From positions 569,252-633,251 of the forward strand of contig NZ_FNCE01000001.1 of assembly GCF_900100655.1 (NCBI RefSeq): a stretch of DNA of 64,000 nucleotides. The letters run 5' to 3'. Positions within the stretch are counted from its first letter, which is position 1; each line of letters opens with the position of its first letter. Of the stretch, positions 1 through 64,000 are shown one piece after another. The position numbers and the translations under genes were made by a program. The stretch comes from Limimonas halophila (GTDB taxonomy: Bacteria > Pseudomonadota > Alphaproteobacteria > Kiloniellales > Rhodovibrionaceae). The notes under the pieces were generated by a model. The model saw only the letters and a program-made list of their open reading frames with translations. It made no database searches and was not told where the DNA came from.

Positions 1-85
1 CCCGCAGCGGATGATCCAACGGCACCCGTTGTTCCAGATCCACGTAGCTGAACAACGCCCCGGACCGGCTGTCGTCTCCGCGCAT
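1..85 (-). CDS. Transposase N-terminus, IS5/IS1182-like (partial, runs off window)
   Basis: The reverse strand from 85 to the window edge reads 28 codons from an ATG. It contains the stretch SGALFSYVDLEQRVPLDHPLR, which I recognise as the N-terminus of IS5/IS1182-type (DUF772) DDE transposases. The remainder, with the catalytic domain, lies outside the window, so intactness cannot be judged. It fits the accessory nature of the left half of the window. The family name rests on a short stretch only. Confidence 0.7.
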   Translation of the reverse strand, partial: MRGDDSRSGALFSYVDLEQRVPLDHPLR

Positions 86-195
86 GACGTGTCCCCCTAT
101 GACCCCTGCTGACCCTAGGGAATCACGCCTAACCCGCATCGTCAGTACGGATTTTAAAGCAAACTGTTAATAGATCACAAAACAGGTTCTGCACC

Positions 196-648
196 ATGAT
201 TCCAAAATACCATGACTCAGATCGAAATTTTATAGCAATGACAACCGTTTATTCCGCAAATGTCTATTCGCTTTTCCACGCTGAAGTCGATGTAATCGGC
301 GACAATGCCGAGGGTGCAATCGCCGACAACAACACTGGAATGCTCATCGAAGAGATGAGTAAGTACGTTGGGGCCGAAAAGAGCCTGTTGCTCGACTGGC
401 AGTACGAGGATGGCTGTATGCAGCTTCAGCCCGTCAAAGTTCCCGAAGACTACGAGGCTCCTGGCTTCTCGCAGATCGTCAGCTCGAACCAAGCGTCCAA
501 GGCCGAAATCGAAGCGGCCCACGATCTCTATGGAGAGGACGGCGACTTCGAGGTGAACGTGGACAACAACGCGCAGCGCAGCGAAGCCGACGACGCTGTA
601 TGGGTTCAAGTCTGGGTACGCGTTCCAAACGACCATATCCGCGCCTGA
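196..648 (+). CDS. Hypothetical acidic protein
   Basis: A 150-residue frame starting MIPKYHDSDRN and ending VRVPNDHIRA. It is clearly acidic (many Asp/Glu, few Lys/Arg), with no signal peptide or membrane segment. I do not recognise the family. I prefer it to the overlapping reverse-strand frame because its composition is protein-like and not arginine/proline-rich. The 110 bases upstream are relatively AT-rich and could hold a promoter. It lies between a transposase fragment and a nucleotidyltransferase gene in the accessory region. No function can be assigned. Confidence 0.5.
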   Translation: MIPKYHDSDRNFIAMTTVYSANVYSLFHAEVDVIGDNAEGAIADNNTGMLIEEMSKYVGAEKSLLLDWQYEDGCMQLQPVKVPEDYEAPGFSQIVSSNQASKAEIEAAHDLYGEDGDFEVNVDNNAQRSEADDAVWVQVWVRVPNDHIRA

Positions 649-865
649 TCCTGACGACGAGGATCGTGTGCGCTCTGCAGGCCGTGTCGTAAAACTGCCG
701 GGCCGAGCCGACAGGGGCGTGGCCCGGCATGTTCTACCACGTCCGGTCACTCGCTGATGCCAAAATCAACCGACTCCCGTGCTTCTTGGAAAGCGTGAAA
801 CGCACCTTAACTCTCGTATAATGGGTGTTCGACAATCGAGACAGCATTCGTAAAGCAGAACTTAC

Positions 866-1840
866 ATGCGCATCCCCCGGAACAGTGTGATCGCCGGTGT
901 CACCGCTTCTCGTGTGAAGAAGACAATACAGAGCATCGGCGAGCAGCGGGCCGCGAGCACCCCCGAACTGGGAAGTCGCCTCGGGCTCACAGAGCCCAAG
1001 CTGAGCCGGACGCTCCTGGACCTGGCGCGGCAACGGTTCCTTGTCTACTCCGTGCACAGCCAGGGGCAGGATTGGTGGACTGTAGGGCAGGGCGGTCTCC
1101 GCCTCGCCTCTGCCCGGATCGGGAACCCGATCACACGCGCGCAAGCTGACAGGCTGCTGGAAGGTGCTGTCGGGGCGGCCAGGGCGATCAACGCAGATGA
1201 CCGCCATGCCTACCTGGTTGAGCGTCTAGCCGTGTTTGGCAGTTATCTTCAGCGTGATGCGGACGAGCTCGGCGATCTTGATGTCGCTGTTTCCATTACC
1301 CCTAAGCCAAATCCGCCAGGACGCTCGCTGATGCGCGAAGCCAAAGACCGCTTTTCCGCGCGCTCCTGGTCCGAGCGCGTGTACGCGCCATACCGCGAGG
1401 TGCTGCAAAGCTTTCGCGCCGTTGGCCAGTCGCTGTCGCTTCATGCGCTGGAGGAGATCGCTGCACTCGGCTGCACTTACGAAGGCGTCTATGCCTACGA
1501 TGGTGAAGCGGGCCGCGAACTCGATCCCGCGGCGGTCGCCTGGCCAGACGAACAAAAGGCACTGGCCATCGAGCCGGACCCCATCATTATCCCGATGTCA
1601 CCGGCCTGCATTGCGCCCCGGCCGGCACCGCCCGCACCGACAGATCCGGACGCCGGTCGTCCCCTGCGGCCGCCCGACCGCAAGGGAGCGCCGGCAAGCC
1701 AGCTTGATCTCACCGTCCAGCACCAGTGGGTGCAGGGTTATCCCGTCTCGGAAATCCGGCAGTTCCACGCTTCCGGCCTCGACGCCTGGACGGATGACCG
1801 TCTTCGAGCCTGCATCGCCAACCTCTATGACGCACAGTGA
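866..1840 (+). CDS. Winged-helix / nucleotidyltransferase-fold protein
   Basis: 324 residues. The N-terminal ~75 residues (KKTIQSIGEQRAASTPELGSRLGLTEPKLSRTLLDLARQ, shown in part) look like a winged-helix DNA-binding domain. From residue 125 the stretch GSYLQRDADELGDLDVAV carries the GS...DxD signature of Pol-beta-type minimal nucleotidyltransferases, with Asp137 and Asp139 as likely metal ligands. The C-terminal third is proline-rich, then ends in a helical segment. Family knowledge: such HTH-NTase proteins occur as lone regulators or as parts of toxin-antitoxin loci. No co-directional partner is present; a HEPN-like gene lies convergently 191 bp away. Confidence 0.7.
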   Translation: MRIPRNSVIAGVTASRVKKTIQSIGEQRAASTPELGSRLGLTEPKLSRTLLDLARQRFLVYSVHSQGQDWWTVGQGGLRLASARIGNPITRAQADRLLEGAVGAARAINADDRHAYLVERLAVFGSYLQRDADELGDLDVAVSITPKPNPPGRSLMREAKDRFSARSWSERVYAPYREVLQSFRAVGQSLSLHALEEIAALGCTYEGVYAYDGEAGRELDPAAVAWPDEQKALAIEPDPIIIPMSPACIAPRPAPPAPTDPDAGRPLRPPDRKGAPASQLDLTVQHQWVQGYPVSEIRQFHASGLDAWTDDRLRACIANLYDAQ

Positions 1841-2031
1841 AGGCGCAGCCCCCTGCATTACCTGCTATCGGCTGGTGCGAACCCTCAGATCGCCTGTCGC
1901 CGCATCAGCTCTTAGAGATCGCAACCGGGCACCGGTTTAGCCCCGTGCCGAAAAATGGCGCGAGTAGCGGCCGCTGGACGTGGATGTCACCAGTGTGCAG
2001 CAGGCTCCGAACACTTGGCGCCAGGGCGCAC

Positions 2032-2721
2032 TCACGCTGCTGCGTTCAGCAATCCTGCAATCCCGGATTTGTCAAGCCAGCCAACCCATTTGTCCAGAAA
2101 GATCAGGTAATTCTGGAGCGACACCCGCAACACCAGACTATCAGTAGGCGAATTCGTATCGCGGTCGATTCGCCTGCTAACGAAAGCGAGCATCGCGACT
2201 TCGTTTTCTCTGGCATGCCTTCCCTCCTTGTCCAAGTATACGACGCCACCATGAGCCAGCGCGTTGCGAATGATACTTGACCACTGATTGCATGGCATTT
2301 CATTCGCGGCTTTCTCAGCTTGTTCTGTGCCCAACTCTTGAATCAATTTGAAATCAAGGCCGTGACGGAGACTGGGACTCTTATCAGAGCTGCGTTTTGC
2401 CGACGCCCAACTGTTTTTTTCGAAGAACGGAGCGTTTTGGAGCTGGCCTCCGCCTAAGCCCCTATTGATCGCGTCAGTGAGGGATTGGTCCAGGCCACGG
2501 TCATCGATGGATGTTGGGTTCCCCCTTCGGCCTGTGCGGTCAATCAGCTCGATGGGCAGCAGCACGATCGGGGTGGACATCGCAAGCACGAAGGTCGCGG
2601 TGAGTGTACCGCCATCTGGGTCTCGTGGGTCGTGGATCGTGTCGAGCTGATGCCAAAGACGGTTGATCAGGTGCAGGCAGCGCCGCGGGACATCGCGGCT
2701 GAAGTGCTCGGGCTCGGCCAT
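2032..2721 (-). CDS. HEPN-like hypothetical protein
   Basis: 229 residues starting at MAEPEHFSRD; a longer N-terminus from 2835 is arginine-rich and less likely. Residues 152-157 read RNALAH, an R-x4-H motif as in HEPN RNases, in the local context SSIIRNALAHGGVVYLD, which resembles uncharacterised HEPN-like proteins. Residues ~40-60 are hydrophobic (TATFVLAMSTPIVLLPIELI) and may be a buried helix. It is transcribed towards the nucleotidyltransferase gene. HEPN proteins often act as RNases in toxin or abortive-infection systems, but the assignment here rests on one short motif. A small gene lies just upstream on the same strand. Confidence 0.6.
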   Translation of the reverse strand: MAEPEHFSRDVPRRCLHLINRLWHQLDTIHDPRDPDGGTLTATFVLAMSTPIVLLPIELIDRTGRRGNPTSIDDRGLDQSLTDAINRGLGGGQLQNAPFFEKNSWASAKRSSDKSPSLRHGLDFKLIQELGTEQAEKAANEMPCNQWSSIIRNALAHGGVVYLDKEGRHARENEVAMLAFVSRRIDRDTNSPTDSLVLRVSLQNYLIFLDKWVGWLDKSGIAGLLNAAA

Positions 2722-2821
2722 GGCTGCAGAACCAATGCTGTATAGGGACGCGCCAGCGTTTCCTCGCTGGCCAGGCACAGCCATCCTGGGTCGCAGACAC
2801 CATCGGCGTCCATGCCGGCGT

Positions 2822-3121
2822 TCAGCTATCGGCATCCAAGCGCGTCACGTGGTGGGGAAGGAACCACTCGCGATGACCATCCTCAAAGACGAGCAACATC
2901 CTCCCACCCGCCGGACCGATCTCAGCGTGTCCGACAGCCCCGGCGCGCAGCAGCGGCACGTGGCTCGTCACGCGATACCGGCGAGCGGCCGGGGCCGCAT
3001 CGGAGGAATTCGGTTCTTCCGCCCAGCTGAGAGCGTGGGTTCCGTCAGCGTTTCGGATGAGGCTTAGCGGGTACCGCACCGTTCTGAGGTGTTTGCGGTC
3101 ACAGCAGGCTTTCAGCCCCAT
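2822..3121 (-). CDS. Small hypothetical protein
   Basis: A 99-residue frame on the same strand as, and 100 bp upstream of, the HEPN-like gene. The C-terminal segment MLLVFEDGHREWFLPHHVTR looks like a beta-strand-rich protein and not a random shadow frame. I do not recognise a family. An overlapping forward-strand frame is arginine/proline-rich and less protein-like. It may form an operon with the HEPN-like gene, or may not be a gene at all. Confidence 0.35.
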   Translation of the reverse strand: MGLKACCDRKHLRTVRYPLSLIRNADGTHALSWAEEPNSSDAAPAARRYRVTSHVPLLRAGAVGHAEIGPAGGRMLLVFEDGHREWFLPHHVTRLDADS

Positions 3122-3218
3122 CCGCAGGGGAACCTAATAGCCCCACCCGATCAGCCCAGCGGGGAGGTGAACCGCCCCGAGCTTCCCGAAGGCTTCAGGA
3201 TTTGGGAGACTGGAGCCT

Positions 3219-3551
3219 ATGGGAGCGAACACGACGAGAAAGCCGTACCCGGCGGAGCTGCGCGAGCGGGCGGTCCGCATGGTACGCGAGCAGGAGGGAG
3301 AGTACGCCTCGCGATGGGCGGCGCTCACCTCGATCGCCGGGAAGTTCGGGTGCAATCCGGAGACGCTACGTGGCTGGCTGCGCCAAGCTGACCGCGACGA
3401 TGGCGTCGCGACCGGCGTGACGACGGCACAGCGGGACCGCATGCGGGAGCTGGAGCGGGAGAATAAGGAGCTCCGCGGGGCGAACGAGATACTGCGCAAG
3501 GCGTCGGCGTATTTTGCCCAGGCGGAGCTCGACCGCCGATCCAAGTCATGA
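3219..3551 (+). CDS. IS3-family transposase OrfA
   Basis: 110 residues beginning MGANTTRKPYPAELRERAVR, the typical HTH_Tnp_1 start of IS3-family OrfA. The helix-turn-helix (residues ~30-60, with GCNPETLRGWLRQ) is followed by a leucine-zipper-like coiled coil (RMRELERENKELRGANEILR, ~75-95) used for multimerisation. It overlaps orfB by 4 bases, where a -1 programmed frameshift would normally make OrfAB. It appears intact. Confidence 0.85.
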   Translation: MGANTTRKPYPAELRERAVRMVREQEGEYASRWAALTSIAGKFGCNPETLRGWLRQADRDDGVATGVTTAQRDRMRELERENKELRGANEILRKASAYFAQAELDRRSKS

Positions 3552-4174
3552 TCGCGTTCATCGACGATCACCGCGCGGTCTACGGGCTCACACCGATCTG
3601 CTGGCAGCTGGCGATCGCTCCGTCGACCTATCATGCCCACGCGGCCCGGCGGGCCGATCCGTCCACGGCGCCGGCGCGGGTGCGGCGGGACACATGGCTA
3701 CGCGCGGAGATCCGGCGGGTCTGGGAGGAGAACTTCCAAGTCTGCGGCGTGCGCAAGGTCTGGCGGCAGCTGCTGCGCGAGGGCTTCGTGCTCGACGCGC
3801 TGGAGCAGGCGCTCCATGCCCGCCAACCGGTCTCGGGTTAGCAGACCCTCGTTCACCATAGCGATCGCGGCGTTCAATATCTGTCGCTGAAGTACACCGA
3901 ACGCCTCGCGGAGGCAGATATCCAGCCGTCGGTGGGCAGCGTCGGCGACAGCTACGACAACGCCCTCGCGGAAACCGTGATCGGGCTCTACAAGACCGAG
4001 GTGATCCGACGCCGTGGTCCGTGGCGGAGCCTGGAAGCCCTGGAGCTGATGACCCTCGAATGGGTCGATTGGTTCAACCAGCAGCGTCTCCTCGAACCGC
4101 TCGGCCACATCCCACCCGCAGAAGCCGAGGCCGACTTTTTCGAGCGAGACAATCAGGCGGCCATGGCCGCCTGA
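3548..4174 (+). pseudogene. IS3-family transposase OrfB, deleted and interrupted
   Basis: The frame starts MIAFIDDHRAVYGLTPICWQ (N-terminal HTH_21 region). After VWRQLLREG it jumps straight to the VLDALEQALHARQP segment normally found late in the integrase core, so the block with the first catalytic Asp is missing. An in-frame TAG at 3839-3841 then interrupts it. The same frame continues with LVHHSDRGVQYLS and SVGDSYDNALAETVIGLYK, the second Asp and final Glu regions, to a stop at 4174. The lost core and the stop make it non-functional. Confidence 0.85.
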
Positions 4175-4294
4175 TTGTCCAAACCCCACAGCCTCCAAGG
4201 AAGCCGGTACAGTTCAGCGTCGTGTATAGCACCCGAAGTGGATCGTCGGACCCAAGATCGCTTGCATGCGTAGAAGCCGAAGCGGTCCCCCGGC

Positions 4295-5410
4295 CTATGC
4301 GGGCGGTGAGCGCCCACTTTTGGCGATGGGCGGGAAGCTGCCCCCAGCGCCGACCGGTATGCGGGCACGGCGGATGGTCCACCGCGGATCGGGCAAGGGG
4401 CGCGGCGATGGGGCTTCGGGTGAAGGCCATGCTGCCGGATAGCGTTTCCTGGCCCGTGCGTGGCCGCTGGGGCTGATCCGGGGCTTGGGGGCTGTCATCC
4501 CAGCGCCCGGCACGCAACGGGTCTCAGCGGGCGAAAAATCGGCCCCCACGGCGATTTCCCCGGCCGGGGCATCTGCGGGCGTTGCGGCGGGTGGGTGATC
4601 GGCCGTGCCGGCATCGGCGGCGGGGTGCGCGGCAGACGGGGCCGGCGCTGGCTTGTGCCCGGTCGCGGGGGGAAGGCCCACGCGTGGTTTGGCCGGGGTG
4701 GTGGCGGGCGCTTCGGCGCCGAGGGGCAGGCCGGTGGAGGCGTCGTGGAGATCGGCGCGGAAGCCGGTGCGGGCGACGGCTTGGATGGCGCGGCGCCAGC
4801 CCTGGGAGATCATCACAGCGCCCTTCCTGGCCTGTTCGGCGGGGGTCTTGCCGAGATTGCGGGCGGCGCGGAAGTAGCCCCAGAGAAGGCCGGGCAGGCC
4901 GCCGCGGTTGTTGTCGGTGGGCTGGTTGTGCGACTTGCTTGAGGAGCGGGTGACGTGCCGGCGCTGGCCGACTTTGTTGAAGGCGGTGAGCGCGGCCGGG
5001 GTGGCTTCGATGCCCCAGACGATGTGGATGTGTGGGCTTTGCACATGCTGGCTTTGGTCGACGACGATGGCGACGTAGTCGGTGATATCGAAGCCAAGGC
5101 GCGCTAGCGCGCGCCGGATGCCGGAGATCACGTTGCGCGGATTTTCGGCTTCGCGCTCGGAGATGTCGTAGGTCGAGAAGACAAACTGGTCGATGGGCTG
5201 CGCGAGCAGGAATTCGAGGAGGAGAGCGAGCTCCTGATTGATGGTCAGGTTGCGGCCGCTCGACGGGATCTTGCCGTGGTTCGCCCGGGCAGCACGCATG
5301 GGCTTTGCGGCCTTCTCCGGGAGAAAGCGCATGGGAGGGGTCATGGACGAGCGCACAAGGGCGTGGTCGGCAGGGTAGCGGGCGCGGGTCGGTGCGGTGT
5401 GCGTTGTCAT
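4295..5410 (-). CDS. Protein with HUH-like motif (possible Rep/relaxase-type nuclease)
   Basis: 371 residues; the start could also be at M23 or M27. Residues ~55-185 look like a compact domain: FVFSTYDISEREAENPRNVI, then VAIVVDQSQHVQSPHIHIVWG with His127-Ile-His129, the two-histidine HUH motif of rolling-circle Rep proteins, relaxases and Y1 transposases. It is followed by LLWGYFRAARNLGK with Tyr179 as a possible nucleophile. The C-terminal ~140 residues are alanine/proline-rich and low complexity. It sits next to a decayed IS element in the accessory region. The HUH call is inference from one motif plus a plausible Tyr; plasmid or phage replication protein is an alternative. Confidence 0.5.
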   Translation of the reverse strand: MTTHTAPTRARYPADHALVRSSMTPPMRFLPEKAAKPMRAARANHGKIPSSGRNLTINQELALLLEFLLAQPIDQFVFSTYDISEREAENPRNVISGIRRALARLGFDITDYVAIVVDQSQHVQSPHIHIVWGIEATPAALTAFNKVGQRRHVTRSSSKSHNQPTDNNRGGLPGLLWGYFRAARNLGKTPAEQARKGAVMISQGWRRAIQAVARTGFRADLHDASTGLPLGAEAPATTPAKPRVGLPPATGHKPAPAPSAAHPAADAGTADHPPAATPADAPAGEIAVGADFSPAETRCVPGAGMTAPKPRISPSGHARARKRYPAAWPSPEAPSPRPLPDPRWTIRRARIPVGAGGSFPPIAKSGRSPPA

Positions 5411-5467
5411 GCTCGGTCCGGGTCAGTGCGCGTTGCTTGGTTCGTTCGTTCGGTCACTCAGTCGGTC

Positions 5468-5525
5468 GGCAGAGCTTCAGCCCCCATCCCTTCGGCAGAG
5501 CTTCAGTGCCCATCCCTTGGCAGAG
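5468..5525. repeat. Tandem ~25-bp repeat (2.3 copies)
   Basis: GGCAGAGCTTCAG followed by a CCCATCCCTT block occurs at 5468-5493 and again at 5494-5518. A third partial copy (GGCAGAG) starts at 5519. The copies differ by one substitution and one inserted base. No function is evident. Confidence 0.75.
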
Positions 5526-5570
5526 AGCTGAAGCAGTCCCCGTAGGGGAGGGCGGATCGAAGTCCCTCTC

Positions 5571-5605
5571 CTCCCTTCCTCCCTTCCTCCCTTCCTCCCT
5601 TCCTC
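5571..5605. repeat. Polypyrimidine microsatellite (CTCCCTTC)n
   Basis: Four perfect copies of the octamer CTCCCTTC run from 5571 to 5602, followed by a partial copy. The surrounding 60 bases are also strongly pyrimidine-rich on this strand. Such tracts vary in copy number by slippage. Confidence 0.85.
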
Positions 5606-6613
5606 TGCTCTTCCTCGGAGAGTCCTTCCTGCGAGAGAGCGAGAGAGTGGGAGGAAGGTGAGAGCGGGGCGCGAACTCGGGCTGTCTCGGTGCGACGCTT
5701 GTAAGCTCTCGCGCTTGCTATGGTTTTTCGTGGTCTGCTGAAGCGCGGCTGCAGAAAAAATATATCCTGGGGAGACGGGCTGAGGTGCCTTCGCGGCGGG
5801 TGTCGAGTGGCGCGTGATCAGCGGTCTTATCCTCTGTGGGCTGTCGTGGGGAAGCGACCGGAGCCGGAAGGGAGAACGGCACACACTGGAGCAACAGTGC
5901 CCGTCGCCTTTCGCGGTCCACTGGTTTCTGACAGACCTGTTTTCCGGATGACGTGAGAATATAATTAAGCACTGACTGGATCGAGTCAAATTTCGGCGAT
6001 ATGGGAAGCAGATTTTTTGTTTTTTCGATGATCGCATAATTGCAAGAAGAAGCGAGACCCGTAAAGAGATCGCCCTGCGCTAGACCTTTCCCATTTCCCT
6101 GTAATCGCTGCAGCGTTAAGAATTTCCCATGACTTGTTGACGGGGGTAAGAAGAAGCCAATATCGGGTAAATGCTTGCTTTTACGTTACCGCGCGCCTGC
6201 ATTTACAGGGCGCAAGGCAGGCAAGACTGCACCGCTGCACGGGAACCAGCCTGATGAAAGTAAGGCCCGTTTGGGCGGGCGGCGCCGCACATCGGCGTCG
6301 ACACAGATGCAGCTTGGCTGCACACGCTGAGGGACAGCTGCGGAAAGAGCGGGATCGCCAAGGTGGCTTTGCCGGTGCGCGATGCCTGAGAGAGCCCGTG
6401 TCCGTATATGAAGGACTGCGATCAGATCCGGGACCGCAGCAGCGTGAACGAACGCCGAACATCGATCGTTGGGCAACATGCACAGACGAGCAGGAGCAAG
6501 TCAGCGTCGATAAGTTCGCATGCACCCCGCTAGGGCCGAATGTGAGGTCGGCAGTTCACGCTGAATCGTTCCCTGAGAGGGTGGAAGTCCGGTATTCTTT
6601 CCTGTGCTAGGGG

Positions 6614-6787
6614 GGTCCTGTTCCGCCGCCTCCTGCTCGGGCGTGACGTGCGGGCTGGGCGCGGCGGCGCCGGGCTTGCCCATCAGCGCGTCGATCAGGT
6701 CGCTCCAGCCGTAGGCGCGCAGCACGGCCCGGTCGATCTCGTCGTGGATCTCCTTCGACTTGCCCGCCAGCCTGGGATCGTAGGCGT
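6614..6787 (-). pseudogene. C-terminal remnant of a DNA methyltransferase/restriction enzyme
   Basis: The reverse strand reads YDPRLAGKSKEIHDEIDRAV followed by LRAYGWSDLIDALMGK. The DxAVxxAYGW pattern is typical of the C-terminus of type IIG/MmeI-like or related class I DNA methyltransferase-restriction proteins. The frame is closed by TGA immediately upstream (about 6788-6790), and similarity ends near 6614, so only about 58 codons survive. It marks a lost restriction-modification gene beside the CRISPR-Cas locus. The exact family is uncertain. Confidence 0.55.
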
Positions 6788-6895
6788 CTCAGGGGCGGCG
6801 GCAAAAATTGGTATGGGACGCAGGTTGGTGCTCAGCCCCCCCTTTCTCCTCCGAAGTGGGCGATATTTTCGTTTAAGTTAGGGGAAAGATTTGTC

Positions 6896-6924
6896 TTGAA
6901 GATTGGTGATTTGCTTGTCAGAAT
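6896..6924 (+). promoter_or_regulatory. Putative promoter of the mini-CRISPR RNA
   Basis: TTGAAG (6896-6901) and CAGAAT (6919-6924) are separated by 17 bp, each with four of six consensus bases. Transcription would start near 6931, a few bases before the first degenerate repeat. The surrounding ~100 bp are AT-rich compared with the rest of the locus. The match to consensus is only moderate. Confidence 0.4.
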
Positions 6925-6935
6925 CATCATTATAA

Positions 6936-7011
6936 AGATTCCACTGCATAAGTGGCTGAGAAGATAGTCAGGGTTTCCTGTAGATGAGCCGCCGGATAGG
7001 CGGCGCCTTGG
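6936..7011 (+). ncRNA. CreR-like mini-CRISPR (two degenerate I-F repeats and one short pseudo-spacer)
   Basis: Pseudo-repeat 1 (6936-6963) has stem-loop CCACT-GCATA-AGTGG followed by CTGAGAAG, identical to the 8-nt crRNA 5' handle of the two large arrays. Pseudo-spacer 6964-6983 is ATAGTCAGGGTTTCCTGTAG, 20 nt against the usual 32. Pseudo-repeat 2 (6984-7011) keeps TGAGCCGCC, a 5-nt loop and GGCGGC, but its 3' end has diverged. Cas6f cleavage after each stem would give a ~48-nt RNA with handle, spacer and 3' hairpin. The pseudo-spacer partly matches a PAM-flanked site at 7046-7065 just upstream of csy1. This is the layout of CreR-type Cas-autoregulating guide RNAs. Transcription and processing are inferred. 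Confidence 0.75.
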
Positions 7012-7033
7012 CTGGCGGGGCCAGCCAAGGCGC
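7003..7033 (+). terminator. Strong 14-bp hairpin directly after the mini-CRISPR
   Basis: GCGCCTTGGCTGGC (7003-7016) pairs perfectly with GCCAGCCAAGGCGC (7020-7033) around a GGG loop. It starts on the last stem base of pseudo-repeat 2. There is no T-run after it (CGTTGCAACG follows), so it is not a textbook intrinsic terminator. It could end or protect the short RNA, or separate its transcription from the csy operon. Confidence 0.55.
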
Positions 7034-7043
7034 GTTGCAACGC

Positions 7044-7065
7044 CCATAGTAAGGGTTTTATGAAT
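7044..7065 (+). promoter_or_regulatory. Predicted Cascade target site (PAM + partial protospacer) upstream of csy1
   Basis: CC (7044-7045), the type I-F PAM, precedes ATAGTAAGGGTTTTATGAAT (7046-7065). Compared with the pseudo-spacer, positions 1-5, 7-13, 16, 17 and 19 match (15 of 20). The single mismatch within the first 13 is at position 6, which type I Cascade does not pair. Distal mismatches would favour binding without Cas2/3 cleavage. The site ends 2 bp before a -35-like TTGACT, so bound Cascade could block RNA polymerase. Confidence 0.7.
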
Positions 7066-7067
7066 AC

Positions 7068-7096
7068 TTGACTCAGCCCGATGCATTGGCATCCTT
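7068..7096 (+). promoter_or_regulatory. Putative csy operon promoter
   Basis: TTGACT at 7068-7073 is a good -35 element. At 17 bp spacing the -10 position reads ATCCTT, a poor match, so the exact promoter is uncertain. It lies about 200 bp before csy1 and immediately after the predicted Cascade target. Confidence 0.35.
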
Positions 7097-7277
7097 GAAC
7101 CAGATCACGGTCAGCAACCGTGCAGCGCACCGAACAGGTGGCGGCCGGCATGGTCATAGCTAAAAAACTGCAGCAGCACAGCAGCAACCACGGAGGGTTG
7201 TCGCGCTTTCGAGTGCAAGCTGAAAAATACACCCGGAGCCGGCCTGTGAACACCGGGTCTGCAACCTTTCCTCCTTC

Positions 7278-8759
7278 ATGACGGGTCGCGAAGCACACAT
7301 GCGTTTTGATCCTGAATCCTTCCCGAGTGATGTCGCCAAAATGGCGAGTGGGAATCCCGATCGTCCGGCCGCTGAGGGAACTGCGTTGAAGCGAGCGCTG
7401 GACACGGTTTTTGCCGTTCGTGTGGCGGAAGAACCGTTCACTGTTTCCGACGGTCATGCAGGGGCGTTCATGACCATTCTTCTGAATGCCCATGACACGA
7501 AGGCACGGACAGGAGAGCGCCAGCAGCGCAAAATCGACAGCTTTGAGAGCCTGCAAAGCCGTAACGAAGCCAAAGCGCGCGCCGAGCGGGTCACGGCGGA
7601 TCGTCTCTCGGGCATTATCGCCGAAATCGGCAGCTACCTTCCCAGCGTGCTGGACCCGAGCGTCGCCAAGGTGCCCCCGAAGGTCGGCAGCAAGATGCCG
7701 GTGGCCCTCGGCGGACACGCAAAATCCGGCGTCAGTCCGATTTACGCGACGGCTGCGACGACCCACGCCCGCGTTCCGCTCTCCTATGCCGGCAGCGCGG
7801 CGTATCTCCCGCTCGCCAAGCTGTTGTGCACCCGCGTCACGGATGAGCGAGGCGAGACTGCGATGCTGATCGAGCGCATCGCGAACGGCGACGTGTTTGC
7901 GAATGCGCTGGCGGAACTCGGGGTTCCGGCTGATGCACTCGCGACCGCGGGCGAGATGTACCGCCGCAAGCGCGACCACGGGCTGTCCGACGTCTCCGCG
8001 ATCGACGGCGATCACATGAAGGCGATGTTCGTGCCGGACGGCGCGGGCGGGTACGTTCAGGTCACGCCCGTCCCGTCGGCGGCGATCTATACAGAATTGC
8101 CGCAGCGCATGCGCGAGCGTCAGCAGCGCGGTTCCGACGGCTCCGCGACGGCGTTCGTGCCGCGCACGGCCGTTGTCACCTCAGCAAAGCCGCAAAACGT
8201 TGGGCTTCACGTTCAGTACCAAGGCGGCCAGCTGACTCGCATTCGAGCGAGCTATTATCCAATCGAGCACGCTGGCATACAGCGGCGCATCACGACTTGG
8301 AAGAACGGCGCCCCGCTCTTCTACGCCGGCTTGCTGCGCGGAAGTCACGCCGTCCAGCGTTTTGCGCGGCTTGAACGCGATCCGGACCCGAGCGCGCCCG
8401 GCCACGGGTATTCGACACATGAGATCCGGTCCGCGCTTGATCGCTACGCCGGGGACATGGCGCTCACGCTGGCCAAGTACCTGCGCGATGTCCGCGATGA
8501 ATGCGCTGCTGATCCGGGCAGTCTGGGCGACAAGGCGGAGTACGCGTGTAGCCCGGCCGTTCGCGACCTCGTGCTCTTCCAGGACCGCGCGGCCACGGAC
8601 GACGACCGTGAGGCCCTCATACAAGAAGCCCTCCAAGCCGTCTTGCGCGCCCTCATGCGCGTCGATCCCGCGCTCTTCCGAACGCGCGCCCACGACGAGC
8701 GTGTGCGCGATCGCTTGACCCGCCGCCTGAAAGCCGCGCTGGAGCCCGAACTCCCATGA
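7278..8759 (+). CDS. csy1: Type I-F Cascade large subunit Csy1 (Cas8f)
   Basis: 493 residues (Pseudomonas Csy1 is about 434). Csy1 forms the tail of the I-F Cascade with Csy2 and recognises the PAM. The conserved KPQN motif occurs near residue 304 (TSAKPQNVGLHVQ), as in TKPQN of the Pseudomonas protein. The rest is divergent but helical, and the position in front of csy2-csy3-cas6f supports the call. Start ATG 7278 or ATG 7299 (MRFDPESF); neither has a good ribosome binding site. It overlaps csy2 by 4 bp (ATGA), indicating translational coupling. Confidence 0.88.
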   Translation: MTGREAHMRFDPESFPSDVAKMASGNPDRPAAEGTALKRALDTVFAVRVAEEPFTVSDGHAGAFMTILLNAHDTKARTGERQQRKIDSFESLQSRNEAKARAERVTADRLSGIIAEIGSYLPSVLDPSVAKVPPKVGSKMPVALGGHAKSGVSPIYATAATTHARVPLSYAGSAAYLPLAKLLCTRVTDERGETAMLIERIANGDVFANALAELGVPADALATAGEMYRRKRDHGLSDVSAIDGDHMKAMFVPDGAGGYVQVTPVPSAAIYTELPQRMRERQQRGSDGSATAFVPRTAVVTSAKPQNVGLHVQYQGGQLTRIRASYYPIEHAGIQRRITTWKNGAPLFYAGLLRGSHAVQRFARLERDPDPSAPGHGYSTHEIRSALDRYAGDMALTLAKYLRDVRDECAADPGSLGDKAEYACSPAVRDLVLFQDRAATDDDREALIQEALQAVLRALMRVDPALFRTRAHDERVRDRLTRRLKAALEPELP

Positions 8760-9613
8760 GCATCTTCGCCATCGGCCCGTTCACGGCCGCAGATGCGGCC
8801 CTGGACAGCAGCCCCGTTGTGGCCGGACTTCCGAGCATCACCGCGCTTGCCGGCGTGGCCGACGTCATCGCGCGGGCGGGTGGGCAACCAGCCGCCAACT
8901 TGCCCGTCGCGCTGCTCCTGCACCGCGTGACGCCCCACAGCGGCATGTTCCGCCCCACGCCCCAGCCGAGCGGCGAGCCCGCGGAGGCGCCTGGGCGCCT
9001 GTTCGGTCAGGTGCGCGCAACGATTTGCCTCGCCGATCCAGCGGACACGCTGTTCTCCGACACCGTGCGCCGCGCAGTCCAGCGGGCGCGGTTCGCGGGC
9101 GCGCGGATGGAAGGCGACGATGCACCCGTCCCGCCGGTTCGAGCATGTGACGATCTCGGCGAAGCGCTGAGAAGCGTGCCGCCCGGCCATCTTTTGGCCG
9201 ACCGGACCGACATTCTGGAAGATGCCACCACCCATGCGGCCGATCCGCTCGATGCGTTGCTGGACGTGGCCACGCTACACCGCGACGAGGACGGCCGTTG
9301 GACCAACCCCTACAGCGAGCCCGAGCCCGGAGTGCGCCACCGGCTGACACCGCTCTCGGTTGGCTTCCAGGCCCTGGAGCCGATCGAGAACGCGAGCGGC
9401 CGGGAAGGCACGCGTGAGCCCGAAACCCCGCACGTCTTCGCCGAGGGCGTCGCAACGGTCGCGGAGTTCGTTTCCGCCCGTGCGCTCGCCCGGGCGCCAA
9501 GCATCAGCCACGCCGTCTTGTGGTCGTGGCACATCGACCGTCCGACCGGTCTTTTCGTTGTCCGCGGTCGCACGCCGGCCGCTGTTGAAGCCGAACTGGA
9601 GGAGCAACTGTGA
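8756..9613 (+). CDS. csy2: Type I-F Cascade subunit Csy2 (Cas5f)
   Basis: 285 residues. Csy2 pairs with Csy1 at the crRNA 5' end. Visible family features are GLPSITALAGVADVI near residue 24 (compare GFPAPTAFLGF in known Csy2) and LSVGFQALEPIENASG followed by PHVFAEGVATVAEFVSARAL in the C-terminal half, matching the VGYQALSP...F-E segment of the family. It overlaps csy1 by 4 bp and csy3 by 4 bp, so the three are surely co-transcribed. Confidence 0.88.
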   Translation: MSIFAIGPFTAADAALDSSPVVAGLPSITALAGVADVIARAGGQPAANLPVALLLHRVTPHSGMFRPTPQPSGEPAEAPGRLFGQVRATICLADPADTLFSDTVRRAVQRARFAGARMEGDDAPVPPVRACDDLGEALRSVPPGHLLADRTDILEDATTHAADPLDALLDVATLHRDEDGRWTNPYSEPEPGVRHRLTPLSVGFQALEPIENASGREGTREPETPHVFAEGVATVAEFVSARALARAPSISHAVLWSWHIDRPTGLFVVRGRTPAAVEAELEEQL

Positions 9614-10728
9614 CCACCGTTCCCACGCTGCACGCAAACCTCTTGTCCTATGCGCGTTCGGTTCAGCCGGGCGAAGGGCTGTTCTTCGGCGTCACCGCGG
9701 GCGAACCGCTGCTGACCGAGGAAGAACAACTCAACCGCAGCGCCCTCATCCCCGCCGAGGTCGAAGAAGTCTCGGTGCGCGGACAGATCAGCAACTACGT
9801 CAGCGATCCCGACAACACCGAGTTCAACATCAGCGAGCCGAACCTGCAGACGATCGACCAAGCCAAGCTTCCGGCCAGTGCTGACCGATTGGTGGTCAAG
9901 ACCAGCGTCCAGTTCCTGCCCAACAGCACTGCGCCCCACGCCTGCGACAACAAGACCGTCGCCGACAATCTGCAGGAGCTGGCGCGCAAATACCGCGATG
10001 TGGGCGGCTACACCTTCCTCGCCAAGCGCTACCTGTGGAACGTGCTGAACGCGCGGTGGCTGTGGCGCAACTTCCTGATTATGACCGACAAGAAGGTGCA
10101 CGTTCTGGAAGACGGCGTCCGGGTGCTGACGGCCGATCCAGCGCAGCTGGAGCGTGACCACTATCCCGGCGACGATACGCTGGAAGAGGCGGCTCCGGGG
10201 GCCGGCGCCTTGGCCGAACGCATGGGCCGCGCCTTGTACGACCCAGAGGCCGTCCTTTCCCTGGAACTGGTGGGCGAGGGCGCGCTGCCCGAGGGCTCCG
10301 AGATCTTCCCGAGTCAGGAATACCTGGGCGGCGAAGCAGAAGAGCGGGTGCGCCGCCGGCGTGGCAACAAGAATGCTGGCAAGGTGCTGTCCGCCATCCC
10401 CGTCCAGCACGGCAACCGCACGGTTCGCCAAGCCACCTTCCACCCGCAAAAGATCGGCAACGCCATCCGCTGCGTAGACGAATGGCACGGCTCAACGGAG
10501 ATTGAGTGTGCCATGCCGGCGGACCCCTACGCCGCGCTGACCACGCGCGCCGTCGCGCTGCGCCCGCCCAACGGCGGCTCGTTCTACGACTTCATCACCC
10601 GGCAGAACCGGCGCAAGGAACTTTACGCAGCGCTGGACAAGGAGGACCCGGCCGATCCCGATTGCGGCAACGTGCACTTCGTTTTCGCGTGCTTGTCGCG
10701 CGGCGGCGTGTTCGGCGGCAAGGAGTAG
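9610..10728 (+). CDS. csy3: Type I-F Cascade backbone Csy3 (Cas7f)
   Basis: 372 residues from GTG 9610. Csy3 forms the six-fold backbone along the crRNA spacer. Recognisable blocks are VRGQISNYV, SEPNLQTIDQAKLPASADRL, ARKYRDVGGYTFLAKRYLWN, NARWLWRNFLI, EIFPSQEYL, KIGNAIRCVDEWH and the terminal RGGVFGGKE, all in the order seen in Pseudomonas Csy3 (342 residues). It overlaps csy2 by 4 bp and precedes cas6f by 7 bp. Confidence 0.93.
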   Translation: MTTVPTLHANLLSYARSVQPGEGLFFGVTAGEPLLTEEEQLNRSALIPAEVEEVSVRGQISNYVSDPDNTEFNISEPNLQTIDQAKLPASADRLVVKTSVQFLPNSTAPHACDNKTVADNLQELARKYRDVGGYTFLAKRYLWNVLNARWLWRNFLIMTDKKVHVLEDGVRVLTADPAQLERDHYPGDDTLEEAAPGAGALAERMGRALYDPEAVLSLELVGEGALPEGSEIFPSQEYLGGEAEERVRRRRGNKNAGKVLSAIPVQHGNRTVRQATFHPQKIGNAIRCVDEWHGSTEIECAMPADPYAALTTRAVALRPPNGGSFYDFITRQNRRKELYAALDKEDPADPDCGNVHFVFACLSRGGVFGGKE

Positions 10729-10735
10729 GGGCGCG

Positions 10736-11467
10736 ATGGAGCATTATCTGGAGTTCCGCTACAGCCGCGACGCCACCACCCTCGTCGAGCCCAACAATCC
10801 TCTGTTGGCCCGCAACGTCGTGCATGCCGTGCACTGCCACAACCTCGGCGTGGCGTCGGGTGCGGAGCGGCTGGCCGTGGCGCTGCCGGGGCTGGCGCAC
10901 GTCACGTGGCGCAAGGATGGCCGGCCGGCGGACCTCGCCGCGTGTCTCGGGCACGTTCGCGTCTTCGGCAGTCCGGACGCGCTTGCCGCGTTCACCGAGC
11001 GCGCGGAAGTCGATCGGCTGGTTCAGGCGGGCATGATCCGCACGCCACGCGTGCGCGAGGTCGAGCCGGAGGCCGTGCTCGGCTACGCTGTCTACCGGCG
11101 CGAACGCCGGCACGAGGCGACGACCGACGCGGCGATCCTGCGCACGGAAGCACGCTACCAGCGCCGGGCCGAAGCGCGTGGGGAGACGCGCGACAGCATC
11201 GCCATGATCCGCAAGCGCCGGCGCGACGCCGGGGCGTTGGCCCGCGGCAAACGCCGGGAAGCGCCCCCGGTCTATCTGGCGATGCAGTCCGGCTCCACGG
11301 GGCAGCGGTTTTCGCTGTCCATCGCGCGGCGGGAGGTCACGGCGCCGGACGACGCTTCGGCTGTGCCGGACGTCTATGGCCTTGCCCGCGTGGGCGATGG
11401 GACCAATGGCGCACGTTCGCCCGTCGTCGTGCCGGAGTTCGATCCGCGCGGCCCCGGGGTTCGGTGA
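10736..11467 (+). CDS. cas6f: Type I-F crRNA endoribonuclease Cas6f (Csy4)
   Basis: 243 residues (Pseudomonas Csy4 is 187). It cuts pre-crRNA at the 3' base of the repeat hairpin and stays bound to it. It starts MEHYLEFR (compare MDHYLDIR). His30 in NVVHAVHCHN is the likely catalytic His equivalent to His29. QSGSTGQRFSLSI (residues 184-196) matches the family's QSTGQHFRLFI, and YGLAR precedes the C-terminus. The extra length lies in the arginine-rich helix region (~120-175) and in the C-terminal tail. It ends exactly at the first base of the leader of array 1. Confidence 0.93.
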   Translation: MEHYLEFRYSRDATTLVEPNNPLLARNVVHAVHCHNLGVASGAERLAVALPGLAHVTWRKDGRPADLAACLGHVRVFGSPDALAAFTERAEVDRLVQAGMIRTPRVREVEPEAVLGYAVYRRERRHEATTDAAILRTEARYQRRAEARGETRDSIAMIRKRRRDAGALARGKRREAPPVYLAMQSGSTGQRFSLSIARREVTAPDDASAVPDVYGLARVGDGTNGARSPVVVPEFDPRGPGVR

Positions 11468-11592
11468 ACCTTCGTGGCTGCGGTGCTCTTGGAAAAGTGG
11501 GGCTGATCAGGAGGATGGGCTGGGTCGGCCGGGGACGAAGGGTAACCCCGGCCGTGCGGCCCATGTCCCCGGCATGCGGGCATGATTTTGCC
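11468..11592 (+). promoter_or_regulatory. CRISPR leader 1
   Basis: 125 bp from the cas6f stop codon to the first repeat. It aligns along its whole length with 17441-17564 in front of array 2: both begin ACCTTCGT, share GCTCTTGGAAAA and GGATGGGCT, and their last 37 bases (from TGCGGCCCATGTCC to ATGATTTTGC) differ at a single position. Strong conservation next to the first repeat is expected for adaptation sequences. It should also hold the array promoter, though I cannot point to one. Confidence 0.85.
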
Positions 11593-13002
11593 GTGAGCCG
11601 CCGCGTAGGCGGCTGAGAAGCTTCCTGGCAGCGTCACTACCGCGGCTGAGCATGTGAGCCGCCGCGTAGGCGGCTGAGAAGCGAGACGCTTCACTTCGTC
11701 GACCCGCCGTACCGTGAGCCGCCGCGTAGGCGGCTGAGAAGTGCGGAACGCCGGTCTGCGCCGACACGGCGGCGTGAGCCGCCGCGTAGGCGGCTGAGAA
11801 GTATGCGCCGTGACGCATCAGCTCGGTCCTGGCGTGAGCCGCCGCGTAGGCGGCTGAGAAGAATCGCCGTACAGCTCGTCGTAGAGCGCGCACGTGAGCC
11901 GCCGCGTAGGCGGCTGAGAAGACCACGTCGAAGCGATCCGCGGCCGCCACCTCGTGAGCCGCCGCGTAGGCGGCTGAGAAGTCGCCCGCGCCGTGGACCG
12001 GCCGCTGCTGGCTGTGAGCCGCCGCGTAGGCGGCTGAGAAGTTCTCCGGTGGTGACGCTGTCAACGAGAACGTGTGAGCCGCCGCGTAGGCGGCTGAGAA
12101 GCTCTCTACACAAGCTCGCAGCGAAGCGGCCAAGTGAGCCGCCGCGTAGGCGGCTGAGAAGATTCCGCCGCCGCAAGCGGGATCACGTCGCCCGTGAGCC
12201 GCCGCGTAGGCGGCTGAGAAGTTCGGCCGCCTGATTGCGCACGCGTGCCAGCGTGTGAGCCGCCGCGTAGGCGGCTGAGAAGCACGGCGGGTCCGCGAGA
12301 ACACAACGGAACCCGTGAGCCGCCGCGTAGGCGGCTGAGAAGTCCAGCGCGAGCATCGTGAACAGCCGCTCGGCGTGAGCCGCCGCGTAGGCGGCTGAGA
12401 AGTACGACAGTGCAAATAATGTCCTAGACTGTCCGTGAGCCGCCGCGTAGGCGGCTGAGAAGAGCACCCGCGCCACGTCGTCCGGGCGCATGCTGTGAGC
12501 CGCCGCGTAGGCGGCTGAGAAGCCTGGCGCGTACCCGCGATGGTTATATAGTGAGTGAGCCGCCGCGTAGGCGGCTGAGAAGTTGCTCTTGCCTGCCAGC
12601 CGGGCCGCCTCGTCGTGAGCCGCCGCGTAGGCGGCTGAGAAGTCGATCATCGCATCCACGTCGGGATTGGCCGCCTGAGCCGCCGCGTAGGCGGCTGAGA
12701 AGATCTCGCGATGCGTCGCTGAGCGGACGACGCGGTGAGCCGCCGCGTAGGCGGCTGAGAAGTGGGAAAGGCCTCGTGCTGCTGGCGGATGATCGTGAGC
12801 CGCCGCGTAGGCGGCTGAGAAGAGCGAGCGCGTGGTGCAGGCCGGGGCAGCGCCGTGAGCCGCCGCGTAGGCGGCTGAGAAGTTTTTGCCAAGGTCCAGA
12901 TCGAACCGCGTTTTGTGAGCCGCCGCGTAGGCGGCTGAGAAGTACATCGAGCGCCTCGTCGTCGCGCTGACGGAGTGAGCCGCCGAGTAGGCGGCTGGGA
13001 AA
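11593..13002 (+). CRISPR. Type I-F CRISPR array 1 (24 repeats, 23 spacers)
   Basis: The 28-bp repeat starts GTGAGCCGCCGCGTAGGCGG and ends CTGAGAAG, the I-F type, with hairpin GCCGCC-GCGTA-GGCGGC. Repeats start at 11593, 11654, then every 60 bp to 12194, 12255, then every 60 bp to 12975. Spacers are 32 bp except the first and eleventh (33). The repeat at 12675 has C at position 1. The last repeat (12975-13002) is degenerate (GAGTA loop, CTGGGAAA end), which marks the leader-distal end and sets the transcription direction as plus. Spacers are otherwise unique. Confidence 0.99.
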
Positions 13003-13045
13003 ACAGCGGGGCGTTTCAGACCATTCTTGGGATCAATGACGTGCG

Positions 13046-13073
13046 GTAACCCGCCGTGCAGGCGGAAGCGTTG
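13046..13073 (+). repeat. Further degenerate I-F repeat upstream of cas1
   Basis: Aligned with the array repeat, 19 of 28 bases match, including a complete hairpin CCGCC-GTGCA-GGCGG (13051-13065). It starts 43 bp after the last degenerate repeat of array 1 and 53 bp before the likely cas1 start. It may be a decayed end of the array or part of a regulatory element. The 5' handle sequence is not conserved. Confidence 0.45.
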
Positions 13074-13125
13074 GCGCATGTCCGGGTTGCATCGCCGCCC
13101 TGTCTCCGGTTGCCTCGACCGCATC

Positions 13126-14064
13126 ATGGCGATGACCCGCTTGCTCCATACGGATCGGCAGAGCGCGCTCCTGCTGGAGCGGGCACACGTTCGCGTGGAT
13201 GACGAGCGCGTCGTGTGCGACACAGTAGACGAAACGGTCGAGCGCACGTTCAACGTTCCCCACGCCAACCTGGCGTTCCTGCTGCTGGGGCAGGGCACCT
13301 CGCTCACCCAGCCAGCCGCGCGGCAACTCGCCGACGAGGGCGTGGTCGTGGGCTTCACGGGCACGGGCGGGGCGCCGTTGTTGATGGCGTCCTACGCGAT
13401 CTACCGCCCGACCGACCGCCTGCACCGTTGGATCGCCGTTCAGCCCAGGGAAGACGCCCGCTTGGCTGCCGCGCGTGAAATCCAGGACCGGCGCGTTGCC
13501 AGCCTGGAAAACATCCCGGAACGCGTCTCCAGGGTCTTCGAAACCGAAGCAATCGCCGACGTGCTGGCGAAGTATCGCCGCAACGTGGGCAACGCGGGCG
13601 ATGTCGACACGCTCATGGGGCAGGAGGGGCGCTTCTGCAAGGATCTCTATAAGCACGTCGCCGGCGAGATCTTCGGCATTCCCCGCTTCAAGCGCGATCC
13701 GGGCGGACGCGCCGGCGAGCGGCAGCCCGACGAACGCGCGCGCTTGCTGAACGAATTCATCGACCAGGGCAACTACCTCGCCTACGGGCTCGCCGCAGTG
13801 GGCCTCTGGGCCCACGGCATTCCGGCCGGCCTGTCGGCGCTACACGGGCAGTCGCGCGCAGGCGGGCTGGTCTTCGATGTGGCCGATACCTTCAAGGATG
13901 CGTTCGTCCTGCCCGTCGCGGGCGAGGTGGCGCGCAAAGGGCCGAAAGACGGACGGGAACAGGAGTTCCGCGCCCGCCTCATTGACGCCTTCGACGAGCA
14001 GCGCGCCATGAAGCACGTCTTCACCAACATCGACCGCATGATCGAGGCCGGCGAATGCGCGTGA
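13126..14064 (+). CDS. cas1: CRISPR integrase Cas1 (type I-F)
   Basis: 312 residues from ATG 13126 (ATG 13132 is equally possible); the frame is open from TTG 13027, but that extension has no family similarity. Cas1 joins new spacers to the leader end of the array together with the Cas2 domain of Cas2/3. Recognisable I-F Cas1 blocks are NVPHANLAFLLLGQGTSLTQ, GVVVGFTGTGGAPL, YRPTDRLHRWIA, MGQEGRFCKDLYK (catalytic Glu) and LSALHGQSRAGGLVFDVADT (metal-binding His and Asp). It overlaps cas2/3 by 10 bp. Its position behind array 1, not ahead of csy1, is unusual for I-F. Confidence 0.93.
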   Translation: MAMTRLLHTDRQSALLLERAHVRVDDERVVCDTVDETVERTFNVPHANLAFLLLGQGTSLTQPAARQLADEGVVVGFTGTGGAPLLMASYAIYRPTDRLHRWIAVQPREDARLAAAREIQDRRVASLENIPERVSRVFETEAIADVLAKYRRNVGNAGDVDTLMGQEGRFCKDLYKHVAGEIFGIPRFKRDPGGRAGERQPDERARLLNEFIDQGNYLAYGLAAVGLWAHGIPAGLSALHGQSRAGGLVFDVADTFKDAFVLPVAGEVARKGPKDGREQEFRARLIDAFDEQRAMKHVFTNIDRMIEAGECA

Positions 14065-17000
14065 CCTTCGTGGACGAGTCCGTTCGCGACGCGCGCCGGC
14101 GCGTTGAACGCGTCCTCGACCGCTACCTCCCGCGCGTCGCCCAGGCGACCTGGACCGGCTTTCTCTCCAACGAGGCCCTGCGCACCGTGGCCGGCGCGTT
14201 GCGAGCCCGCGCCAGCCGGAACACGGCCGTGGCCTGCTTCGTGTCGGGCCGCAACAACGGCGCACCGGTCTTCCACATCGGCTCGCGCCATCGCTTCGGC
14301 CGGCGCGGGCAGTACGCCATCAACGTGCGCCAGCGCCGCAAGCCCAGCCGTACCGCCATGCCCGGATTCCGCCAGCTCAAGGCGTGCCTGGAGATGGCCG
14401 CGCTGCTGCACGACGTCGGCAAATCGGCGCATCAGTTTCAGCGCGCCTTGCGCAAAACTGGCGAAAACACCGGGGCCGTGCGTCACGAGCTGATCTCGAC
14501 GCTCTTCCTGATCGAGATGAGCCGCGCGTTCGATGACGGCGACGCCCTCTGGCGCGGACTGGCCGGCGGGCCGGACGCGGCCACGCTGGAGGCGGCGTAC
14601 GATCGCGCTGCCGCTCGGGCGGCGCGGCTTTCGCCCGGCGACCCCCTTCCCGAGCTGCATTGGGATGGCAGCCGGCCGGCGGTCTCGGCGGTGGTGCTGC
14701 TGATCGCCGTTCACCACCGCCTGCTCGAAGCCGAGCTGACAAGCAACGCTGTCTCTTTCCACACGCGAGCGCATGTTCGCAGCGATGCTTCCCCGGGGCC
14801 TCACCGCGCCCGTGAAGCCGCCCATGCCAATGCGTCCAGCGTTTTTCGCGACGACCGCTTCCAGCGTCGTCTCCAGCGCGCCGCGACCGAGCTGCGCGAT
14901 GCCTTCGCAGCGCCGACAGCGCTCACGCCCGACACGGCCTACGCGTACGGCCGGCTGTGTCTGATGCTGGGCGACCAGGACGCCTCGGCGCGCGGCCAGC
15001 AGCGGGTGAGCGACGACGACGGCGGGCTCTTCGCCAACACCTCCTCGGCGCCCGAGCGGCCGGGCGCGCTCGCCGAGCCGTTGATCGACCACCTCAAGGC
15101 CGTTGCCCATCGCACGCGCGCCCATGCGCTCATGCTCCAGCGCTCGCAGCACGCCTTTCCCCGTGTGACGCCGGACGCGCTGCCAGAGGCGCTCACGGAA
15201 CCGCCGTGCGCCGGCCGCTTCGCCTGGCAGGGAGATGCCGTGGAGCGCTTGCGCGGCCACGAGGCCCGTGGGGCCGGCTTTTTCGGCGTGGCGATCGTGC
15301 CGACCGGAGGCGGCAAGACCCGTGGCGCCCCCGCTGCCTTGCACGCGGCCACGGGGCGCTGCCGGTTCGTGCTCGGGTTGGGGCTGCGCTCCCTGACGCT
15401 TCAGTCCGGCACGGCCTATACGGGCGAAGTCGGCTTCGCGTCCGCCGACGTTGCCACCATCATCGGCGATGAAACGGCGCGTCGGCTGCATGACCTCGAC
15501 CGGACGGGTGGCGGCGATCGCGCCGGCACCAACGCCGAGGCGCCAGCCGTTGACGATCTGGTCGTGGCCGGTGGGGCAGGGCGCGCGGCTGCGCTGGACG
15601 ATGCCGACGACCGCGAGCTCGACGACGCCGAACTGGCCGAACTCGGCGGCGATCCGGGAGGTGATCCGGACCGCGCGCTGCCGCGCACCGTGGAAACGGC
15701 GCTCCAGGGTGCGTGGGGCCGGGAGCGCGCGGATCGCCTGCTGCGCACGCCGGTCGTGGCCGCCACCGTGGACCAGCTCATGGCCGCCGCCGATGCGCGC
15801 AGCAGCCGGTACCTCCACGCCATGCTGCGCCTCGCCACCAGCGACCTGATCCTGGATGAGATCGACGCTTACGATGCCGTCGACGATGCCGCGATCCTGC
15901 GGCTGGTGTATCTGGCCGGGGTGTTCGGCCGCGCGGTGGTGCTGGCCTCGGCGACCACGCCGCCGGAGATCGCCCGCGCCTTCCACCGCGCCTATGCCGC
16001 CGGCTACAGCGCGCATGCCGCGTTGACGGGCGGGGCCGATCATGTGCTGACGGCCTGGCTCACCGACGATCCGGCCCTCACGACCGTCGAGGCGGTGGAG
16101 CCGGAGCGGTTTGGCGAGCGCCACCGCGCGATTACCGAGCGCTTCGTGCAGCAGCATCAGCAAGCGCCGGCGAGGCGCTTCGCCGAGATCGTCACGCCGG
16201 ACGAGCCCGGTGAAACTGCGGCGTTCGACGCCATGATCGCTGCCGCCCGGCGCATGCACCACCGGCACGCGCAGGTGATCGACGATGGGGTGCGCGTTTC
16301 CGTCGGCGTCGTGCGTGTGGCGAACGTGCGCACCTGCCGCGATCTGGCGCGTCACCTCGCGCGCTCAGGGGTGCCCGACACCATTGTGGGCGTGGCGTGC
16401 TATCACGCCCGGCTGCTCGGCCTCGTGCGCTTCCACACAGAGCGCATGCTTGACGAAATGCTGGTTCGGAAGGGCCCGAACGGCGCGACAGCCCCGGCCC
16501 GGCATCCCCGCGTGCAGGCGCTGATCGACACTGCGAAGGCGCGTGGCGTGGGCGAGGTGATGGTCCTGGTGGTCGCCACGCCGGTCGAGGAAACGGGCCG
16601 CGACCACGACTTCGATTATGCCGTGCTCGAACCCTCGTCCACGCGCTCGATCATCCAGCTCGCCGGGCGCGTGGGACGCCACCGCGACGTGGTGCCGGAC
16701 GCGCCGAACATCGCGATCCTGCAGACGCCGATGTCGTACGCCCGTGGCGACCAGTCGCCTCATTACCAACGGCCGGGTGTCGAAACGCCGTTCCGCGAGG
16801 GCGTGAAGGGCGCGACGCCTGCGAAACTGAGCAGCGCGAAGATCGACGAGCTGATCGACGTCCAAGCGCTTCGCACGCGCATCGACGGGCGGTTCTGGCT
16901 GCTCGATCCCTGGGACGGCGTCGGCGAGCTTCCGCAAGCCGAACATCGGCTCCTGCGAAGCTTTCTGGAAACCGGTTCGTTCAGGGCGGCGCGCTTCGCC

Positions 17001-17393
17001 ACCGACCCGGACCTGCCGTTCAGCGCCTGGATGCCGCGCCATCAGCCCTTCCGGCTTTCTGACGTCGAAACCGCCTTCTTCCTCGATCTGGAACCGGGCG
17101 CGGAGCGAGCGTGGCGCGTGGTGTCGGACGACGACGCCAAAGCGCCACCGCACACGAATGTGGTCGAGGACGCCGAAACGCCATTCGCCGAGGCCGTGTG
17201 GCCGCTCCTCGATCTGGACCTGGATCGTGCCTTCTCGGCCATGCAGCGCACCTTTCCGGGGGAGGCGCGCACCACCGTCTGCCGGAAGCTGCTCGCGTTC
17301 ACGGCCCCAGGCGATCTGGTCGGTCAGCGCCCGGCTTCGGCGCGGATCGAACACGAGGTTCTTTTTGGCGCGGATCGCGTTCGAGGCGCGTAG
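14055..17393 (+). CDS. cas3: Cas2/3 fusion nuclease-helicase (type I-F)
   Basis: 1112 residues, the usual size for I-F Cas2/3. The N-terminal ~85 residues (RRRVERVLDRYLPRVAQATW, RNTAVACFVSGRN) match the fused Cas2 domain. The HD nuclease follows with ALLHDVGKSAHQFQ (His119-Asp120). The superfamily 2 helicase has VPTGGGKT near residue 414 and DEID near 600, followed by SATTPPEIARAF and a C-terminal helicase motif QLAGRVGRH. It degrades DNA after Cascade binding and joins Cas1 in spacer acquisition. All signature motifs look intact. Confidence 0.95.
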   Translation: MRVTFVDESVRDARRRVERVLDRYLPRVAQATWTGFLSNEALRTVAGALRARASRNTAVACFVSGRNNGAPVFHIGSRHRFGRRGQYAINVRQRRKPSRTAMPGFRQLKACLEMAALLHDVGKSAHQFQRALRKTGENTGAVRHELISTLFLIEMSRAFDDGDALWRGLAGGPDAATLEAAYDRAAARAARLSPGDPLPELHWDGSRPAVSAVVLLIAVHHRLLEAELTSNAVSFHTRAHVRSDASPGPHRAREAAHANASSVFRDDRFQRRLQRAATELRDAFAAPTALTPDTAYAYGRLCLMLGDQDASARGQQRVSDDDGGLFANTSSAPERPGALAEPLIDHLKAVAHRTRAHALMLQRSQHAFPRVTPDALPEALTEPPCAGRFAWQGDAVERLRGHEARGAGFFGVAIVPTGGGKTRGAPAALHAATGRCRFVLGLGLRSLTLQSGTAYTGEVGFASADVATIIGDETARRLHDLDRTGGGDRAGTNAEAPAVDDLVVAGGAGRAAALDDADDRELDDAELAELGGDPGGDPDRALPRTVETALQGAWGRERADRLLRTPVVAATVDQLMAAADARSSRYLHAMLRLATSDLILDEIDAYDAVDDAAILRLVYLAGVFGRAVVLASATTPPEIARAFHRAYAAGYSAHAALTGGADHVLTAWLTDDPALTTVEAVEPERFGERHRAITERFVQQHQQAPARRFAEIVTPDEPGETAAFDAMIAAARRMHHRHAQVIDDGVRVSVGVVRVANVRTCRDLARHLARSGVPDTIVGVACYHARLLGLVRFHTERMLDEMLVRKGPNGATAPARHPRVQALIDTAKARGVGEVMVLVVATPVEETGRDHDFDYAVLEPSSTRSIIQLAGRVGRHRDVVPDAPNIAILQTPMSYARGDQSPHYQRPGVETPFREGVKGATPAKLSSAKIDELIDVQALRTRIDGRFWLLDPWDGVGELPQAEHRLLRSFLETGSFRAARFATDPDLPFSAWMPRHQPFRLSDVETAFFLDLEPGAERAWRVVSDDDAKAPPHTNVVEDAETPFAEAVWPLLDLDLDRAFSAMQRTFPGEARTTVCRKLLAFTAPGDLVGQRPASARIEHEVLFGADRVRGA

Positions 17394-17440
17394 AGGTTCG
17401 TTTCTGCCACCGCCGGTGGGCTTCGGGGTTGGGATCGTGT

Positions 17441-17564
17441 ACCTTCGTCGCGCGAGCGCTCTTGGAAAATTCGGATCGATCAGGGGGATGGGCTAGCCCC
17501 GCCGGAATCGAAAGGTTGCCCTGGCTATGCGGCCCATGTCCCCGGCATACGGGCATGATTTTGC
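17441..17564 (+). promoter_or_regulatory. CRISPR leader 2
   Basis: 124 bp homologous to leader 1 (11468-11592), starting ACCTTCGTCGCGCGAGCGCT and ending ATGATTTTGC directly before the first repeat of array 2. The middle has diverged more than the repeat-proximal 37 bp, where only one base differs. It starts 47 bp after the cas2/3 stop. Confidence 0.85.
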
Positions 17565-18495
17565 GTGAGCCGCCGCGTAGGCGGCTGAGAAGCTCACCGG
17601 ACTGTCGCCACTTCCGCAGCGTGTGTGAGCCGCCGCGTAGGCGGCTGAGAAGACAACCCGACCATTTGAACCGGCCGCGCGAGCGTGAGCCGCCGCGTAG
17701 GCGGCTGAGAAGTTCGATGCGGCACACCGTGTCGGTCGGCACACGTGAGCCGCCGCGTAGGCGGCTGAGAAGAACGCGCCGGCCAAGACGGCCCGGCAGC
17801 GCAAGTGAGCCGCCGCGTAGGCGGCTGAGAAGCGGGCGTCCGCGCGGTCGGCGATGCGGGTGCGCGTGAGCCGCCGCGTAGGCGGCTGAGAAGATCCGCA
17901 TCCTGCGCGAGCGCTACGGCACGGAGTGAGCCGCCGCGTAGGCGGCTGAGAAGAAGCTCGGGTGGTAACCACTATGGACGTTGGTGTGAGCCGCCGCGTA
18001 GGCGGCTGAGAAGTCCGCGCCGGATAAGCATGCCCGAGAGCCGCAGTGAGCCGCCGCGTAGGCGGCTGAGAAGTCGGCCACAAGAGCCTGAGCATGGTCC
18101 AGCGCGTGAGCCGCCGCGTAGGCGGCTGAGAAGCACGGAGAGCAGGGCGCACCGAACATCGTCCTTCGTGAGCCGCCGCGTAGGCGGCTGAGAAGCGTGT
18201 CGCTCGCCGTCGCCGGCTGGTGCGCGGGTGAGCCGCCGCGTAGGCGGCTGAGAAGGACGGAAGAGCGCTGGCACGAGCGACTATGGCGTGAGCCGCCGCG
18301 TAGGCGGCTGAGAAGCACTCCCACACGTCCCAAGATTTCCCATATCCGTGAGCCGCCGCGTAGGCGGCTGAGAAGTTCATCATCCCGATCGGCAGGTAAC
18401 ACACCGCGTGAGCCGCCGCGTAGGTGGCTGAGAAGTAGCTGGTGAGCGTCCAGGGAAACGCCACGGCGTGAGCCGCCGCGTAGGCGGCTCGGCCC
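17565..18495 (+). CRISPR. Type I-F CRISPR array 2 (16 repeats, 15 spacers)
   Basis: Same 28-bp repeat and orientation as array 1. Repeats start at 17565, 17625, 17685, 17745, 17805, 17866, 17926, 17986, 18046, 18106, 18168, 18228, 18288, 18348, 18408 and 18468. Spacers are 32 bp except one of 33 (before 17866) and one of 34 (before 18168). The repeat at 18408 has GGTGGC in the stem, and the final repeat at 18468 loses its 3' end (CTCGGCCC in place of CTGAGAAG). The shared repeat and leader show that both arrays use the same Cas proteins. Confidence 0.99.
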
Positions 18496-18537
18496 TGCTT
18501 GCCGGCGGCTCGTCCCCGGGTCGGTGCGGGGCGAACT

Positions 18538-20274
18538 CTAGGAGGGCGTCGGGCGCCGTTTTGACGCCCCGCGCGCGCCCGCGATCAGGTCCGCGTCGAT
18601 TCCGTCGTACGCGATCGCGTTGATGGCTGCCTGGAGCTGGGGAAGCGGGATGTCTTTGACGTAGCGCCCACGCTCACCGGAGATTTCATGGCCGTTGAGC
18701 CGATTGATGGTGTCCGGATAGACCTCCGCCCTGGCAAGCGCCGTGATCGCGGTATGGCGCAGGCCGTGGAACGTGGCGCCGGCAAGATCGAGTTGGTGCG
18801 CGTAGCGGCTGAAGTCCTTGCTGACTTTGTACCCATAGCGTTGTGCTGTGCCGCCCGGCTTCAACTCCGGAAACACCCGTCTCTCGCCCTTCAGGCGTTG
18901 TTGCTCGACGTGGTCGAGAAATCCGAGGGCGAGCACCGTTTCGTGGATGGGAATGCGTCGCCAGCCGGCTGCACTCTTCACCTTCCGCGCCGGGCCGGGA
19001 TCTTCGTCCGGCGTTGCATGAATGTGCATGAACCAGATCCCCTCAGCCGACTGAACGTCCTCGACGCGAAGCTAGGCACCCTCTTCCAGCCGCAGCGCAT
19101 GAAACACGGCCAGGATGGGCAGCCAATACAAGGCGTCGCGTCGCACCTCTTGTCCGCGTTTCAGCCGGTGTTGCGGCTGCGATCCCTGGTAGATGGGGCA
19201 CGTGAACCATGTCTTCAGGTCAGCATTCGTCCAAGCCGCGCGCTCGTCCTGGCGGCGCTTGGTGCGCTTGAGTTGATATACGCCCTCCGCCGGGTTACTG
19301 GGAAGCTGGCCTTGGCGGACGCACCAGCCGAAGAAAGAGCTGATGTTGGAGAAATGCTTTTTGACCGTCTTCGATTGCATCGTCTTGATTGTCGGGTCAG
19401 CCTTGGTCATTTGCACCAAGTCCGCCGACGTCTTCCCCTTGAAGCGCGGATCTTTGCCGCGCATCGCCGGCAGGTGTTGTAGCACGTTGACGAAATCGGA
19501 GATTTGGCTGCGCTCGTACGCGTCGATGGGGCGGTCGCCGGCGATTTCGGTAAAGAGGGACTGGGACATCCGGTTTTCGCGCTGCATGTCGTGTCCCCAG
19601 TCGCCAGCCTTGATCTTCCCATCAACGTAGCGCTGCCACAGGTCCGAGAACTGTGCTGCAGCAGGTTTCGGCTGACGGCGGGCGCGGGGTTCAGACGAAA
19701 ACGCACGAGCAAGCAGCGGATCTTGGGGCCGAACCGCGTAGTTGCCGCGATAACGCGCCGCATTGATGCGATGGGCTTCGGCGAACGCCCTAAGAACCGC
19801 ATGCTGCAGCTCACGGAACGATTGGCTGTCGGCCGGCAGGTCGAGCCCGTTTTGTTCCAGCAGCCACTGAACTGTTTCCCGGGTGCATTCGATGTCATTC
19901 AAGACGATCATTTCCATTGCACCATCGGCAGATTTGTCTATTTTTTCTAATAATTTTTGGTGTTCCTCATAGTCATCTGGTTTATATGCACGCCGTCTCT
20001 TTTCAAGTTCACCAAGGTATTGATTGAACCAGTATTCTGCCAAATCTTGGATTTCATATTCGTCCAAATCAGTGCGACGCTGCAGCATGGCGAACAGATG
20101 ATCACTCGCGACAGTGAGTTGGCGTGCCTGTTTGCGGGCATCAGCTTTGGGCACGCTGCCAATCGAACGAATTATCTCTGTTTTTCCGAGAACTGCAACG
20201 AGGTTTTTTGGAACCCGCCGGCGCCAAATCCACCGGCCCTGATCCAGGCGCAGGTAGCGGGCGCGCGCCATCAA
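18538..20274 (-). pseudogene. Tyrosine recombinase/integrase interrupted by one amber codon
   Basis: The N-terminal part (20274-19072, 400 codons, starts MMARARYLRLDQGRWIWRRR) carries the SAM-like core-binding region and ends ...AVFHALRLEEGA, the catalytic Arg box, at TAG 19074-19072. The same frame continues LRVEDVQSAEGIW into the C-terminal catalytic part with KSAAGWRRIPIH, FHGLRHTAITALA (H-x-x-R), NRLNGHE and a terminal GRYVKD tyrosine. A single CAG-to-TAG change would explain the break (the family usually has Q-L-R before VEDV). The gene points away from tRNA-Gln, whose 3' end lies 133 bp upstream, as expected for an island integrase. Confidence 0.85.
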
Positions 20275-20406
20275 GCACCGCCTTGGGCCGGACGGCCCGG
20301 AAGCGCGCGTGTGGACCGCCTGTGTGGACCGGAACTGCGATCCGGCGGCGTTCGATCAGTTGGGAAAGCGGAAAAAGCTAAGTGTCTGGGAAACTTGGAC
20401 ACAAAA

Positions 20407-20480
20407 TGGCTGGGGGACCAGGATTCGAACCTGGGCTACCTGGTCCAGAGCCAGGCGTTCTACCGCTAAACTATCCCCCA
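20407..20480 (-). tRNA. tRNA-Gln(CTG)
   Basis: The reverse strand folds as a cloverleaf. The acceptor TGGGGGA pairs with TCCCCCA, followed by discriminator G and encoded CCA. The anticodon stem CCTGG/CCAGG holds loop CTCTGGA with anticodon CTG, and the T-arm contains GGTTCGAATCC. It is 74 nt including CCA. Its 3' end faces the broken integrase gene, so it is the likely integration site of the accessory region to the left. Confidence 0.96.
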
Positions 20481-20778
20481 GCAGGCGCGTCTTCGATTGT
20501 GCGCCGCGGCCCGTCGCCGCGTGGCCCCGGATGTAGGGCAGGTCGGGGGTGGGATGCAAGCCCTGTCTGCCGCATCGATGCCGATCGGCCCGCACACGGG
20601 CGCTGATCGTCCCGCGCAGAGGGGGTAGCGCGGCCCCGCGCGGGCGGGAATCGGCTTGAATCGCGGGCCGCGCGGTGGTGTTCATCGGTGCCGGACGGGG
20701 CGACGCGGGTGCGCCAAACCGACGAATCGCACCGCGGGTCGCCGCGCGAACGCCACACGAATCCGGGGCACGGCCACG

Positions 20779-21519
20779 ATGAGCGGAAACGATCGCATCC
20801 GGCGCCAGCGCCGCCGCACCCGCCAGCCGCACGGCGGCGGAGAGCGCATCCGGGCCAAGGGCGGGCGCACCAGCGGTTCGCGCCAGTGGCTGGAGCGCCA
20901 CCTGAACGACCCCTACGTGGCCGCCGCCCAGCGCGAGGGCTACCGCGCCCGCGCAGCGTTCAAGCTGCTGGAACTGGACGACAAGTTCGGCTTTCTGCGC
21001 CGGGGCGGGCGTGTGCTCGACCTGGGCGCGGCCCCCGGCAGCTGGTGCCAGGTCGCCCGCGAGCGCGTGGGCGGCAAGGGCGTCGTGATCGGCCTCGACC
21101 TCTTGGAGGTGGAGCCGCTGGCGGGCGCCACGCTGATTCAGGGCGACGTCTACGACCCCGAGATGCCCCAGCGGCTGCGCGAGGCGCTTGGCGGTGCCGC
21201 CGATGTCGTGCTCTCGGACATGGCGCCCAACACGACGGGCCACAAGCGCACCGACCGCCTGCGCGTCGAAGCCGTGGCGGAGGCGGCGCTGGACCTGGCG
21301 GAATCCGTGCTGGCGCCGGGCGGGGCGTTCGTCGCCAAGCTCTACCAGACGGGCGGCAGCGACGCGGTCACGGACCGCCTAAAGCACGGCTTCGACCGCG
21401 TGCGCCACATGAAGCCGCCGGCCTCGCGCGGCGAATCGCCGGAGGTCTACGTCGTCGCCACAGGCTTCCGGCCGGCGGCGAGCGAAGACGAAACGCCGGA
21501 TCCCGACACTGTACGCTGA
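20779..21519 (+). CDS. rlmE: 23S rRNA (uridine-2'-O)-methyltransferase RlmE (FtsJ)
   Basis: 246 residues from ATG 20779 (MSGNDRIRR). It methylates U2552 of 23S rRNA during 50S maturation. After a basic N-terminal extension of ~45 residues come RAAFKLLELDDKF (catalytic Lys), VLDLGAAPGSWCQVA (SAM binding), VLSDMAPNTTGH (Asp), AKLYQTGGSD (Lys) and SPEVYVVATGFR (Glu), giving the K-D-K-E tetrad. It is the first core gene to the right of tRNA-Gln and is convergent with the next gene. Confidence 0.95.
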   Translation: MSGNDRIRRQRRRTRQPHGGGERIRAKGGRTSGSRQWLERHLNDPYVAAAQREGYRARAAFKLLELDDKFGFLRRGGRVLDLGAAPGSWCQVARERVGGKGVVIGLDLLEVEPLAGATLIQGDVYDPEMPQRLREALGGAADVVLSDMAPNTTGHKRTDRLRVEAVAEAALDLAESVLAPGGAFVAKLYQTGGSDAVTDRLKHGFDRVRHMKPPASRGESPEVYVVATGFRPAASEDETPDPDTVR

Positions 21520-21591
21520 AATGCCGGAGCCATGCTCCTGGTCAATTCTGCCGTAAACTGGATGAACGTGTCAGCCTCAACCCCCTCTATA

Positions 21592-21632
21592 ATCTCCCCC
21601 TTCTCCTGAAGGAGAAGGGGGAGATGGCTTTT
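21592..21632 (+). terminator. Intrinsic-terminator-like hairpin between convergent genes
   Basis: ATCTCCCCCTTCTCC (21592-21606) pairs perfectly with 21611-21625 around a TGAA loop, followed by GGCTTTT. The 15-bp stem lies between the ends of rlmE and the convergent host-attachment gene. It could serve both directions, or be a repetitive intergenic palindrome. Confidence 0.6.
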
Positions 21633-21696
21633 GCGCGCACGTCAGAGGGGTGTGCGAGCGTCACCAAACCAGAGTCACCTCAATTGCTTGGCGGGA

Positions 21697-22143
21697 TCAA
21701 ACGGCCATCACCTCGCCTAGGTGCTGTTCCAGCTCGTCCGTGCGGATGTTGGTCAGATCCTTGTGCAGCTCGCCGTAGACGAGCTCACGGCTGTGCTTGT
21801 CCAGTTCTTCCCGCAAGTAGCCCAGCGTCTTGGGCGGGGCGACCAGCACCAACCGGTCGAACTGGTTCTGCGCCCGCGCCTTGTTGATGACGCGCGCGAC
21901 CTGGTTGGAGAAACGCTCCTTCTCGAATTCGTGGTAGTCCACCGTCGGCTCGACGCGGCTGGACCCGCCCCCGGGGTCGGCGTTGCGCCCGCTGTCGTCG
22001 CTGACGATCTCGCGATTGGGCAGCAGTTCGTTCGCCATGTCGTGGTCCATCGCACGCCCAAGGCCCTTGCCGATGCCCTTGTGCAGCAGGAAGCGGGCGC
22101 GGGCGCCGTCGGCTACGACGATCCAGGTATGCACGGGCTTCAT
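21697..22143 (-). CDS. Host attachment family protein
   Basis: 148 residues starting [20 protein letters not shown], the signature N-terminus of the host attachment (baeRF-like) family, small cytoplasmic proteins related to the eRF1 domain-2 fold. The C-terminal half ([38 protein letters not shown]) matches the family as well. The name comes from plant-associated bacteria; the biochemical role is not established. It is divergent from guaB. Confidence 0.85.
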
Positions 22144-22260
22144 GAGCGTCCCTCCGGTTGTTGCGTTATCCAGGCCGCTGACTCACATATCGGTCCCAGC
22201 GAGGTCGTGGCCGGACTGGCGGGCCGAGCGCCCTTGGCTGGCCCACCTCGGGATGTATGA

Positions 22261-24713
<2,453 letters not shown>

Positions 24714-24723
24714 GCGCACCTAA

Positions 24724-26076
24724 ATGACCCCCGCCGCCCGCATCGCCGCCGTCATCGAGCTGCTCGGCCAGATCGAGGCGCTTCAGCGGCCCGCCGACAC
24801 GGTCGTTCAGGAGTACACGCGCGCCCGCCGCTTCATGGGCTCCAAGGACCGGCGGGCGGTGATGGACCGCGTGTTCGCCGCGCTGCGGGCGCGGGCGCGG
24901 CTGAACTGGTGGGTCGCCCGCGCGGGCGGTGAATCCCGCGACGAGGCCGAGCGCCGCGCCGAGACGGCGGCGGCCGGGCCGCGCCATCTGGTGCTGGCGG
25001 CGCTGGTGCTGATCGACGGCATGGCCCCCGAGGATGTCGCCGGGCTGTGCGACGGCGGGCAGTATCACCCCGGTTCCCTGGAACCCGACGAGCGCGCGCT
25101 CGTGGACGCGCTGGCGGGGCAGCCGCTCACCCACGCTGAGCAGCCGCTATGGGTGCGCGTGGAGGTGCCGGCGTGGCTGATTCCGTCGTTCGAGCGCGTC
25201 TTCGGCGACCACCTCGAACGCGAACTCGCCGCGCTCAACCAGGAAGCCCCGGTCGATCTGCGCGTGAACCCGCTGATCGAACCCAGCCGCGAGGCCGTCA
25301 CGGCCGCGCTAGCCGAGCACGGCATGGACGCCGCGCCCACGCCCTACGCCCCGAACGGTGTGCGCCTTGCCGGCCGCCGCGCCGTGACCAACAGCGCGCC
25401 CTTCCGCGACGGCCAGGTGGAGGTCCAGGACGAGGCCTCGCAGATCGCCGCCGCGCTCGTCGGCGCCGCGCCCGACATGGCGGTGTGCGACATCTGCGCC
25501 GGGGCGGGCGGCAAGACGCTGGCGCTCGCCGGCGACATGGACGACCGTGGCCGCCTCGTCGCGCTCGACATCGACGCCGAGCGCCTGGGCCGCGCCGGGC
25601 CCCGGCTGGCCCGGGCCGGGGCCCACACCGTCGAGCGCCGCGTGCTCGCGGACGAGCGCGATCCCTGGTTGGACGCGAACGCCGAAGCCTTCGACCGCGT
25701 GCTGGTGGACGCGCCGTGTTCCGGCGTGGGCGCCTGGCGCCGCCAGCCCGATGCGCGCTGGAAGCTGACGCAGAAGGCGCTCGCCAACCACACCGACCTG
25801 CAGGATCTCATCCTCGATCAGGCGGCGCCGCTGGTGCGGCCGGGCGGGCGGCTGGTCTACGCCACCTGCTCCCTGCTGCCGGAGGAGAACGGCGACCGCG
25901 TCGCCGCCTTCCGCGAGCGCCATCCCGGCTTCGTGCCGCTTCCCGTCGAGCACGTTTGGGCTGAGACCATCGGTGGGGCTTGCCCCGGCAGCGGCCCCGA
26001 CCTCACGCTGACTCCGGCGCGGACGGGGACCGACGGCTTCTACATCGCGGTGCTGGAACGCCGGGAGGCGGCATGA
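24724..26076 (+). CDS. rsmB: RsmB-type 16S rRNA (cytosine-C5)-methyltransferase
   Basis: 450 residues. An N-terminal NusB-like helical domain (~1-150) precedes the Nol1/Nop2/Sun methyltransferase domain. SAM-binding DICAGAGGKTLALAGDMDD, VDAPCSGVGAWRRQPD (catalytic PC Cys) and YATCSLLPEENGD (second Cys) are present. Members methylate C967 of 16S rRNA; the exact target here is inferred. It overlaps the following acetyltransferase start by 4 bp. Confidence 0.92.
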   Translation: MTPAARIAAVIELLGQIEALQRPADTVVQEYTRARRFMGSKDRRAVMDRVFAALRARARLNWWVARAGGESRDEAERRAETAAAGPRHLVLAALVLIDGMAPEDVAGLCDGGQYHPGSLEPDERALVDALAGQPLTHAEQPLWVRVEVPAWLIPSFERVFGDHLERELAALNQEAPVDLRVNPLIEPSREAVTAALAEHGMDAAPTPYAPNGVRLAGRRAVTNSAPFRDGQVEVQDEASQIAAALVGAAPDMAVCDICAGAGGKTLALAGDMDDRGRLVALDIDAERLGRAGPRLARAGAHTVERRVLADERDPWLDANAEAFDRVLVDAPCSGVGAWRRQPDARWKLTQKALANHTDLQDLILDQAAPLVRPGGRLVYATCSLLPEENGDRVAAFRERHPGFVPLPVEHVWAETIGGACPGSGPDLTLTPARTGTDGFYIAVLERREAA

Positions 26077-26630
26077 AGACGGCCGTGCGCGTGCGAACCG
26101 CGACGCCGGCGGACGCACGCGCCATCGCGGGCATTCACGTGGAGACGTGGCAGGCCGCCTACGCGGGCATCGTGCCCGACAGTTACCTGGTGAACATGAC
26201 CGTGCCGCGCGTGCTTCAGCACTGGCGCGCGATTCTGGACGACCCCAACAACATCGAGACCGTGCTCGTCGCCGAGGCGCACCCGCGCGGCGAACGCCGC
26301 CGCATCGTCGCCTTCGGCTCCTGCGGGCCCGAGCGCACCTCGCGGCTGGGCTACGGCGGCGAGGTCTACACCCTCTACGTCAGCCCGGACTGGCAGGGGG
26401 AGGGGACCGGCGGGCAGCTGTTCGCCGACCTCCTGGCGCGGGTGCACAAGGAGGGCGGAAAGACCGCCGTGGTCTGGGTGCTGGCCGAGAACCCGGCGCG
26501 CTTCTTCTACGAGCACATGGGCGGGCAGGCCGTCGCCCACCGCCGCACCCCCTTCGCCGGCGAGCCCCTGCGCGAAACCGCCTACGCCTGGCCCGACCTC
26601 GCGGGCTGGCTGGCACAGATGCGCGGCTGA
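26073..26630 (+). CDS. GNAT-family N-acetyltransferase
   Basis: 185 residues from ATG 26073, coupled to rsmB by an ATGA overlap. VRTATPADARAIAGIHVETW is a typical GNAT N-terminus. YTLYVSPDWQGEGTGGQLFA contains the acetyl-CoA-binding motif A, and AENPARFFYEHMGG is motif B. The substrate cannot be predicted. It sits between rsmB and guaA. Confidence 0.9.
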   Translation: MKTAVRVRTATPADARAIAGIHVETWQAAYAGIVPDSYLVNMTVPRVLQHWRAILDDPNNIETVLVAEAHPRGERRRIVAFGSCGPERTSRLGYGGEVYTLYVSPDWQGEGTGGQLFADLLARVHKEGGKTAVVWVLAENPARFFYEHMGGQAVAHRRTPFAGEPLRETAYAWPDLAGWLAQMRG

Positions 26631-26710
26631 CCCAACGCTCGGCACGCCGCCTTGTTCCCGGCGGCCCATGCCTCTAGCTTCCGCGCACCATCAGGCAGCG
26701 GAATCCCGGC

Positions 26711-28264
26711 ATGGCGACGCACGACCGCATCCTCATTCTCGACTTCGGCTCCCAGGTGACGCAGCTGATCGCGCGCCGCGTGCGCGAGAGCGGCACCTAC
26801 TGCGAAATCTGGCCCTACACCGCCGACCCCGAGGCCATCCGCGCCTGGGCACCGCGCGGCATCATCCTCTCCGGCGGCCCGGCGTCGGTCGCGGAAGCCG
26901 ACGCGCCGCGTATTCCCGAGGTGGTGTTCGAGCTGGGCGTGCCGCTGCTCGGCATCTGCTACGGCCAGCAGGCGATGGTTCACCAGCTCGGCGGTCACGT
27001 CGAAGGCGCCGATCACCAGGAGTTCGGCCGCGCCGACCTGACGGTGACGGACGGCTGCCGCCTCTTCGACGGCGTCTGGTCGCCCGGCGACACCCCGCGC
27101 GTCTGGATGAGCCACGGCGACCGCGTGGTGGCGGCGCCGTCCGGCTTCCGCGTCGTGGCGCAGAGCGAGGGTGCGCCGTGCGCCGCCATCGCCGACGACG
27201 CGCGCGGCTACTACGGCTTCCAGTTCCACCCGGAGGTCGCCCACACCCCCGACGGCGCGGATCTGCTGCGCGCCTTCACCCGCTCGGTGGCCGGGTGCCA
27301 CGGCGACTGGACGATGGCCGCCTTCCGCGAGGAGGCGATCGCGCGCATCCGCGAACAGGTGGGCGACCGCCGCGTGATCTGCGGCCTTTCGGGCGGCGTG
27401 GACTCGGCCGTGGCGGCGGTGCTCGTGCACGAGGCCGTGGGCGAGCAGCTCACCTGCATCTTCGTCGATCACGGGCTGCTGCGTGCCGGGGAACGCGAGC
27501 GCGTGACCGAGCTGTTCCGCCACCACTACAACATCCCGCTGGTCAACCGGGACGCCAGCGACCTCTTTCTGGATAAGCTCGACGGCGTCACGGACCCCGA
27601 GGAAAAGCGCCGCATCGTCGGCACCACCTTCATCGACGTCTTTGAGGAAGAGGCGCGCGCGCTCGGCGGCGCGGACTTCCTGGTGCAGGGCACGCTCTAC
27701 CCGGACGTGGTGGAATCCGTCTCGCCCAAGGGCGGGCCGCAGGCGACGATCAAGTCGCACCACAACGTCGGCGGCCTGCCGGAGCGCATGGACCTGGACC
27801 TCGTCGAGCCGCTGCGCGAGCTGTTCAAGGACGAGGTGCGCGCGCTCGGCCGCGAGCTGGGCCTGCCCGAGGCCATGGTCGGCCGGCATCCCTTCCCCGG
27901 ACCGGGCCTGGCGATCCGCATTCCCGGCAGCGTGAGCCGCGATCAGTGCGAGATCCTGCGCGCGGCGGACCGGATTTACCTCGACGAAATCGACCGCGCC
28001 GGGCTGTACGACGAGATCTGGCAGGCTTTCGCCGTGCTGCTGCCGGTGAAGAGCGTGGGCGTCATGGGCGACGCGCGCTCCTACGAGTTCGTCTGCGCGC
28101 TCCGCGCCGTGACCTCCACGGACGGCATGACGGCGGACACCTACGCGTTCTCCCACGACTTCCTCAGCCGCACCGCGACGCGCATCATCAACGAGGTGCG
28201 CGGGATCAACCGGGTGGTCTACGACGTGACGTCCAAGCCGCCGGGAACGATTGAATGGGAGTAA
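26711..28264 (+). CDS. guaA: GMP synthase (glutamine-hydrolysing)
   Basis: 517 residues. It converts XMP to GMP with glutamine and ATP. The class I amidotransferase domain has nucleophile Cys83 in [10 protein letters not shown] and [13 protein letters not shown]. The ATP-pyrophosphatase domain has the PP-loop SGGVDSAV near residue 229. The C-terminal dimerisation domain ends in the canonical KPPGTIEWE. With guaB it forms the complete guanine branch of purine synthesis. Confidence 0.97.
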
Positions 28265-28401
28265 GTGTACCGCGACATTTCGTTTCACAGATTTCTCACA
28301 AAAATTTGGCCTACCTGTGATGGGATAACGCACTGCACGGTTGTTCTTCTGTGTTATATGCCGCGCCCGCAATGGTAATCGAACTTAAGCGGGCGGTAAC
28401 G

Positions 28402-29154
28402 ATGACCCAGGGCGCGAACAAACCCTTTACCCAGCGGATGCAGGTCCGATCGCAGCTCAGCGAGGAGGACGCGCGGGTTCTCGACAGCATTCAACAGGGC
28501 GCGGAAACGCGGCCGCCGAACGACCGCCTGGTGGATGCCCGGGAAAACGCCGCCGCCTTCCTGCTGATGGACGGCTGGGCCTACACCTTCAAGGTGATGC
28601 GCGACGGCCGGCGGCAGATCGTCCGTTTCCTCGTGCCGGGCGACATCGCCAACCCGCACGGCCTGTTCGAGGACGCCAGCGCCTTCGCGGTGCGCACGCT
28701 GACCCCGGTGTCGGTCGTCAGCCTGGGCCCGGAGATCTGGCCCCGGATCGCCGAGCCGAACCCGGCGCTCGCGCGCCGGCTGGCGTGGACGCTCGGCGAC
28801 GAGACGACGGACGCCGAGCACGTCGTCAGCCTGGGCCGGCGCAACGCCTACGAGCGCATCGCCCACTTCCTGGTGCGGACCTGGGACCGGCTGGCGACCA
28901 TCGGCATGGTCAACGGCACGCACTACCGCCTGCCCATCAAGCAGGAGCATCTGGCGGATTACCTTGGCCTCAGCGTGGTGCACGTCAGTCGCACGCTGAC
29001 GCAGCTGCGCGAGGACGGGCTCGCCCGCGTGGAGCGGGGCACCGCCAAGCTCGACGATCCGTCAGGGTTGATGACCGCGGGCGACGTGCGCCCGGTGATG
29101 CCGTTTCCCGGGCTCGACCCGGTGAACTCCGGCCGCGCCGCGAACGTGGCCTGA
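28402..29154 (+). CDS. Crp/Fnr-family transcriptional regulator
   Basis: 250 residues from ATG 28402 (MTQGANKPFTQRM); ATG 28372 is an alternative. The N-terminal half is a cyclic-nucleotide-binding-like beta barrel (LVDARENAAAFLLMDGWAYT, VRFLVPGDIANPHGLFED). The C-terminal winged helix has LPIKQEHLADYLGLSVVHVS. No cysteines are present, so an Fnr-type iron-sulfur sensor is unlikely; the ligand is unknown. It stands alone between guaA and a DUF2794 gene. Confidence 0.88.
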   Translation: MTQGANKPFTQRMQVRSQLSEEDARVLDSIQQGAETRPPNDRLVDARENAAAFLLMDGWAYTFKVMRDGRRQIVRFLVPGDIANPHGLFEDASAFAVRTLTPVSVVSLGPEIWPRIAEPNPALARRLAWTLGDETTDAEHVVSLGRRNAYERIAHFLVRTWDRLATIGMVNGTHYRLPIKQEHLADYLGLSVVHVSRTLTQLREDGLARVERGTAKLDDPSGLMTAGDVRPVMPFPGLDPVNSGRAANVA

Positions 29155-29199
29155 AGGGGGCTCGACCGATGCCGACGGGGCCGTGCGGGGCGAGGGGCC

Positions 29200-29643
29200 T
29201 TACGTCACCGCGCGCACGGCCGAGCGCCGCTTGAGCGTGTGCACGGCCTCGTCCAGGGAACTGGTGCGCTTGACGCGGCGGACGCCGTCGAAGACCTCAT
29301 AGATCCCGCGGTCAGCCTTCTTGCCGACGGTGTACAACGGTGTTTCGCCGCTGTGCCGGAAGACGCAGAAGAAGACGGCGCCTTTTTGCTGGTCGATGGC
29401 GTAGTCCCGCCAGACGCCTTCCGAGACACGCTGCGAATACAGCGCGAGCAGTTGCTGAAGCTCGCCCCGGCTGAAAAACGGCCGGTCGCGGCCCGGGTTG
29501 GCCCAGTTCTGGCGGTGCACGCTACCCTGCGCCTCCAACGTCGAAGCCAGACCATGTGGCGAATCAGTTTCGGCGATCAGCGGCGTCACGTCCAGACGCG
29601 GGCGCTGCGATGCCCGCTTGACCGTGGTCCGGCGGCGACGCAC
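29200..29643 (-). CDS. DUF2794 protein
   Basis: 147 residues if the GTG at 29643 (VRRRRTTVKRAS) is the start; no ATG lies nearby. FFSRGELQQLLALYSQRVSEG is followed by VWRDYAIDQQKGAVFFCVFR and TPLYTVGKKADRG, the core of the alphaproteobacterial DUF2794 family. Function unknown. The basic, probably disordered N-terminus precedes the conserved domain. It is divergent from the thioredoxin-like gene. Confidence 0.8.
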   Translation of the reverse strand: MRRRRTTVKRASQRPRLDVTPLIAETDSPHGLASTLEAQGSVHRQNWANPGRDRPFFSRGELQQLLALYSQRVSEGVWRDYAIDQQKGAVFFCVFRHSGETPLYTVGKKADRGIYEVFDGVRRVKRTSSLDEAVHTLKRRSAVRAVT

Positions 29644-29703
29644 CTGTGAGAGTAGCACCGTACGGCCCGCGGCGGCCGGAATGCGGACAGGGGAGATGGC
29701 GCC

Positions 29704-30261
29704 ATGGCGGCTCTGGAAACGCCGGTGTGCGACTTCGGCTGGCAGGCTGCGGATTTCGACCTGCCAGGCGTGGACGGCAAGCGTTACACGCTCGCCGACG
29801 TGCGTGGCGAGCGCGGCACGCTGATCATGTTCATCTGCAACCACTGCCCCTACGTGCGGGCGATCGTCGACCGGCTGGTCGCCGACGTGACGGCGCTCCA
29901 GGCGCTCGGCATCGGCGCCGCGGCCATCATGTCCAACGACACCGAATCCTATCCCGCCGATTCCTTCGAGAACATGCAGGCCTTCGCGCGCGAACACGGC
30001 TTTACCTTCCCCTATTTGCTGGACGAGACCCAGGCGGTGGCGAAGGCGTACGGCGCCGTGTGCACGCCCGACTTCTTCGGGTTCAATGCCGATCTGAGGC
30101 TGCAGTACCGGGGCCGCCTGGATGCCTCGAAGAAGGAGGCGGCGCCCAATGCCGAGCGTGAGCTCTTCAACGCCATGAAGCGGGTGGCCGAAACGGGGCA
30201 GGGTCCGGCCGAGCAGATCCCGTCGATGGGCTGTTCGATCAAGTGGAAGGCCGCCGCCTGA
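29704..30261 (+). CDS. Thioredoxin-like / AhpC-TSA-type redox protein
   Basis: 185 residues with a thioredoxin fold. DFDLPGVDGKRYTLADVRGE is followed by LIMFICNHCPYVRAIVDRL, with Cys45-x-x-Cys48 at the active site, and VCTPDFFGFNADLRLQYRG further on. It resembles the PRX-like1 group of uncharacterised peroxiredoxin/thioredoxin proteins. No signal peptide, so probably cytoplasmic. Confidence 0.9.
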   Translation: MAALETPVCDFGWQAADFDLPGVDGKRYTLADVRGERGTLIMFICNHCPYVRAIVDRLVADVTALQALGIGAAAIMSNDTESYPADSFENMQAFAREHGFTFPYLLDETQAVAKAYGAVCTPDFFGFNADLRLQYRGRLDASKKEAAPNAERELFNAMKRVAETGQGPAEQIPSMGCSIKWKAAA

Positions 30262-30329
30262 CGCCGGGTCGCCGGGGCATCGCCCGCATGGGCGGTGGTA
30301 TCTCATTGGCGTGCGAGCATCTTGGATCG

Positions 30330-30356
30330 CCCGGGCCGTTGCGGCCCGGGTCTCTT
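30330..30356 (+). terminator. Intrinsic terminator
   Basis: CCCGGGCCG (30330-30338) and CGGCCCGGG (30342-30350) form a 9-bp perfect stem with a TTG loop, followed by TCTCTT. It lies 68 bp after the thioredoxin-like gene and before the next start codon. Confidence 0.6.
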
Positions 30357-30421
30357 ATGCCCTAGGATCGCGCTCCCGCCGGCGAACGGTTCAGCCACAA
30401 GGTGAGGCGCGAGTCATCGCT

Positions 30422-31072
30422 TTGTCCGACATCTTCCGCGAAATCGACGAGGAGATCCGCCAGGAGGACTACCTGGCGCTTTGGAAGCGGTACGGCCCGT
30501 GGGTGATCGCGGCGGCCGTTCTGCTGGTCGTCGCCGTGGCGGGCTACAAGGGCTGGGAAGCCTACCGCCACGACCAGGCCGTGGAGGCGGCGCAGACCTA
30601 CGCGGCCGCCGTCGAACAGCTCAACGCCGACGAGACGCAAGCCGCGCGCGACGCCTTCAAGGACATGGCGGCGCCGGCCGAGGGCGGGTTCAGCCTGCTT
30701 GCCAGCTTCCGGCTGGCCGATGCCCAGGTGCAGCTCGGCAACAGCGGCGCGGCGCTGAAAACCTGGCAGCGCATCGCGGAAGCGGACGGCGTTGCCGCGT
30801 CCTATCAGCGGTTGGCCACCATCCAGGCCGTCATGCACGCCCTGGACGCCGGCGCGGATGTGCCGGAACTGCTGACCCAGCGCCTCAGTGCCATCGCCGG
30901 CGGCGACAGCGGCTTCCGCCCGACGGCGCTGGAAGCGCAGGGGCTGCTCGCGGCGAAGCGCGGCGAGCGGGAGCAGGCCGTCGAGCACTACACGCGCATC
31001 ACCGAGGGCGCCAACGTGCCCCCGGCTCAGCGCCGGCGCGCCGAGCACATGCTCGCCCTTCTCAAGGAATGA
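30422..31072 (+). CDS. TPR-like membrane-anchored protein (YfgM/TPR_21 type)
   Basis: 216 residues if the TTG at 30422 is the start (reads M-SDIFREIDEEIRQEDYLAL, the usual beginning of this family). One transmembrane helix follows (WVIAAAVLLVVAVAGYKGW, ~25-45), then an alpha-helical TPR-like domain. Directly upstream of bamB and der, the same order as yfgM-bamB-der in many proteobacteria. Likely role: periplasmic chaperone or outer-membrane assembly partner. Confidence 0.85.
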   Translation: MSDIFREIDEEIRQEDYLALWKRYGPWVIAAAVLLVVAVAGYKGWEAYRHDQAVEAAQTYAAAVEQLNADETQAARDAFKDMAAPAEGGFSLLASFRLADAQVQLGNSGAALKTWQRIAEADGVAASYQRLATIQAVMHALDAGADVPELLTQRLSAIAGGDSGFRPTALEAQGLLAAKRGEREQAVEHYTRITEGANVPPAQRRRAEHMLALLKE

Positions 31073-31088
31073 CGGGGCAACGATTGTG

Positions 31089-32426
31089 ATGTGGAGCCGT
31101 TGGGGCGGCCTCGCGCTGGCCGCAGTCATGCTTGGCGGCTGCGGGATTACGGACGGCATTTTCGGCGGGGGCGAAGACGAATCGCGCCTGCCGGGTGAGC
31201 GCGTTCCGGTGCTTACCGAGGACGGCGCGGCGACCCCGGACCCGGCCATCGCCGACCGCGAGATCGAGGTTCCCGGTGCGCGCGCCAACAGCGCGTGGCC
31301 GCAGCCGGGCGGCCGGCCCGATCACCGCATGGGCCACTTGGAGCTATCAAGCGGCCTGGAGCCGGCCTGGACGGCGGATCTGGGCACGGGCAACGGTTAC
31401 GACCGGCGCATCCTCGGCCAGCCCGTGGTTGCCGCCGGGCGGGTGTTCGCGCTCGACGCCCGGGCCACGGTTTCCGCCTATGCCGCCGGCTCCGGCGAGC
31501 GCGTCTGGCGGCGCAAGCTGACGCGGGATGACGGCGAAGCGAGCGGCAGCTACTTCGGCGGCGGTGTCGCCTACGCGCAGGGGCGGCTCTATGTCACGAC
31601 GGGCGACGGGCGCGTGACGGCCCTGGACGCCGAAAACGGCGAAACCGTCTGGCAGCAGGGTGTGGGCGCCCCCATCCACGCCGCGCCCACGATTCACCGT
31701 GACGCGGTGCTGGTGAACACCGAAGCCAATCGCACGATCGCGCTCGCGGCGGGCGACGGCACGCAGCAGTGGTCGCACCAGGGCATTCAGGAACGCGCCG
31801 GGTTCGTGGGCTCCGCCAGCCCGGCCGCGCGGGATTCCACCAGCATCGTCGGCTATTCCTCGGGCCAGCTCTTCGCGCTGCTGACCAGCAACGGCCGGAG
31901 CCTGTGGAGCGACACCCTGGCGAGCCTCGCGGGAACCACTGACCCCGTGGCCGACATGGCGGACATCCGCGGCATGCCGGTGATCGGCGAGGACCGCGTG
32001 TATGCCAGCAGCAACGCCAACCGCACCGTGGCGATCAACCTGCGCCGCGGCGACCGTGCCTGGTCCCGCGACATCGGCAGCATCAACATGCCCTGGGTGG
32101 CGGGCAACGCCGTCTACGTGCTCTCGCCGCGCGCCCGCGTTGCCGCGCTGTTCCGGGATTCGGGCAAGATGCGCTGGCTGACGAAGATCCCCCGCTACAC
32201 CGACCCGGACGACCAGGAAGGCCGCATCATCTGGTACGGTCCGGTGCTCGCGCGCGGGCAGCTGCTCATGGCGGGCAGCAACGAGACGCTCCTGGCGCTC
32301 GATCCGGCGAGTGGCGACCTCGATGGCACGACCGAGTTGGCCGGGAAGCCCGCCGTCCCGCCGGTGGTGGCGCGGAACACGCTCTACATCATCACGCGCG
32401 ACGCGCAGCTCATCGCCCTGCAATAA
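31089..32426 (+). CDS. bamB: Outer membrane protein assembly factor BamB
   Basis: 445 residues from ATG 31089 (GTG 31086 is possible). The N-terminus LALAAVMLGGCGITDG is a lipoprotein signal with a lipobox before Cys. The rest is an eight-bladed PQQ-type beta-propeller with repeated units such as VFALDARATVSAYAAGSGER and VTALDAENGETVWQQGVG. BamB is the scaffold lipoprotein of the BAM complex. It follows the TPR-like gene by 16 bp and precedes der by 27 bp. Confidence 0.92.
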   Translation: MWSRWGGLALAAVMLGGCGITDGIFGGGEDESRLPGERVPVLTEDGAATPDPAIADREIEVPGARANSAWPQPGGRPDHRMGHLELSSGLEPAWTADLGTGNGYDRRILGQPVVAAGRVFALDARATVSAYAAGSGERVWRRKLTRDDGEASGSYFGGGVAYAQGRLYVTTGDGRVTALDAENGETVWQQGVGAPIHAAPTIHRDAVLVNTEANRTIALAAGDGTQQWSHQGIQERAGFVGSASPAARDSTSIVGYSSGQLFALLTSNGRSLWSDTLASLAGTTDPVADMADIRGMPVIGEDRVYASSNANRTVAINLRRGDRAWSRDIGSINMPWVAGNAVYVLSPRARVAALFRDSGKMRWLTKIPRYTDPDDQEGRIIWYGPVLARGQLLMAGSNETLLALDPASGDLDGTTELAGKPAVPPVVARNTLYIITRDAQLIALQ

Positions 32427-32453
32427 CGCCGCGCGCAGGCCGAAGCAGACACC

Positions 32454-33812
32454 ATGACGTTTACCGTGGCCGTCGTCGGGCGGCCGAATGTGGGCAAATC
32501 GACGCTGTTCAACCGCCTGGCCGGCAAGCGGCTGGCGCTCGTGGACGACACCCCCGGTGTGACCCGCGACCGGCGGGAGGCGGACGGCAAGCTCTTCGAT
32601 CTCACCTTCCGTCTCGTCGATACCGCCGGCCTGGAGGAAGCCGACCACGCCAGCCTGGCCTCGCGCATGCGCGAGCAGAGCCAGCGCGCCGTCGAGGAAG
32701 CGGACGTCGTCCTCTTCATGCTCGACGCCAGGGCCGGCATCACGCCGTCGGACGAACTCTTCGCCGACGAGTTGCGCAAGAGCGACCGGCCGGTGATCGT
32801 GCTGACGAACAAGTGCGAGGGCTCGGCCGGGGAGGCCGGGTTCTACGAGGCTTACGAGCTGGGTCTCGGCGAGCCGGTCGCCTTTTCCGGCGAGCACGGC
32901 CACGGCATAGACGAGCTGTACGACCGCCTCCACGCGATCCATGAAGCCTGGCGCGAAGCGCACGACGCCGAAGATGTGGAGGCGGACTCCGAGGAAGCGG
33001 GGCAGGATGTCGTCCAGCTCGCGGTCGTCGGACGGCCCAACGTTGGCAAGTCCACGCTGATCAACCGGCTGCTCGGGGAGGACCGCCTGCTCACCGGGCC
33101 GGAAGCCGGGCTCACGCGCGATGCCATCCGCGTGGACTGGCACCACAAGGGCCAGCCCATGCGCCTGGTCGACACGGCCGGGCAGCGCCGGCGCGCGCGG
33201 GTGCAGGACAAGCTGGAACAGCTCGCCGTTCAGGACGCGCTCCACGCCATCAACTTCGCCCACGTCGTGGCGTTGGTCGCCGACGCCACAGAGGGGCTGG
33301 ACCGCCAGGACCTGCACATCGCGCAGAGCGTGATCGAGGAGGGCCGGGCGCTCGTCGTCGTGGTCAACAAGATCGACGCGGTCGCCGATGCCGACGCCGC
33401 GCTCCGCGCCGTGCGCGATCGCCTCAAGACCTCGCTGCCGCAGGTGCGCGGGGTGCCCGTCGTCTCCCTCTCCGGTCTGACGGGGCGCAACGTCGAGACG
33501 CTGTTGGACGCGGTGCTGCGCGCCTACAAAATTTGGACGACGAAGGTCGCGACGCCGGACCTGAACCAGTGGCTGAGCGAGGTGACGGCGTCGCACCCGC
33601 CGCCGCGCGGGCGCTACGGCAAGCGCATCCGCTTCAAGTACATCACGCAGCCGAAGGCGCGCCCGCCGACCTTCACACTGTTCTGCTCGCAGCCCACAGA
33701 GGTGCCTGGGTCTTACACCCGCTACTTGGAAAACGAACTGCGCCACGACTTCGATCTGCCGGGCACACCCATCCGCTTCATCTACAAGCGGCCCAAGAAC
33801 CCCTACGCCTGA
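32454..33812 (+). CDS. der: Ribosome-associated GTPase Der (EngA)
   Basis: 452 residues with two tandem GTPase domains. GRPNVGKSTLFNRLAGKR near residue 8 and GRPNVGKSTLINRLLGED near 192 are the two P-loops, with DTAGLEEAD and DTAGQRRRARV as switch II motifs, and a C-terminal KH-like domain ending RFIYKRPKNPYA. It acts in 50S ribosome assembly. Confidence 0.97.
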   Translation: MTFTVAVVGRPNVGKSTLFNRLAGKRLALVDDTPGVTRDRREADGKLFDLTFRLVDTAGLEEADHASLASRMREQSQRAVEEADVVLFMLDARAGITPSDELFADELRKSDRPVIVLTNKCEGSAGEAGFYEAYELGLGEPVAFSGEHGHGIDELYDRLHAIHEAWREAHDAEDVEADSEEAGQDVVQLAVVGRPNVGKSTLINRLLGEDRLLTGPEAGLTRDAIRVDWHHKGQPMRLVDTAGQRRRARVQDKLEQLAVQDALHAINFAHVVALVADATEGLDRQDLHIAQSVIEEGRALVVVVNKIDAVADADAALRAVRDRLKTSLPQVRGVPVVSLSGLTGRNVETLLDAVLRAYKIWTTKVATPDLNQWLSEVTASHPPPRGRYGKRIRFKYITQPKARPPTFTLFCSQPTEVPGSYTRYLENELRHDFDLPGTPIRFIYKRPKNPYA

Positions 33813-33820
33813 GCGCGGGG

Positions 33821-34546
33821 TTACAGCGCGTGCACGATCTCGCCGTGGCGCTGGCACGCGGGGTCCGCCAGCTTCACAAAGGTTTCCGCCACGGCCATGG
33901 GCTCCGGGTGCTGCTCCGGGTCTTCCTCCGGGAAGGCGAAGGCGCGCATGCGCGTGCGGACCACACCGGGATCGAGCAGGTTGGCGCGAATGGGCGTCTT
34001 GCGCATCTCCTGCGCCCAGATCTGCACCACGCGCTCCAGCGCCGCCTTGGAGGCCGCGTAGGGGCCGAAGAAGGGAAAGGCCGAGCGGGCCGCGCCGCTG
34101 GTGACGAAGATGGCGCGCCCCGCGTCCGACTGGCGCAGCAGCGGCTCCAGGCTGCGGATCAGGCGGTAGTTGGCGGTCACGTTCACGTCCATGCACGCCT
34201 GCCAGACGTCCGGCGGCACGTGACTGAGCGGACCGAGCTGGCCCAGCGTGCCGGCGTTGCCCACCAGGATGTCCAGCTTGCCGTGGCGCTCGTAGAGGCT
34301 GGCGCCCAGCCGGTCCAGGGCGTCGAAGTCCGTCAGGTCGAGCGGCACGAGGGTCGCGGGCGGTGCGCCGGCGGCCTGGACGCGGTCGTCCATCTCCTCC
34401 AGCCCGCCCTGGGTGCGCGCGATCAGGACGAGGTGCGCGCCTTCCTGTGCGAAGCGCTCCGCCACGGCGGCGCCGATGCCGCGCGAGGCGCCGGTGATCA
34501 CGGCCAGCCGGCCGGCGAGGCGTCCGTTCGCGTGCGTGTCCGTCAT
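33821..34546 (-). CDS. Short-chain dehydrogenase/reductase
   Basis: 241 residues from ATG 34546. LAVITGASRGIGAAVAERFA is the NAD(P)-binding glycine motif, LVGNAGTLG the NAG motif, VTSGAARSAFPFFGPYAASK the catalytic Ser and YxxxK. The substrate is not predictable. Its start overlaps the stop of the upstream DUF2937 gene (ATGA), so the two are co-translated. It converges on der. Confidence 0.9.
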   Translation of the reverse strand: MTDTHANGRLAGRLAVITGASRGIGAAVAERFAQEGAHLVLIARTQGGLEEMDDRVQAAGAPPATLVPLDLTDFDALDRLGASLYERHGKLDILVGNAGTLGQLGPLSHVPPDVWQACMDVNVTANYRLIRSLEPLLRQSDAGRAIFVTSGAARSAFPFFGPYAASKAALERVVQIWAQEMRKTPIRANLLDPGVVRTRMRAFAFPEEDPEQHPEPMAVAETFVKLADPACQRHGEIVHAL

Positions 34547-35079
34547 GCGTGATCCGTTCCGTGCGTGCTGGTGATCTTCGTGCGCGCGCGGCGGAGCCCC
34601 CGGGCCGCGCGGGTGCACAGCATGTGGCCGCCACGCGTCGCCAGCAACACCGCAACGGCGCCGACAGCCGCATACGCCGCCCCCGTGGCGGACAGCGGCA
34701 GAGCCGGGGAGAAATCCGCGAGCGCGGCCTCCGCGATGGTGGGGTCGAAATGCCGGACAAACACGACCGGCCGGACCAGCGGCCCGGCGTTCGTCAGGGC
34801 GGTGTACGCCGGCTCCAAGCGTTCGAGCGTGGTGTACGTCTCGTGCAGGTCCCTGTACGCCGCTTCCGCCACGCCGCCCTTGGCGCGGAGCCGGTTCAGG
34901 GCTTCGTGCACGGCGATCCCCTGACGCTCGGCGTAGCCCGTGATGGCGTCCAGTCCCTCACTGGCTTGCCGGATGCGCGCGCCGACCTCGTGCGTGTAGC
35001 GCGCGTACAGCGCCGGCACCTGCGCGCCGGCAGCGCCGCCCGCGAGGGCCGTCAGTGCATGGATCAGCCGGCTGAGCAC
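34543..35079 (-). CDS. DUF2937 family protein
   Basis: 178 residues. VPALYARYTHEVGARIRQAS followed by EGLDAITGYAERQG matches the N-terminal core of DUF2937. One probable membrane helix near the C-terminus (ATGAAYAAVGAVAVLLATRG), then a basic tail. Function unknown. It is the first gene of a two-gene unit with the SDR. Confidence 0.75.
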   Translation of the reverse strand: MLSRLIHALTALAGGAAGAQVPALYARYTHEVGARIRQASEGLDAITGYAERQGIAVHEALNRLRAKGGVAEAAYRDLHETYTTLERLEPAYTALTNAGPLVRPVVFVRHFDPTIAEAALADFSPALPLSATGAAYAAVGAVAVLLATRGGHMLCTRAARGLRRARTKITSTHGTDHA

Positions 35080-35119
35080 GGTGCGTCACCGTCGGCATCG
35101 TGTGGACCGGGCGCGCGGT

Positions 35120-36868
35120 TCAGCCCGTGGCCGGAACGGGCACCTCGGCCGCCGTTTCGGCTTGAGGCGTGCAGTCGACGGGCAGCTCGACCGTTGCCGT
35201 GGTGCCGTGGCCGGGCGTGCTGTCCAGATGCAGCGCGCCTCCGTGAAGTTCCACCAGTTCGCGGCTGATGGCAAGTCCCAGGCCCGAGCCTTCCTCCTGA
35301 TCGCGCGAGGTGCGGGCGTCGCTTTGGTGGAGCGGTTGGAGCACCCGCTCAATGTCCGCCGCTGCGATCCCGGCCCCGGTGTCCGTCACGGCCAGCCGCA
35401 GCCGGTCGTCGCCGTCCGCCCGGGCGGCAATCGTGACGCTCCCGCCGGCCGGGGTGAACTTCACCGCATTGGTCAGGAGATTGAGCAACACCTGCCGCAC
35501 GGCGCGTTCGTCGCCGCGAATGGGCAGGCTGTCGGGCAATTCCGTGTGCAGCCGGACGTCCTTGGCGGCTGCGCGCGGCTCCAGCATGCCGAGACACGTC
35601 TGCGCGATCCCGGTGACATCGATCCATTCCGGGGAAAGCTCGTAGCGGCCGGCCTCAAGACGGGACAGGTCGAGCAGATCGTTGACCAGATCCAGCAAGT
35701 GCCGGCCGCTGTGGTAGATGTGGTCCGCATAGCCGGCGTAGGTATCGCCCACGTCCCCGAACATGCGGCTGCGGATGACGTCGGCGAAGCCGATGACGGC
35801 GTTCAGCGGCGTGCGCAACTCGTGGCTCATCGTGGAGAGGAAGCGCGTCTTCGCCTTGTTGGCGGCTTCCGCTTTCTCCTTGGCGTCGTGCAGGGCCGCC
35901 CGCATCTCGGCGGCTTCGCGGGTGCGCTCGCGAAAAACCGCGAGCGCACGGGCCATGTCCCCGATCTCGTCGTTGCTCGCCGACGGGATGGGGCGGTCGG
36001 TTCGCCCGTTCGCAAAGGCCAGCATGACGCCAACCATGCGTTTGAGCGGGCGCGCGAAGCCGTAGGTCGCGGCCACCGCCGCCAGGACCATCACGAGCCC
36101 GATGGCCACCGCCAACATTCCGGCGAGCACCGCGGTGGCGTGCTCGGTGCGCTCGCGCGCCGCCGTCTGCGCGACGTGGGTGCGCTTGGCCTGGATCGCG
36201 CGCAGCTGTTCGCCGAGCTTCACCGCCATGTCGGCGCTGCGGCTCAACCGATCGCGCACCGCCTTCAGGCGGGTGCGTTCCTCAAAGATGAAGTTGTTGG
36301 ACGCCCGCTTCATGCGGTTGCGCTCCAACGCGGTGAGCGTGCGCGTGTTGGCCGCTTGGAACAGGGACAGCAGCTGCGCCAGCGTCGTCCGCGAGCGCTG
36401 CAGATAGCCCAGCCGCCGCGCCGCCTCGTCCTGCATGGCCGGGGGCGTGGCGGCCGCCTGCATGAGCCCGGCATCTTCGATCCGCCGCGCCAGCGTGGTC
36501 ACGTTCGCGGTGTAGCGGTCGAGCGCGCGCGTGAGTTCCGCCCGGCGGGCGCGGGTTCGTTCCGTCAGGCTCGGGTCGCCCTGAAGGAGGCTGCGCTGGT
36601 GGACCGCAATGAGCGCGGCCAGCGTCTGCTGAAGCCCGATGATGTCGTCCTTCACGCGGGCAACCGCGGCGTCGAGCCGCGTGGTCACGCGCTGGCGCTC
36701 GGCCACGTCCGTCAGGGCCGCGTCCAGCCGGGTGGAGGCGGACCAGAGCGTGTAGGCGTTGAGCGCGGCCAGGATGACGATGGGCACGAGCACAAGGGCC
36801 AGGATCTTCGGGACGATGCCGAAGCGCCAGCGACGGCGGCCAGCCTGTTCGCGCGCGGAGAGGGGCAT
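35120..36868 (-). CDS. Membrane sensor histidine kinase
   Basis: 582 residues. Transmembrane helix 1 at ~18-40 (IVPKILALVLVPIVILAAL), a helical periplasmic sensor region, transmembrane helix 2 near 255-280 (GMLAVAIGLVMVLAAVAATY), HAMP domain, coiled coil, then HisKA with phosphoacceptor FLSTMSHELRTPLNAVIGFA. The HATPase_c domain has LLNLLTNAVKFTP (N box), DTGAGI and GSGLGLAISR. No response regulator gene is adjacent, so the partner is unknown. Confidence 0.93.
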   Translation of the reverse strand: MPLSAREQAGRRRWRFGIVPKILALVLVPIVILAALNAYTLWSASTRLDAALTDVAERQRVTTRLDAAVARVKDDIIGLQQTLAALIAVHQRSLLQGDPSLTERTRARRAELTRALDRYTANVTTLARRIEDAGLMQAAATPPAMQDEAARRLGYLQRSRTTLAQLLSLFQAANTRTLTALERNRMKRASNNFIFEERTRLKAVRDRLSRSADMAVKLGEQLRAIQAKRTHVAQTAARERTEHATAVLAGMLAVAIGLVMVLAAVAATYGFARPLKRMVGVMLAFANGRTDRPIPSASNDEIGDMARALAVFRERTREAAEMRAALHDAKEKAEAANKAKTRFLSTMSHELRTPLNAVIGFADVIRSRMFGDVGDTYAGYADHIYHSGRHLLDLVNDLLDLSRLEAGRYELSPEWIDVTGIAQTCLGMLEPRAAAKDVRLHTELPDSLPIRGDERAVRQVLLNLLTNAVKFTPAGGSVTIAARADGDDRLRLAVTDTGAGIAAADIERVLQPLHQSDARTSRDQEEGSGLGLAISRELVELHGGALHLDSTPGHGTTATVELPVDCTPQAETAAEVPVPATG

Positions 36869-37169
36869 CGCGGCTCCCCCTGGGCGCCCCGTGGCTCAGG
36901 GCCGGCCGGAGCCGGTGACCGCGAGGCGCTGCCACACCCTCATACCGAGAGTGTAGAAGCGGCCGGGGCATTCAGCAAATCGCGTGTCCCACGTCGGTTG
37001 GATCACCCCGACCGCGAGTACGGGAATACGGAGCCGATTTGGTTGTGTATCAATCGCGTATTGGGCGGTTCTGTCGCACCCTGCAAGCCAGAGATGCCGA
37101 AAACTTCGCGTGTGTTGTGTGGTTGTCTTGGCTTCACGATGGGCCCGCAGGGATTCCGCGGCAAACGCC
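36869..37169. other. Intergenic stretch without a recognised feature
   Basis: About 300 bp between the histidine kinase start and the end of the arsenite transporter gene. I see no convincing reading frame or hairpin. The part from 37020 to 37140 is slightly more AT-rich, with TG-rich runs. Confidence 0.5.
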
Positions 37170-38255
37170 TTATCCGCTGCCCGCCGCTGGGTTCGTGCCG
37201 GACGCCGCGCCGCCGCCCTGGAACCAGCGCCGGCCGAGCCAAATCGCCACGTTCACCAGGGCGATGAGCACGGGCACCTCGATCAGCGGGCCGATGACGG
37301 TGGCGAAGGCGACGTCCGAGGCCAGCCCGAAGGCGGCGATGGCCACCGCGATGGCGAGCTCGAAGTTGTTGCTGGCGGCCGTGAAGGCGATCGAGGTCGT
37401 GCGCGGGTAGTCCGCCTCGATCAGCTTGCCCATGGCGAAGCTGATGACGAACATGACGACGAAGTAGATCGCCAGTGGGGCGGCGATGCGCAGCACGTCG
37501 AACGGCAGCTCGACCACGGCGTCGCCCTTGAGCGCGAACATCGCCACGATCGTGAACAGCAGCGCCGCTGGGGTCAGCCAGGAGATCTTCGGCGCGAAGC
37601 GCGTCGTGTACCAGTCCTCGCCCAGGCCGCGGCGGAGCACGCCCCACGACAGCACGCCGGCCAGGAAGGGGATGCCCAGATAGATGGCCACGGCCTGCGC
37701 CACGGTCCAGAAGCTGACGTCGACGATGCGGCCCTCCAGGCCCACCAGCGGCGGCAGCACGGCCAGGAAGAACCACGCGTAGGCGCTGAAGAAGGCGAGC
37801 TGGAACAGGCTGTTGAAGGCCACGAGCCCGGCCACGTACTCGCGCGAGCCGCCGGCCAGATGGTTCCACACCACCACCATGGCGATACAGCGCGCCAGGC
37901 CGATCACGATCAGGCCCGTCATGTAGCCGGGATGATCGGGCAGGAAGGTCACGGCCAGCGCGAACATCAGCACCGGGCCGATCACCCAGTTCTGCACCAG
38001 CGAGAGCGTGAGCACGCGCCAGTCGCGGAAGACGGTCGGCAGCTCCTCGTACTTCACCTTCGCCAGGGGCGGGTACATCATCAGGATCAGCCCGATGGCG
38101 ATGGGAATGTTCGTGGAGCCGATGCTGAGGCTTTCCAGCAGCCCGGGCAGGCCGTCGACGCTGGCGCCGAGGCCGACGCCGAGCACCATCGCGGCCAGGA
38201 TCCAGACGGTCAGGTAGCGGTCGAAAAACGCCATGCGGGGACGCCCGTTCGCCAT
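37170..38255 (-). CDS. arsB: Arsenite efflux transporter, ACR3 family
   Basis: 361 residues from ATG 38255, with about ten hydrophobic segments. [20 protein letters not shown], the Cys in [20 protein letters not shown] (the conserved ACR3 Cys) and [20 protein letters not shown] are hallmarks of ACR3 permeases, which export arsenite using the proton-motive force. It is last in arsR-arsC-acr3. Confidence 0.93.
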
Positions 38256-38304
38256 CGGGGTCTTCCTTCGGTGTCGGGTGCGGTGGGGACGTGTGCGAGG
38301 GCGG

Positions 38305-38820
38305 TCAGGCCGTCTCGCCCGAGCCCTCGGCGCTGCCCAGCTCACGCACACGCCGCTGCAGGCTCATGCGGTCCAGCGAGACGAGGGGCAGGCTGGTGAA
38401 GAGGCTCAGCCGGGTGTGGATCTGGCGGTAGACGTCGCTGACGAAGGCGCGGATCTCCGCCTCGGTGCCATCGGCCTTCGAGGGATCGGGGAAAGGCCAG
38501 TGCGCCGTGAGCGGATGGCCCGGAAACACCGGACAGATCTCACCCGCGGCCTGGTCGCAGAGCGTGAAGACGAAATCCAGCGCCGGCGCATCCCTCCCCG
38601 TGAACGCGTCCCAGGATTTGCTGGCGAGCTTGCCGGTCGGATGCCCGCTGCGCTCCAGCAGATCGAGCACGTACCGGTTGATGCTGCCGCGCGGGTGGCT
38701 GCCGGCGCTGTACCCTTTGAAGCTCGGCGGCCCGATGGCGTTGAGGATCGCCTCGGCCATCACCGAGCGGGCCGAGTTGTGCGTGCACAGGAAGAGCACG
38801 CGGTAGGGGCGGTCCGTCAT
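38305..38820 (-). CDS. arsC: Arsenate reductase, low-MW phosphatase type
   Basis: 171 residues. [20 protein letters not shown] contains the CX5R phosphatase-like loop with the nucleophilic Cys. [19 protein letters not shown] holds the two further cysteines used in the thioredoxin-coupled relay. It reduces arsenate to arsenite for export by the downstream ACR3 pump. It overlaps arsR by 4 bp. Confidence 0.93.
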
Positions 38821-39173
38821 GAGCTCCCGTCTCCGTCATCGGCCGCGCATTCGGCCGCGTGGTTCGCCAGATCGCCGCAGATCTCGGGCCGCCCGCCGCA
38901 GCAGTCCTCGGTGAGGAAGGCGAGCAGGCGGCGCATGCCCTCGTAATCCGCCGCGTAGTAGATGTGCCGGCTCTGCCGGCGGCCGTGCACCAGCCCGGCC
39001 TGTTCCAGCTGCTGCAGGTGGAACGACAGCGTTGCCGGCTGCACGTCCAGGCACCGCGCCAGCTCGCCTTGCGCCATGCCGTCCGGCCCGGCCTGCACCA
39101 GGGCGCGGAAAGCGTTCAGCCGCGTGGATTGCGCCAGCGCGGCGAGGGCGGGGACGGCGTCCTGTGTTTCCAT
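38817..39173 (-). CDS. arsR: ArsR-family arsenic-responsive repressor
   Basis: 118 residues from ATG 39173 (METQDAVPALAALAQSTRLN). The winged helix includes ELARCLDVQPATLSFHLQQL followed by EQAGLVHGRRQSRHIYYAAD. A C-terminal CCGGRPEICG cluster (three cysteines) may bind As(III). First gene of the ars operon; a clear inverted repeat lies 16 bp upstream of its start. Confidence 0.92.
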   Translation of the reverse strand: METQDAVPALAALAQSTRLNAFRALVQAGPDGMAQGELARCLDVQPATLSFHLQQLEQAGLVHGRRQSRHIYYAADYEGMRRLLAFLTEDCCGGRPEICGDLANHAAECAADDGDGSS

Positions 39174-39189
39174 GGCTCCAACACCCAAG

Positions 39190-39221
39190 ATATTTCGAGA
39201 GTTGGACAACTATCAAAATAT
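39190..39221 (-). promoter_or_regulatory. ArsR operator (inverted repeat)
   Basis: ATATTTCGAGAGTTG (39190-39204) and the reverse complement of 39207-39221 (ATATTTTGATAGTTG) match at 13 of 15 positions, with a 2-bp spacer. It is AT-rich in a GC-rich region and sits immediately upstream of arsR, where autorepression would act. Confidence 0.75.
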
Positions 39222-39291
39222 GTCGCCGGAAACAAGCGCCCGACCGCGTGGGTCGGGCGCTTGCCGGAATGGGTGGGCGTGTGCCGCGGCG

Positions 39292-40752
39292 TCAGGCCTC
39301 TTCGGAGATGACGGAGAAGAGGTCCGTGTCCGGGGTGTCCTCTTCCTGGTCCACCAACGGGATGGGATAATCGCCCGTGAAGCAGGCGTCGCAGAACTGC
39401 GGCTGGTCGGGGTTGCGCCCGGCATGGCCCATGGCGCGGTACATGCCGTCGAAGGAGATGAAGGCCAGGCTGTCGCAGCCGATCACGCTCGCCATGTCCG
39501 GCACGGTGTAGCGCGAGGCCAGCAGCTCGCCGGCGTTGGGCGTGTCGATGCCGTAGTAGCAGGAATGCCGGGTTGGCGGCGCGGCGATGCGCATGTGCAC
39601 CTCTTTCGCCCCGGCGTCGCGCACCATCTTCACGATCTTGGCCGAGGTGGTGCCGCGCACGATGGAATCGTCCACGAGCACGACGCGCTTGCCCTCAATC
39701 ATGGCGCGGTTGGCGTTGTGCTTCAGCTTCACGCCCAGGTTGCGGATCGACTGCGTGGGCTCAATGAAGGTGCGGCCGACGTAGTGGTTGCGGATGATGC
39801 CGAACTCGAAGGGGATCTGCGCTTCGTCGGCGTAACCGATGGCGGCGGGCACGCCGGAGTCCGGCACCGGAATGACGACGTCCGAGGGCGAGTGGCTCTC
39901 CCGCGCCAGCTCCTGGCCGATTCGGCGGCGCGCTTCGTAAACGCTGGAGCCCTCGACCACGGAATCGGGGCGGGCGAAGTAGATGTACTCGAAGATGCAG
40001 AAGCGCTGGCGATTGCGCGGCGGGAAGGGCCGCAGCGAGCGGAGCCCCTCGGTGTCGATCACCACCATCTCGCCCGGCTCGATGTCGCGGATGACCTCGG
40101 CGTCGATGATGTCGAGCGCGCAGGTTTCCGAGGCGAGGACGTAGGAGTCGCCGACGCGGCCCAGCACCAGCGGCCGCACGCCGAAGGGATCGCGCACGCC
40201 GATGAGCTGACTGTCCGTCATGGCGACGAAGGCGTAGGCGCCCTCGATGTGCTGAAGCGCATACGTCATGCGGTCCACGGCGCCCTCGACCTCGGCGGGC
40301 GCGGCGGCCATGAGGTGGATGAGCACCTCGGTGTCCGTCGTGGACTGGAAGAGCGCCCCGCGCTGCACCAGCTCGCGCCGCAGCTTTTCGAAGTTGGTCA
40401 GGTTGCCGTTGTGGCTGAGCGCGAAGCCGCCGAACGCCAGCTCCGCGAACAAGGGTTGGATGTTGCGCATCGCCGTGGCGCCGCTGGTGGAATAGCGGTT
40501 GTGGCCGACGGCGATGTGGCCGGTCAGGCGTTCCATGAGGTCGGGCTTGTCGAAGATGTCGCCGACGTGGCCGGTGTCGCGATGGGCGCTGAACTGCCGG
40601 CCGTTGTAAGTGACCAGCCCGGCCGCTTCCTGGCCCCGGTGCTGAAGCGCGTGCAGGCCCAGCGCGGTGTGCTTGGCCGCGTCGGGGTGGCCGTAAATAC
40701 CGAACACGCCGCACTTTTCGCGCAGCGTGTCGGCCGTGGTGTCCGCCGTCAT
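39292..40752 (-). CDS. purF: Amidophosphoribosyltransferase
   Basis: 486 residues. First step of de novo purine synthesis (PRPP + glutamine to phosphoribosylamine). The N-terminal nucleophile Cys14 in LREKCGVFGIYGH would be exposed by cleavage of a 13-residue propeptide. RGQEAAGLVTY and SHNGNLTN belong to the glutaminase domain, and VVLVDDSIVRGTTSAKI is the PRPP-binding loop. It overlaps cvpA by 4 bp. Confidence 0.97.
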   Translation of the reverse strand: MTADTTADTLREKCGVFGIYGHPDAAKHTALGLHALQHRGQEAAGLVTYNGRQFSAHRDTGHVGDIFDKPDLMERLTGHIAVGHNRYSTSGATAMRNIQPLFAELAFGGFALSHNGNLTNFEKLRRELVQRGALFQSTTDTEVLIHLMAAAPAEVEGAVDRMTYALQHIEGAYAFVAMTDSQLIGVRDPFGVRPLVLGRVGDSYVLASETCALDIIDAEVIRDIEPGEMVVIDTEGLRSLRPFPPRNRQRFCIFEYIYFARPDSVVEGSSVYEARRRIGQELARESHSPSDVVIPVPDSGVPAAIGYADEAQIPFEFGIIRNHYVGRTFIEPTQSIRNLGVKLKHNANRAMIEGKRVVLVDDSIVRGTTSAKIVKMVRDAGAKEVHMRIAAPPTRHSCYYGIDTPNAGELLASRYTVPDMASVIGCDSLAFISFDGMYRAMGHAGRNPDQPQFCDACFTGDYPIPLVDQEEDTPDTDLFSVISEEA

Positions 40753-41453
40753 TGCTGCTCACTCCCGCCGGTGCCGGTCTGTTGCTGGATGATGCTTTCG
40801 AGCTGCTCGCGCGTCTCGTCCTTATAGCCCTGGCCGCCCGTCTCGCCCGAGGTGTCGGGCTTGACGTCGGGCTGCGCCAGGGCGTCGTAGGCGTCCTTGG
40901 CCTGGCGCGCCCGGTCGGCAGTGTCGCGCGCGGAGTCCACCGCCGCGGCGCCGCTCGCGGTCCACGAAGGCGGCAGCAGGCCGGCCATGGTGTGCGCGCC
41001 AAATTCCACGAGCTTGCGGCTTTCGGCGTCCTGCACCCAGCTCGGCCGGTCGGCCGGGTCGGGCACCGCCCATTCCATCACCAGCCACGCGGCGGCCAGG
41101 ATCACGGCGCCGCGCACCAGCCCGAACGCCAGCCCGAGCGAGCGGTCCAGCGCGCCCAGCGACGACTGCTGCACCCGCGCGCCCAGCATGCGCGAAATCA
41201 CCGCCAGCACGATGAGCACGACCAGGAAGATCGCCACGCCGGCCACGATGTCGGCCACGAGGTCGATGGCGATCAGGTCGCGGGCGTAGGGCTGCGCGTG
41301 CGGGAAGCCGTACAGCGTCGCCAGCGCCGCGCCCACCCAGGCGCCGATGCCCAGCACTTCATGCACGAAGCCGCGCAGGAACGCCAGCACCGCGGACACC
41401 AGCAGCACCGCCAGCACGACGACGTCGACCGCGTTGATGGGAAGATCGCTCAT
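40749..41453 (-). CDS. cvpA: CvpA family membrane protein
   Basis: 234 residues with four hydrophobic helices in the first ~130 residues (INAVDVVVLAVLLVSAVLAF, VLGIGAWVGAALATLYGF and others). This is the CvpA domain, commonly linked to purF and needed for colicin V production in E. coli. The C-terminal ~70 residues are hydrophilic and probably disordered. It overlaps both purF and radA by 4 bp. Confidence 0.9.
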   Translation of the reverse strand: MSDLPINAVDVVVLAVLLVSAVLAFLRGFVHEVLGIGAWVGAALATLYGFPHAQPYARDLIAIDLVADIVAGVAIFLVVLIVLAVISRMLGARVQQSSLGALDRSLGLAFGLVRGAVILAAAWLVMEWAVPDPADRPSWVQDAESRKLVEFGAHTMAGLLPPSWTASGAAAVDSARDTADRARQAKDAYDALAQPDVKPDTSGETGGQGYKDETREQLESIIQQQTGTGGSEQQ

Positions 41454-42880
41454 GGCTCGTGTGCCGGGTGGTCCCCGTCTCCGTCGCTGTCGCGCCGGCG
41501 CCGGCGTGTGGGCAGGTCCGAGAAGCGGCCGACCAGATCGTCCAGGTGCCCCAGTTCGTCCGCCGCGATTCCCGCCGGTGGCGCGGGCGCGCGGCTGCCG
41601 CGGCGCGGCGGCATCCAGGCCGAAGCAAAGCCCAGCTTGGCGGCTTCCTTCAAGCGTTGTTCCGCCTGACCCACGGGGCGCACCTCGCCGGACAGCCCGA
41701 TCTCGCCGAAGAGCACCGCGTCCTCGGCCACCGGCTCGTCGCTGGCCGCCGAGAGCAGGGCCGCCGCCACGGCCAGGTCGGCCGCCGGTTCCGCGACGCG
41801 CAGCCCGCCGGCAACATTGAGATAGACGTCCTGACCCGCGAGCAAAACCCCGCAGCGCGCTTCCAGCACCGCCAGGATCATGGACAAGCGGTTCGGGTCC
41901 CAGCCGACCACCGCGCGCCGCGGTGTCGCCAGGGCGGAGGACGCAACCAGCGCCTGAATCTCCACCAGCACCGGGCGGGTGCCCTCCATGCCGGCGAACA
42001 CGGCCGAGCCGGCCACGCGCCCCCGGCGCTCGGCCAGGAAGAGGGCGGAGGGGTTGGCGACCTCGGCGAGGCCCGCCTCGGTCATCTCGAACACCCCGAT
42101 CTCGTCGGTGGCGCCGTAGCGGTTCTTGATGGCGCGCAGGATGCGGAACTGGTGCCCGCGCTCGCCCTCGAAGGTGAGCACGGCGTCGACCATGTGCTCC
42201 AGCACCTTGGGGCCGGCGAGTGTGCCCTCCTTGGTGACGTGGCCCACCAGCACGACCGCGATGCCGTAGGCCTTGGCGGCCCGGATCAGGTACTGGGCGC
42301 TGGCGCGCACCTGGCTGACCGTGCCGGGGGCGGAATCCAGCTCAGCCGTGTGCATCGTCTGGATGGAGTCCACGACAAGCACCTCGGGTGCGTCCGGGGC
42401 CTCCAGTGCCGGCAGGATGTCCTCGACGTTGGTCGCCGCGGCCAGCGCCACGGGCGCGTCGGCCAGATCCAGGCGCTGCGCGCGCAGGCGCACCTGATCC
42501 GTGGCTTCCTCGCCGGAGACGTAGGCGCAGGAGATGCCCTCGCGCGCGGCCAGCCGCGCCGCCACCTGAAGCGCCAGGGTGGACTTGCCGATGCCGGGAT
42601 CGCCGCCGATCAGCACCGAGGAGCCGGGCACGAGCCCGCCGCCGCAGGTGCGGTCGAACTCGGCGAGCCCGGAAACGCGGCGGGGCGGCTGCTCGCCCGT
42701 GCCCTTGAGGCCGGTGAAGGTGACGCCGCGTCCGCTCTTGCGCTTGCCGCCGCGCGCGGGCTCGCTCACGGCCTCCTCGACGAGGGTGTTCCACGCGCCG
42801 CAGCCCTCGCACCGGCCCAGCCACTTGGGGTGGACCGTGCCGCACTCCTGGCAGACGTATTGGCTCTTCGCCTTTGCCAA
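41450..42880 (-). CDS. radA: DNA repair protein RadA
   Basis: 476 residues if TTG 42880 is the start (reads M-AKAKSQYVCQECG, the canonical start); an upstream extension overlaps mlaF. A zinc finger (CQECG...CEGCG, ~9-30), RecA-like core with GGDPGIGKSTLALQ and KNRYG motif, and a C-terminal Lon-protease-like domain (LFGEIGLSGEVRPVGQAEQR) are present. RadA promotes branch migration in recombination. Confidence 0.95.
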   Translation of the reverse strand: MAKAKSQYVCQECGTVHPKWLGRCEGCGAWNTLVEEAVSEPARGGKRKSGRGVTFTGLKGTGEQPPRRVSGLAEFDRTCGGGLVPGSSVLIGGDPGIGKSTLALQVAARLAAREGISCAYVSGEEATDQVRLRAQRLDLADAPVALAAATNVEDILPALEAPDAPEVLVVDSIQTMHTAELDSAPGTVSQVRASAQYLIRAAKAYGIAVVLVGHVTKEGTLAGPKVLEHMVDAVLTFEGERGHQFRILRAIKNRYGATDEIGVFEMTEAGLAEVANPSALFLAERRGRVAGSAVFAGMEGTRPVLVEIQALVASSALATPRRAVVGWDPNRLSMILAVLEARCGVLLAGQDVYLNVAGGLRVAEPAADLAVAAALLSAASDEPVAEDAVLFGEIGLSGEVRPVGQAEQRLKEAAKLGFASAWMPPRRGSRAPAPPAGIAADELGHLDDLVGRFSDLPTRRRRRDSDGDGDHPAHEP

Positions 42881-42897
42881 ACGGTGCTCCCGGGGCG

Positions 42898-43674
42898 TTA
42901 CAGCCGTCGCACCGGCATCTGGATGGGGCCTTCGGCGCGGCCGTGGATGAACTGCTGGACGTAGGGGTTGTCGGTGGCGTCCATCTCCGCCACGGAGCCG
43001 GTCCAGATGATCTCGCCCTGGTGCAGCATGGCGATGCGGTGCCCGATCTTGCGGGCGCTGGCGATGTCGTGGGTGATGGAGAGCGTGGTGACGTTCTGCT
43101 CGCGCACGCAGCCCAGGATCAGCTCGTTGATGACGTCGCCCATGATCGGGTCCAGGCCGGTCGTGGGCTCGTCGAAGAAGATGATCTCGGGCGCGGTGGC
43201 GATGGCGCGCGCCAGGCCCACGCGCTTCTTCATGCCGCCCGAGAGCTCCGCCGGGTAGAGGTCGGCCACTTCGTTGCGCAGGCCCACCGCGGCGAGCTTT
43301 TCCTCCGCCGCCTCGCGCGCGGCGTCGCGGTCCATGCGCTCGCTTTCGATCAGCGCGAAAGCAACATTTTTCCACACGGGCAGGGAGTCGAACAGCGCGG
43401 CGTTCTGGAACAGCATGCCGAAGCGCCGCAGCATGGCATCGCGCTCGCGCCCGCGCACCTTCGTCGCCTCCTGGCCGTCCAGCTGAATGCTGCCGCTGTC
43501 CGGGCGGATGATGTTGAGGATGCACTTCAGCAGCACGGACTTGCCGGTGCCCGAACCGCCGATGACCACCACGGACTCGCCGGGCATGACGTCCAGGTCG
43601 AGGCCGCGCAGCACCTGGTTTGCGCCGAACGCCTTGTGGAGATCGCGGCAGCGGATCTTGGGGGCGGCGCTCAT
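42898..43674 (-). CDS. mlaF: ABC transporter ATPase MlaF
   Basis: 258 residues. VVIGGSGTGKSVLLKCILNI is the Walker A region, ELSGGMKKRVGLARAIATAP the signature, IIFFDEPTTGLDPI the Walker B. The sequence matches MlaF of the lipid-asymmetry transporter, in line with the adjacent MlaE permease. No mlaD is next to it, so the substrate-binding MCE protein must lie elsewhere. Start overlaps the mlaE stop by 4 bp. Confidence 0.93.
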   Translation of the reverse strand: MSAAPKIRCRDLHKAFGANQVLRGLDLDVMPGESVVVIGGSGTGKSVLLKCILNIIRPDSGSIQLDGQEATKVRGRERDAMLRRFGMLFQNAALFDSLPVWKNVAFALIESERMDRDAAREAAEEKLAAVGLRNEVADLYPAELSGGMKKRVGLARAIATAPEIIFFDEPTTGLDPIMGDVINELILGCVREQNVTTLSITHDIASARKIGHRIAMLHQGEIIWTGSVAEMDATDNPYVQQFIHGRAEGPIQMPVRRL

Positions 43675-44444
43675 CGTGCGAAGAACAGCTCCGTGATCAG
43701 GTAGTTGGACGACAGGATCAGGATGGAGGCGGAAACGACCGCGTTCGTCGTGGCCGCGCCCACGCCCTGCGCGCCGCCGCTGGAATGGTAGCCGTGGTAA
43801 CAGCCCATCAGCGTGATGAGGAAGCCGAACACGGCCGCTTTCACCAGACCCGACACCACGTCCATCGGCTGCATGAAGGAAATGGTGTTGTTGAGGTAGG
43901 TCGCGGCCGTGAAGTCCAGCTTGTAGATCCCCACCAGGTAGCCGCCGAAGATCCCGATCGTGTCGGCCACCAGCACCAACACCGGCAGCGCGATGATGCC
44001 GGCCACGATGCGCGGCGCGATCAAGTACTTAAAGGGATCGGTCGCCAGCGTAATCAGCGCGTCGATCTGCTCGGTCACACGCATCGTGCCCACTTCCGCC
44101 GCGTTGGCCGAGCTGACGCGGCCCGCCACCATGAGCCCGGCGAGCACCGGCCCCAGTTCGCGCGTGATCGAGACCACCACCACCTGGGGAATGGTGCTTT
44201 CCGCGTTGAAGCGCGCGAAGCCGGTGTAGCTCTGCAGCGCCAGCACCATGCCGGTGAAGATCGCCGTCAGCCCCACCACGGGCAGGGAGTAGTACCCGAT
44301 CTCCACGAGCTGCGCGCCCAGATTGCGAAAGTAGAACGGCGGTCGCACGCAGTGCGACAGCGCCGTCAGCGCGAACATCGCCAGCCGCCCGGTCGCCGCC
44401 AGGAAACTCAGGAGGGTGCGGCCGATCAGTTGCAGGAACGCCAT
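43671..44444 (-). CDS. mlaE: ABC transporter permease MlaE
   Basis: 257 residues with about five to six membrane helices. VEIGYYSLPVVGLTAIFTGM, ELGPVLAGLMVAGRVSSANA and AAEVGTMRVTEQIDALITLA are the characteristic MlaE (DUF140) motifs. It forms the inner-membrane channel of the phospholipid transport system with MlaF. Confidence 0.93.
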   Translation of the reverse strand: MAFLQLIGRTLLSFLAATGRLAMFALTALSHCVRPPFYFRNLGAQLVEIGYYSLPVVGLTAIFTGMVLALQSYTGFARFNAESTIPQVVVVSITRELGPVLAGLMVAGRVSSANAAEVGTMRVTEQIDALITLATDPFKYLIAPRIVAGIIALPVLVLVADTIGIFGGYLVGIYKLDFTAATYLNNTISFMQPMDVVSGLVKAAVFGFLITLMGCYHGYHSSGGAQGVGAATTNAVVSASILILSSNYLITELFFAR

Positions 44445-44450
44445 GCGCGG

Positions 44451-45587
44451 TCAGCCGTCTCCGCCGTGGTAGCTGCGGTGCAGGCGCGCGCCGAGCCCGG
44501 TGAGGATCTCGTAGCCGATCGTGCCCGCTTCCGCGGCGAGCGCGTCGACGTCGTGCGTGTCGTCCAGCAGGTCCACGAAATCGCCCGGCGCGAGGCTGTC
44601 GTGCGGGATATCGGTGATGTCCAGGGTGAGCGAGTCCATCGAGACGCGTCCGGCCACCGGCACGCGCCGACCCGCGGCGACGGCCACGCCCCGGTTGGAC
44701 ACGGCGATGGGATAGCCGTCCCCGTAGCCGACGCCCACCGTCGCCACCCGGGTCGGGCGGCTGGCGCGGTAGGTCGAACCGTAGCCGACCCCCCGGTACC
44801 GGTCAATCTGGCGTACCTGAAGCACGCGGCCGCGCAGGCGCACCACCGGGCGGACCGGCGACGGCCGGCCCGGCGTTGGGTTGATCCCGTAGAGCGCCGC
44901 GCCCGGGCGCACCAGATCGAAGTGGTAGGCGCGGCCCAGGAAGACCCCCGAGGAATTGGCCAGCGAGCGCGGCCCGGCCGGCAGGCGCTGCGCGGCCGTG
45001 CGGAAGCGCGCCAGCTGAGCGCTGTTTTCCGCGTGGTCCGGTTCGTCGGCGCAGGCGAGGTGGCTCATCACCGCCGTCAGGCCGATACCCTTGAGCCGCT
45101 CCGGCTCGCGGATCAGGCGCGCCGTCTCGTCGTCGGGCAGGCCCAGGCGGCTCATGCCCGTGTCCACGTGCAGCGCGGCGGGCAGCTTTTCGTCCCGTTC
45201 GCGGGCGCGGGCGCGCCACGCGTCGATGTCCGCGAGGCTGTTGAGCACAGGTGTCAGCCCGTGCGCCAGCAGCGTCTCCCCAGTGTCCGGCGGCAGGCCG
45301 TTGAGCACCTGGATGCCGGCATGCGGGAAGCCGGCTTCGGTGAGCACGTGGCGCAGCGCCAGCCCCTCGTCGATCGTGGCGACGAAGAAGGGATCGGCGC
45401 CTTCCCGCGCCAGCACGGGCGCGACGCGGTCCATGCCGAGTCCGTAGGCGTCGGCCTTGATGGCGGCGCCACACGCCGCCGCGCCCGCTTCCCGCGCGAG
45501 ACGCCGGTAGTTGGCCGCGATGGCGTCGAGATCGATGTGCAGGATGCCGCCGGCGCGCGCGGCCAGGGGACCGGCCTCAGCCCTCAT
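44451..45587 (-). CDS. alr: Alanine racemase
   Basis: 378 residues from ATG 45587 (MRAEAGPLAARAGG). It makes D-alanine for peptidoglycan. The PLP-binding lysine is in GAAIKADAYGLG, and VGYGSTYRASRPTRVATVGV contains the catalytic Tyr. It starts 11 bp inside the end of dnaB on the same strand, indicating tight coupling, and precedes mlaE by 6 bp. Confidence 0.95.
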   Translation of the reverse strand: MRAEAGPLAARAGGILHIDLDAIAANYRRLAREAGAAACGAAIKADAYGLGMDRVAPVLAREGADPFFVATIDEGLALRHVLTEAGFPHAGIQVLNGLPPDTGETLLAHGLTPVLNSLADIDAWRARARERDEKLPAALHVDTGMSRLGLPDDETARLIREPERLKGIGLTAVMSHLACADEPDHAENSAQLARFRTAAQRLPAGPRSLANSSGVFLGRAYHFDLVRPGAALYGINPTPGRPSPVRPVVRLRGRVLQVRQIDRYRGVGYGSTYRASRPTRVATVGVGYGDGYPIAVSNRGVAVAAGRRVPVAGRVSMDSLTLDITDIPHDSLAPGDFVDLLDDTHDVDALAAEAGTIGYEILTGLGARLHRSYHGGDG

Positions 45588-47058
45588 CGGGGAACTGATC
45601 CTCGGCGGCAAGGTTGCCGAAGCGCGTCGTGCCGCCGTCGAAGGCCAGCTTCACCTGCCCTGTGGGGCCGTGGCGCTGCTTGGCGACGATGGCCTCGGCG
45701 ACGCCGTAGGCGCGCTCCATCTTCTGTTTCCACTTGTCGATGCGTTCCTGCAGCTTCTCGTCCGACTCGTCGGCGCGTTGAGCGGGTTCCTGCTTGGCCA
45801 GGTAGTACTCCTCGCGGTAGACGAACATCACCACGTCGGCATCCTGTTCGATCGTTCCGGATTCGCGCAGATCGGCCAACTGCGGGCGCTTGTCCTCGCG
45901 TTGCTCCACCGCGCGGGAGAGCTGCGACAGCGCCAGCACGGGCACGTCAAGCTCCTTGGCGATCACCTTCAGCCCGCGCGTGATCTCCGAGATCTCCTGC
46001 ACGCGGCTTTCGGGCTTGCTGCCCGCCGTGGGCTGCATGAGCTGGAGGTAGTCGACGACGATCATCCCCAGGTTGTGCTGGCGCTTCAGCCGCCGGGCGC
46101 GCTGGCGCACCTGGCCCACGGAGATCGCCGGGGTGTCGTCGATGTAGAAGGGCAGGGTGCTCAGCTCGTGGCTGGCCTGGACGACGGATTCGAAGTCCTC
46201 CGACGAGATCTTGCCGCGCCGGATGTTCTCGGAATCGATGCCGCTCTGCTCGGAGAGGATGCGCGTGGCGAGCTGTTCCGCCGCCATTTCCAGGGAGAAG
46301 AAGCCGACCACCGCGCCCTCGTTCTCGCCGCGGTCCACCCGCCGGCGCGCGGCGTTGAAGCTGATGTTCGTGGCCAGCGCCGTCTTGCCCATCCCGGGCC
46401 GGCCGGCGAGCACGATCAGGTCGGTGTTGTGCAGCCCGCCCAGAAGCTGATCGAGATCCTCCAGCCCGGTGGTGACGCCGGCGATCTGACCTTGCCGCCG
46501 GTGGGCCGACTCCGCCTGGGTCACGGCCTGGGTCAGGGCCGTGGAGAAGGCCTTGAAGTCGCCCTCGCTCTGCCCCGTCTCGGCGAGCTGGAAGAGCTTT
46601 TGCTCCGTCGCCTCGATTTGCTCGGTGGCGCGGCTGTCCAGGTTGTAGTCGAAGGCCTCGTTGACGATGTCCTCGCCGAGCGCGATCAGCTGCCGGCGCA
46701 GATGCAGGTCGTGGATCGTGCGGCCGTAGTGTTCCGCGTTGATCGCGGTGACGTGCGCGTTCTGCAGGTCGGTGAGGTACTGGCTGCCGCCCACGTCCTG
46801 CAGGGCGTTGTCGCGCTCGAAGACGTTCTTGAGCGTCACCGCGTTGGCGATCTGGCCGCGGTCGATCAGCTTGGCGCAGGCGGCGTAGATGCGCCCGTGC
46901 ACGGCGTCGGCGAAGTGATCGGCGCGCAGGAAGTCGGCGACGCGCTCGTAGGCCTGGTTGTTGGCCAGGATGGCGGCGAGCAGGGCTTGCTCGGCCTCAT
47001 AGTTAACGGGCGGGGTGCGCTCGGCCGTCTGCGATTGATCCAGCGCCGCGCTCGCCAT
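45577..47058 (-). CDS. dnaB: Replicative DNA helicase DnaB
   Basis: 493 residues. The N-terminal domain starts PPVNYEAEQALLAAILANNQ. The RecA-like helicase domain has Walker A in LAGRPGMGKTALATN, Walker B in MIVVDYLQLMQP and the arginine finger region VPVLALSQLSRAVEQREDK. It unwinds DNA at the fork. It is first in a co-directional run of seven genes down to purF, all overlapping or nearly so. Confidence 0.97.
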   Translation of the reverse strand: MASAALDQSQTAERTPPVNYEAEQALLAAILANNQAYERVADFLRADHFADAVHGRIYAACAKLIDRGQIANAVTLKNVFERDNALQDVGGSQYLTDLQNAHVTAINAEHYGRTIHDLHLRRQLIALGEDIVNEAFDYNLDSRATEQIEATEQKLFQLAETGQSEGDFKAFSTALTQAVTQAESAHRRQGQIAGVTTGLEDLDQLLGGLHNTDLIVLAGRPGMGKTALATNISFNAARRRVDRGENEGAVVGFFSLEMAAEQLATRILSEQSGIDSENIRRGKISSEDFESVVQASHELSTLPFYIDDTPAISVGQVRQRARRLKRQHNLGMIVVDYLQLMQPTAGSKPESRVQEISEITRGLKVIAKELDVPVLALSQLSRAVEQREDKRPQLADLRESGTIEQDADVVMFVYREEYYLAKQEPAQRADESDEKLQERIDKWKQKMERAYGVAEAIVAKQRHGPTGQVKLAFDGGTTRFGNLAAEDQFPDEG

Positions 47059-47174
47059 GACACCTTCCTGCTTTCCGGACGGCCCCCGATCCTAGCAGAC
47101 AGCGGCCGCCTACCCATCCTGTGGAAAATGTGGACAACGGGGACAACTCGACGCGTTCAAGGAGCCGCCCGCGG

Positions 47175-48407
47175 TCATTCCGCGGCCACGGCCTCCTGCG
47201 GGGCGGCCTGGGCGCGCTCCCAGTCGGTGATGTAGTCACGCGTCAGCGGCACGGCGTCCTGCCGCCGGGCAAGCTGCATCTGGAACACCATCTGGCCCAT
47301 GTGGCGGAAGGACACCTCGCAGCCGGCGAGATAGAACTCCCACATGCGGCAGAACCGTTCGTCGTAGAGGTCCTTGACGCGGTCCCGGTTCGCCATGAAG
47401 CGCTCGCGCCAAGCGCGCAGCGTCTCCGCGTAGTGCAGGCGCAGGATCTCGATATCCGTCACCCACAGGCCGGTGCGCTCGACGACGGCCAGCACCTCCG
47501 ACAGCGCCGGGGTGTAGCCGCCGGGGAAGATGTATTTGCGCAGCCACGGGTTGGTGCCGCCCGGCGGGTCCATGCGCCCGATGGAATGCAGCAGGGCCAC
47601 CCCGTCGTCGGCCAAGCGGTCGCGCACCGTGCGGAAGAACTCGGGGTAGTGGGCCGTGCCCACGTGCTCGAACATCCCCACCGAGACGATGCGGTCGAAG
47701 CGCCCCGAGAGGTTGCGGTAGTCCTCCAGCTTGAAATCGACCCTGCCGTCCAGGCCCGCCTTGCGCGCGCGCTCGCGCGAGAGCTTGATCTGCTCATCCG
47801 ACAGCGTGAGCCCCGTGACCTGCGCATCCGCCGTGTTTGCCAGGTAAAGGCCCAGACCGCCCCAGCCGGAGCCGATGTCGAGCACCGAGAGACCCGGCCG
47901 GTCGAGCCGCAGCTTCGCCGCGATGTGGCGCTTCTTGTCGTGCTGCGCCTGTTCCAGGGTGTTGTCGGGGTGCGTGAAATAGGCGCAGGAATACTGCCGG
48001 TCGCTGTCCAGGAAGAGATCGTAGAGCTCGCCCGAGAGGTCGTAGTGGTGGGCGACGTTGCGGCGCGCCCGGCTGACCGGGTTGAAGGTCTGGATCGGGC
48101 GCAGCGCCCGGCCCACGCGGTCGAACATGCCCCACAGCGGGTGCTGCTCCACGTTGACGACGTTGCGGCCGGCGAGTTCGAGAAAATCGTAAAGGCTGCC
48201 GTCCTCCACCGTCAGGCGGCCGTCCATGTAGGCCTCGCCGAGGTGGAGTTTCGGGTTCGTCAGCAGCTTGTATTCGGTGGCGCGATCGTGCAGCCGCACC
48301 GTGACGCGCGGTTCACCCCGGCCGAAGGTCTCCGATTTGCCCGCCGCATCCACGACCGTCAGCGTGCCTTCCCGCACGACTTGCCGGAACAGCAGCGCGG
48401 CCAGCAT
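47175..48407 (-). CDS. cfa: Cyclopropane-fatty-acyl-phospholipid synthase family
   Basis: 410 residues from ATG 48407 (MLAALLFRQVVREG). SAM-binding VLDIGSGWGGLGLYLA, VTGLTLSDEQIKLSRERA and VGMFEHVGTAHYPEFF are typical of Cfa enzymes, as are the C-terminal WEFYLAGCEVSFR and HMGQMVFQMQLAR. It transfers a methylene group from SAM to unsaturated acyl chains of membrane lipids. Confidence 0.93.
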   Translation of the reverse strand: MLAALLFRQVVREGTLTVVDAAGKSETFGRGEPRVTVRLHDRATEYKLLTNPKLHLGEAYMDGRLTVEDGSLYDFLELAGRNVVNVEQHPLWGMFDRVGRALRPIQTFNPVSRARRNVAHHYDLSGELYDLFLDSDRQYSCAYFTHPDNTLEQAQHDKKRHIAAKLRLDRPGLSVLDIGSGWGGLGLYLANTADAQVTGLTLSDEQIKLSRERARKAGLDGRVDFKLEDYRNLSGRFDRIVSVGMFEHVGTAHYPEFFRTVRDRLADDGVALLHSIGRMDPPGGTNPWLRKYIFPGGYTPALSEVLAVVERTGLWVTDIEILRLHYAETLRAWRERFMANRDRVKDLYDERFCRMWEFYLAGCEVSFRHMGQMVFQMQLARRQDAVPLTRDYITDWERAQAAPQEAVAAE

Positions 48408-48641
48408 GGGTGCGTCTCTCCCGTCCGAAGCGGGCCAGGCCGGGGCGGCGACAGCAGCGCTCCGCCCCGTCGGGCCTGCCCGCACGATCCAACATGCGAG
48501 CATACGGAACGGCTCGGACCACCCGGGCCGAGCCGTCTCAACCTCACTTGGCTGAAGTTTAGCGAAGCCGGAAATACGGGTCCAGCCGCCGCCCGGCGGC
48601 GATGCGCGCCGAACGGCGACCGGACGTTTCGTGCGGAGACG

Positions 48642-49232
48642 TTAGCCCGTGGTCTCTTCGGGCTGGCCGCTTTCCTCTTCCAGCGCCTCGACCTCGGAGA
48701 GCACCTCGTCGACCGCCTGCTCGGCGATCTCGCGCTGCTCCTCGACGCTGACGGTGCGGCCGGCGGACGCCTGATGCTCGGCCTCCGCCTCGGAGCGGGC
48801 CACGTTGACGGTGACGCTGGCCTCGACCTCGGCGTGCAGGCGCACGGCGATCGGGTGCAGCCCCACCGACTTGATCTGGCGGTCCAGCAGCACCTGGCCG
48901 CGCTCCACCTGGGCGCCCTTCTCGCGCAGGGCGTCGGCGATGTCGCGCGCGGTGACGGACCCGTAGAGCTGGCCCGTCTCGCCGGCCTGACGGATCATGG
49001 TGAGCGACAGGCCGTTGATCTTTTCCGCGGCCTTCTCGGCCTCCCGGCGGCGCTCGAGGTTGCGCGCCTCGATCTCCGCCCGGCGGGCACGGAAGTACTC
49101 GCGGTTGCTTTCATTGGCGCGCAGCGCCTTGCCCTGGGGCAGGAGGTAGTTGCGCGCGAAGCCGTCGCGCACGCGCACCTCGTCGCCCATGTGGCCCAGG
49201 CTGCCCACGCGCTCCAAGAGAATCACGTTCAT
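48642..49232 (-). CDS. rplI: 50S ribosomal protein L9
   Basis: 196 residues, longer than the ~150 of E. coli L9 through an acidic C-terminal tail. [20 protein letters not shown] starts the conserved N-terminal domain, and [16 protein letters not shown] is its RNA-binding part. A long helix links to the C-terminal domain ([14 protein letters not shown]). Last gene of rpsF-rpsR-rplI. Confidence 0.97.
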
Positions 49233-49263
49233 GACCGTTTCCTCCTTCGCGCCGGAACCGGCG

Positions 49264-49521
49264 TTACGAAATCACGTAGGGCAGCAGGGCCAGGTGACGC
49301 GCGCGCTTGATCGCCTGCGCCAGCTCGCGCTGCTTCTTGGCCGAGACGGCCGTGATGCGGCTGGGCACGATCTTGCCGCGCTCACTGATGAAGCGCTGCA
49401 GCAGCTTGGTGTCCTTGTAGTCGATCGTGGGCGCGTTCGGGCCCGAGAAGGGGCAGCTCTTGCGCCGACGATAGAAGGGGCGGCGAACGGCGCCGCCGCG
49501 GCTGACGATTTCGACTGCCAT
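49264..49521 (-). CDS. rpsR: 30S ribosomal protein S18
   Basis: 85 residues. [20 protein letters not shown] followed by [20 protein letters not shown] matches the conserved core of S18, and it ends [11 protein letters not shown]. It binds 16S rRNA with S6. It lies between rpsF and rplI. Confidence 0.97.
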
Positions 49522-49610
49522 GCCGGTCTGTCCTCCGTTGCGTCCGGTTCACCCCGGCTGGCCGAACGGTCGATGGGCCGGGGCGTGTGGAATGCGGGCT
49601 GAGGCGCGCG

Positions 49611-49988
49611 TTACTCGTTCCGGCGCCGGCCGCCCCGGCCACCGCCGCGGCGCCCGTCTTTGCGCTCCTTGCGCTCCATCATCACCGAGGGATTGTCATC
49701 CAGCGTCTCGGTGCGAAGCGTGAGATAGCGGATGATGTCCTCGTTGAAGCGCATGTTGCGCTCGAGCTCGTGAACCGCTTCCGGCGGGCAATCGAGATTG
49801 AACATCACGTAATGCCCCTTGCGGTTCTTCTTGATCCGGTACGCGAGGTTGCGCAGGCCCCAGTGCTCGGTCTTGGTCACGCGACCGCCGTACTCCTCGA
49901 CGATCTGCTGAAACTGACCGGCCAACTCTTCCACGTTGGAGGACGACACGTCCTGGCGTGCGATGAACACGCTCTCGTAATACGGCAT
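49611..49988 (-). CDS. rpsF: 30S ribosomal protein S6
   Basis: 125 residues from ATG 49988, with a strong GAGGAG ribosome binding site. MPYYESVFIARQDVSSSNVE and HWGLRNLAYRIKKNRKGHY are S6 signatures; the C-terminal tail is basic and glycine-rich. A small hairpin (CCGT-GGAGCT-ACGG on the coding strand) lies about 40 bp upstream of the start. S6:S18 is known to autoregulate through an rpsF leader in other bacteria, but I cannot confirm that motif here. Confidence 0.97.
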   Translation of the reverse strand: MPYYESVFIARQDVSSSNVEELAGQFQQIVEEYGGRVTKTEHWGLRNLAYRIKKNRKGHYVMFNLDCPPEAVHELERNMRFNEDIIRYLTLRTETLDDNPSVMMERKERKDGRRGGGRGGRRRNE

Positions 49989-50345
49989 CTGTTGTCCGCT
50001 CCTCTTGGCTGTTTCGCGGGCCGTAGCTCCACGGACTTGGACCGGGAAGCCGGGCGGCCCTAGCCGGCCCGTCTCCAAGCCCGCCGGCGATCCGGCAGGC
50101 CCCCGCCGCGGGCCGGCGAGGAGGCTTTGCGAGGAGGCCGGAGCATACAAACCAGCGTGCGCAACGCAACAGGGTGCGGCCCGCTTTCCGTCGTTCGCGC
50201 GGGCTCGATTCACCCGGACACCCGCGTGGGATACGATGCAATCCCGCAATGATGTGCGGTGAACCTTGACAGGAGCCGGGCAGACGCTATGCCTGCGCCG
50301 CGCTCGCCAGCACCGTGCGCCATTTCGATTTGAGGAGCGTTCGCC
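49989..50345. other. Divergent promoter region between rpsF and fabD
   Basis: 357 bp without a supported gene. It contains the rpsF leader on the minus strand, a GC-rich middle with several short inverted repeats, and a candidate fabD promoter near its right end. Confidence 0.6.
50266..50293 (+). promoter_or_regulatory. Putative fabD promoter
   Basis: TTGACA (50266-50271) is a perfect -35 element. TATGCC (50288-50293) follows at 16-bp spacing as a weaker -10. The fabD start lies 52 bp downstream of it. Confidence 0.45.
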
Positions 50346-51290
50346 ATGGCGCGGGCTTTCGTGTTTCCCGGGCAGGGCTCGCAGGCAGTCGGCATGGGCC
50401 GTGAATTGGCGGCCACCTACGCCAGCGCGCGCGAGACCTTCGAGGAAATCGACGACGCGCTGAGCCAGCACCTGTCGCGCCTGATGGCGGAGGGGCCGGA
50501 GGATGAGTTGACGCTCACCGCCAACGCGCAGCCGGCGCTGATGGCCGTCAGCCTGGCCGTCGTGCGCGTGGTGGAGGAGCAGGGCCGCCTGCGCCTGGCC
50601 GATCACGGGGCCTTCATGGCGGGTCACTCCCTGGGCGAGTACTCGGCGCTGGCCGCCGCGGGCTCGCTGGACGTGGCGACGACGGCCCGGCTATTGCGCA
50701 CGCGCGGGCAGGCGATGCAGGACGCGGTGCCGGTGGGCCAGGGCGCGATGGCGGCGCTCATGGGTCTCAACCTGGACACCGTTCGCGATATCGCCGAGCA
50801 GGCCGCGGATCAGGGCGTCTGCGAGCCGGCGAACGACAACGCGCCGGGACAGGTCGTCGTCAGCGGCGACACGGCCGCAGTGGAGCGCGCGGTGACGCTC
50901 GCCAAGGAGCGCGGCGCCAAGCGGGCGGTCATGCTGCCGGTCTCCGCACCCTTCCACTGTCGCCTGATGACGCCGGCGGCTGAGACGATGGAGCGGGCGC
51001 TGGCCGACACGCCGATCGCCGCGCCCAGCCTGCCGGTCGTCAGCAACGTGACCGCGCAGCCGGAAACCGAGCCCGAAGCCATCCGCGAGCGCCTCGTGGA
51101 GCAGGTGACGCGCACAGTGCGCTGGCGCGAGAGCGTGCAGACAATGCAGGCGCGGGACGTGGACACGCTCGTCGAGGTGGGCCACGGCACGACGCTCAGC
51201 GGCCTCGCGCGGCGCATCGACCGCTCGCTGGCGAGCCAGGCCGTGGGCGGGCCGGAGCAGATCGACGCGTTGCTGGAGCGCCTGAGCTGA
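50346..51290 (+). CDS. fabD: Malonyl-CoA:ACP transacylase
   Basis: 314 residues with an upstream GAGGAG ribosome binding site. It loads malonate onto ACP. VFPGQGSQAVGMG starts the fold, GHSLGEYSALAAAG carries the catalytic Ser, and LPVSAPFHCRLM the catalytic His. First gene of the fatty-acid cluster fabD-fabG-acpP-fabF-mltG. Confidence 0.97.
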   Translation: MARAFVFPGQGSQAVGMGRELAATYASARETFEEIDDALSQHLSRLMAEGPEDELTLTANAQPALMAVSLAVVRVVEEQGRLRLADHGAFMAGHSLGEYSALAAAGSLDVATTARLLRTRGQAMQDAVPVGQGAMAALMGLNLDTVRDIAEQAADQGVCEPANDNAPGQVVVSGDTAAVERAVTLAKERGAKRAVMLPVSAPFHCRLMTPAAETMERALADTPIAAPSLPVVSNVTAQPETEPEAIRERLVEQVTRTVRWRESVQTMQARDVDTLVEVGHGTTLSGLARRIDRSLASQAVGGPEQIDALLERLS

Positions 51291-51340
51291 ATCGCAGCGC
51301 GCAGGGCGCGCGGACTGTATCGCGGACGTGAGGAGGCGGG

Positions 51341-52078
51341 ATGTTCGACCTGACCGGCAAGGCGGCGCTGGTGACCGGCGCCTCCGGCGGAATCGGCGGC
51401 GCGATCGCGCGCACGCTTCACGCCCAGGGCGCCTCGGTGGCCCTGTCCGGCACGCGGCGCGAGAAGCTGGACACCCTGGCCGACGAGTTGGGCGAGCGCG
51501 TGGCCGTAACGCCCTGCGACCTGCGCGACGGCGACGCCGTGAGCAAGCTGCCGGGCGAGGCCGAGAAGGCGCTGGGTTCGCTGGACATCCTGGTGAACAA
51601 CGCCGGGCTGACGCGCGACACCCTCGTCATGCGCATGAAGGACGAGGACTGGCAGGACGTGCTGGACGTCAACCTGACGGCCGCCTTCCGCCTGTCGCGC
51701 GGCGCGCTCAAGGGCATGATGAAGCGCCGTTGGGGCCGCATCATCAACGTCGCCTCGGTCGTGGGCGCGATCGGCAATCCGGGGCAGGGCAACTACGTCG
51801 CCTCGAAGGCCGGGCTGATGGGCTTCAGCAAGTCGCTGGCAGCGGAAACGGCCGCGCGCGGCATCACGGTCAACTGCATCGCGCCCGGATTCATCGAGTC
51901 CGCCATGACAGACGAGTTGAGCGAGGATCAGCGCGAGCAGATCCTGGCGCGCATTCCCGCCGGCCGCATGGGCCAGGCGGACGAGGTGGCGTCCGCCGCC
52001 GCCTATCTCGCAAGTCCGGCAGCAAGCTACGTCACGGGCCATACCTTGCACGTCAACGGGGGAATGGCCATGCTGTGA
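51341..52078 (+). CDS. fabG: 3-oxoacyl-ACP reductase
   Basis: 245 residues. LVTGASGGIGGAIARTLHAQ is the NADPH-binding motif, NNAGLTRDTLVMRMKDEDW is diagnostic of FabG, and NVASVVGAIGNPGQGNYVAS contains the catalytic Ser and Tyr. It ends VTGHTLHVNGGMAML. It lies 50 bp after fabD. Confidence 0.97.
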   Translation: MFDLTGKAALVTGASGGIGGAIARTLHAQGASVALSGTRREKLDTLADELGERVAVTPCDLRDGDAVSKLPGEAEKALGSLDILVNNAGLTRDTLVMRMKDEDWQDVLDVNLTAAFRLSRGALKGMMKRRWGRIINVASVVGAIGNPGQGNYVASKAGLMGFSKSLAAETAARGITVNCIAPGFIESAMTDELSEDQREQILARIPAGRMGQADEVASAAAYLASPAASYVTGHTLHVNGGMAML

Positions 52079-52214
52079 CCCCTGTTTCGGGGGTTATGGC
52101 TGGCCAGTGCATGGCCGCCTGTGCTAGCAGCCGACGCCGTTTCACTGTGTGCGGATGCATCCCGGATGGATGCATCCGGGATGCTCACACCGAGGGGAAG
52201 GGTCACGACAAGCC
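52079..52214 (+). promoter_or_regulatory. acpP leader with an 11-bp hairpin
   Basis: GCATCCCGGAT (52158-52168) pairs perfectly with ATCCGGGATGC (52175-52185) around the loop GGATGC, 29 bp before the acpP start. Flanking GTGTG and CACAC could extend it. No T-run follows, so it is not a typical terminator. It may affect the very high expression of acpP relative to fabG, or be an operator. Confidence 0.5.
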
Positions 52215-52457
52215 ATGAGTGAGAACGACACCGGCGAGCGCGTGAAGAAGATCGTCGTCGAGCACCTGGGCGTCGACGAGTCCAAGGTCACCGACAACGC
52301 CAGCTTCATCGACGATCTGGGCGCCGACAGCCTCGACACCGTCGAGCTGGTCATGGCGTTCGAGGAGGAGTTCGGCTGCGAGATTCCGGACGACGCGGCC
52401 GAAAAGATCGTGACCGTCAAGGACGCGGTGAACTTCATCCAGGAGCACGCCGGCTGA
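52215..52457 (+). CDS. acpP: Acyl carrier protein
   Basis: 80 residues from ATG 52215. Highly acidic and helical, with Ser39 in [20 protein letters not shown] as the phosphopantetheine attachment site. It carries growing acyl chains. It lies between fabG and fabF as in most proteobacteria. Confidence 0.98.
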
Positions 52458-52495
52458 AGCCCATCCGGACACGCTGAGCGAGCCGAACCGCGCCC

Positions 52496-53764
52496 ATGAG
52501 ACGCGTAGTGATCACCGGCCTGGGCTTGCTGACGCCGCTTGGATGCGGCGTCGAAGCCTCGTGGCAGCGCCTTCTCGACGGCCAGTCCGGCGTTCGGGAG
52601 ATCGATTCCTTCGACGTTTCGGACATTGCCTCCCGCATCGCGGGGCAGGTGCCCAGGGGCACCAAGGCCGACGGGGGCTTCGACCCCGACGAGTGGGTGG
52701 CCCGCAAGGACCAGCGCAAGCTGGACGAGTTCATCGTCTACGGCTTGTGCGCGGCGCAGCAGGCCGTCGAGGATTCGGGCTGGATGCCCGAGGACGAGGA
52801 GAGCCGCGACCGGACCGGCGTGATGATCGGCTCCGGCATCGGCGGTCTCCAGACGATCTGCGAGGGGGCCGTGACCGTGCGCGAGCGCGGGCCCCGGCGC
52901 CTGTCGCCGTTCTTCATCCCGGCGGCGCTGATCAACCTCGTCTCGGGGCAGGTGTCCATCCGCTACGGCTTCCGCGGCCCCAACCACGCCGTGGTCACGG
53001 CGTGCTCGACCGGGGCGCACGCCATCGGCGACGCGGCGCGGCTGATCGCGCTGGACGACGCCGACGTCATGGTGGCCGGGGGTGCGGAAGCCGCGGTGTG
53101 CCGCGTGGGCATGGCCGGCTTCTCCTCCGCCAAGGCGCTGTCCACCGGCTACAACGACCAGCCCGAGCGGGCGTCGCGCCCGTGGGACCAGGGCCGCGAC
53201 GGCTTTGTCATGGGCGAAGGTGCCGGCACGGTCGTGCTGGAAGAACTGGAGCACGCCAAGGCCCGCGGCGCGCCGATCTACGGTGAGGTCCTGGGCTACG
53301 GCATGTCCGGCGACGCCTACCACATCACCGCCCCGGCGGAGGACGGCAACGGCGCCTACCGCTCGATGAAGGGCGCCCTGCGCTCGGCGAAGCTGGATGC
53401 GACGGACATCGACTACGTCAACGCGCACGGCACCTCGACGCCGCGCGGGGACGAGATCGAGCTGAACGCCGTGAAGCGGCTGTTCGGCGATCACGCCTAC
53501 ACCATGTCGATGTCGTCCACGAAATCCGCCATCGGCCACCTGCTGGGCGCGGCCGGTGCCGTGGAGGCCATCTTCTCCATCCTGGCGACCCAGCGCGGGG
53601 TGGTGCCGCCGACGCTTAACCTGGACGACCCGTCGCCGGAGTGCGACGATGTCGACCTCGTGCCGCACCAGGCGAAGGAACGGCCGGTCCGCCGGGCGCT
53701 GTCCAATTCCTTCGGGTTCGGGGGCACGAATGCGAGCGTCATCTTCGGGACGTACGAGGGCTGA
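52496..53764 (+). CDS. fabF: 3-oxoacyl-ACP synthase II
   Basis: 422 residues. MRRVVITGLGLLTPLGCGVE is the KAS II start. The catalytic Cys is in VVTACSTGAHAIGDAARLI, with His in VNAHGTSTPRGDEIE and KSAIGHLLGAAGAVE. It elongates acyl-ACP, including temperature control of unsaturated chains in E. coli. Confidence 0.97.
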   Translation: MRRVVITGLGLLTPLGCGVEASWQRLLDGQSGVREIDSFDVSDIASRIAGQVPRGTKADGGFDPDEWVARKDQRKLDEFIVYGLCAAQQAVEDSGWMPEDEESRDRTGVMIGSGIGGLQTICEGAVTVRERGPRRLSPFFIPAALINLVSGQVSIRYGFRGPNHAVVTACSTGAHAIGDAARLIALDDADVMVAGGAEAAVCRVGMAGFSSAKALSTGYNDQPERASRPWDQGRDGFVMGEGAGTVVLEELEHAKARGAPIYGEVLGYGMSGDAYHITAPAEDGNGAYRSMKGALRSAKLDATDIDYVNAHGTSTPRGDEIELNAVKRLFGDHAYTMSMSSTKSAIGHLLGAAGAVEAIFSILATQRGVVPPTLNLDDPSPECDDVDLVPHQAKERPVRRALSNSFGFGGTNASVIFGTYEG

Positions 53765-53776
53765 CGGCGGGAGCGC

Positions 53777-54754
53777 GTGAGGCGGCTGCTCGTTCTTCTC
53801 TCCTTCTTCGCCACCGGCATCGTCGTTGCCGGGGCGACCGGGCTGATCTGGGGCACGAAGCAGTTCGAATCGCCCGGCCCGCTGGAAGCGCGCACGACGG
53901 TCGAGATTCCGCACGGCGCAGGGCTGTCGACCGTCGCGCGCAAGCTGAAGGCTGCGGGCGTTATCGAACACGAACTCGTCTTCAGCCTCGGTGCGCGTCT
54001 GACGGACCGGGCCGGCGCCCTCAAGGCCGGCGAGTACGCCTTCCCGCCGGCCGTCAGTCCCGACAAGGCGCTGGCGCGGATCGTCGCCGGCCGCACCGTG
54101 ACCTACAGCCTGACGATTCCCGAGGGCCTGACCAGCGCCCAGGTGGTCGAGCGCGTGCGCGAGGCCGAGGCGCTGTCCGGCGCGATCCGCGAGATCCCGG
54201 CAGAGGGCACGCTGCTGCCGGAAACCTACACCTACAGCCGCGGTCACACGCGGGCGCGCATGATCAACCGCATGCAGGCGTCGATGGACCGCCTGCTGGC
54301 GAAGCTCTGGCCCGAGCGCGCCACGGATTTGCCCATCCATTCCAAGCGCGAGGCCGTGACGCTGGCCTCGATCGTGGAAAAGGAAACGGCCGTTCCGGAC
54401 GAGCGCGCCGTGATCGCCGGCGTCTTCATCAACCGGCTGCGCAAGGGCATGCGCCTTCAGTCCGACCCCACGGTGCGCTATGCCGTCACCGAGGGCGAAA
54501 AGACGCTCGACCGGCCGTTGACGCAAGCCGATCTGGACCGCGACGACCCCTACAACACCTACACCCGCAAGGGGCTGCCGCCGGGGCCCATCGCAAACCC
54601 CGGCCGCGCGGCGATCAAGGCGGCGCTGAACCCGGCGGACACCGAGTACCTCTATTTCGTCGCCAGCGGCAACGGCGGCCACGCCTTCGCCAAGACGCTG
54701 GAAGCCCACAACGAGAACGTCGCCGAGTACCGCGAGCGGCAGCGCAGCAATTAA
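53777..54754 (+). CDS. mltG: Endolytic transglycosylase MltG (YceG-like)
   Basis: 325 residues from GTG 53777. One N-terminal membrane helix (LLVLLSFFATGIVVAGATGL), a LysM-like segment, then the catalytic domain with LASIVEKETAVPDERAVIAG (Glu of the EKET motif) and LQSDPTVRYA, ending YLYFVASGNGGHAFAKTLEA. It cuts nascent peptidoglycan strands. It converges with and overlaps the SDR gene end by 4 bp. Confidence 0.95.
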   Translation: MRRLLVLLSFFATGIVVAGATGLIWGTKQFESPGPLEARTTVEIPHGAGLSTVARKLKAAGVIEHELVFSLGARLTDRAGALKAGEYAFPPAVSPDKALARIVAGRTVTYSLTIPEGLTSAQVVERVREAEALSGAIREIPAEGTLLPETYTYSRGHTRARMINRMQASMDRLLAKLWPERATDLPIHSKREAVTLASIVEKETAVPDERAVIAGVFINRLRKGMRLQSDPTVRYAVTEGEKTLDRPLTQADLDRDDPYNTYTRKGLPPGPIANPGRAAIKAALNPADTEYLYFVASGNGGHAFAKTLEAHNENVAEYRERQRSN

Positions 54755-55536
54755 TCCTTGGCGGGCAGGCGGCTGAGCAGCGCGTCCGTGACACCCGGCG
54801 GTAGCGCGGCCAGCAGCCACACGGCCGCCGCCAGCGGGCGCGGAAAGCTGATACGCGGTTTGTCTTTCGCCAACCTTCGTTTGATGCGCCAGGCGGCACG
54901 GTCGGCGTCCATCAGGAAGGGCATGGGGAAGGCGTTCACCGACGTCATTGGCGTTTCCACGAAGCCAGGACAGACCACGCTGACGCCGATCCCCGCGTCC
55001 GCCAGATGGCCGCGCAGGGCTTCGCCCCAAACGCGCACGGCCGCCTTGCTGGCGCAGTAGGCGGGCGCCCCCGGGAAGCCGCGAAAGGCCGCCAGCGAGC
55101 TGACGATGGCGATCTGGCCGCGTCCGCGTTCGCGCATGCGCTCGATCCCCGGGTCCAGGGTGTTGAGCACGCCGCCCAGGTTGGTGGCGAAGATGGCGCG
55201 CGCCTGCTCGGCGCTTTCGGCGCCGCTTCCCGTGCCGGCGGAAATGCCGGCGTTGGCGATCGCCAGCTCCAGCGGGGCGGTCGCGTCCGCCTCGGCCACC
55301 CACGCGGCCGTTGCTTCGCGGTCGTCCACGTCCAGCGTGCGGGTGTTCACCTGGGCACCCGACTGCCGCGCGGCCGCCGCGACCTGCTCGAGCCGCTCGG
55401 CGTTGCGCCCGCTGAGGAAGAGGGTCACGCCCGGCGCCGCGTACGCGCGCGCCAGTGCCGCGCCGATGCCGCTGGACGCGCCGGTGATAAGCACGGATCG
55501 GGGGTCGCGGACGGCGTTCGCCACGCACGCCTCCAT
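54751..55536 (-). CDS. Short-chain dehydrogenase/reductase
   Basis: 261 residues. SVLITGASSGIGAALARAYA is the cofactor loop, IANAGISAGTG the NAG motif, and IVSSLAAFRGFPGAPAYCAS holds the catalytic Ser and Tyr, with Lys just after. It ends hydrophobic (AVWLLAALPPGVTDALLSRL), possibly membrane-associated. Substrate unknown. Confidence 0.9.
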   Translation of the reverse strand: MEACVANAVRDPRSVLITGASSGIGAALARAYAAPGVTLFLSGRNAERLEQVAAAARQSGAQVNTRTLDVDDREATAAWVAEADATAPLELAIANAGISAGTGSGAESAEQARAIFATNLGGVLNTLDPGIERMRERGRGQIAIVSSLAAFRGFPGAPAYCASKAAVRVWGEALRGHLADAGIGVSVVCPGFVETPMTSVNAFPMPFLMDADRAAWRIKRRLAKDKPRISFPRPLAAAVWLLAALPPGVTDALLSRLPAKD

Positions 55537-55681
55537 CGCAGAGGGTGAATCACCGGCTGAACGTTAGCGGCACGGACCGTGCCACCCAAGCGTGCGCCCG
55601 CACGGATTGCGGCATCTTGTGCCCGGGCGCGGCGCGTGGCACCTCTCGCGCACCCGCAGACCTTTAGCACGGGGAAGCGCC

Positions 55682-56572
55682 GTGACCGTCGCCAGCATGA
55701 CCGGATTTGCCCGCCGCGACGGCGGGGACGACCAGGTCGCCTGGACCTGGGAGCTGAAGAGCGTCAACGCGCGCGGGCTCGACGTGCGCCTGCGCCTGCC
55801 GAACGGCATGGAAGCGCTGGAGCAGCGCGTGCGCAGCGCGGTGCAGGGCGTGTGCACGCGCGGCACTGTCAACGTCACGCTCTCGCTGGACCGTGGGCAG
55901 ACGCAGCCGAGCTTCCAGGTCAACCGCGAGATGCTGAACCAGCTGCTTGCGCTGTCGCGGGAGATCGCGGGCGAAACCGAGGTCGCGCCGCCGCGCGTCG
56001 ACGGCCTGCTCAACATCAAGGGCGTGCTTCAAACCGCCGACACGCCCGAGGAAGACCCGGACGTCGTCGGCGCGCGCCAGGAGAAGATGCTGGCCGACCT
56101 GGACGGCGCGCTGGCGGAGCTGGGCGAGGCGCGCCGCGCCGAGGGCGAGCGCCTGAAGACCGCGGCCATGGCGCACCTGGACGAAATCGCCGGCCTGATC
56201 GACACCGCCCGTGCCAGCGCCGCGGCGCAGCCCGACGCCCTGCGCGAGCGCCTGCGCCGTCAGGTCGCCGAGCTGCTGGACACGGACGTGGGGCTGTCCG
56301 AGGACCGGCTGGCGCAGGAGGCCGCCGTGCTGGCCAGCAAGGCCGACGTGCGCGAGGAGCTAGACCGGCTCGCCGCCCACGACGCCGCCGTGCGCGAGCT
56401 TCTGACGCAGGGCGGGGCGATCGGCCGGCGCCTGGACTTCTTCTGTCAGGAACTCAACCGCGAAGCCAACACGGTGTGCTCGAAGTCGAGCGACACGGCG
56501 TTGACCCGCACGGGTGTGGCGCTCAAGAACGCCGTCGAGCAGCTTCGCGAGCAGGTCCAGAACATCGAGTGA
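55682..56572 (+). CDS. yicC: YicC family endoribonuclease-like protein
   Basis: 296 residues from GTG 55682 (VTVASMTGFARRDG); ATG 55697 is possible. WELKSVNARGLDVRLRLPNG near the start and DFFCQELNREANTVCSKSSD near the end are the two conserved YicC blocks. YicC proteins are RNA endonucleases linked to growth-phase control. It is followed by gmk after 9 bp, a widely conserved pair. Confidence 0.95.
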   Translation: MTVASMTGFARRDGGDDQVAWTWELKSVNARGLDVRLRLPNGMEALEQRVRSAVQGVCTRGTVNVTLSLDRGQTQPSFQVNREMLNQLLALSREIAGETEVAPPRVDGLLNIKGVLQTADTPEEDPDVVGARQEKMLADLDGALAELGEARRAEGERLKTAAMAHLDEIAGLIDTARASAAAQPDALRERLRRQVAELLDTDVGLSEDRLAQEAAVLASKADVREELDRLAAHDAAVRELLTQGGAIGRRLDFFCQELNREANTVCSKSSDTALTRTGVALKNAVEQLREQVQNIE

Positions 56573-56581
56573 GCCGAAACC

Positions 56582-57217
56582 GTGCAGGATGCCTTCGTTC
56601 AACGCCGCGGCCTGATGCTGGTGCTGTCCTCGCCGTCGGGTGCGGGCAAGACGACGATCTCGCGCGAGCTGCTGGGCCGGGACGGCAACCTCGCGCTCTC
56701 CGTCTCCGCCACCACGCGCGCGCCGCGGCCGGGCGAAGAGGACGGCGTGCACTATCACTTCCTGGATGAGGGCGAATTCCGCCGCATGGTCGCGGACGGG
56801 GATTTCCTCGAACACGCGGAAGTCTTCGGCAAGCTCTACGGCACGCCGCGCCGGCCCGTGGAGCGCACCCTGGACGCCGGCGGCGACGTGCTCTTCGACA
56901 TCGACTGGCAGGGCACGCGCCAGCTTCGCGACACCGCGCGCGCCGATCTCGTCTCCGTCTTCGTGCTGCCGCCGTCGATGGACGCGCTCGCCGAGCGCCT
57001 GCGCCAGCGCGGGCAGGACTCCGAGGCCGTGGTGCGCGAGCGCATGGCCAAGGCCGCCGACGAGATGAGCCACTGGCGCGAGTACGACTACATCGTCGTC
57101 AACGAAAGCATTCCGGAAAGCGTCCGCCGCGTGGAAGCGATCCTCCAGGCCGAACGCCTGCGCCGCGAGCGGCAGACGGGCCTGCCGGATTTCGTGGGGC
57201 GGCTGACCGACGTTTGA
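56582..57217 (+). CDS. gmk: Guanylate kinase
   Basis: 211 residues from GTG 56582. It phosphorylates GMP to GDP. LVLSSPSGAGKTTISREL is the P-loop, SATTRAPRPGEEDGVHYHF the GMP-binding region, and DIDWQGTRQLR is also typical. A strong terminator follows. Confidence 0.96.
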   Translation: MQDAFVQRRGLMLVLSSPSGAGKTTISRELLGRDGNLALSVSATTRAPRPGEEDGVHYHFLDEGEFRRMVADGDFLEHAEVFGKLYGTPRRPVERTLDAGGDVLFDIDWQGTRQLRDTARADLVSVFVLPPSMDALAERLRQRGQDSEAVVRERMAKAADEMSHWREYDYIVVNESIPESVRRVEAILQAERLRRERQTGLPDFVGRLTDV

Positions 57218-57253
57218 TCTCGGCGCCGCGGCCGAAAACGCGGCACAAAAGAA

Positions 57254-57284
57254 GCCCGGCCGCTTTTGGCGGCCGGGCCGTTTT
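57254..57284 (+). terminator. Intrinsic terminator after gmk
   Basis: GCCCGGCCGC (57254-57263) pairs with GCGGCCGGGC (57269-57278) around TTTTG, followed by CGTTTTC. It separates gmk from the convergent lon gene; the AAAAGAAG before the stem would provide a U-rich end in the other direction. Confidence 0.8.
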
Positions 57285-57307
57285 CTCGTCAGCCGTGACG
57301 GGCGGGA

Positions 57308-59716
57308 TCAGTGCCGCGTGACCGGTTTGGCCTCGCCGGCCTCGGGATGCGGAAGCTGCTCCACCTCCTCGGGCGCCACGTCGCTGATGGGCGTGGGCTC
57401 CTGGGTGAGGGCGTTGTGCAGCACCTCGTCCAGGCGCTCGACCGGGATGATGGTCAGGCTGCGCTTCACGTTGTTCGGGATGTCGGCGAGGTCCTTCTCG
57501 TTCTCCTTAGGGATCAGGACCGTCGACAGCCCGCCGCGCAGCGCGGCCAGCAGCTTCTCCTTGAGGCCGCCGATCGCCAGCACGCGCCCGCGCAGCGTCG
57601 CCTCGCCGGTCATGGCCACGTCGTGGCGCACCGGAATGCCCGTCAGCGCGGAGACGATCGCCGTGACCATGGCGATGCCGGCGGACGGGCCGTCCTTGGG
57701 CGTCGCGCCCTCCGGCACGTGGACGTGGATCGACTTGCGCTCCAGCAGGCTCGGGTGGATGCCGTATTCCGCCGACCGGCTCTTGATGAAGAACTCGGCC
57801 GCCTGGATCGACTCCTTCATCACGTCACCGAGCTTGCCGGTGGAGGTCACCTTGCCCTTGCCGGGCACCGTGACCGCCTCGATCGACAGCAGTTCGCCGC
57901 CGACCTCGGTCCACGCCAGCCCCGTGGCCACGCCGACCAGATCCTCCTGCTCGGCCACGCCGTACTTGTAGCGCGGCACGCCGGCGTACTTCTGGAGGTT
58001 CTGGCGCGTCACCTGGATCTGCTTGGCCGCACCCGTGGTGATGTCCTTCACCGCCTTGCGGGCCAGCGAGCCCACCTCGCGCTCCAGGTTGCGCACGCCG
58101 GCCTCGCGGGTGTAGCGCCGGATCAGGTCGCGCAGCGCGCCGTCCGACAGCGACCACTCGCTCTCGTCCAGGCCATTTTCCGTGCGCTGCTTGGTGATGA
58201 GGTGGCGCTTGGCGATCTCCACCTTCTCATCCTCGGTGTAGCCGGGGATGCGGATGATCTCCATGCGGTCCAGCAGCGCCGGCGGCATGTCGAGCGTGTT
58301 GGCGGTGGTGATGAACATCACCTCCGACAGGTCGTACTCGACGTCCAGGTAGTGGTCGACGAAGTGCGAGTTCTGCTCGGGGTCCAGGATCTCCAGCAGG
58401 GCGGAGGAGGGATCGCCGCGCCAGTCGGCGCCGAGCTTGTCCACCTCGTCCAGCAGGAAGAGCGGGTTCTTCGTCCCGGCCTTCTTCATGCCCTGGATAA
58501 CCTTGCCCGGCATCGAGCCGATGTAGGTGCGCCGGTGGCCGCGCATTTCCGCCTCGTCGCGCACGCCGCCCAGCGACTGGCGGACGAACTCGCGGTTCGT
58601 GGCGCGGGCGATGGACTTGCCCAGGGAGGTCTTGCCCACGCCCGGCGGCCCCACGAGGCACAGGATCGGCCCCTTCACGCGCCCCATGCGCTTCTGGACC
58701 GCCAGATACTCGATGATGCGCTCCTTCACGCGCGTCAGGCCGTAGTGGTCCGCGTCCAGCACTTCGCGGGCGACGTCGATGTCGTTCTTGACGCGGCTGC
58801 GCTTCTTCCACGGCACGGCCAGCATCCAGTCGAGGTAGTTGCGCACCACCGTCGACTCGGCCGACATCGGCGACATGTTCTTGAGCTTTTTCAGCTCGTT
58901 CTGGGCCTTTTCGCGCGCCTCCTTCGTCATCTTCGTCTTCTTGAGGCGCTCCTCCAGCTCCTGGAGTTCGTCCTGGCCCTCGTCGCCCTCGCCGAGCTCC
59001 TTGCGGATCGCCTTGAGCTGCTCGTTCAGGTAGTACTCGCGCTGCGTCTTCTCCATCTGCTTCTTGACGCGGTTCCGGACGCGCTTTTCGGCCTCCAGAC
59101 CGCCGATCTCGCCCTCGATGTAGGCGTAGACCTTCTCAAGCCGCTCGCTGACGGAGTCGCTTTCCAGCAGCTCCTGCTTGTCGGCGATGTTCAGCGACAG
59201 ATGCGAGGCGATGGTGTCCGCCAGCTTGCTGGGGTCCTCGATCTGCGAGACGGTGTTGAGGACTTCCGGCGGGATCTTCTTGTTGAGCTTGATGTACTGC
59301 TCGAACTGCGAGACGACGCTGCGGCGCAACGCATCCAGCTCGCGGTCCTCCGCCGCTTCCTCGCCGATGACCTCGGCCTCGGCCTCGAGGAAGTCCTCGT
59401 TCTCGGTGAACCCGCCGATGCGCGCACGCTGACCGCCCTCGACCAGCACCTTGATCGTGCCGTCCGGCAGCTTGAGCAGCTGAAGGATGCTGGCGAGCGT
59501 GCCGACCTCGTACAGGTCCTTGGCGCCGGGGTCCTCGTGCTGCGCGTCCTTCTGCGCGACCAGCAGAATCTGCTTGTCGTCCTTGCGCACGTCCTCGAGC
59601 GCATTCACCGACTTCTCGCGCCCGACGAAGAGGGGCACGATCATGTGCGGGAAGACGACGATGTCGCGCAACGGAAGGACGGGATACTGTGTTCCGGCCT
59701 TGGACAGTTCCAACAT
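57308..59716 (-). CDS. lon: ATP-dependent protease Lon
   Basis: 802 residues from ATG 59716 ([20 protein letters not shown]). The N-terminal substrate domain spans ~1-300. AAA+ Walker [16 protein letters not shown] lies near residue 353. The Ser-Lys protease has [14 protein letters not shown] (Ser near 675) and [18 protein letters not shown] (Lys near 717). It degrades misfolded and regulatory proteins. Confidence 0.97.
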
Positions 59717-60290
59717 GGTTCCTCGACTTTGCGGCCTTCGGCGATCCCGGGGGACAACCCCAGCGAAGCGCCTCGCGCAATGGATGATGTGCCGTCTGGT
59801 GTTTGGCGTTGACCCGTATGTTGCGTTCGCGCGCCGTTCCTTCAAGAGCCGTGCCGACCATGGCAACGATGGCACAGCAGGCCCGTGGCGGGAATATGGC
59901 GTCAGGCGTCCGGGCGGGCGAGGGGGCGCCAGCCCGTCAAGCGCCGGGATCGCCCGCCGGTGGCGGGGCGAGCGGGGCCGGCGCTGCGTCCAATCGCCGG
60001 GTCAATTCGCCGTTGCGGGTGTTGGCGCGCTCGCGGTGCGCCCCGTCCACCTGGAGCGAATTGCCGCCGACAAGCTGGACATCGTGCACGCCGCTGGCAA
60101 CCGGAGCGTGCAAGCCGCGCGCTGCCGGGGCCGGCCCATGCCGTGCGGGCGCGCGCCGGCCAAGGAACCGTAGCAGGTCGGATGTCGTGTGCTCGCGCAT
60201 GGCCGACATGGTTTTCGCATGCTACATGGCTCGGCGGTCGTGCGGCCAGCGCGCGGCTGACGGATGGTTCCAGACGGGAGAGACAACGCA
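59717..60290. other. Intergenic stretch between lon and the Rieske gene
   Basis: 574 bp with no strongly supported gene. A 90-codon reverse frame (60209-59937, MSAMREHTTSDLLRFLGRRA...) is the best candidate: its middle (VHDVQLVGGNSLQVDGAHRE) looks somewhat protein-like, but overlapping frames are equally open. The lon promoter must lie at its left end. Confidence 0.5.
59937..60209 (-). CDS. Possible small hypothetical protein
   Basis: 90 residues starting MSAMREHTTSDLLRFLGRRA and containing HDVQLVGGNSLQVDGAHRER. There is no recognised domain, and the N-terminal half is alanine/arginine-rich. It is kept only because its middle segment is more protein-like than the competing frames. It may be spurious. 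Confidence 0.25.
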   Translation of the reverse strand: MSAMREHTTSDLLRFLGRRAPARHGPAPAARGLHAPVASGVHDVQLVGGNSLQVDGAHRERANTRNGELTRRLDAAPAPLAPPPAGDPGA

Positions 60291-60623
60291 ATGACCGACG
60301 AGCAGAACGTCACTTGGCACGCCGTGATCACAGCGAGCGAGCTGGAAGAGGATGAGCCCGAGCACGTGAAGATCGGGGACACCCCCGTCTGCATCGTCCG
60401 CCTGGAAGATGGCATCTACGCCATCAACGACATCTGCACCCATGAGTTCGCCCTGCTGTCCGAGGGTTTCGTCGAGGACGAAGAGGTCGAGTGCCCGCTT
60501 CATCAGGCGCGCTTCAACGTCAAGACCGGCGCGTGCACGGCGCTGCCGGCGAAGGAGGACGTGCCCACCTATCGCGTGAAGGTCGAGGGCGATCAGGTCT
60601 ACGTCGGCATGCCCGCGAGCTGA
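60291..60623 (+). CDS. Rieske-type [2Fe-2S] ferredoxin
   Basis: 110 residues from ATG 60291. Cys49-x-His51 (ICTHEFALLSEGF) and Cys68-x-x-His71 (VECPLHQARF) are the cluster ligands. Small Rieske ferredoxins pass electrons from a flavoprotein reductase to an oxygenase. The reductase gene follows 7 bp downstream; no oxygenase gene is adjacent. A typical bacterial length, acidic. Confidence 0.93.
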   Translation: MTDEQNVTWHAVITASELEEDEPEHVKIGDTPVCIVRLEDGIYAINDICTHEFALLSEGFVEDEEVECPLHQARFNVKTGACTALPAKEDVPTYRVKVEGDQVYVGMPAS

Positions 60624-60630
60624 GGCGCGC

Positions 60631-61857
60631 ATGGCGGACGATCGCACCATCGTCGTCGTGGGCGGCGGCCAGGCCGGAGGCCGGGCCGCGGAAGCCGCCT
60701 GCGCGGCCGGCTGGTCCGGCCGCGTTCTCGTGCTCGCCGGCGAGCCGCGCCGCCCCTACGAACGCCCGCCGCTGTCCAAGGCGGTGCTGACCGGCAAGGC
60801 GGGCCTGGAGGTCACGGATCTCGATCTCGGCGAAGCCGCCGAGCGCGTGGAGGTCCGCACCGGCGTGCGCGTGACCGGCATCGACCGCACCGCGCGCACG
60901 CTGACCACGGCCCACGGCGAAACGATCGGGTACGACGGCCTCGTGCTGGCGACGGGCTCGCGCCCGCGCACGCTCAGCCTTCCGGGTGCCGATCTGCCCG
61001 GCATCCAGACCTTCCGCGACGCGGACGACGCGCTGGCGCTGCGGGAGTCCGTCGTGGCCGGCGAGCGCATCGTCGTGATCGGCGGCGGCTACATCGGCAT
61101 GGAGATCGCCGCCTCGGCGCGCGCCTGCGAATGCCCGGTGACCGTGCTGGAGGCCGCGCCCACCGTCATGGCGCGCCAGGTGGTGCGCGGTGTGGGCGAC
61201 TGGTTCGTCGAGCTGCACCGCCGCCACGGCGCGGACGTCGTGCTGGGCGCCAAGGTCGCCGGGTTTGAGGGCGAGCAGCGGGTGACGGGTGTGCGCTTGG
61301 ACGACGGCACCGTCTATCCGGCGGACCGTGTCGTCGTCGGCGTCGGCATCGCGCCCAACGTGGAGCTGGCCGACGCCGCCGGGCTGACGGTGGACGACGG
61401 CATCGTCGTCGACGAACACGCCATGACCGAGGACCCGGCCATCGCGGCGGCGGGGGACTGCACCAGCCACCCCAATCCGCTGCTCGGCCGCCGCATCCGC
61501 CTGGAATCCTGGCAGAACGCGGAGTACCAGGGGCGCGCGGCGGGCGCCACGCTGGCGGGCGAACTGACGCGCCACGCGCAGCTGCCGTGGTTCTGGAGCG
61601 ACCAGCACGGCGTCAACCTGCAAATGGTGGGCCTGCCGGAGCACTGGGACCGCGAGATCTGGCGCGGTACGCCCGACGACGGGCCGTGCATCGTCTTCCT
61701 CATGCAGGACGGTTACGTCGTCGGCGCCCAGGCCATCGACAACGGCAAGGACATCGCCGTGGCCCGCCGCATGATCGAGCGCGACGCGAAGCCCGACCCG
61801 GACGCGCTGGCCGACCCCGCGGCCTCGCTCAAGAAGGTGCTCAAGGCCGCGAGTTGA
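60631..61857 (+). CDS. FAD-dependent NAD(P)H:ferredoxin reductase
   Basis: 408 residues. VVVGGGQAGGRAAEAACAAG binds FAD, VVIGGGYIGMEIAASARACE binds NAD(P)H, and AAGDCTSHPNPLLGRRIRLE is the second FAD motif, as in rhodocoxin/putidaredoxin-reductase-like enzymes. It probably reduces the Rieske ferredoxin encoded just upstream. The final acceptor is not in the window. Confidence 0.93.
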   Translation: MADDRTIVVVGGGQAGGRAAEAACAAGWSGRVLVLAGEPRRPYERPPLSKAVLTGKAGLEVTDLDLGEAAERVEVRTGVRVTGIDRTARTLTTAHGETIGYDGLVLATGSRPRTLSLPGADLPGIQTFRDADDALALRESVVAGERIVVIGGGYIGMEIAASARACECPVTVLEAAPTVMARQVVRGVGDWFVELHRRHGADVVLGAKVAGFEGEQRVTGVRLDDGTVYPADRVVVGVGIAPNVELADAAGLTVDDGIVVDEHAMTEDPAIAAAGDCTSHPNPLLGRRIRLESWQNAEYQGRAAGATLAGELTRHAQLPWFWSDQHGVNLQMVGLPEHWDREIWRGTPDDGPCIVFLMQDGYVVGAQAIDNGKDIAVARRMIERDAKPDPDALADPAASLKKVLKAAS

Positions 61858-61878
61858 CGCGCCGCGCGCTGCCGGTCG

Positions 61879-64000
61879 TTACGCCTTGTTCAGCGGCAGG
61901 CGCACACGCGTGATCTGCGGGTCGTCCGGCGTGCGGTGCTTCTCGAAGCCGAGGTCTTCGCAGATCTGGAGCATGCGGCGGTTCTCGGTGAGCACATCGC
62001 CCACGATCTCGCCCGTGCCGCGCTCCCTGGCGTAGGCGATGATCCGGTCCATGAGCATGCGGCCCAGGCCGCGGCCCTTGATGTCCGAGCGCACCTCGAC
62101 GGCGTACTCGCCCACGCGGTTGTCCGGGTCGCAGTCGATGCGCACGACCCCCCAGATCTCTTCGGTGTTGCGGCCGGGGGCGTTGCGACCGGGGGCGTTG
62201 CGGCCGGGCAGGGCGACGAAGGCCATCGCCCGGTCGTAGTCGATCTGGGTCAGCCGGGCGGCGAAGTGGTGGCGCAGTTCGCGCATCTGCGTGAAGTAGC
62301 GCATGCGCACGTCTTCGCCCGACAGCTTGTGGAAGAAGTCCTGAAGCGCCGGTTCGTCCTCCGGGCGGATGGGGCGCAGGAAGATCTCGCTTCCGTCCGG
62401 CGCGGTGACGGTCTGCTCCAGCTCGCGCGGGTAGGGGCGGATCGCCAAGCGTGGCGTTTCGGTTTGGGGTGGTTGCTGGACCTTGATGCGCGCGTCCAGC
62501 GCCACGACGCCGTCCGGCCCGGCCAGCAGCGGGTTGATGTCCACCTCGGCGATCTCCGGGCGGTCGGCGACCAGCTGCGACAGCTCGATCAGTGCCAGCG
62601 CCACGGCGTCCACGTCGGCGGCGGGCTGGCCGCGATAGCCGGCGAGCAGGCGGCTGACCCGCGTGTCCGCGATGGTGCGCCGGGCCAGCGGCATGTTCAG
62701 CGGCGGCAGCGCCAGGCTCTGGTCGCGCAGCACCTCCACCGCCGTGCCGCCCTGGCCGAAGAGAATGACGGGGCCGAAGATGTTGTCCGTGGTCGCGCCC
62801 AGAATGAGTTCGTGGGCGTCGGCCCGCCGCGCCATGCGCTGAACCGTCATGCCGTCGACGGTGGCGTCGGGTCGCCGCTTGGCGACACGCCCCAGCATGC
62901 GCTCCGCCGCATCGCGCACGGCCTGCTCGGAGTCCAGCTCCAGCTCGACCCCGCCGACCTCGCTCTTGTGCGTGATGTCGGGGGACTGGATCTTCAGCGC
63001 CACGGGGAAGCCCAGCTCATTGGCGGAGGTGGCCGCTTCTTCGGCATCGCGGGCCAGCCGCGTGTCGACAATGGGGATGCCGTAGGCCTGGAGGGCGCGC
63101 TTGGAATCGCCCTCCGACATCCAGGTGAGGCCGGCCTCCAGGGCGCTGTCGATGAGCTGTTTGGCGCGTTCGGTGTCGGGCTCGAAGTCGTGCGGCGTGG
63201 ACGCCGGCGTCTCCATCAACTCGTCCTGGCTGCGCCGGTAGTTCACCAGGTGCATGAAGCCGCGCACGGCGTTTTCGGGCGTCGTGTAGCTGGGGATGCG
63301 GTGCTCGGCGAAGATCTTGCGCGCCGTCCGCGCCGCGCCTTCGCCCAGCCAGGAGGTGAACACCGGCTTGCGCGGATTGTCGCCCACGGTGTCGGCCGTG
63401 GCGCGCGCGGCGTCGGTCGGGTCCGCCACGGCGACGGGCGTGTTCAGCACCAGCACGGCATCGGTGTTGGCGTCCACCATCAGGGTTTCCAGCGCCGTGG
63501 CGTAGCGGCTGCCGGGCGCGTCGCCGATGATGTCCACGGGATTGCCGTGCGACCAGACGGGCGGCAGCACCTCGTTCAGGGCCGCGATGGTGTCGTCCGA
63601 AAGTTCGGCCAGGTGCCCGCCGCTGCCGGCGACGGCGTCGGTCGCCAGCACGCCCAGGCCGCCGCCGTTGGTGAGGATCGCCATGCGGTCGCCGCGCACG
63701 CGCGGCGCGTTGGACAGTGTCTCCGCCGCGTCGAACAGCTCGTCCATGTCGCCCACGCGCAGCATGCCGGCGCGGCGGAAGGCGGCCTCGTAGACCGCAT
63801 CCGAACCCGCCAGCGCGCCGGTGTGCGAGCTGGCGGCCTTCGCCCCGGCGGCGTAGCGCCCGGCCTTGATGACGATGATGGGCTTGGTGCGCGCCGTCGC
63901 GCGGGCGGCCGACATGAACTTGCGCGCTTCGGTGATGCTCTCGACGTAGAGCAGAATGGCGCGCGTGTTGGGGTCGCTGCCCAGGTAGTCGAGGACGTCG
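61879..64000 (-). CDS. Acyl-CoA synthetase (ADP-forming)-like / GNAT fusion, Pat-type (partial)
   Basis: At least 707 residues; the 5' end lies beyond the window, since the frame stays open to 64000 ([20 protein letters not shown]). From N to C are the remainder of the CoA-binding and ligase-CoA domains ([28 protein letters not shown]), an ATP-grasp domain ([40 protein letters not shown]), and a C-terminal GNAT domain ([20 protein letters not shown]). This matches Pat/PatZ-like protein lysine acetyltransferases, which often control acetyl-CoA synthetase. A triple RNAPG-type repeat sits inside the GNAT domain. Confidence 0.9.

What the first reader, a model, noticed from the sequence alone, without database searches (positions are those of the whole stretch)
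6936..7066. CreR-like mini-CRISPR that may guide Cascade to repress its own csy operon
Seen: two degenerate I-F repeats flank a 20-nt pseudo-spacer upstream of csy1. The site 7046-7065 matches 12 of its first 13 bases and is preceded by CC. The one seed mismatch is at position 6. Forty of the 4^13 possible 13-mers fit within one mismatch, about 6e-7 per position, so chance over a few hundred bases is small, and the PAM makes it smaller. Known: I-F uses a CC PAM, type I guides do not pair every sixth base, and short partial matches bind without cutting; CreR RNAs in other type I systems repress cas genes this way. Inference: Cascade loaded with this RNA blocks the csy promoter, so anti-CRISPRs or low Cascade would raise expression.
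Basis: partly seen in the sequence, partly recalled or inferred. Interest (0 to 1): 0.92.

Follow-up and report, generated by a model that had tools for sequence, protein, structure and literature searches.

The report
CRISPR-derived guide near cas gene promoter
A tiny two-repeat CRISPR unit just before the cas genes probably makes a guide RNA that brings the bacterium's own CRISPR complex to a site ahead of them, most likely to hold down its own production; this is a further example of a known kind of switch.

Summary
Two degenerate I-F repeats (6936-6963, 6984-7011) flank a 20-nt pseudo-spacer that matches a CC-flanked site, 7046-7065, in 12 of its first 13 bases (mismatch at 6). It is the genome's only exact match to CC plus that seed. 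Repeat 1 keeps a compensated hairpin and the exact handle; repeat 2 keeps only its hairpin.

Among 106 I-F loci (csy1 located in 104), 24, window included, carry such an element upstream of csy1; a looser scan adds nine. All 24 have their own CC-flanked target. Positions 6 and 12, left out of the score, match in 6/24 and 5/24; positions 1-5 in 23-24/24: the pattern expected of Cascade pairing.

What is repressed is less certain. In 12 loci the target lies 8-111 nt from the longest csy1 ORF, with little room for a toxin; 13 others carry a creT-like motif. The window's 213-nt gap has no clear creT, terminator or coding signal, and its best, though not significant, promoter candidates lie at the target. 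I favour csy autorepression (CreR-like) over CreTA. Both kinds are in print: new member of a known kind.

The parts
6896..6936 (+). AT-rich stretch upstream of the mini-CRISPR; probable promoter of the guide RNA (several weak -35/-10 candidates, e.g. TTGAAG-17-CAGAAT, or a -10 TATAAA at 6931)
   Evidence: GC 0.34-0.40 in 6850-6974 against 0.68-0.86 in 6600-6799; promoter scan not above shuffles; inferred
6936..6963 (+). psiR1, degenerate I-F repeat: Cas6f-type hairpin CCACT-GCATA-AGTGG (6941-6955) and intact 8-nt 5' handle CTGAGAAG (6956-6963)
6964..6983 (+). psiS, 20-nt pseudo-spacer (guide)
6984..7011 (+). psiR2, degenerate I-F repeat: hairpin CCGCC-GGATA-GGCGG kept, 3' handle lost
7005..7031 (+). 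12-bp hairpin with a 3-base loop directly after psiR2; possible end of the guide transcript (no T run)
   Evidence: fold; role inferred
7044..7065 (+). CC PAM (7044-7045) and protospacer-like target (7046-7065)
7068..7095 (+). best promoter candidate between element and csy1: TTGACT-16-CATCCT; the -35 begins 2 nt after the target. The next two candidates (TTGCAA at 7035) straddle the target's PAM side
   Evidence: score 8.2, 95th percentile of shuffles 8.3, so not significant; AT dip 7025-7099; one search finds no promoter-like site by its stricter rule
7299..8759 (+). csy1/cas8f (divergent); start at 7299 by alignment with Rhodovibrio sodomensis Csy1, longest ORF from 7278
8756..11467 (+). 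csy2 (8756-9613), csy3 (9610-10728), cas6f (10736-11467)
11593..13002 (+). CRISPR array 1 (24 repeats; the last degenerate)
13027..17393 (+). cas1f (13027-14064) and cas3f with Cas2 domain (14055-17393)
17565..18435 (+). CRISPR array 2, same repeat (15 repeats; 14 by the pattern and a last one with one changed base)

Best explanation
The element encodes a crRNA-like regulatory RNA (CreR-like). It is transcribed rightwards from about 6940 and cut by Cas6f after both hairpins into a roughly 48-nt RNA (8-nt handle, 20-nt guide, 20-nt hairpin). It loads into the Csy complex (Cas8f-Cas5f-Cas7f-Cas6f), which binds the CC-flanked site at 7046-7065 through positions 1-5 and 7-13. The match is too short and too broken for stable Cas3 recruitment, so the complex acts as a roadblock on the promoter next to the target, which reads into csy1. 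Csy complex would thus hold down its own operon, and be released when ordinary crRNAs compete for it or anti-CRISPRs remove it. Shown here: the anatomy, the guide-target match, the PAM, and the same pairing rule across I-F loci. Inferred: transcription, processing, binding, that the promoter at the target is the csy promoter, and the regulatory response.
For: Repeat features kept are those needed to process a single guide: both hairpins and the psiR1 handle, not the psiR2 handle. Only exact CC-seed match in the genome. 24 of 24 structurally detected elements upstream of csy1 have a CC target near by; 23 of 24 best PAM-blind matches are preceded by CC; the unscored positions 6 and 12 match in 6/24 and 5/24, and in 3/9 and 3/9 of the loci found without requiring hairpins. 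0 of 552 cross-locus pairs reach 13/15, 20 of 24 own pairs do. In 12 loci the target lies 8-111 nt from the longest csy1 ORF with no creT-like motif. In the window the 213 nt between target and csy1 show no terminator-like site, only a 6-bp hairpin, no unusual RNA fold (z +1.26) and no coding signal in the 43-aa ORF, and the three best promoter candidates abut or straddle the target.
Against: No RNA or expression data. In the Acinetobacter system single mutations at guide positions 13-17 abolished function (PMC10097628); the window's guide does not pair at 14 and 15, so its repression may be weak (this bears equally on CreTA). The window's 213-nt gap (234 nt to the start at 7299) is longer than in the 12 short loci and within the range of the creT-bearing ones (177-272 nt). 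A borderline creT-like hairpin, GATGC-ATTG-GCATC with ATG in its stem, lies at 7080-7093 (score 5.9, shuffle 95th percentile 5.5), though without a Shine-Dalgarno sequence. The promoter candidate does not beat shuffled sequence and one search finds none. The nearest relative with this system, R. sodomensis, lacks the element (83 nt between cas3 and csy1; no match above chance). 22 of the 24 strict elements run divergently to csy1; the window's and L063's run with it.
Confidence: 0.6

Rival explanations
1. CreTA: the guide is an antitoxin (CreA) that lets the Csy complex repress a small toxic RNA or peptide encoded between the target and csy1, making the cell dependent on its CRISPR system.
For: Published for I-F in Acinetobacter with a 20-nt pseudo-spacer, CC PAM, unpaired position 6 and the same slot before csy1. 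Thirteen other loci here carry a creT-like unit: Shine-Dalgarno, start codon in a hairpin, about 10 codons. The window gap is long enough, holds a borderline AUG-in-stem hairpin at 7080-7093, an 11-codon ORF from GTG 7246 with a weak GGAG, and a 43-aa ORF (7150-7281) with an SD-like AGGTGG whose stop overlaps the longest-ORF csy1 start.
Against: No clear creT match: 5.9, while 12 of 14 positives score 12.3-35.5 in leave-one-out (the other two, L030 and L008, score below zero, so the profile misses divergent members). No Shine-Dalgarno near 7081. 12 of 14 creT loci (L137 and L030 excepted) have a hairpin over the script's threshold in this region; the window's equals the weakest of these (10), and the 12 short loci have none. 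The 43-aa ORF has codon usage nearer to out-of-frame sequence.
Confidence: 0.27
2. Both at once: one Cascade-blocked promoter yields a leader transcript with its own activity that also runs into csy1, so loss of Cascade raises both.
For: No terminator-like site found between target and csy1, so any transcript started at the target should reach csy1.
Against: The region has no match in 60 other genomes of the order and no unusual structure.
Confidence: 0.08
3. A decayed CRISPR remnant with a chance match nearby.
For: The repeats are degenerate and the nearest relative lacks the element.
Against: 1 of 4000 shuffles and 0 of 4000 random guides match as well; compensated hairpin pairs and handle kept; the same architecture in 23 other loci by the strict scan.
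Confidence: 0.03
4. A one-spacer array against an outside element with an incidental self match.
For: It is built of repeats and a spacer-like unit.
Against: 20 nt instead of the 32-34 nt of the 36 array spacers listed, handle lost on repeat 2, target 62 nt from the guide.
Confidence: 0.02

Closest known systems
CreR, cas-regulating crRNA-like RNAs of type I-B, I-E and V-A (Liu et al. 2023, Cell Host Microbe; not held; title seen in reference lists; described in reviews PMC13131331 and PMC12737573, passages seen)
   Same: Mini-CRISPR-type guide RNA that binds the effector and recognises the promoter region of its cas operon by partial match
   Different: Type I-F (divergent, alphaproteobacterial) rather than I-B, I-E or V-A; promoter and repression not shown here
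I-F1 mini-array regulatory guides targeting cas8 promoters (Shmakov et al. 2023, NAR, gkad495; not held; reference seen; content recalled from memory only)
   Same: Recalled: two repeat-like units around a short spacer with partial match near cas8, one I-F1 case tested experimentally
   Different: Could not check whether this locus or its clade is listed; most elements found here run divergently to csy1, this one runs with it
I-F CreTA of Acinetobacter (PMC10097628; abstract and section list, Results parts 1-2 of 4, Discussion)
   Same: 20-nt pseudo-spacer, 8-nt handle, 20-nt 3' handle, CC PAM, unpaired position 6, psiR2 closer to the repeat than psiR1, located before csy1
   Different: No recognisable creT in the window; element parallel to csy1; cas3 not upstream; positions 14-15 unpaired
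Archaeal CreTA (PMC9458426, passages seen; subtype I-B is recalled)
   Same: Degenerate ectopic repeats, psiR1 more diverged than psiR2, guide represses through Cascade
   Different: Another subtype; a toxin RNA is present

Membership tests
CreR-type cas-regulating RNA | Two repeat-like units with a processing hairpin and 5' handle around a short pseudo-spacer, outside the arrays | tested here: met
CreR-type cas-regulating RNA | Limited match of the guide to a PAM-flanked site near the cas operon | tested here: met
CreR-type cas-regulating RNA | The site overlaps or abuts the promoter of the cas operon | tested here: inconclusive
   top candidates and the AT dip lie at the target but do not exceed shuffles; one search finds no promoter-like site
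CreR-type cas-regulating RNA | Guide RNA made and bound by the effector; cas expression rises when it is lost | not testable with these tools
   needs small-RNA sequencing and reporter assays
I-F CreTA | crRNA-like antitoxin with PAM-flanked partial target | tested here: met
I-F CreTA | creT between target and csy1: strong Shine-Dalgarno, start codon in a stem, mini-ORF | tested here: inconclusive
   only a weak GGAG unit at 7235-7281; best profile hit borderline and without Shine-Dalgarno; the profile scores two divergent members (L030, L008) below zero
I-F CreTA | Toxicity when Cascade is lost | not testable with these tools
   needs a growth assay
Ordinary CRISPR array unit | Full-length repeats and a spacer of about 32 nt | tested here: not met
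   18/28 and 19/28 identity, 20-nt spacer
Type I-F CRISPR-Cas | cas8f, cas5f, cas7f, cas6f, cas1f and a Cas2-Cas3 fusion | tested here: met
   Csy2, Cas6f and Cas3f are below their NCBIfam I-F cut-offs, Cas8f is found only by PADLOC profiles (3.7e-6) and 36% identity to the R. sodomensis protein

The most novel reading that the evidence does not exclude
The region before csy1 in type I-F loci is a general output port of the Csy complex. The same guide-and-target architecture, with unrelated guide sequences, is wired in some loci to the csy operon itself and in others to a toxin RNA, a ParE toxin or a small membrane peptide. In this genome, in a divergent alphaproteobacterial I-F branch, it arose separately, in the parallel orientation, and is wired to csy.
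Probability: 0.35. Interest if true: 0.6.

Novelty: new member of a known kind. Interest (0 to 1): 0.42.

Why it matters
It adds a divergent alphaproteobacterial I-F system to those in which the interference complex appears to regulate its own locus with a CRISPR-derived guide. The comparison shows the pairing rule directly from natural sequences: 33 of the 104 loci with csy1 located carry such an element, and guide positions 6 and 12 look free to vary. It also splits the elements by distance to csy1 into a likely self-regulating group and a group with a creT-like motif, which makes CreR versus CreTA testable locus by locus.

Tried and rejected
Relatives: Csy3 in IMG/VR gave no confirmed relative. 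PF09615 was found in 1 of 61 genomes of the order, the window's own. Csy1 was found in 1 of 385 genomes drawn from the class, its own, and not in plasmids. DNA 6850-7300 has no match in plasmids or in the other 60 genomes of the order. Conservation within the clade could therefore not be tested.

Rfam on 6700-7400 gave only a sub-threshold ilvH match, taken as chance. The terminator scan marks the psiR1 hairpin on the minus strand; 1 found against 0.6 in shuffles, taken as chance. A MAFFT alignment of creT units slipped around the start codon, so an anchored profile was used; no covariance model was built. Rows scoring 11 or more that I did not count: L026 (12; by eye no hairpin), L009, L062 and L066 (11; reached by 1-2 of 20 shuffles), L029 (14; its best target lies inside its own psiR1). 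L019 (p 0.01) was not counted because its element lies over 2 kb from csy1. The reverse-strand reading of the L017 element (p 0.98) was dropped as the same element. L070 and L136 were left out because csy1 was not located; two more loci did not pass the length or N filter of the looser scan (102 examined). L119 is the one locus whose PAM-blind best match is not its CC site, and 1 of 20 shuffles reaches its score. Distances to csy1 use the longest ORF, so the real gap can be larger (L069's 8 nt in particular). No search was made for protospacers of the two arrays, so CC as this system's own PAM rests on the element and on other I-F loci. Handle pattern and promoter weights in the scripts were recalled from memory.

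Full report
What is there. Reading the window and comparing with the array repeat confirms the finding at its coordinates. psiR1 (6936-6963) keeps a five-pair hairpin with a five-base loop, in which two pairs differ from the array repeat with both partners changed, and keeps the whole 8-nt handle. psiR2 (6984-7011) keeps its hairpin and loses the handle. If Cas6f cuts after each hairpin, as in I-F (established knowledge, and seen for Acinetobacter CreA in PMC10097628), the product is an 8 + 20 + 20 nt RNA. The predicted fold of 6936-7036 shows both hairpins and a further 12-bp hairpin right after psiR2; none of 200 shuffles folds as well (z -4.08). A genome-wide pattern search finds this handle-bearing hairpin here and in the two arrays only (40 places: psiR1, 24 repeats of array 1, 15 of array 2).

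The match. The guide matches 7046-7065 in 12 of its first 13 bases and 15 of 20, with CC before it. Over the +-700-nt flanks, 1 of 4000 shuffled and 0 of 4000 random guides score as high; none has as long a run. The genome holds one exact match to CC + ATAGT-N-AGGGT-N-T, this site; the other 12 listed places have two mismatches, one of them being the pseudo-spacer itself, and the backwards control has 12 places.

The neighbourhood. Downstream lie csy1, csy2, csy3, cas6f, array 1, cas1f, cas2-3f and array 2. Csy1 is so diverged that NCBIfam and Pfam miss it; PADLOC Cas8f profiles find it (3.7e-6), and it is 36% identical to the Csy1 of Rhodovibrio sodomensis, whose start corresponds to 7299. 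Csy3 of that species is 54% identical to the window's; the other 79 loci of that list are at 34% or less in their best segment. R. sodomensis has 83 nt between cas3 and csy1 and no element found.

The comparison. I oriented 106 I-F loci: the window, five of the 34 plasmid records with a Csy3 match, the 80 best of at least 582 in the genome collection, chosen by Csy3 similarity, and 20 of the 27 other hits in a phylum sample of 398 genomes. csy1 was located in 104. A scan by structure alone (two hairpins, one handle, outside arrays) found 24 loci with an element within 1 kb upstream of csy1. Each of these has a CC-preceded match to its own guide within 700 nt (shuffle p 0.0025-0.025, 20 at the floor of 0.0025). 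The score ignored positions 6 and 12. Matches by position, of 24: 24, 23, 24, 24, 24, then 6, then 24, 21, 23, 21, 23, then 5, then 23, 17, 19, 18, 17, and 7-11 at positions 18-22. Without requiring a PAM, the best match is preceded by CC in 23 of 24. Guides do not match other loci: 0 of 552 cross pairs reach 13 of 15 (3 reach 12), against 20 of 24 own pairs. A second scan required only a handle and a CC match, in the 600 nt before csy1. It gave a score of 13 or more in 26 of 102 loci and in 0 of 2040 shuffled regions. It adds nine loci that I count (L058, L081, L008, L043, L046, L078, and with scores of 11-12 L069, L024, L126), all of which show by eye a hairpin before the handle. The total is 33 of 104. 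The loci were chosen by Csy3 similarity, so this is not a population frequency.

What is repressed. The 33 loci fall into three groups. In 12 the target lies 8-111 nt before the longest csy1 ORF, with no creT-like motif and no hairpin over the threshold, so csy1 is the natural object of repression. Thirteen, with 177-272 nt, carry a unit like the published Acinetobacter creT: Shine-Dalgarno, start codon in a stem, a mini-ORF of about 10 codons. An anchored profile finds the start codon in 13 of 14 (the 13 and the Acinetobacter control L137) when that member is left out, but two members (L030, L008) score below zero. Eight are unresolved or hold something else: the window, L025, L078, L125, L126, L129, L018 (a ParE gene, PF05016, 2.4e-15) and L063. 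TTG follows the PAM within one base in 14 of 27 minus-strand targets, a count that includes L137, which the script did not test; the background is 62 of 1295 GG sites in these regions. So about half of these targets abut a -35-like TTG.

The window itself. Between target and csy1 there are 213 nt (234 to the start at 7299). The best -35/-10 pair is TTGACT-16-CATCCT, two bases past the target; the next two overlap the target. None beats shuffled sequence (8.2 against a 95th percentile of 8.3). There is a dip in GC at 7025-7099. No terminator-like site, only a 6-bp hairpin, no unusual fold. The 43-aa ORF 7150-7281 has codon usage of -0.27 per codon, against 0.67 for the cas genes (5th percentile 0.25) and -0.74 out of frame (95th percentile -0.33), that is, low for a gene and slightly above the out-of-frame range. 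The best creT-like hit, at 7081, is borderline and has no Shine-Dalgarno. Unlike the tested Acinetobacter guide, in which bases 13-17 are all needed, this guide does not pair at 14 and 15, so repression may be weak. Together this favours csy autorepression, about 0.6, with CreTA the main rival at about 0.27; the unpaired bases bear on both alike and do not change these odds.

Known and new. I-F CreTA is published (PMC10097628; parts read). CreR is described for I-B, I-E and V-A in a review passage and for type I and V-A in another; the primary paper is not held. From memory only, Shmakov et al. 2023 report mini-arrays with partial match near cas8 promoters and test one from I-F1; that paper is not held. 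My literature searches listed no paper that I recognised as reporting an I-F CreR; I read titles and abstract beginnings of the listed papers, and the library holds only open-licence papers, so this is no claim of absence from print. I therefore file the window as a new member of a known kind. Its less usual features are the divergent alphaproteobacterial I-F host system, the csy-first gene order, and an element parallel to csy1.

Noticed in passing
L018 (Thiothrix caldifontis) 6782-7538: A mini-CRISPR (7088-7169, minus strand) sits between a ribbon-helix-helix, ParD-like ORF (6782-7048; PF12651 6.3e-5) and a ParE toxin gene (7254-7538; PF05016 2.4e-15), with its CC target (7219-7240) just before parE and upstream of csy1: a possible Cascade-regulated ParE.
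   Followed up: partly
L058, L008, L030, L035, L037, L053, L056, L067, L074, L086, L087, L118, L119: A creT-like unit (Shine-Dalgarno, start codon in a hairpin, about 10 codons, several reading MxGxHxVRR) between target and csy1 in 13 loci outside the Acinetobacter control. The Acinetobacter paper mentions a dozen homologs.
   Followed up: partly
L125 5519-5683, L126 5540-5695: Small peptides with a hydrophobic stretch (54 and 51 aa, no Pfam match) between target and csy1, candidate membrane toxins.
   Followed up: no
L129, between target and csy1 (re-oriented coordinates 5548-5739): A 63-aa ORF that overlaps the csy1 start, with no Pfam match above cut-off.
   Followed up: no
window 3219-4174: Transposase pieces in three open frames (HTH_Tnp_1, HTH_21, rve_3), probably an IS3-type element, with an Rfam ALIL pseudoknot (3506-3622) at the junction of the first two.
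   Followed up: partly
window 7278-18435: csy1-csy2-csy3-cas6f, array, cas1, cas3, array: the csy genes come before cas1-cas3, as also in L004, L005 and L007, unlike cas3-csy1 in L009.
   Followed up: no
window 7150-7281: 43-aa ORF with an SD-like AGGTGG whose stop overlaps the longest-ORF csy1 start (ATGA); codon usage does not look coding.
   Followed up: yes
L035 and L077: Two loci (Modicisalibacter, uncultured Halomonas) with nearly the same pseudo-spacer; in L077 the element is about 1 kb from csy1 and no significant target was found within 700 nt (p 1.0).
   Followed up: no
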